Part shown: piece by piece, positions 1 to 23,065 of the stretch | How positions within the stretch are numbered: position 1 is the stretch's first letter | How the letters are laid out: the number at the start of each line of letters is the position of its first letter | Source: a virus | IMG/VR virus record: IMGVR_UViG_3300007609_000093 | Span: 1-23,065 of that record | DNA length: 23,065 nucleotides | Strand: one strand, 5' to 3' | Notes under the pieces: generated by a model | Database searches by the model: none | Seen by the model: the letters and a program-made list of their open reading frames with translations, nothing else | Told to the model about the DNA's origin: nothing | Program-made: the position numbers and the translations under genes

Positions 1-306
1 ACCTCATGGGAAGACTATTACGGTGAGCGCATGGGCGAGCGTTGCCTGCGCACCTCGTACAACACCGTTGGAAACAAACACCTCGCTGGTGGTACTCCGT
101 TCCGTGGTAACTACGCAGGTATCGGTTACAAATACAACGAAGAAGAAGATGTATTCGTACCCCCACAGCCTTACCCATCATGGATTCTCTCACCCGAAAC
201 CGTAAACTGGGAAGCACCCGTCCCCTACCCCACGGACGGTGAAGACTATGTGTGGAACGAGAACCGCAAAGAATGGGAGTTAGTGATTACAGATGAAGCT
301 GAATAA
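1..306 (+). CDS. C-terminal part of a phage protein of unknown function (5' end outside window)
   Basis: The reading frame is open from base 1, so the start lies outside the window; the first ATG, at 31, is unlikely to be the true start. The visible 101 residues are rich in aromatic residues and proline, with short blocks such as YPSWIL and NWEAPVPYP, then an acidic tail with VWNENRKEWEL. I recall similar Trp/Pro-rich blocks in unassigned proteins of marine cyanophages and pelagiphages; this is memory, not a search. There is no signal peptide, membrane segment or catalytic motif in the visible part. The stop overlaps the endolysin start by 14 nt, so the two are probably cotranscribed and perhaps translationally coupled. 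No function is assigned. The call as a real gene is firm; the family resemblance is moderate. Confidence 0.8.
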   Translation, partial: TSWEDYYGERMGERCLRTSYNTVGNKHLAGGTPFRGNYAGIGYKYNEEEDVFVPPQPYPSWILSPETVNWEAPVPYPTDGEDYVWNENRKEWELVITDEAE

Positions 307-856
307 CCCAGCACCAGGACGGCCTGTAACATCACCCTACGGGTGGCGCATACACCCCATAACCAAAAAACGTGCCATGCACAGAGGCACAGACTTTGGT
401 GGAACCTTCGACGTACTCGCAGCCGGTGACGGCGAAATCGTCCACATTGGTTGGTCACCCACAGGTGGCGGGCATGTTGTCATTATCGAACACGAACGTG
501 ACCTGTTCACCGTGTACTACCACGGGGCACACCGCACCCACCACAACAAAGGTGACCGGGTAAAAGCCGGAGAAAAACTGTACCTGTCGGGCTCAACTGG
601 TGCCAGCACAGGACCCCATCTTCACTTCGAGGTGAGGACCAGTCGCAAATGGGGAACTGACACAGACCCTCAGCCCTACTTTGCTGAGCAAGAGCCTGCC
701 AAGCTTGTTGCTGATGGTATTCTTGGCAAGAAAACGTGGAAAGCCATGCAAACAGTCCTCCGCAAAGAAGGCTACTATGCAGGCAGAATTGACGGAATCG
801 CTGGTAGACTGACTGTTTCTGGGCTCCAGAAGTACATTAATGATGGGAGATTCTAA
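293..856 (+). CDS. Endolysin: M23-family zinc metalloendopeptidase with C-terminal cell-wall-binding region
   Basis: The 187-residue protein carries an LytM/M23 peptidase domain over about residues 10-125. It has the HRGTDF motif (zinc ligands H30 and D34) and the HLHFE motif (H109 and zinc ligand H111). H77, in VYYH, sits where the family has its other catalytic histidine. M23 enzymes cut peptide cross-links of peptidoglycan. Residues about 138-187 contain DGILGKKTW and IDGIAGRLTV, resembling half-repeats of a PG_binding_1 domain, so this part probably anchors the enzyme to the wall. There is no signal peptide, so export should depend on a holin; the next gene, joined by a one-base TAATG overlap, is holin-like. 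A role as a virion-borne wall hydrolase is possible, but the small size and the holin neighbour favour lysis. Confidence 0.9.
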   Translation: MKLNNPAPGRPVTSPYGWRIHPITKKRAMHRGTDFGGTFDVLAAGDGEIVHIGWSPTGGGHVVIIEHERDLFTVYYHGAHRTHHNKGDRVKAGEKLYLSGSTGASTGPHLHFEVRTSRKWGTDTDPQPYFAEQEPAKLVADGILGKKTWKAMQTVLRKEGYYAGRIDGIAGRLTVSGLQKYINDGRF

Positions 857-1074
857 TGAACGAACTTGTTACAGGTCTTAAGCAGGCCCAAAAGTATGCC
901 AAAGCTATTGTTGCGGGTGTCGGAAGTGTTTTGACCGCGTTCAGCGCAATGGGCGCAGAACTTGGTGTGCAGGTTATCCCTGTCGAAGCACAAGCATGGG
1001 TTACCTTCCTCCTTGCCACGCTGACGGCTTTTTCTACTTGGGTTGTACCTAACGTCGACCCTGACGGTAAATAA
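856..1074 (+). CDS. Holin-like small membrane protein
   Basis: The 72-residue protein has two hydrophobic stretches, about residues 16-36 (AKAIVAGVGSVLTAF...) and 46-64 (AWVTFLLATLTAFSTWVV), separated by a short loop. It has a charged N-terminus and a short charged C-terminal tail. This is the usual size and topology of a small phage holin that permeabilises the inner membrane. It starts on the last base of the endolysin stop codon (TAATG), which suggests coupled translation. A strong terminator follows immediately, so this ends the lysis transcript. The holin call rests on topology and position; no specific family was recognised, and an antiholin or other small membrane protein remains possible. 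Confidence 0.7.
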   Translation: MNELVTGLKQAQKYAKAIVAGVGSVLTAFSAMGAELGVQVIPVEAQAWVTFLLATLTAFSTWVVPNVDPDGK

Positions 1075-1100
1075 AAAAGGCCCCCAAGGGGGCCTTTTTT
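1073..1100. terminator. Bidirectional intrinsic terminator between convergent genes
   Basis: A GC-rich inverted repeat, GGCCCCC (1079-1085) and GGGGGCC (1088-1094), is flanked on the left by an A run (1073-1078) and on the right by a T run (1095-1100). Each strand therefore reads as stem plus U-tract. It follows the holin-like gene on the plus strand. On the minus strand it directly follows the stop of the micro-gene at 1100-1180, whose stop codon includes the last T of the run. Confidence 0.9.
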
Positions 1101-1180
1101 CATTGGCAGCTGTCGCAGTTTAGGGCTTCCATTGGGTCTACTGGGCACGCCACGCCGCCGACAAATTCGACATTATCCAT
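1100..1180 (-). CDS. Micro-gene: 26-residue Cys-containing peptide, function unknown
   Basis: A minus-strand frame runs from an ATG at 1180-1178 to a TGA at 1102-1100. The peptide begins MDNVEFVGG and ends ALNCDSCQ; cysteines are at positions 12, 22 and 25, the last two as CxxC. A good ribosome site (AAGGAA, 1187-1192) lies 6 nt before the ATG, and the frame ends exactly at a two-way terminator, both of which argue for a real gene. The order is convergent with the lysis genes and divergent from the exonuclease at 1229. The CxxC could bind metal or be redox-active; this is inference. No family is assigned. Confidence 0.6.
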   Translation of the reverse strand: MDNVEFVGGVACPVDPMEALNCDSCQ

Positions 1181-1228
1181 ATTTAGTTCCTTTTTCACGC
1201 TAAGATTGCCCTGACGGTTAGGACAACT

Positions 1229-1963
1229 ATGAAGATACTTTTATTGGACCTTGAAACATCACCTAATTTGGCGTATGTGTGGGGTCTGTGGAATCAGAAC
1301 GTTTCGATAAATCAACTGGTCAGTTCTACCGAGGTTATCTGTTTCGGTGCCCGTTGGTACGGGCAACGTAAAGTCCACTTTAGCTCAGTCCACCATGATG
1401 GTAAAGCCAACATGCTTAAAGCTATACATGAGCTTTTAGATGATGCTGATGCTGTTGTGGGTTGGAACAGTGCGGGTTTTGATGTGAAGCATTTGTATCG
1501 TGAGTTTATTGAAAACGACATGCTTCCGCCTTCTCCGCATAAGGAAATTGATTTGTTTCGGGTAGCTAAGCAACGGTTTAGGTTCCCGTCAAACAAACTA
1601 GATTATGTGGCCCAGAAGTTGGGGTTGGGTCAGAAGGTGAAGCACAGCGGGTTTGAGTTGTGGATTAAGTGCATGTCGGGGGAAGAAAAAGCTTGGCGTG
1701 AGATGAAGAAGTACCAGATTCAGGACGTGAACTTGCTGGTGGGTATGTATGAGAAGTTTTTGCCGTGGATTAAGAATCACCCGAACCGGGCACTTATTGA
1801 TGGTAGGCCTGAGGCTTGCGTGTCGTGCGCTTCAGACCATTTGCAGTCTCGCGGGTTTGAGACGACAGGTACTGGTCAGTACCGCAGGTTTAAGTGTATG
1901 GATTGTGGCAAGTGGCAGCGTGGCAGTAAGAGCGAGGCTACGAGTACAATGAGAGCTATTTAG
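1229..1963 (+). CDS. DEDDy-type 3'-5' exonuclease (RNase H-like fold) with C-terminal zinc ribbon
   Basis: The 244-residue protein begins with LLLDLETSP, a DxE motif I (D7, E9). It continues with VVGWNSAGFDVKHL (motif II aspartate D85) and KYQIQDV, a YxxxD motif III (Y162, D166). This is the order seen in DnaQ-like exonucleases of the DEDDy subgroup. Residues 197-226 add two CxxC pairs (C197/C200 and C223/C226) that should form a zinc ribbon for nucleic-acid binding. Such proteins remove nucleotides from 3' ends; whether this one acts in repair, proofreading or host DNA breakdown cannot be told. The start has GGA upstream. The gene lies just after a terminator, so it needs a promoter within 1101-1228, but none is clear. 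It precedes the packaging genes and may share their transcript. Confidence 0.82.
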   Translation: MKILLLDLETSPNLAYVWGLWNQNVSINQLVSSTEVICFGARWYGQRKVHFSSVHHDGKANMLKAIHELLDDADAVVGWNSAGFDVKHLYREFIENDMLPPSPHKEIDLFRVAKQRFRFPSNKLDYVAQKLGLGQKVKHSGFELWIKCMSGEEKAWREMKKYQIQDVNLLVGMYEKFLPWIKNHPNRALIDGRPEACVSCASDHLQSRGFETTGTGQYRRFKCMDCGKWQRGSKSEATSTMRAI

Positions 1964-1972
1964 GAGGTAATT

Positions 1973-2281
1973 ATGTCGATGTTGTCGTCTGACGATAATC
2001 CCGGCACGTTTGGTGCTGATGAGAACCCCAAACCGCCGTCTCAGGTGGTGGATGATTTTCACGAGAACAGTGACGTGGATTCGCGTTCGGAGGCGCAACA
2101 TCACACGTTGGGTCCTAACCCTAACCAGGCGGCTCCCGGTAATCACACGCATGATGGTGGTGACTCTGCCCTAATTTTGGAGGGGCAAACTATTTCTGGG
2201 TCTAGGGCTACGGATGCGTGGCGTATTTCGGTGAATGCTCTTTTGGTGCGTCTTGGGGCTACGGATAATTCCACTGCGTAA
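1973..2281 (+). CDS. Small acidic His-rich phage protein upstream of terminase, function unknown
   Basis: The 102-residue protein is polar and probably disordered in its first 40 residues. It then contains a His/Pro/Gly block, QHHTLGP followed by GNHTHDGG, and a short C-terminal region that may fold (ATDAWRISVNALLVRLGA). HxH blocks next to glycine are seen in some phage fibre and adhesin proteins, where they bind metal; here that is only a resemblance. The start has a near-perfect AGGAGG (1962-1967), overlapping the stop of the exonuclease. The stop overlaps the terminase start by one base. It occupies the place where a small terminase subunit often sits, but I see no helix-turn-helix and do not call it one. 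Confidence 0.75.
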   Translation: MSMLSSDDNPGTFGADENPKPPSQVVDDFHENSDVDSRSEAQHHTLGPNPNQAAPGNHTHDGGDSALILEGQTISGSRATDAWRISVNALLVRLGATDNSTA

Positions 2282-3867
2282 TGCCTTCTAAGATTAGACA
2301 ACCGACACCGGCTGAGCTGTTGCAGCTTGCCGTTGCTGAGCTTGACCAGAGTATTCACAAACCCAACATTTTGAATTATGGGGAAAAGGATTATCCTGAA
2401 CAGCTTAGGTTTCATAAATCTGAGAAGCGTGGACGTTTTATTTCTGGAGGTAACCGTGGAGGAAAGACCGATGCCGAAGTCGTTGAGGCTATCTGGTGGG
2501 CAACTGATACTCACCCATATCTTAAGCGACCTCCTTCATGGGGTTCTGGGCCTGTCCAATTAAGGTTTGTCGTTGTCGACGTTGCTAAGGGTATTGAGCA
2601 AATTATTTTGCCTAAAATGAAGAGGTGGATACCACGCTCCTACCTGAAGGATGGTGATTGGTCTAAGAGTTGGGATGCAACCAACTACATTTTGACGTTT
2701 GATAATGGGTCAACAATTGATTTTGTTACTTGGGGTATGGACATGATGAAGTTGGGTGGTGTTCCTCGTCACGGAATTTTCTTTGACGAGGAGCCCCCTC
2801 AAAACATTTTTAATGAGTCGATGATGCGTTTAATTGACTACAACGGGTTTTGGGTGGTTGCGGCTACCCCAACAAAGGGTATGGGTTGGACGTTTGATTT
2901 GTTGTGGGAGCCCGCGAAAGAGGGTAAGGCTGAGGAGATTGACACGTTTACCCTGTCGGCTGAGCAGAACCCGTACATTGAGGCTGACATGGATGACATG
3001 AATTTTTACATGATGGGTATGAATAAGGAGGAGCGTGATATTCGTGAGAAGGGTGACTTTGTTGCTCGTAGTGGTTTGGTGTTTCCTGATTTTGCTCAAA
3101 ACATTGAACGTTATTTAGTTGATTTTGGTCCGGGTGATGTGCCTAAGAATTGGGCGATTTACGCTTCTGTCGACCATGGTTTGAATAACCCGACAGCGTG
3201 GTTGTGGCATGCAGTGTCACCGACAGGCGATATTGTGACGTTTGCGGAGCATTACCAGTCGAACATGATTGTGTCGGAGCATGCACAGCTTGTAAAACAG
3301 CGTGAGCTGAGTTGGGGTCGTAAACCTGACTCTGTGGAGCGTATGGGCGACCCTGCGATGCGTCAACGCAACGGGGTGACCGGGACATCGATTATTCAAG
3401 AATATGCGCTCCACGGGCTTTACGTGAACGTTGAGGGCATACCCCACGATGTCATGGTCGGTATTGAAAAGATGCAAGCGTATTTCCGTCTACGCAACGA
3501 CACCCGTTGGGGTCCTGACAGGCCTAAATGGGTTATTTCCCGTAACTGTGCCAACTTTATTCGTGAGCTGAAGAAACTGCGGTGGGGGTCGTACACGTCG
3601 GACAAGGTGGCGTATGACACGAACAAGCAAGAAGTTGTGCATAAAAAAGATGACCACGCTTTCGATTCGGCGCGTTATTTTGCAACAACCAGGCCTGATT
3701 TAAAACCTGTTGTTGATTCTAGTGGTGTCGAAGAAGCTCCGACTACGCTAAGATACGAGGAGTTGCTTTTAAGAATGCGAGAAGACCCCAGTGTCGAGTT
3801 CGCAGAAGATAAAGCAATGGACGAGGACGGACCTACCGTCATCGCAGGATATGGAGACTATTACTGA
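2281..3867 (+). CDS. terL: Terminase large subunit (ATPase/nuclease DNA-packaging motor)
   Basis: The 528-residue protein has an ATPase domain with a Walker A-like motif GGNRGGKT (56-63), a Walker B motif IFFDEE (D169, E170) and a coupling motif ATPTKG (195-200). The C-terminal RNase H-like nuclease has acidic residues in SVDHG (D298), GDPAM (D357) and KKDDHAFDS (D457, D458, D462). It binds the portal, cuts concatemeric DNA and pumps it into the prohead using ATP. Its length is normal for the family. The start overlaps the preceding stop by one base (TAATG) and its stop overlaps the next start (TGATG). The portal lies two short genes downstream. The call is firm. Confidence 0.96.
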   Translation: MPSKIRQPTPAELLQLAVAELDQSIHKPNILNYGEKDYPEQLRFHKSEKRGRFISGGNRGGKTDAEVVEAIWWATDTHPYLKRPPSWGSGPVQLRFVVVDVAKGIEQIILPKMKRWIPRSYLKDGDWSKSWDATNYILTFDNGSTIDFVTWGMDMMKLGGVPRHGIFFDEEPPQNIFNESMMRLIDYNGFWVVAATPTKGMGWTFDLLWEPAKEGKAEEIDTFTLSAEQNPYIEADMDDMNFYMMGMNKEERDIREKGDFVARSGLVFPDFAQNIERYLVDFGPGDVPKNWAIYASVDHGLNNPTAWLWHAVSPTGDIVTFAEHYQSNMIVSEHAQLVKQRELSWGRKPDSVERMGDPAMRQRNGVTGTSIIQEYALHGLYVNVEGIPHDVMVGIEKMQAYFRLRNDTRWGPDRPKWVISRNCANFIRELKKLRWGSYTSDKVAYDTNKQEVVHKKDDHAFDSARYFATTRPDLKPVVDSSGVEEAPTTLRYEELLLRMREDPSVEFAEDKAMDEDGPTVIAGYGDYY

Positions 3868-4394
3868 TGAGTAGATTTTTCCTAGTGGACGCACCAGCTC
3901 TTGCCCCAGGCTCCTGCTGGTTCACCAAAACAAGTGACGGCCCGTTTATTGACACGGGTTACGACCTCAGCAAGCATGTCATTGACCGTGGACGGGTGTA
4001 CATTTCTATTACTGCTCTCCGCGAAATGGCACAGGTTGCCGGACTTTTCGACGAAACAACCCCTGTTTCTGTCGAGATGAAGAAAAAAGAATGGTACGAC
4101 AGGGGTTACAACGATGCAATTAAGGAGCTAAAAACTGATGCTGTCAATCATTTTGTTGAGCGTGTTCTCTCTGATTCTGCTAGCACTGCTGGTGCTGCAA
4201 CATTGGTGGAACCAACAAACAACCACACAGCTGCTGGAGCAGCAGTCCCAGACGTTGCAGACGCAACAGCAGGAGCACCACAAGACGGTGCAAGCGTTGA
4301 CGAAGTTGAACGAGAAAGCGCAAGCGTTGGTAGCGTCAAGCGACCCGCTCGCGTTTCAACAAATTCAAGCGATGACGCAAACTTTAGATTATAG
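3867..4394 (+). CDS. Unknown phage protein whose C-terminal half overlaps the next gene out of frame
   Basis: The 175-residue reading starts one base into the terminase stop. Residues 1-90 look like a folded domain (MSRFFLVDAPALAPGSCWF, then DRGRVYISITALREMAQVAG, then EWYDRGYNDAIKEL). The last 85 residues are rich in Ala, Ser, Thr and Val with no hydrophobic core, and lie in a stretch that also encodes the next protein in the +1 frame. The tail is probably disordered and may exist only because this frame lacks a stop. No family was recognised; the position between terminase and portal suggests an accessory morphogenesis role, which is inference. A sequencing indel near 4130 could also create this arrangement. 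Confidence 0.7.
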   Translation: MSRFFLVDAPALAPGSCWFTKTSDGPFIDTGYDLSKHVIDRGRVYISITALREMAQVAGLFDETTPVSVEMKKKEWYDRGYNDAIKELKTDAVNHFVERVLSDSASTAGAATLVEPTNNHTAAGAAVPDVADATAGAPQDGASVDEVERESASVGSVKRPARVSTNSSDDANFRL

Positions 4395-4551
4395 TGGTTA
4401 CCAGGACTACGACCCATCAGACGAAGCGGAAGCTGAGAGAATCGCAGCCAGGAACCCTAACCTTGCAGCAGGAGACGACTTAGATGCCCAAGACGCCCGA
4501 CAGTTATTCGCTGAACTCACTGGAGTTGACCCAGAGTTCTACGGTAATTAA
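4138..4551 (+). CDS. Small membrane-anchored coiled-coil protein, function unknown
   Basis: The 137-residue protein starts with a strongly hydrophobic segment (residues 1-23, LSIILLSVFSLILLALLVL). A Gln-rich helical region follows at about 24-75 (QQTTTQLLEQQSQTLQ...) that should form a coiled coil. The tail is acidic (DPSDEAEAERIAARNP; RQLFAELTGVDPEF). AAGGAG at 4122-4127 precedes the ATG by about 10 nt and supports an independent start inside the previous gene. It overlaps that gene by 257 nt and the portal by 68 nt, all in different frames. The composition of this frame looks more protein-like than the overlapping frame. It could be a spanin-like or membrane accessory protein, but no motif decides this. 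Confidence 0.75.
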   Translation: MLSIILLSVFSLILLALLVLQHWWNQQTTTQLLEQQSQTLQTQQQEHHKTVQALTKLNEKAQALVASSDPLAFQQIQAMTQTLDYSGYQDYDPSDEAEAERIAARNPNLAAGDDLDAQDARQLFAELTGVDPEFYGN

Positions 4552-6622
4552 ATTACCTGAGGACGGGCTAAACATTGAGAAGTACCGTGAAAGCGAGGAA
4601 GCTCGTAAGCTTGTCGCTTGGGTACAGTCTGAATGGTCTAAAGCGAAAACTTCTCGTAGTCAGAAGCAGTTGCAGTGGTTTAACAACATGTCCATGTTTT
4701 ATGGGCACCACTGGGTAGAGCAGACTCGCGGTAACTTCCCCGAGGATTTTAAGGACAAATTGTTTACCCCGCGTAAGCCTTACTACCACCAGCGGAAAAC
4801 CATTAACCGTATTCGGTCTTATGTGCGCTGGGAAATGTCGAAGATGCTGTCGTCATTCCCCAGCGCTCAAGCCATTCCTGCGTCCAGTGAGGACGAGGAC
4901 CAGCGGGCTGCGTTTGCGGCTGAGCAAGCGTGGACTTCGATTAGTGAGTCTAAAAAATTGCGTAGCCACATGTCGAGGGCTATTTGGTGGACAATTGTTA
5001 CAGGTAACGGTTTCCTAAAAACTCATTGGGACCCAACCTGTGTCGATAAAGTTTCTGGCGAGATGGGAGACATCAAGTATGGGCACGTTACGCCGTTTCA
5101 CCTTTTTGTTCCAGACATCCGCGAACAGGACATTGAGGACCAGCCGTTTGTCATTAATGCGTATACGAAGACGGTGGAGTGGGCTGAATACTATTTCGCA
5201 AAAGAACTTAATGGAATTAAGTTGGCTCCTAGTACTTCTAGTGCTAACCAGATTCTGGACGAGGCTTATCTTAACCTTGGCCAAAGCAAAGCACCAGACA
5301 GCGTTATTGTTTACGAAACTTGGGTAAAGCCCGGAGCAACCAAACTTCTCCCCCAGGGCGGTGTCATTATCAGCATTGATGACATCCTCATCAGCGTGTA
5401 CCGGGACGGTTTCCCCTACGGACACGGCATGTACCCGTTCACCAAGTTCGAGCACATCCCCACCGCAACGTTCTACGCTGACAGCCCCATTGTGGACCTG
5501 TCGCAGCTCCAGAAAGAATACAACGGGCTCCGTTCCGAAATTTCTGAAGCCGGACGCCGCATGGCTAAGCCCCAGTTGATTGCACCGATGGGTTCGATTG
5601 TTCCCTCCAAGCTGACTAACGAGCCCGGTCTTGTCATTCAGTACAAGCCCGGTATGGCACCGCCCCAGCCGTTGCCTCTGTCGCCTCTGCCCCAGTACTA
5701 CTTGGACCAGCAGGACCGTGTGCTGACTGACTGGATTGATATTTCTGGTGAGCGGGAAGTGTCGAGAGGTGACACGCCTCCTGGTGTGACTTCCGGTACA
5801 GCTATCTCGTATTTGCAAGAGGCATCGAACCAGTACTTGACCCCGCAATACCAAAGCATTGAAGACGGTGTGGAGAAGATTGCTACACAAACCATTGAGT
5901 TGTTTGTGCAGTATGTTGACTTGCCCCGTAAGATTCGCACTATTGGTGCTGACGGTGCGTTCGACACCATGCTCCTCAAGGGTGCTGATGTTGCTTCCGG
6001 CACAGACATTCGTATTGAGACTGGCTCCAGCTTCGCCAAATCTAAGGCGGCTCAGGAAGCCCGTGTGATGGACATGTTCGCTGTGGGAATTATTGACCAG
6101 CCGACAGCTGTACGCATGCTTGAGGTTGGTGGTGTTCAGAAGGTTATGGACACGATGAACGCTGCGGAGCGTAAAGCTCAGCGCGAAAACATCAAGATGA
6201 AGATGCTTACGGAAGAAGAAGTTGAGATGAACCGTATGCAGGTCATGGAAGAGCTTATGGCTAGTTTGCCGCCTGAAGCGATGGAAGACCCTGAGATTAT
6301 GGCTCAAATTGAGAACATGCCTGCCCCGCCCGTGATTTCTGTCGATGACTTTGATGTGCACGAGGTTCACATTGAAACGCACAACAAGTTCCGTATGTCT
6401 CAGGAGTATGAGATTTTGTCTGACGAAATTAAGGCACAGTTTGCTGAGCATGTGTCGATGCATGAGCAAGCTCTTCAGCAGAAGATGATGGCTCAGGTGA
6501 TGGCAGGTCAGCCTCCGCAAGCCGGGGACGCTGAGGGTGGTCCTCAGCAGGGTCCGGGTGCTATGATGGCTCCTAACGGGGCTGTACCGGATATGGCTCC
6601 TGAACAAACTCAAGGAGTATAG
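4484..6622 (+). CDS. Portal protein
   Basis: The 712-residue protein follows the terminase and has the length and composition of the large portals of short-tailed phages. Stretches such as RKTINRIRSYVRWEMSKM, TPFHLFVPDI, SQLQKEYNGLRSEISEAGRR and GTAISYLQEASNQYLTPQ fit the portal clip/stem region. Its final 120 residues are rich in Met, Gln, Glu and Pro and probably form the barrel or a flexible end. Portals form a 12-subunit ring at one vertex, through which DNA enters and leaves and to which the adaptor binds. The start is set by GGAG at 4471-4474, 9 nt before the ATG, inside the preceding gene. The assignment rests on context and recalled family patterns. Confidence 0.9.
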   Translation: MPKTPDSYSLNSLELTQSSTVIKLPEDGLNIEKYRESEEARKLVAWVQSEWSKAKTSRSQKQLQWFNNMSMFYGHHWVEQTRGNFPEDFKDKLFTPRKPYYHQRKTINRIRSYVRWEMSKMLSSFPSAQAIPASSEDEDQRAAFAAEQAWTSISESKKLRSHMSRAIWWTIVTGNGFLKTHWDPTCVDKVSGEMGDIKYGHVTPFHLFVPDIREQDIEDQPFVINAYTKTVEWAEYYFAKELNGIKLAPSTSSANQILDEAYLNLGQSKAPDSVIVYETWVKPGATKLLPQGGVIISIDDILISVYRDGFPYGHGMYPFTKFEHIPTATFYADSPIVDLSQLQKEYNGLRSEISEAGRRMAKPQLIAPMGSIVPSKLTNEPGLVIQYKPGMAPPQPLPLSPLPQYYLDQQDRVLTDWIDISGEREVSRGDTPPGVTSGTAISYLQEASNQYLTPQYQSIEDGVEKIATQTIELFVQYVDLPRKIRTIGADGAFDTMLLKGADVASGTDIRIETGSSFAKSKAAQEARVMDMFAVGIIDQPTAVRMLEVGGVQKVMDTMNAAERKAQRENIKMKMLTEEEVEMNRMQVMEELMASLPPEAMEDPEIMAQIENMPAPPVISVDDFDVHEVHIETHNKFRMSQEYEILSDEIKAQFAEHVSMHEQALQQKMMAQVMAGQPPQAGDAEGGPQQGPGAMMAPNGAVPDMAPEQTQGV

Positions 6623-6624
6623 CC

Positions 6625-6825
6625 ATGCCAGATTTTGACGCAATTTATGGGCCGACACCCCAACTGGAGTTTCCCCCTACCCGTCACTATGGGCGTAAGA
6701 CCGTTGCACAGCTTAAGACTGAGATTCAGGATAAAGATGACACGACTTACACCAACAAGGTAGTTAACGACATGACATATAACGATGTCGTTTTCGCAAT
6801 TAGAGTTACCCCAGACCCCGAATAG
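6625..6825 (+). CDS. Small hypothetical protein after the portal
   Basis: The 66-residue acidic protein (start MPDFDAIYGPTPQLEFPP; middle TVAQLKTEIQDKDDTTY) has no membrane segment or recognisable motif. A strong AAGGAG lies shortly before the ATG, and only 2 nt separate it from the portal stop, so it is cotranscribed with the portal. It is followed by the only gap of any size in the head block (6826-6918). No function is assigned. Confidence 0.72.
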   Translation: MPDFDAIYGPTPQLEFPPTRHYGRKTVAQLKTEIQDKDDTTYTNKVVNDMTYNDVVFAIRVTPDPE

Positions 6826-6830
6826 GGTTA

Positions 6831-6863
6831 TTGGGGAAACAACATAACTAAATACAGTACAAT
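6831..6863 (+). promoter_or_regulatory. Candidate promoter ahead of scaffold and capsid genes
   Basis: In the 93-nt gap before the scaffold gene, TTGGGG (6831-6836) is followed after 16 nt by TACAGT (6853-6858). The overlapping TACAAT (6858-6863) matches the -10 consensus at five of six positions but has a 21-nt spacer. The area is AT-rich compared with its surroundings. The location fits a promoter giving extra scaffold and coat expression. The match is modest. Confidence 0.35.
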
Positions 6864-6918
6864 AAAATCCGTTAATAGCTAGGGCCTCACTGGGAGGTAC
6901 GGCGATAAGGAGAACGAA

Positions 6919-7767
6919 ATGGACGAAACTACAGGTACAGAGACAGAAACCTCGACGGAGGTTGTGGATTCTTCAGGGCCAGTAGAGGAAACAACTGAGC
7001 AGCAAACTTCCGGTGACACTGGAGGGAATCCTGCTTGGGATTCATTGCGTTCAAAACTCGACCCTGTTAGCTTCCATAACATTCAGGACGACCTTAAGAC
7101 CTTTGACAAGAATGCGGAATCCCGCATTTCTTCGTTGAACCAGCAGCTCAAACAGTACAACGAGTTGGGTTCACCGGAGCAGTTGCAGAACTATGCAACT
7201 ATTGCTCAAAGACTCGATACGGAACCTGAAGTTATCTACAACGCTTTAGGTGAATTCCTTAAGCAAAATGGTCGACTACCGGAAACACAGCAGGAAATGC
7301 AGGACGCGGTAGATGAAGAGGAAACTACAAGCGGGAACGACGAAGCACCTGTCGACCCACGTCTAGCCCAACTGGAACAGCAGACTCAGCAAATGCAAGA
7401 GTTTCTGTCCCAGCAGGAGCAGATGAGGGTTCAGCAGGAAGCGGATGTCGCTCTTGGACAGGAAATCGACGAACTCAAACAAGCACACCCGGACTTTACG
7501 GAGGACGATGTGCGTGAAGTTTTGATGCGGGCGGCGTTTCAACTTCAAAGCAACGGAAAGGCAGCCAAACTGTCAGATGTTGCTCAAGAGTACGTAGATA
7601 AGACAGTAAACCGAATTCGCGCAGTACCGCGACCAGGAGATTCGGCCCCAAGATTGCTGCCCACATCGGGTGGTATGCCTGGAGGACAGCAGGCACAACC
7701 ACTCGGGAAGTTGTCGAGAAACGATGTGCAAAGTCTCATCGCCTCGTCAATTGAACAGGGCCGGTAG
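6919..7767 (+). CDS. Capsid scaffold protein
   Basis: The 282-residue protein has an acidic, Thr/Glu-rich N-terminus. Long Gln/Glu-rich helical segments follow (SRISSLNQQLKQYNEL; RLAQLEQQTQQMQEFLSQQE), then a region with AHPDFTEDDVREVLMRA and a C-terminal end RNDVQSLIASSIEQGR that could be the coat-binding helix. This composition, the size and the place directly before the major capsid gene are typical of phage scaffolds, which chaperone coat assembly and leave or are removed before DNA packaging. The start has AAGGAG just upstream. No protease motif is seen, so removal by exit rather than self-cleavage is more likely, by inference. Confidence 0.85.
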   Translation: MDETTGTETETSTEVVDSSGPVEETTEQQTSGDTGGNPAWDSLRSKLDPVSFHNIQDDLKTFDKNAESRISSLNQQLKQYNELGSPEQLQNYATIAQRLDTEPEVIYNALGEFLKQNGRLPETQQEMQDAVDEEETTSGNDEAPVDPRLAQLEQQTQQMQEFLSQQEQMRVQQEADVALGQEIDELKQAHPDFTEDDVREVLMRAAFQLQSNGKAAKLSDVAQEYVDKTVNRIRAVPRPGDSAPRLLPTSGGMPGGQQAQPLGKLSRNDVQSLIASSIEQGR

Positions 7768-7779
7768 TTTAAAGGTTTA

Positions 7780-7807
7780 GTCTCCTTTCAACAACGAAAG
7801 GAAAGAC
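7780..7807 (+). promoter_or_regulatory. Hairpin in the capsid-gene leader covering its ribosome site
   Basis: GTCT-CCTTTC (7780-7789) pairs with GAAAGG (7796-7801) and AGAC (7804-7807), giving ten base pairs with a two-base AA bulge and an AACAAC loop. The AGGA (7799-7802) serving the capsid ATG at 7809 lies in the 3' arm. An upstream AAAGG (7771-7775) can pair with the same CCTTT and would free the ribosome site. Control of capsid translation or mRNA stabilisation is inferred from this geometry. Confidence 0.45.
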
Positions 7808-7808
7808 A

Positions 7809-9029
7809 ATGGCTGCAACACTTGCAACTATTGAGTCATATCTCAAGGAGGTGTACCAGGGACGCATCCGCGAGCAGCTTAACGATGAAATCGTTGCGCT
7901 GAAGCGTATTACTCGCAGTGGCTCTGGTGTCACCAACGAAGTTGGCGGAAAGTATGTTACTTTCCCCATTCACACTCGCCGTAACAGCGGTATCGGGTCT
8001 CGTTTCGAGTCCGAGGCACTTCCTACCCCCGGTCAGCAGGGACACGCTGCCGCTCGTGTGGGTCTGAAGTACGCATACGGTGGAGTTCAGCTCACTGGTC
8101 AGGCTATTAGCCTCTCCGACACTGACGCCAAGGCTTTTGCTAAAGCTTTGGACAACGAGGTCGAGGGTCTGAAGAATGACCTTAAGAAGGACATGAACCG
8201 TCAGGTTTACGGTTCTGGTAACGGTGCCATTGGTGTCGCTACCGGAGCTAACACGGGTGCTGTTGCTCCTGTGGCTGACGCTCGTCTCTTCCAGATTGGT
8301 ATGGTTGTTGACACCCAGACTGGTACCACTGTAGACAACACTGGTTTGATTGTTGCCTCTGTGGACCTGACCCCTGGTGCTAACACTGTTACCTTCACCA
8401 CTACCCCCGGTACCTCACTCGCCTCTGCTGACATTATTGTCCGTTCAGGTTCTGGTGTGGCTTCTGGTGGAAACCGTGAGCTTACTGGTCTCGCTGCAAT
8501 TGTCAGCGACTCTGGAACGCTGTACAACATCGACCCCTCGACTGAGCCTGAGTGGAAAGCATCCGTTGACGACAACGGTGGAACCCCTCGCGCCCTGTCG
8601 GAGAGCCTGATGATTAAGATGACTGACGCTATCCGCACTAAGGGTGGCTCCACGACTCTGATTCTTCAGTCGCTCGGTGTTCGTCGTGCGTACTTCAACC
8701 TTCTGTCACAGTTGCGTCAGACCGTGAACACCCAGGAATTCACTGGTGGTTTCTCTGGTCTTGCGTTCACCACCGACAACGGAGAAATCCCTGTCGTGGC
8801 AGACACCGATGCACCGCTCAACAAACAGTGGTACATCAACGAAGACGCTCTCACGTACTACCGTGACGAGGACTGGCACTTCATCGACAAGGATGGTTCG
8901 ATGTGGAAGCAGGTTCGTGACTCCAACGGTGACTACGACGCATACTACGCTCGCATGGTTGAATACCACGAGCTTGGTACTGACCGTCGTAACAGCCACG
9001 GTCTCGTGGACGACATTACTGAGGCCTAA
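7809..9029 (+). CDS. Major capsid protein (HK97-fold type)
   Basis: The 406-residue protein has a pattern I associate with coat proteins of short-tailed phages. The N-terminal segment YLKEVYQGRIREQL leads into an E-loop-like region around residues 45-75 (HTRRNSGIGSRF; EALPTPGQQG). A long helix follows (ALDNEVEGLKNDLKKDMNRQ) as the candidate spine, and then beta-rich domains. The insert GATGANTGAVAPV... to about residue 200 may be an added surface domain. It forms the icosahedral shell. Codon use here is clearly richer in C-ending codons than in the flanking genes, which is usual for a highly expressed protein. It is bracketed by the leader hairpin upstream and a terminator downstream. Confidence 0.92.
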   Translation: MAATLATIESYLKEVYQGRIREQLNDEIVALKRITRSGSGVTNEVGGKYVTFPIHTRRNSGIGSRFESEALPTPGQQGHAAARVGLKYAYGGVQLTGQAISLSDTDAKAFAKALDNEVEGLKNDLKKDMNRQVYGSGNGAIGVATGANTGAVAPVADARLFQIGMVVDTQTGTTVDNTGLIVASVDLTPGANTVTFTTTPGTSLASADIIVRSGSGVASGGNRELTGLAAIVSDSGTLYNIDPSTEPEWKASVDDNGGTPRALSESLMIKMTDAIRTKGGSTTLILQSLGVRRAYFNLLSQLRQTVNTQEFTGGFSGLAFTTDNGEIPVVADTDAPLNKQWYINEDALTYYRDEDWHFIDKDGSMWKQVRDSNGDYDAYYARMVEYHELGTDRRNSHGLVDDITEA

Positions 9030-9044
9030 ACCCCCTCGCCAGAT

Positions 9045-9088
9045 TGATGGCCCAGCCCCTATAATGGGGTTGGGCCATCATCATTTTT
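9045..9088 (+). terminator. Intrinsic terminator after the capsid gene
   Basis: A 15-bp stem (9045-9059 with 9066-9080, including one G-U pair) closes a six-base loop (9060-9065). A T-rich run follows at 9084-9088, and the stem begins 16 nt after the capsid stop. It probably ends or attenuates the scaffold-capsid transcript, so that genes from 9099 on depend on read-through or another promoter. Confidence 0.88.
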
Positions 9089-9098
9089 AGGAGTTTTC

Positions 9099-9614
9099 GT
9101 GGAGTTTGAGTATCCGTTTTACGCAACAAGTACTCTCCTGCCGGAGGGTTTGTCGACGGACGATTATCGACACGAGTTTTACCGTAATAACCGTTATATG
9201 GGTATTGAGCAAACTTATACGGTTGCGGGTGGTACTGCTGGGACTCAGCCGACGTTTAGTGGCGACCCGCTGTTTTCAGGTAAATACGTAATTTTGGGCA
9301 GCATTATTCATTTTGAAATTCAAGTTGATTTTGACAACATTCTTACGTTTGGTACAGGTCAGTATTACGTGACGCTTCCGTTTGCGTCAAAGTATGCCTA
9401 CATTTTGCGGGACGGTTGTTTGCACGATGGTGCTATCCAGTATCATATTTCTGGGCATGTAAATGCGGGGTCGGACGAATTGCAGCTTTTCAGCTCTGAT
9501 AAAGTAAGTAGCAGCGTACAGGATGTGGCTTTTACTTCTTCAAACCCCGTAACTTTGACTACAACAGATAATTTTCACATTGCCGGTACATATATTGTGG
9601 ACGACACCGTTTAG
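9099..9614 (+). CDS. Putative particle-decoration or fibre protein with beta-rich C-terminal domain
   Basis: The 171-residue protein starts at a GTG preceded by AGGAG. Residues 7-31 (FY, LP, GLS, DY and FY at fixed spacing) match the start of the next protein with no gaps. From about residue 40 it becomes a beta-rich domain with [16 protein letters not shown] and [16 protein letters not shown], a pattern seen in small jelly-roll-like phage adhesin domains. Its place between coat and adaptor genes, beside a collagen-like protein, suggests it is mounted on the head or vertex by the shared N-terminal module. That role is inference; a minor tail or receptor-binding protein is the alternative. Confidence 0.72.
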
Positions 9615-9622
9615 GAGGCACC

Positions 9623-10150
9623 ATGCAAGACAAAATCCTTTTCTATCGTTCCGCTTCAGAGCTTCCTGACGGCCTGTCGCTTGCCGATTACGAGTACCGT
9701 TTTTACCAAGACAACGCCGGTAAAGAGCTAATTACTGTCGAAATCGAGAACCTTGGTGATGGCAACGCGATTGTGTGGGACGCTGCCGAGAGTGCTTGGA
9801 AAAACGGTGCTGGGGCTGTAGGTCCTGAAGGTCCTGAGGGTCCTGAAGGTCCTCAAGGACCTCAGGGTATCCAAGGAATTCAAGGCGAGACTGGTGCTAC
9901 CGGCGCAACTGGTGCAACTGGTCCTCAAGGACCGCAGGGAGACACGGGACCTACCGGACCACAGGGACCGCAAGGTATTCAGGGTATTCAAGGTGAGACG
10001 GGGGCTACAGGCGCTACAGGAGCCACTGGACCGCAAGGACCCCAGGGAGACCCCGGTGTTGTAGCCGCCACAGCCCCCATTTTGTACGACAGTGGAACGC
10101 AAACAGTAAGTTTGGACTCTGTGACATGGGGACAACTAGCGGGCGTATAA
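9623..10150 (+). CDS. Collagen-like phage fibre protein
   Basis: The 175-residue protein has the 25-residue N-terminal module shared with the preceding gene (residues 7-31). About 26 Gly-X-Y triplets follow, from residue 67 to about 145 ([16 protein letters not shown] at the start), then a short C-terminal end. Gly-X-Y runs form trimeric triple helices and occur in phage fibres and head appendages. Within the run a 32-residue block occurs twice. AGGAGG precedes the start, 8 nt after the previous stop. It is likely a thin fibre, possibly on the capsid given the gene order, although a tail fibre cannot be excluded. Proline and threonine predominate at the X and Y positions. Confidence 0.88.
9848..10051 (+). 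repeat. Tandem collagen block: two 96-nt units, identical in protein
   Basis: Units at 9848-9943 and 9956-10051 lie 108 nt (36 codons) apart. They encode the same 32 residues, beginning [16 protein letters not shown] count 19 codons of 32 that differ, all synonymously, and no amino-acid change. Confidence 0.88.
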
Positions 10151-10158
10151 GCTAAACT
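10129..10158 (+). promoter_or_regulatory. Candidate leaderless-type promoter
   Basis: GGGACA (10129-10134) and TAAACT (10153-10158) are 18 nt apart. The -10-like element ends 7 nt before the ATG at 10166, so transcription would begin at or next to the start codon. The gene it serves lacks a ribosome site, which supports a leaderless transcript; such transcripts are common in Actinobacteria. An alternative pair is GTGACA (10121-10126) with TATAAG (10146-10151). Confidence 0.4.
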
Positions 10159-10165
10159 AACAAAT

Positions 10166-10636
10166 ATGGAAACATATTTAGGACAAGCCCCCAACGTATA
10201 CAACCCCGACCTCGGAGAGTTCGTCCGGGAAGACCACATGCACCTTGCACAGGTGCTCAAAGACCTCAAACCTACCTACAACCTGGTGTACGTGCCCGTC
10301 AAAGACCGCACAACCCCAGAAGAAAAACAAAAACCGTGGGCAATCCTCGACAAGCCAGATAATCTACCTGAATATGTGGTGCGTTACCTGTCGGAGGAGG
10401 AAATGAAGCAACCGCATAAGGTTTTGGCGTGGCTGTTTGACGGGGATATTGTGCGTCACGGGGCGGATAACATCCTAAAACGTATTGAGGCGGAGGAGAA
10501 TGCCAAAAAACTTCTGGATTTCAAAAGACAGGAAGATGATTTAGAAGATAGACTTGACCACATAGAATTTCTTGCGAGCGGGGGACGGAACAAGCTCCAT
10601 ACAGTCACTCACAATGGAAAGAAGTTTGAGCGATGA
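10166..10636 (+). CDS. Phage protein of unknown function in the head-tail block
   Basis: The 156-residue protein has an N-terminal part with VYNPDLGEFVREDHMHLAQ, a middle with NLPEYVVRYLSEEEMKQP and VLAWLFDGDIV, and a charged helical end with RIEAEENAKKLL and RQEDDLEDRLDHIEF. I recall relatives beside structural genes of other phages but no assigned role. There is no Shine-Dalgarno sequence; a leaderless promoter is proposed just upstream. It is in the same frame as the collagen-like gene, five codons after its stop, so read-through would fuse them; nothing in the sequence requires that. The stop overlaps the adaptor start (ATGA). Codon use changes visibly near 10360, from C/A-ending to G/T-ending codons. 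Confidence 0.75.
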   Translation: METYLGQAPNVYNPDLGEFVREDHMHLAQVLKDLKPTYNLVYVPVKDRTTPEEKQKPWAILDKPDNLPEYVVRYLSEEEMKQPHKVLAWLFDGDIVRHGADNILKRIEAEENAKKLLDFKRQEDDLEDRLDHIEFLASGGRNKLHTVTHNGKKFER

Positions 10637-11289
10637 CGTATAGTTCCCCCACTAAAACCGTTGGCGACGTACAAAGCCAGGTTAAACGTGTTTTCGGTGA
10701 CGAGTCTGGTGTCCAGTTAACGAATAATGATATTACTCGTTGGATTAACGAGGCCCAAGTTGATATTGCTAAGCAGAACCAGATTTTGCAGACGACAGCT
10801 ACGTTGCCTGTGACGGGTGGTACTGCCACGTATTCGTTGACCTCAATTACCCCACGTATTGATACTCTTGCGTCTTTGCTGTTGGATGGTCGGCGTGTCG
10901 GCAACATTCCGATTTCTCAGGCGGAGGAGTCTATTTCGTTGGCTGACCCTGAGGGTACTGAGACGGGGGCTCCCCAGTTTTGGTACGCATGGGGTGGGGA
11001 TATTACGTTTTGGCCTAAACCGAATAAGAATTACACGATGACGATTCGGTATAACGCCCAACCTACCGCTGTGTCGACTACTGCTGCTGATGTTTTGGCT
11101 GTCCCGGATGAGTGTTTTACTGACGTGTGTAACTATGTGTTGATGCGTGCTTATGAGATGGATGAGAACGCGGAGATGATGGCGGTTAAGCAGGCTGAAT
11201 ATAGTACTTCTGTTGCGGAGCGTGGCGAGCAGGAACGTCTGGCAGCCACCATGACTTACGAGACTAATATCACGTTCGAGCTTATTTAG
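10633..11289 (+). CDS. Head-to-tail adaptor protein
   Basis: The 218-residue protein has the features of phage adaptor proteins that dock on the portal. These are an N-terminal helical region (NNDITRWINEAQVDIAKQN), a beta segment with a conserved-looking linker (TPRIDTLASLLLDGRRVG), then GAPQFWYAWGGDITFWPKP and YTMTIRYNAQP, and a C-terminal helix bundle (VCNYVLMRAYEMDENAEMM). The adaptor would form a ring between the portal and the nozzle protein encoded next. The start shares an ATGA overlap with the previous gene. The assignment rests on this pattern and on gene order; the fine family (gp4-like versus gp11-like) is not resolved. Confidence 0.8.
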   Translation: MTYSSPTKTVGDVQSQVKRVFGDESGVQLTNNDITRWINEAQVDIAKQNQILQTTATLPVTGGTATYSLTSITPRIDTLASLLLDGRRVGNIPISQAEESISLADPEGTETGAPQFWYAWGGDITFWPKPNKNYTMTIRYNAQPTAVSTTAADVLAVPDECFTDVCNYVLMRAYEMDENAEMMAVKQAEYSTSVAERGEQERLAATMTYETNITFELI

Positions 11290-11297
11290 GAGCGGCT

Positions 11298-12842
11298 ATG
11301 CCAGGTTCACCAATTCAGGTGGGGCCGTTCGTCGGGGGCCTTAACACGTTCAGTGACGCTACCGCTATTGCGGATAATGAGCTTGTTGTTTGCGAAAATT
11401 TCGAATTGGACCTTGATGGTTCGTTGAAGTCGCGTCCTCCGATTGAGGATTTGGGTATTGATTTTCCGTTGCAGGCTACGGGGGATATTGAGTTTTTGGG
11501 TGTGTTTAAAATATCAAGTACGGTGTCGTATTTGATTGCTTCGGATGGTTTGAGTAAGACGTATTACTTTAACGGGACCGCTTGGGTTTTGATTACAGAT
11601 ACGATTGCGGCTGCCGGGTTTGTACAGTTTGATGACAAAGCTTGGTTGACGGCACCTGTCGGGTCTGCAAACCCTGGCGGGTATTGGACTGTTTCTGGTG
11701 GGTTTACCGCCGACAGTAACATGCCTAAAGGTAATCTGATTGTGACGTTCAAGGACCGCTTGTGGGTTGCCGAAGGTCAGGACAGCACCAACGAGGGTAC
11801 CCGGTTGTACAGGTCTCGTACTATTGCTGACCCGTCCTTGTGGCAGGTTACAAACGACTTTATTGATATTGGTGTGGGTGACGGTCAGAACATTGTGCAG
11901 CTGGTGGTGTACTTCAACACGTTGATGATTTTCCGTATCAACTCTGTGTACGGTTTGCAGTACACGTCTGACCCTGCCGCAGCCACAGTGTCTTTGATTC
12001 TGCCTACGGTGGGGTTGAGTTCCCGGTATGCGATTACCCAGTTCGAGTCGTACATCTACTTTATGTATGACGAAAAGGCTTACGAGTTTACGAACAACCG
12101 AGCAGCCCAGATTAACGTGAAGACACCGTTTAAGTCGACGGTGACGACAGGGTTCCACAACAACTATGCGGTGTCCGAGTTTAACCGCCGTATTATTTTC
12201 ACCTATTTTGACCAAATGTTTGTGTACAGTTTGCAGACTCGTTCGTGGACGCAGTGGAAGTCGACTGTGTACGGTTCGTTGTGCAAGATGGCGTACAGGG
12301 CTAACGACCAGGACAAGTCCATTGTTTTGACACACAAAAACATTGAGGTGCCTGCTGGGGGTTCTCGTGCAGCCCAGTTGTTGCAGATTACTGACGAGTA
12401 CGATTCTGTCGAGGAGTCGATGGAATGCCAGATTCAGACAAAGAACTTTAACTACCAGGCCAGCTCCATTTTTAAGCGGTTGTTCTGGTGGGGTTTGGAT
12501 GCTTCGTTTAAGGGCACTGTCGAAGGTACCGCCGTTCCCATCACCCAATCGTTTACTGTGTCGTGGCAGACCCTGTTCGATAACGAAACATGGGGCTCCA
12601 TGCTGGCCTACACCTGGGGTAGCCCCCAGTCCGGGTCACCACCCATCACCACGACAGTAACCGAATCAGCGGTGACATTCCGTCGTATCTTCGTAAAGTT
12701 CCTTAAATCGCTCCGATTCCGGCAAATCTTTTACCGCGTCAAATTCACCACCAACGGTGCTTCTGACCAGGCCCCTGTTAGACTATTCTCACTAACAACG
12801 TATGTAAATCCGAAGCAAACAGTGACCAAGGAAATTTCATAA
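11298..12842 (+). CDS. Tail nozzle/stopper-like protein (beta-propeller type)
   Basis: The 514-residue protein begins SPIQVGPFVGGLNTFSDA followed by DNELVVCENFELDLDGSLKS, a start I associate with tail-nozzle and DNA-stabilisation proteins of short-tailed phages. The body is beta-rich with repeated aromatic/Gly strands (KDRLWVAEG; YFNTLMIFRINSVYGLQY; ESYIYFMYDEKAYEF; FNRRIIFTYFDQMFVY), consistent with a propeller. It would close the tail channel below the adaptor and hold packaged DNA. An AGGAG lies just before the ATG. The last base of the stop is the first base of the next start. The length suits the family. Confidence 0.82.
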   Translation: MPGSPIQVGPFVGGLNTFSDATAIADNELVVCENFELDLDGSLKSRPPIEDLGIDFPLQATGDIEFLGVFKISSTVSYLIASDGLSKTYYFNGTAWVLITDTIAAAGFVQFDDKAWLTAPVGSANPGGYWTVSGGFTADSNMPKGNLIVTFKDRLWVAEGQDSTNEGTRLYRSRTIADPSLWQVTNDFIDIGVGDGQNIVQLVVYFNTLMIFRINSVYGLQYTSDPAAATVSLILPTVGLSSRYAITQFESYIYFMYDEKAYEFTNNRAAQINVKTPFKSTVTTGFHNNYAVSEFNRRIIFTYFDQMFVYSLQTRSWTQWKSTVYGSLCKMAYRANDQDKSIVLTHKNIEVPAGGSRAAQLLQITDEYDSVEESMECQIQTKNFNYQASSIFKRLFWWGLDASFKGTVEGTAVPITQSFTVSWQTLFDNETWGSMLAYTWGSPQSGSPPITTTVTESAVTFRRIFVKFLKSLRFRQIFYRVKFTTNGASDQAPVRLFSLTTYVNPKQTVTKEIS

Positions 12843-13039
12843 TGAACAGGTTTCGTAAAGAATATAGCGGGCCTGCTCAAGGCGGTGGCGGATTCAACCC
12901 CTATGGTGCCGGAAAAAAGCATTACGGGAGTGGACGCCCCATGCCAACTGTTGGTAAAGTAACTAATAAGGGCGGATACAAAAAACGTGATGTTAAGGCA
13001 GCCGCAAGGCGTGACGCTTTAATGAGGAGACTTTCATAA
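12842..13039 (+). CDS. Small basic Gly-rich protein, function unknown
   Basis: The 65-residue protein is very basic, with a Gly-rich first half (GPAQGGGGFNPYGAGKKHYG) and an Arg/Lys-rich end (KKRDVKAAARRDALMRRLS). It starts inside the nozzle stop codon (TAATG) with AAGGAAA upstream, and its own stop overlaps the next start in the same way. No family is known to me. The charge suggests DNA binding or packaging into the virion, which is inference. The C-terminal end resembles those of the next two small proteins. Confidence 0.7.
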   Translation: MNRFRKEYSGPAQGGGGFNPYGAGKKHYGSGRPMPTVGKVTNKGGYKKRDVKAAARRDALMRRLS

Positions 13040-13218
13040 TGGCCCAAAAAGTGTGGGATACAAAAAATCCCAAACCGAAGAGCGAACGTAAGTCTTTGAC
13101 GCCTTCACAAAAATCTTCAGCTAAGGCTCGTGCTAAAGCTGCTGGTCGTCCGTACCCCAACCTTGTTGACAACATGGCAGCTGCCAGGGGTAAAGCTATA
13201 CAGAAAAGGCTCAAATAA
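13039..13218 (+). CDS. Small basic protein (59 residues), function unknown
   Basis: The frame runs from the ATG at 13039 to the TAA at 13216-13218. The protein is basic and Ala/Lys/Ser-rich (KSLTPSQKSSAKARAKAAG, then RPYPNLVDNMAAARGKAIQK). I recall the RPYPNLVDN-like block in small proteins of other phages but no role. GAGGAG precedes the start, which overlaps the previous stop by one base, and the stop overlaps the next start. It shows no membrane segment. The call as a gene is strong because of the coupled junctions and ribosome site; its role is unknown. Confidence 0.72.
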   Translation: MAQKVWDTKNPKPKSERKSLTPSQKSSAKARAKAAGRPYPNLVDNMAAARGKAIQKRLK

Positions 13219-13358
13219 TGTACCGGGACAAATCTAGTATGGGTAATCGTCTTGCTCCTCAGAAGGGAAAGTATGAAGACGAGGAAATGAAGAAGAAGGC
13301 TCGTGAGCGGGCTATGATGAACCGTCTGTCGTCTATGCCCGGTAGGGCCTCTTCTTAG
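13218..13358 (+). CDS. Very small basic protein (46 residues), function unknown
   Basis: The frame runs from the ATG at 13218 to the TAG at 13356-13358. The protein (start MYRDKSSMGNRLAPQKGK, end ARERAMMNRLSSMPGRASS) is Lys/Arg/Met-rich. Its C-terminal RERAMMNRLS recalls RRDALMRRLS at the end of the 12842 gene. It starts on the last base of the preceding stop, with AAGG upstream, and the next gene follows after 8 nt. It is likely a third member of a set of tiny basic proteins. Function is unknown. Confidence 0.62.
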   Translation: MYRDKSSMGNRLAPQKGKYEDEEMKKKARERAMMNRLSSMPGRASS

Positions 13359-13366
13359 GAGTTAGT

Positions 13367-13717
13367 ATGCCTGTTGGACCCAATGGAGAGCGTTTGCCTT
13401 ACCCTGGCGAGCTTGGTTATGGTGAGCCCCCGAACCGTCGCAGGACGGCTCCTTATGGTGGGGATATTCCTTCGCCTCGGCAGATGTCTCCTGAGCGGGC
13501 TCGTATGGACAATATGAGTGCTGCTCAGTTGCAGGCGATGATGGATGCTATGCAGATGCGTAGTCCTCAAGAGATGCAGCCTGATATGGGTAGTACGGTC
13601 CCTGGTGAGGGTATGAATCGTCCTGCTCCTGATATTAATGATGCTGTGTTTGGTCCTGACCGGGAGCGTTTTGACATTGTGGAGTTTATTACTAATCTTC
13701 TTAGAGGTGGCCGGTAA
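13367..13717 (+). CDS. Pro/Met/Gln-rich hypothetical protein
   Basis: The 116-residue protein has low-complexity composition: a Pro/Gly/Arg-rich start (PVGPNGERLPYPGELGYG), a Met/Gln helix (MSAAQLQAMMDAMQMRSP), and a short end that may fold (RERFDIVEFITNLLRGG). TAGGAG precedes the ATG. The stop overlaps the next start (TAATG). It sits between the small basic proteins and the ejection-type proteins, so it may be a minor virion protein; this is context only. Confidence 0.68.
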   Translation: MPVGPNGERLPYPGELGYGEPPNRRRTAPYGGDIPSPRQMSPERARMDNMSAAQLQAMMDAMQMRSPQEMQPDMGSTVPGEGMNRPAPDINDAVFGPDRERFDIVEFITNLLRGGR

Positions 13718-14544
13718 TGGTTAATACAACTACTCTTGCAGGTGTTTTGGCTGCTTCTCGAAGAGGCGAGCCGCCAGGACAAACGAGAAGTATTAGAAGC
13801 TCGGGCTCCCCTGCCGCTGAAAGACCTACAGTTACTAGGGGTTCCGGTTCTCCTATTAATGAAAGGGGTTCTTACACTCCTGTAAGCCGTACAACTACTA
13901 CTCAAACGCAACCAAACATCGAAGCTACGCCAGCACCTGCCCCCTCACAAGCACCCCAACCACGAGCACCACTCAACTGGCGTGACGCAGCATACAACGC
14001 ACAAATCGCATCAATTCAACGTGCCCTAGCAGACTTCGAAACAGGAGCCACCACCCGTGGCGAACGATACGGACAAGACTTTACGACAGGTCTACAACGT
14101 CTCGGCTACCGCCCCGCTGAAGGCTTCCAGGCAATGCCTAATGTTCTCGAACAACTCGACCAACCCCAGCCTATGGCTAGAGCACTGTCGGCTGGCGCTG
14201 AAGGTGCCCCCGCAGTTGCAGTACCCCCCGTGTCAGGTGCTTTCGACATTGAAGGCGAGTTTGACCCGTACAGTGCGGCAGCCCGTGGTACCCGTAGTAC
14301 TCGTGATGAGTTTGCTGGTCGTGGGACTCTCCGCTCCTCTGACTTTGCTCGGACATTTGGTGAGTTCCAAAACCGTTTGAACCAACAGCTTGAGGCTATG
14401 GAGACGGCTCGTACACGGTTTGGTCAGGATTTGGCTACTGAGGTTGCTCAGCAGCGTACTCAGGCTCAGGAGCGGCAGCAGGCTGCTCAACGTGATGCGA
14501 TGATGAGGGCTGCTATGGCGGCTGCGGGGGGTGCTGGTTTCTAA
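13717..14544 (+). CDS. Putative internal virion protein, disordered N-terminus and helical C-terminus
   Basis: The 275-residue protein has about 85 residues of Ser/Thr/Pro/Arg-rich, probably disordered sequence. An Ala-rich helix follows (WRDAAYNAQIASIQRALADF), then Pro/Ala linkers, and a long Gln/Arg/Ala helix to the end (NRLNQQLEAMETARTRFG; EVAQQRTQAQERQQAAQ). No family is recognised. Its place after the nozzle and before the giant protein matches the T7 gp14-gp15 or P22 ejection-protein position, so a role in the DNA-ejection complex is inferred. Codon style changes twice within the gene. Both ends are single-base stop/start overlaps. Confidence 0.68.
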   Translation: MVNTTTLAGVLAASRRGEPPGQTRSIRSSGSPAAERPTVTRGSGSPINERGSYTPVSRTTTTQTQPNIEATPAPAPSQAPQPRAPLNWRDAAYNAQIASIQRALADFETGATTRGERYGQDFTTGLQRLGYRPAEGFQAMPNVLEQLDQPQPMARALSAGAEGAPAVAVPPVSGAFDIEGEFDPYSAAARGTRSTRDEFAGRGTLRSSDFARTFGEFQNRLNQQLEAMETARTRFGQDLATEVAQQRTQAQERQQAAQRDAMMRAAMAAAGGAGF

Positions 14545-15776
14545 TGGATAGACCTGTTCTTAAAATTGAGTCGGGGCAAACCCCTCCGCCGCCTCCCACT
14601 ACGCCTCCTTGGTTAGAGCGAGAGACGGGCCTTCCCGCCGTTATGCGTAATTTGGGTCAACAAGCTAGTCAATCTAATTTGCTGTTTGGTGCTCCACCTC
14701 CTGGTACTCCTAGAGAGTCAAGTACTATTCCACAACTTTTAAAAAGTTTCTTTACGGGTATGCCTGCGGAAACAATAGGCACCAGCCCTAGCCCGGACTC
14801 AAGCGTGTCTCAAACTCCTATGTTTACAGATGGTCGAGTTATGGACGCAATACAAGCCGGTCAAATGGACACTGGACAAATCCCTTACGCTTCAGCAGGC
14901 GGGCAAGCTGGACCTACGAGAGCAGATATTGCGGCTCAAATTGCTGCTCAGCTTGGTATAGGAACTGGTGGTGGGGGCGGGGCTGCACGCCCTGATTTTT
15001 CTGCCTACCGGGCTGCTTTAACTGACCAGGCACAGCAGATTAATGCTCAGATTCAGGCGATGTATAACGCTTTGGGTGAAGAAGCTGGTGCCAATGTGGG
15101 CCGTATTCAGGACATTTATGGTGGGGCTTCTGAAGGTATTGGTGACGTTTACGGTAGTGCTATCGGTAATGTCGGTGACGCTTACGGTTCTGCACAGCAA
15201 CAGGCGGCTGACCAACTTGCCCGTCTGGGTATTGAGGAGGCTGCTCCTGCTGTTATTAACCCTATGGCTTTGTCGCAGGCTGAGGCCATCAGCCAACTTG
15301 AACAGGGCCAGGCTGGTGGTCAGGCTGCTACTGAACGGTTTGGTTCGGCGGCTTCTGGGTTTGGTTCTCAGATGGCTCAGGTTGCACAGCAGCAGGGTAC
15401 TGAGATGAACACCGCTGTGTTGAATGCTTTGCAGAACCGTTTGATGGATTCTCTTGCCGCCGAGCAGTCTGGTGGCGGGGGAGGTGGCGGAGGCGGTATG
15501 AGTGTTTCTGACCAGCTGCGTTTGGCACAGTACGCTGATGAGGTATACAACCGAGATGTCCTTGGGCAACTGCCTCTGGAGGAACGCCAGTTTGCTTTTG
15601 AGCAAGCTCAAGCAGCCGCTGACCCCCTAAACAGGTTCTTAGCTGATTCTCAAGAAAGAATTATTGAGTCGCTATTCCCTTCAGGGGGCGGTAGAGCAAC
15701 CGCTTCGCCTGAAGAATTGGTACAATCTGAAGTAGCAGCGTACCAACAACTTAGGCAAGCGCTTGGGCTTGGCTAG
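14544..15776 (+). CDS. Putative internal virion (ejection) protein with Gly-rich linkers
   Basis: The 410-residue protein has a Pro-rich start (SGQTPPPPPTTPPWLERE), a short Gly run (GTGGGGGAARP), and a helical region with three tandem repeats of a YG-containing unit (DIYGGAS, DVYGSAI, DAYGSAQ). Ala/Gln-rich helix follows, then a run of nine glycines around residue 310-320 and a last domain with LPLEERQFAFEQAQAAADPL. Such Gly-linked, Ala/Gln-rich helical proteins are common among ejection proteins that form a trans-envelope channel. This is inferred from composition and gene order; no homolog is named. It starts on the last base of the preceding stop. Confidence 0.68.
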   Translation: MDRPVLKIESGQTPPPPPTTPPWLERETGLPAVMRNLGQQASQSNLLFGAPPPGTPRESSTIPQLLKSFFTGMPAETIGTSPSPDSSVSQTPMFTDGRVMDAIQAGQMDTGQIPYASAGGQAGPTRADIAAQIAAQLGIGTGGGGGAARPDFSAYRAALTDQAQQINAQIQAMYNALGEEAGANVGRIQDIYGGASEGIGDVYGSAIGNVGDAYGSAQQQAADQLARLGIEEAAPAVINPMALSQAEAISQLEQGQAGGQAATERFGSAASGFGSQMAQVAQQQGTEMNTAVLNALQNRLMDSLAAEQSGGGGGGGGGMSVSDQLRLAQYADEVYNRDVLGQLPLEERQFAFEQAQAAADPLNRFLADSQERIIESLFPSGGGRATASPEELVQSEVAAYQQLRQALGLG

Positions 15777-15791
15777 CAGACGGGAGTTAAT

Positions 15792-18700
15792 ATGGCTGAA
15801 CAGCCTCCTAGCTCCGACAGGTTTAGCGATTACGTAAATCTTTATTATTCTCAGCTGACTGGCGGGCAGAAGCAGCCTACTGGTGAGCCTATAAAGTTTC
15901 CCGAGCTTCCGGCACCTAAGCAGGAGCTTGGTTTCTTGGGCCGCACTGTCGATATTTTGTCGCGTCCTATGCGTATTATTAGCAACCCGGCAATGAAAGC
16001 TGTCGAGCTTCCAGAGCGTATGGACAAAGTTCAAGAGCTTCGAGCGGCTGGTGATACAGAAGCTGCGACTAAGGAATCTTTGTCTGCTGTGGGTAGTTTG
16101 TTGGCGTCTCCGTTTACTGGTTTCTTTTCTGATGACCCGTCTAATAAACCGTATTGGTCTGACATTATTGAGCGCCAGGCTGATGTGGTTAATCGTAATG
16201 ACCCTAATTATGTTGATGTTGCTAATAACGTAAACCCTGTAACTAAGGGGGCACTTGGTTTTGTCGGGGATGTGGCTTTGGACCCGTTGTGGTTGGTGCC
16301 GGGGGGTTGGGCTGCCAAGGGAGCACTAACCGCCGCTAAAGAAGGGCCTAAGTTTACTAAGGGTGCTTTGCAAGCTATTGATGTTCCGGGCGCGGTAGCC
16401 CGTAAAGAAGTACCTGAAGCGGCGATGTTGCCGAGTATTACGGGTGCCCCTAGTTTGGGTGTGTCGGACAGCATTATGGCTCGTACCGCACCTAAATACA
16501 GTTTAACTGTCGACGGTAAGACGATGCCTCAGAAGTTTCCGACACGCGCTGCGGCTGAGGAAGCTGTTGAGAAGATGCGAGCTAAGAGCAAAAAGCCGTT
16601 GGTGGATATTGAAACGTTGCCGGATGGACGAGTTTTCCGGGGTTCTAAGGGTTACAAGATTGCTCCGTTAACTGTGGCTGATACTTTCCCGGCTGCCCAG
16701 GCCGCTCAGAAGGTGTCGGACGATTTGGTGGAGAACGCTGCTAAAGGGGCGGCTACCAGTAGTGAGACGGTTATCAAGTCTTTGCAAGAAATCATTGACG
16801 GCAAACAGATTGTTATTGGTGGTAAAGAGGTTGGGTTGAAGGGCGAACTCAACTCGTTCTTTAACTCGCTATCGAAGATGGTGTCTAAGCCCGCTAAGGC
16901 CGGTCAGGCTGCTAAGGCGGGTCGACCTAAGTCATATAAGGCGTGGGTGCCCGCGTTGAAGAGTGACCCCAATTTGTCGAAAGCACGTATTAAGATTCCT
17001 CAGGGCAGTGTGTTGGCGGGGCCGTTTGGTCGTGAGGCAACACTGGATAATGTGTTGAACGTTTATGAGAAGACTCGTAGTCCTGAGATTAAGCAGACTA
17101 TTGAGAAGTTGTTGTTGCAGCCTGCGTATGCGAAGTATAAGGCTGGTTTGACTGCTGGTAAGAGTGTTGACCTTATTGGTAATGCGGCTACTCCGACAGC
17201 TCTTATGGAGGAGGCTACTGAGGCTTCGGTTGCGGCGACTATTGTCCGTAATTTGAAGAACTTGGATGATGCGGAACGTGCTCGGGGTACGGCGTTGTTG
17301 GGCGAGGAGCTGTTTGCTAATTTGCAGACGTTTGGTCCTAAGGAGATGACTAAGTTCCTGGACGAGATGGATGTTATTTTGAAGCAGACTGGCGCGATTG
17401 ATGCGTTGGGTCCTGTGAGTGATGCTTCGTTGACGGGTCGTATGTTGGGGTTGTTTGGTATTGACCAGGCTACTCGGTTGGAGGCTGCTGCTACGGTTGC
17501 TCGTAATGTGCAGGATATTCCTCGGGCCACACCGGAGAGTACGTTAAAGGCTGCTGAGAATGTTAGTGAAAGTGTCCGTGTTGAAGAGGACATTATTCAG
17601 GGTCTAATTAATAACAATTATCCTGCGGATAAAATTAATTTGCGTGGTGGTAAGGGCCGTGAAAAGAGTTTGTTTGCGGCTATTTTGGAAACTCTTGAGA
17701 ACGTGCTTCCAGGTATTACTAAAAACAAGTTGGACCCTAGCCCTGACGTTTACCCTCATGTGTCGAAGACGGGTGTCAAAAACACTAAGCCTAGCTATGG
17801 TGCTGGTGTAGGCGTTGTGCCTAAGATTCCTAATACGTACTTTCAGTTTGATTTGTTTGTGAACATTGCTAAGCACATCGATAACAATTATTTCCGCTCT
17901 GTCGGGGACACCCCGGCTGTTTTGAAAGACCCGTCAGGCAAGCTTTTCCTGGGTGAGAAGTTGGCTCGTGAGAAAGAGCGTTTGGTGTTGACGGCTATGG
18001 AGGTGGCTGAAAAGTTTTACATTGGTCGCGGTATTCCGATGACTATGGATTTGGATGGTGTGTTTACTAATTTGCGGTTTACTCAGGCTTACCGCGAGGT
18101 AGCGGAACAGCTAAAGGTCCTGACTGGTTCGCCTAATGGTGACAGGTTTTTGACACTGGTTTTCTTTAACGGTCAGGGTGGTATGGCTCCGACACAGTTT
18201 ATGGAAGCCATTTCTAAGGTGTTGGCTGGCGGTACCCGTGAGGAAGTTAAGGCGTTACTGACGGCTAGTAAGTCTCGTGTTGGTAAGGATATTAAGAAGA
18301 TTAATTTCTTGGCTCGTGACAAAAGTGTTGCTCGCATGGGAGGCACTTCGTTTAAGAGTTCTACTGTGACAGATAATCTTACGGATGCAATTGTGGCGGC
18401 TGGAGATGACCTTGCCCGTGTTGCTAAGGAAAACGCAGACCAGTACTTAGGTAGAAGTATTGAAGAAGGTAAAGTTATTGCCGCCGCAGTATCCGATGTG
18501 ATTCTGTCATTGATGAACAGCCCTACAGAGTTTGCTACTGCTATTCGTGCTGTGGCTTACTCGGGTCAGATTGTGCAGGATTTTGCTAAGCCGATGAATG
18601 CTACCCAGTTGGGTACTACGATTGCGGCGGGTACTGTGAAGTCTGGTTTGGGTGACGAGATTACTAAGAACGCTAAGCTCGTGGATGATGTGGTTCAGGC

Positions 18701-21188
18701 TTCCACTAAGAATGACACAAAGGCTACTGCTAAGGCTTTGGCTGACCTGTCGGATGATGCTGCTGAGACTTCTAAGAAGATGATGTATGACGGTTACCGT
18801 GTGGCTGAGGATATGCGGGATGGTCGTAGCCCTTACCGTGACGAGTATTTCCAGGATGTACTGGATGAGTTTGAGTTGGGTTCGGTTCGTACTCCCGACA
18901 GGATTGCTACTGAGGGACGCGGCACTGTTGTGTCAATGGCGTTAAAGATTATGGACCCTACCCGCAGATTCTTTGACGCAAAAGCTGGTATGCATACTCG
19001 TGAAATGTTGTGGGGTTCTAGGCTTTTCTTTGGCAGTGGGAACAAAATGGCGCTACTAAGTAAGCCTTTCCTTAAAAGCCTCAAAAACATTATGCGTAAC
19101 GATGATTATGCTAAGCCACTTGTTGAGGGTGGTAAAGAGAGTGTGCTTCAGCGGGCTTTTAAGAATGTGCAGGCTGGTACTAAGTCTCCTGAGGGCACAG
19201 CGTTGCGTAAAGCTGAGGATGATTTGCGCCCAATGATGGCTCAGTTCTTTGACCAAAGTGATACCCTGCAAAACATTTTGTTGGGTAATGCTTTCTTCCG
19301 TACCGGCGCGGGACGCGAAGCCATTAACTCGGTGCTGGACTACAACGCAGTGTTAGGTAAGTCCGGCAGTGTGTCTAAGACGCCGCCGTCTGGTGTTTTC
19401 TTTGACGAGGACTTGGCTGTGAAAACGGCTACTGCCAGGGCTGTAGAAAATGGGCGTAAAGTACCTACACCTGAAGAGATTAACCAGGAGCTGTTTAATC
19501 AGTGGAAGACCTGGGATGTTGAAGACCCTATTGGTTTTATGTACGCCATTAACCGGGCTATGGTGCAGCTGTCGTCTGAGGTGTCGTTTGTTACCTCGTT
19601 TAAACAAAAGGCTATGGAATTAAGTCTTGCCAGCACTAAACCCCAGTCTGGTTTTGTAAAAATTGTTCCGGGCGAGAAGAGTAGGTACGGTAAGTTCCTG
19701 GGCGACGAGCCCCTGTACATGGACAAAGACGTGGCTGAAATGTTTAACGCCATCGACAACTTCGCCAGCTCCAGTAAGCAGTTTGAGGGTGGGTTTGGGC
19801 GTTTAACCCGCACCGTTATTGACCCGGTAACCGACACATGGAAATACGCTATTACGCTGCCCCGTCCCGGTCACCACATCCGTAACATGGTGGGTGACTT
19901 GACGTTGACGTTCTTGGCGGAGGGAACCATTGGTAGTGTTGCGGCTTCTACCAAGGCTTGGCAGATGATGGCTTTCCGTGGAAGTTACTCGGACATTGAC
20001 ATGGCTAAGGCTTTGACCCGTAACGGAATTACCGATATTCCGAAAAACGGCACTGTCATATCTAGTGGTGAACTGGGTTCTTTTACTGCCGAGGAAATTT
20101 TTGACAAACTATTCTTGGGTAAGGGTATTCTGATTCCTGCCCGCCAGCGTGAAGGTTTGATGAACCGACAGGGGTTCACAAATGATGCGGGGCTGTTGGA
20201 TGACGACCTGGTGTCTAACACTTTAAGTCGTACATTGGAGACGGCTGCTGGTGTTGTGAACCCGTTGGCTCTTCGTGGCGGAAAAATTGAGGATGCGGTT
20301 CTTAACTTTGCTGAAGGCCGTGACGCTTACGTGCGTATCCAACACGCTATGCAAATGCTGGAGAAAGCCCAGAAGGGCATGAAGTTGACTCGTGGTTATG
20401 GCACCACAGTTGACCCTAAGAAAATTTCGCAAGACGAGTTGTTTGATGTGATTGCGGAGCGCGTGTCGAAGTATCACCCTGACATGGCTACGTTGTCGAT
20501 TCAGGAAAAGAAGTACCTGCGTCGTATTATGCCGTTTTATCACTGGAACCGTGGTGCTATTCAGGCGGTAAGTGAGACGTTGTTGATGAACCCTGGTCGT
20601 GTGGTGGCTTTGAACAAGGCTTCGTATAACATTGCGGTGGCTGCTGGTATTAATCCTGACTCGTTGTATGACCCGTTCCCTGATGACCAGTTGTTCCCCA
20701 GCTTTCTCCAGGACCAGATGGAAGGCCCGTTGTTTGAGGCTGATGGTAGGTATTATGGGTTCCGGCCAGGTATTGCATCATTCGATGTGATGAACCAGTT
20801 TGCAAGCGGTAACCCCATCGACACAGTGCTGGACAACGCTAACCCGTTGTTTAAGATTCCAATTGAGCTGATGACTGGTACGCGTCTGGGCACGCAGTCT
20901 CGTATTCGTGATTACAGTGACTACATTGACTCCAACATTCCTGGCTTAAACTATGCGGCTAACATTTCAGGTCAGAGTGTCACAGGTTCGTTGTACAGTT
21001 TGCTTACCCGTGGTGGAATGGACCCGCAGTACCAGTTCGAACTGGGTAATAAGGATTCTAACGACCAACTTATCTCCGCACTTAACTGGTTGACGGGTAT
21101 TGGTTTGACGGATTACAGCCGCCCCAGTTACATTAGATTTGCAGAGATTGAGCAGCAGCAAGAGAACCGCGAAGACAGAGGCTTTTAA
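15792..21188 (+). CDS. Giant (1798-residue) internal virion protein
   Basis: This is by far the largest gene in the window. The N-terminus has VGDVALDPLWLVPGG near residue 156, a hydrophobic, glycine-containing stretch. The middle is mostly charged helix. Near residue 1355 is LPRPGHHIRNMVGDLTLTFL, and near 1580 is MPFYHWNRGAIQAVSE; both are patterns I have seen in giant phage internal or polyvalent proteins. Size, place after the nozzle and minor proteins, and lack of tape-measure features fit the largest DNA-ejection protein (T7 gp16 position). I looked for transglycosylase (E-S active site), M23, protease and single-subunit RNA polymerase motifs and saw none. GGGAG lies before the ATG. Confidence 0.8.
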   Translation: MAEQPPSSDRFSDYVNLYYSQLTGGQKQPTGEPIKFPELPAPKQELGFLGRTVDILSRPMRIISNPAMKAVELPERMDKVQELRAAGDTEAATKESLSAVGSLLASPFTGFFSDDPSNKPYWSDIIERQADVVNRNDPNYVDVANNVNPVTKGALGFVGDVALDPLWLVPGGWAAKGALTAAKEGPKFTKGALQAIDVPGAVARKEVPEAAMLPSITGAPSLGVSDSIMARTAPKYSLTVDGKTMPQKFPTRAAAEEAVEKMRAKSKKPLVDIETLPDGRVFRGSKGYKIAPLTVADTFPAAQAAQKVSDDLVENAAKGAATSSETVIKSLQEIIDGKQIVIGGKEVGLKGELNSFFNSLSKMVSKPAKAGQAAKAGRPKSYKAWVPALKSDPNLSKARIKIPQGSVLAGPFGREATLDNVLNVYEKTRSPEIKQTIEKLLLQPAYAKYKAGLTAGKSVDLIGNAATPTALMEEATEASVAATIVRNLKNLDDAERARGTALLGEELFANLQTFGPKEMTKFLDEMDVILKQTGAIDALGPVSDASLTGRMLGLFGIDQATRLEAAATVARNVQDIPRATPESTLKAAENVSESVRVEEDIIQGLINNNYPADKINLRGGKGREKSLFAAILETLENVLPGITKNKLDPSPDVYPHVSKTGVKNTKPSYGAGVGVVPKIPNTYFQFDLFVNIAKHIDNNYFRSVGDTPAVLKDPSGKLFLGEKLAREKERLVLTAMEVAEKFYIGRGIPMTMDLDGVFTNLRFTQAYREVAEQLKVLTGSPNGDRFLTLVFFNGQGGMAPTQFMEAISKVLAGGTREEVKALLTASKSRVGKDIKKINFLARDKSVARMGGTSFKSSTVTDNLTDAIVAAGDDLARVAKENADQYLGRSIEEGKVIAAAVSDVILSLMNSPTEFATAIRAVAYSGQIVQDFAKPMNATQLGTTIAAGTVKSGLGDEITKNAKLVDDVVQASTKNDTKATAKALADLSDDAAETSKKMMYDGYRVAEDMRDGRSPYRDEYFQDVLDEFELGSVRTPDRIATEGRGTVVSMALKIMDPTRRFFDAKAGMHTREMLWGSRLFFGSGNKMALLSKPFLKSLKNIMRNDDYAKPLVEGGKESVLQRAFKNVQAGTKSPEGTALRKAEDDLRPMMAQFFDQSDTLQNILLGNAFFRTGAGREAINSVLDYNAVLGKSGSVSKTPPSGVFFDEDLAVKTATARAVENGRKVPTPEEINQELFNQWKTWDVEDPIGFMYAINRAMVQLSSEVSFVTSFKQKAMELSLASTKPQSGFVKIVPGEKSRYGKFLGDEPLYMDKDVAEMFNAIDNFASSSKQFEGGFGRLTRTVIDPVTDTWKYAITLPRPGHHIRNMVGDLTLTFLAEGTIGSVAASTKAWQMMAFRGSYSDIDMAKALTRNGITDIPKNGTVISSGELGSFTAEEIFDKLFLGKGILIPARQREGLMNRQGFTNDAGLLDDDLVSNTLSRTLETAAGVVNPLALRGGKIEDAVLNFAEGRDAYVRIQHAMQMLEKAQKGMKLTRGYGTTVDPKKISQDELFDVIAERVSKYHPDMATLSIQEKKYLRRIMPFYHWNRGAIQAVSETLLMNPGRVVALNKASYNIAVAAGINPDSLYDPFPDDQLFPSFLQDQMEGPLFEADGRYYGFRPGIASFDVMNQFASGNPIDTVLDNANPLFKIPIELMTGTRLGTQSRIRDYSDYIDSNIPGLNYAANISGQSVTGSLYSLLTRGGMDPQYQFELGNKDSNDQLISALNWLTGIGLTDYSRPSYIRFAEIEQQQENREDRGF

Positions 21189-21192
21189 TGTC

Positions 21193-21465
21193 ATGACTCC
21201 TGAACAGGCATCCCAGTTCCTTATGGATTACGGCCCAATTATTTGGACCGTATTTTTAATTACGGTAATTGTAGGAACTTTAATTAAGATTTGGCCCTTT
21301 ATTTCTAAGGTTGTACACACCATCGACATTATTTCTGAGCTTCCCGACAGGTTGGACAAAATAGAGGCACGCCTTATGGGTGTCGAGCACGAGGTTAAAA
21401 CTAATAATGGTTCAAGTATTAAAGACGCAGTGAAGCGTATTGAGGACCATTTAAACAAGATATAA
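21193..21465 (+). CDS. Small membrane protein with C-terminal coiled coil
   Basis: The 90-residue protein has one hydrophobic segment at about residues 14-36 (IIWTVFLITVIVGTLIKIW). An amphipathic helix follows (ISELPDRLDKIEARLMGV) and an end with EVKTNNGSSIKDAVKRIEDH. That end resembles small single-membrane-span proteins of actinophages (DUF2746-like), some of which are annotated as lysis accessories. I place the start at ATG 21193, 4 nt after the giant gene's stop, rather than at the in-frame ATG at 21139 inside that gene, because the extra 18 residues are unlike the rest. A second holin or antiholin role is possible but not shown. It is the last gene of the plus-strand block. Confidence 0.72.
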   Translation: MTPEQASQFLMDYGPIIWTVFLITVIVGTLIKIWPFISKVVHTIDIISELPDRLDKIEARLMGVEHEVKTNNGSSIKDAVKRIEDHLNKI

Positions 21466-21472
21466 ATAGTGC

Positions 21473-21500
21473 TCCCCCAGTTAGGACGGTAACTGGGGGA
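21473..21500. terminator. Hairpin between convergent transcription blocks
   Basis: A perfect 11-bp inverted repeat, TCCCCCAGTTA (21473-21483) with TAACTGGGGGA (21490-21500), encloses a six-base loop. It sits 8 nt after the plus-strand stop and 13 nt after the minus-strand resolvase stop. There is no real T run on either side, so it may need a factor, act as a transcript-end stabiliser, or terminate weakly. The position supports a two-way role. Confidence 0.6.
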
Positions 21501-21513
21501 ACAATAAAGCTTA

Positions 21514-21927
21514 TCACAGCGGTTTAGGGGCTAAAAGGCCTTTAGTTTCGAAGTAATAGTAGCCGTGGTTGTAGGCGTCTATGTCGTGGGATTTGCTGTG
21601 GTTGCTGGGGCGTTTAACCCCACTGTGCAGGGCTGCCACGGTAAGGACGTTGGCGGGTTGTAGAACAAACTTTGCTCCGATGCGTTGCGCCATTGATTTA
21701 AGGGCACCAATGATTTGGACGGCTATAAATCGTGACCCTGTTTGCACCATTTGTTTACCCTGTCGAAGCCTGTAATCTTCGCACACGATTGTTTTAATGG
21801 GTTGGTTGGTGGTGGCAGTAAATTTTAGTATGTCGTCTAGGTCATAGGTGGTGCGGCTAATAAAAGTACCGTCGTCTTCCCAGAAGGCTATGCCGCTGGT
21901 TTCTCCGGGGTCGACGCTTATGACCAT
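21514..21927 (-). CDS. RuvC-like Holliday-junction resolvase / RNase H-fold nuclease
   Basis: The 137-residue protein opens with VISVDPGETSGIAFW (D6, the first catalytic aspartate of the RuvC/RNase H fold). It has TIVCEDYRL (E50) and ends with KSHDIDAYNHGYYYF (D115 and D117). This order of acidic residues fits phage RuvC-like endonucleases that cut branched DNA, clearing recombination or replication intermediates before packaging. The length is slightly below bacterial RuvC and normal for phage versions. It is transcribed after the polymerase and micro-gene, overlapping the latter by 10 nt. Its ribosome site is weak (GGA only), which suggests coupling to upstream translation. It meets the structural block tail to tail. 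Confidence 0.84.
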   Translation of the reverse strand: MVISVDPGETSGIAFWEDDGTFISRTTYDLDDILKFTATTNQPIKTIVCEDYRLRQGKQMVQTGSRFIAVQIIGALKSMAQRIGAKFVLQPANVLTVAALHSGVKRPSNHSKSHDIDAYNHGYYYFETKGLLAPKPL

Positions 21928-22016
21928 AAGTTTTGTCCGTTATCTACGCAGTGTGTTTCTGCTAGCTCCGCATCACTGTCCATGTATTGGCAGTGGGGGC
22001 ATTCATAGATAATCAT
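21918..22016 (-). CDS. Micro-gene: 32-residue zinc-finger-like peptide between polymerase and resolvase
   Basis: The frame runs from the ATG at 22016-22014 to the TAA at 21920-21918. The peptide starts MIIYECPHCQYM and contains a further HC pair (H22, C23), so C6, C9, H22 and C23 could bind one zinc. A consensus AGGAGG (22024-22029) lies 7 nt upstream. The start overlaps the polymerase stop (ATGA) and the stop overlaps the resolvase start by 10 nt. These linked junctions make it very likely to be a real gene. Function is unknown; nucleic-acid or protein binding is inference. Confidence 0.72.
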   Translation of the reverse strand: MIIYECPHCQYMDSDAELAETHCVDNGQNLWS

Positions 22017-23065
22017 TTCCCGTCCTCCTCTGGAACCCAGTTATCTACCTCTACAGCAAATCGAACATCGAAGTTAACATCACCTGTTACGGCGTTAACG
22101 TCTTCCATTAATGTTCGTATCTTTTCTATGTATTGGGGTACTACGGATTCCTTAACCTCAAATGTAATCGAGTCGTGGACTTGTAGCAACATACGACACT
22201 CCGGTCCTTCGAGTTCTTGGAAACATTTGACCATGATGCGTTCTACGATGTCGGCCCCTCCGCCTTGGATGAGGCTGTTCATGGCTTTGTAGGCTTCGTT
22301 GCGGTTTTCGAAGTGTCGTTTCCTGCCGCTCCAGATGAGGATTTCGCCTGTCTCTTCGACTTTGGCTGTGCATCGTTCGTTGAGCCTGCGGAAGTGGGGG
22401 TAGGTGTTGAAATAGTTTTGCCGTATTTGTTTGGCGGTTGCTTTGTCGACACCAAAGGCGTTCATCAGGCGTTGTTCTCCGGCACCGTATTGCATGGAGT
22501 AGACGAGGGTTTTGGTGTCGTGCCGGGACATGCCCAGCTGTTTGGACATCTCGGTGAAGATGTCACGCCCCTCGTTGAATACCTCTTTGAGTTCTTCTTC
22601 CCCAGCGTATGCGGTTGCGAGCCGTAATTCGAGCTGGGAGAAGTCGGCGTTGATGAGAATGTATCCGTCTTCTGGGATAAAGCACTCTTTAACTTTACCG
22701 TTCCATTCTTTGTCGGAACTTTTCGGAATTTGCTGCAAATTGGGTTCGGCGCAAGAAAGTCGGCCCGTAGCAGTCCCGTGGAGGCGATAACTGCACCTAA
22801 GTCGACCATCGACATCAACTAGGTCAAGATAGGGCCTGTATGAGGCGCTGACGGCTTTTTGCCACCCCCGAAACTCCTTTATGAGCTTCGCAACCGGGTT
22901 TTCTAGCTGTTCGAGCATCGAATCATACGCTAACATGGCTTCTTTATCGAAACTCGGAGCACCAGTCTTCGTACTTTGCTTTACAACCGGCAGCCCGAGG
23001 TCATCAATTAAAAGTTTTTTCATTTGTTTAGGGCTTGCAGGATTAATGCCCAGCTCTTTTTCTAT
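22013..23065 (-). CDS. Family A DNA polymerase, polymerase domain (5' end outside window)
   Basis: 350 residues are visible and the frame is open to the window edge, so the N-terminal part is missing. INPASPKQ and then STKTGAPSFD match the thumb-region pattern of family A enzymes. Palm and fingers motifs follow: GTATGRLSCAEPNLQQIP; motif A INADFSQLELR; motif B with RHDTKTLVYSMQYGAG; motif C LLQVHDSITFEV. Numbering from the internal ATG at 23023, the metal-binding aspartates are D127 and D284. The fingers residue that is Phe in E. coli Pol I is Tyr here (Y175), as in T7 polymerase. It copies the phage genome. Whether a 3'-5' exonuclease domain is present cannot be seen. The micro-gene overlaps its stop. 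Confidence 0.95.
   Translation of the reverse strand: MEKELGINPASPKQMKKLLIDDLGLPVVKQSTKTGAPSFDKEAMLAYDSMLEQLENPVAKLIKEFRGWQKAVSASYRPYLDLVDVDGRLRCSYRLHGTATGRLSCAEPNLQQIPKSSDKEWNGKVKECFIPEDGYILINADFSQLELRLATAYAGEEELKEVFNEGRDIFTEMSKQLGMSRHDTKTLVYSMQYGAGEQRLMNAFGVDKATAKQIRQNYFNTYPHFRRLNERCTAKVEETGEILIWSGRKRHFENRNEAYKAMNSLIQGGGADIVERIMVKCFQELEGPECRMLLQVHDSITFEVKESVVPQYIEKIRTLMEDVNAVTGDVNFDVRFAVEVDNWVPEEDGK

Follow-up and report, generated by a model that had tools for sequence, protein, structure and literature searches.

An acidic microprotein gene with a predicted metal site between the polymerase and resolvase genes of a clade of uncultured phages

The short open reading frame at positions 21918-22016 (minus strand) of the DNA stretch analysed here (the window, a linear virus record of 23,065 bases) is a microgene found in a clade of uncultured phages, distant relatives of the actinobacterial podovirus Jasmine. 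It defines a new family of microproteins within a generally known class, the small phage proteins, and is placed at the junction between the genes for a DNA polymerase and a RuvC-fold nuclease.

Genomic context of the micro-ORF

Pfam and PHROG searches indicate that the window encodes a P22-type portal, an SU10-type capsid protein, a family A DNA polymerase and an endolysin. Among the matches listed from the phage collection, the closest relatives of its polymerase, at 45-51% identity, are those of Arthrobacter phage Jasmine and its kin, Microbacterium phage Shocker and Cellulosimicrobium phage DS1, so that the window phage is likely to be a podovirus with an actinobacterial host. On the plus strand it additionally encodes a 1798-aa protein (15792-21188), with a C-terminus resembling phrog_36598 and no Pfam match at E 1, to which a protein of similar size and place corresponds in Jasmine, and a predicted exonuclease of the RNase_H_2 type (1229-1963), the C-terminal CxxC...CxxC stretch of which resembles a zinc ribbon.

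The locus under consideration lies on the minus strand, in the order polymerase, micro-ORF, resolvase and a terminator-like inverted repeat that faces the plus-strand genes. The polymerase gene (22013-23065; Pfam DNA_pol_A, E=3.4e-76; phrog_17, E=2.3e-82) has its 5' end beyond the window edge. The Holliday junction resolvase (21514-21927, 137 aa; phrog_1770, E=3.8e-8) is a RuvC-fold nuclease, as indicated by the PHROG match, the conserved acidic residues and fold comparison: in an alignment of 23 sequences D6 and E50 are invariant, with H114 and D117 present in at least 90%, and the AlphaFold2 (AF2) model of the window protein (pLDDT 89.4) retrieves RuvC as its best Foldseek matches (E=4.5e-6). 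The inverted repeat CCCCCAGTTA-6-TAACTGGGGG (21474-21499), read by eye from the sequence, separates the resolvase from the convergent plus-strand genes.

The micro-ORF itself (ATG at 22016-22014, end at 21918) encodes an acidic peptide of 32 aa, MIIYECPHCQYMDSDAELAETHCVDNGQNLWS, with the pattern CxxC-x12-HC-x-D. The expression signals described in an earlier note on this DNA are all present in the sequence: an AGGAGG Shine-Dalgarno element (22029-22024; duplex energy -12.0 kcal/mol) 7 nt upstream of the ATG and within the 3' end of the polymerase gene, an ATGA overlap between the polymerase stop and the micro-ORF start, and a 10-nt overlap with the resolvase, the ATG of which lies at 21927. 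This resolvase start, inferred by alignment, is thus inside the micro-ORF, and its own Shine-Dalgarno element is weak (-3.2 kcal/mol).

Phyletic distribution and gene loss

A scan of the viral_contigs collection with the window polymerase yielded 31 loci, in 26 of which the polymerase-resolvase junction is visible (L009, L014, L022, L030 and L031 end before it). Comparison of this gap across related phages, as the earlier note had proposed, recovers the micro-ORF in 17 of the 26 junctions (L001-L004, L006-L008, L010-L013 and L015-L020). It is absent from L005, L021, L023, L024 and L025, the resolvase starting there right at the polymerase stop, and other ORFs take its place in L026-L029; L021, L023, L024 and L025, along with L086, constitute the bare junctions of a sister clade. 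When the 31 records were searched in full with a profile, each carrier gave one convincing copy, always before the resolvase, and there was no convincing copy, intact or degraded, in the 14 other records or elsewhere in the carriers. The sole row among the 14 non-carriers (L029, E 0.06) spans 7 residues within a long frame and a second row in the carrier L019 (E 0.39) spans 6 residues. Decay of the frame or of its Cys and His residues in close relatives, which the earlier note had named as evidence that would speak against the gene, is not seen among these records, 17 of the 31 having intact copies; what does occur is the clean absence of the whole gene from L005, at 90% polymerase identity.

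Beyond these loci, a pattern scan of viral_contigs returned 21 stretches, namely the 17 carriers and four others that were rejected, two being interrupted by stops and two lying within one unrelated ORF. A profile-guided scan recovered 16 of the 17 carriers and no new micro-ORF beyond them. No homologue outside the clade was detected in the phage collection by tblastn at E 10; genome_contigs, scanned with a somewhat stricter pattern than viral_contigs, gave no match to the micro-ORF, and no polymerase relative was present among its 34 candidate stretches. Likewise, there is no match at 0.001 in PHROGs, Pfam, NCBIfam or PADLOC, and we found no description of the micro-ORF in the open-licence PMC literature.

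The carriers fall in a single 17-row set (support 95/90) of a 33-row polymerase tree; the set also includes L005 and L009, a locus with no visible junction. With L009 treated as lacking the micro-ORF, its presence needs 3 changes on this tree as against 11.3 with shuffled labels. L005 is nested within a 12-row set with 100/99 support, and its absence therefore looks like gene loss. The DNA alignment indicates that this loss was precise, with the ATG that overlaps the polymerase now being the resolvase ATG. Since L005 has retained a resolvase of similar length (70% identical to that of the window), the peptide is dispensable there.

The earlier note had also pointed to a second tiny Cys-containing peptide on the minus strand (1100-1180), which proves to be conserved, 8 of the 21 related records searched containing a match. 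It is 26 aa long with one CxxC and one further Cys; the matches are 44-100% identical (the 100% match being partial) and occur also in records without the polymerase-resolvase micro-ORF. The 48.9-kb record of L005 (G005) holds two copies of this peptide as well as matches to an FmdB-type zinc ribbon profile at 39-203 and 42232-42396, and this double occurrence suggests terminal redundancy or duplication.

The micro-ORF is a protein-coding gene

The micro-ORF is under protein-level purifying selection in one frame. Across 14 distinct 22-codon cores lying outside the resolvase overlap, the pooled pN/pS is 0.270 in frame, a value biased favourably by the core-extraction pattern, which fixes seven codons, as against 1.231 and 1.206 in the shifted frames; all 17 carriers were matched by this pattern, and the sample therefore misses none of them. 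In the same cores 10, 11 and 21 of the 22 columns vary at codon positions 1, 2 and 3, respectively, and stops interrupt the two shifted frames in 8 and 13 of the 14 cores. Furthermore, the window has 71 ATG-started ORFs of 25-60 aa, counting both strands, and in no other of these does the Shine-Dalgarno duplex reach -10 kcal/mol. This unique initiation signal, the in-frame constraint and the nine invariant residues described below rule out a chance ORF. Hence, the earlier reading of a real gene overlapping both its neighbours is borne out by conservation in relatives and by selection in frame, and we regard its protein-coding nature as virtually certain.

Conserved residues, predicted metal site and fold

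The family members are 31-35 aa in length. The 13 aligned variants (that of the window and 12 typed ones, covering all 17 carriers) share nine invariant residues, C6, C9, Y11, D13, A19, H22, C23, D25 and W31, of which W31 lies within the resolvase-start overlap, where the other frame accounts for part of its conservation. Net charges range from -4 to -7 across the 13, and this acidic character argues against DNA binding and in favor of protein contact.

The C6, C9, H22, C23 pattern flagged in the earlier note is present in the window peptide and invariant across the alignment. As a zinc-binding set it survives in part: the conserved Cys and His residues fit one metal site, but D25 is just as invariant as C23, and the adjacent H22-C23 is an awkward ligand pair for one tetrahedral ion. 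Judging from the conserved pattern, we consider a single metal site highly probable, with zinc as the likeliest ion by analogy, and the ligands would probably be the CxxC knuckle together with H22 and either C23 or D25.

The weakly supported AlphaFold2 model predicts a small hairpin followed by a helix (β-β-α; mean pLDDT 77, pTM 0.39). Most of the closest solved structures listed are C2H2/UBZ fingers, at non-significant scores (Foldseek best E 0.77, VIA best Z 2.7), and searches of pdb and BFVD gave no structure match at E 0.001. The similarity to C2H2/C2HC fingers (including UBZ), though below significance, extends to the C-x2-C-x12-H spacing, the predicted hairpin plus helix and an aromatic residue two positions before the first Cys. 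The classical C2H2 pattern comprises C-x2-4-C-x12-H with a fourth His or Cys 4-6 residues after the first His. The first part of this spacing is present throughout, with C6, C9 and H22 invariant in 13/13, but none of the 13 has a His or Cys at positions 26-28 (window numbering), which rules out a classical C2H2 finger. In place of the fourth ligand the family displays the invariant C23 (H+1) and D25 (H+3), and, again unlike these fingers, it is a single, strongly acidic protein of 31-35 aa. Two further similarities were discarded: a TnpB-like PDB sequence match (9b0l, E 0.096) is short, and a match of one of the 13 variants to the Lar anti-restriction protein (E 0.03) is too weak.

Initiation signals and probable translational coupling to the resolvase

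We compared start signals in 18 sequences (the window and the 17 carriers, with near-duplicates kept separate and resolvase starts assigned by pattern and alignment). The micro-ORF Shine-Dalgarno duplexes have a median of -10.3 kcal/mol (range -4.5 to -12.1), as against -2.9 kcal/mol for the resolvase starts in the same sequences; in seven relatives without the micro-ORF those of the resolvase reach -6.0 to -7.4 kcal/mol. The resolvase start codons of the carriers are 11 ATG, 6 GTG and 1 TTG, whereas all seven non-carriers have ATG. Given this combination of a strong micro-ORF start and a weak resolvase start in most carriers, it is probable that the micro-ORF relays ribosomes to the resolvase by reinitiation. 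Two carriers do not fit and count against such a relay, in that the resolvase element is slightly stronger than that of the micro-ORF in both L012 (-6.1 vs -5.9 kcal/mol) and L020 (-5.4 vs -4.5 kcal/mol); in L010 and L013 the micro-ORF element is likewise merely -5.9 kcal/mol.

The micro-ORF overlaps the resolvase start in all 18 sequences, by 7 nt in 13, 10 nt in four and 16 nt in one. According to PMC10666635, translational coupling requires overlap or a very short distance between genes, coupled pairs often encode subunits of one complex, and among overlapping or closely spaced pairs those for subunits of heteromeric complexes are over-represented (4.5-fold in E. coli and 8.1-fold in H. volcanii). 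The 13 overlaps of 7 nt fall within the band of -8 to +10 nt used in that paper; the four of 10 nt, including that of the window, and the one of 16 nt fall outside it, which likewise counts against a relay. The termination-reinitiation pairs treated in PMC6728339 and PMC10666635 resemble the present pair in that the upstream stop overlaps the downstream start and the downstream start is usually weak, a likeness suggestive of a heteromeric pair. The differences are that the upstream member here is only 31-35 codons long and that the overlaps are of 7, 10 or 16 nt as opposed to the common 4 or 1 nt.

The connection to the other neighbor is looser. The ATGA overlap with the polymerase is present in 10 of the 18 sequences, and a different ORF separates the two genes in L010 (4050-4316, 88 aa) and L012 (4053-4241, 62 aa). 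Thus, with these intruders on the polymerase side and no copies away from the resolvase, the stable association of the micro-ORF is with the resolvase and not the polymerase. The position that the earlier note had described holds for both sides in the window, but on the polymerase side the contact is broken in L010 and L012.

Proposed function and alternatives

Based on these observations, we propose that the 31-35 aa acidic peptide would fold around one metal ion, likely zinc. Ribosomes would load at the Shine-Dalgarno element close to the polymerase end, translate the peptide, stop just within the resolvase gene and reinitiate there. By such a relay via the micro-ORF the peptide would be made just ahead of, and in step with, the RuvC-fold resolvase, and may serve as its accessory or restraining partner through protein contact rather than DNA binding. 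That the resolvase is the working partner, which position and expression signals suggest, we rate at just under an even chance. The scheme as a whole, i.e. a metal-clamped peptide, a ribosome relay and an accessory or restraining resolvase partner, in which the metal, the relay in vivo, the partner and the sign of the effect are all inferred, is tentative and somewhat short of even.

The polymerase-resolvase slot in a wider group of phages has a bearing on the alternatives. Profile searches for resolvases and for polymerases (the best 80 of 557 polymerase relatives), combined with the earlier loci, give at least 75 distinct junctions with a resolvase. We counted 46 of these with gaps of 60-900 nt, leaving out 14 micro-ORF junctions, eight gaps below 20 nt, six above 900 nt and one of 39 nt. 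A small ORF with a CxxC motif is found on the coding strand in 27 of the 46 as against 7 of the 46 on the antisense strand (Fisher P 2.8e-5, kinship uncorrected), and ORFs with two or more CxxC motifs in 10 junctions as against none. Relative to an equal stretch downstream of the resolvase, the slot has a CxxC ORF in 27/45 as against 14/45 cases (P 0.011, again uncorrected for kinship). As the ORFs are mechanical and the phages related, these P values overstate independence; the enrichment in the slot is suggestive, and the downstream control is only modestly exceeded. The 35 CxxC ORFs of the slot form 19 groups by similarity, which include FmdB ribbons and, from the sequence read by eye, an HNH-looking pair; some of the ORFs are clearly mechanical. 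In four annotated phage genomes, 12 of the 114 small CDSs (140 aa or less, selected by hand) contain a CxxC, and two of these 12 lie in the slot.

This crowding by many unrelated small ORFs, with 19 groups of CxxC ORFs alone, along with the clean absence of the gene from L005 and the sister clade, would fit a slot that is a landing place for cargo genes, in which case the peptide would be a host-directed accessory binding a host RNA polymerase, nuclease or defence protein rather than a phage protein. We consider this unlikely, if still worth entertaining: no copy is found away from the resolvase in the 31 records, and the weak resolvase start signals of most carriers tie the two genes together. 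PADLOC, a library of defence and not anti-defence proteins, contains no match to the micro-ORF at E 1.

The slot also contains zinc ribbons that raise the question of origin. In the sister clade a 57-aa FmdB-type ribbon (L089:2331-2504) fills the micro-ORF slot and overlaps both neighbors, while near relatives of L089 have an empty junction; similar ribbons lie between polymerase and resolvase in the outgroups L026, L027/L029, L100, L101 and L102. Of four slot ribbons tested, two exceed the Pfam Zn_ribbon_8 cutoff, with those of L089 and L026 just below it. Like the micro-ORF product, the FmdB ribbon (PF09723, TIGR02605) is a small CxxC protein, and hhalign aligns the two over the first 13 columns (probability 69.9, pairwise E 4.1e-5). 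Two of the 13 variants match Zn_ribbon_8 (best E 0.0037 and 0.017), by their E-values presumably below the curated cutoff, and that of the window has no match to Zn_ribbon_8 or TIGR02605 at E 1. Descent of the micro-ORF from an FmdB ribbon, or the reverse, is possible, and its specific form, with the ribbon as the earlier occupant of the slot and the micro-ORF as its remnant, reduced to one knuckle and an HC pair, we regard as improbable: the alignment ends after the first knuckle, such a knuckle is generic for zinc ribbons, and L006 and L010 carry the micro-ORF plus a separate FmdB-type profile match elsewhere. The peptide is about half as long as an FmdB ribbon, and identity with that family is rejected, as the second CxxC is absent from 13/13 variants and the score required by the curated model is not reached.

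A partnership with the DNA polymerase or replisome, in line with the action on replication proteins that the earlier note had suggested, is a poor prospect, although the frequent ATGA overlap and the placement of the Shine-Dalgarno element within the polymerase gene might speak for it: when another ORF intervenes, as in L010 and L012, the micro-ORF stays next to the resolvase, and the polymerase fragment, with a pI of 5.4, is acidic as well. We give a similarly low probability to the more general idea that the slot is a recurrent control site at which unrelated small zinc-type proteins (the present peptide, FmdB-type ribbons and other CxxC peptides) are produced immediately ahead of the nuclease and restrain it or set its specificity. 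Finally, that the micro-ORF is a translational relay only, with an inert peptide, accords with the strong start signals before and weak ones after it in most carriers but is scarcely credible given the nine invariant residues, the pN/pS of 0.27 and an L005 resolvase that starts directly at the polymerase end.

Significance

Sub-100-aa genes have reportedly been predicted in bulk from phage genomes by Fremin et al. in 2022, and the micro-ORF is comparable to those as a small phage gene of unknown function. It represents an unannotated family of microproteins of 31-35 aa with a metal-site signature and no significant match in four libraries. As such, it is open to testing as an example of a very short ORF that seemingly both encodes a conserved protein and hands ribosomes on to a nuclease gene. 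As natural controls, the clade offers junctions with the micro-ORF, the precise loss in L005, the L089 ribbon at the corresponding place and bare junctions. Were the slot idea to hold, regulators of phage Holliday junction resolvases could be found by position alone, and the peptide, at 32 aa, would count as an exceptionally small partner of a nuclease.
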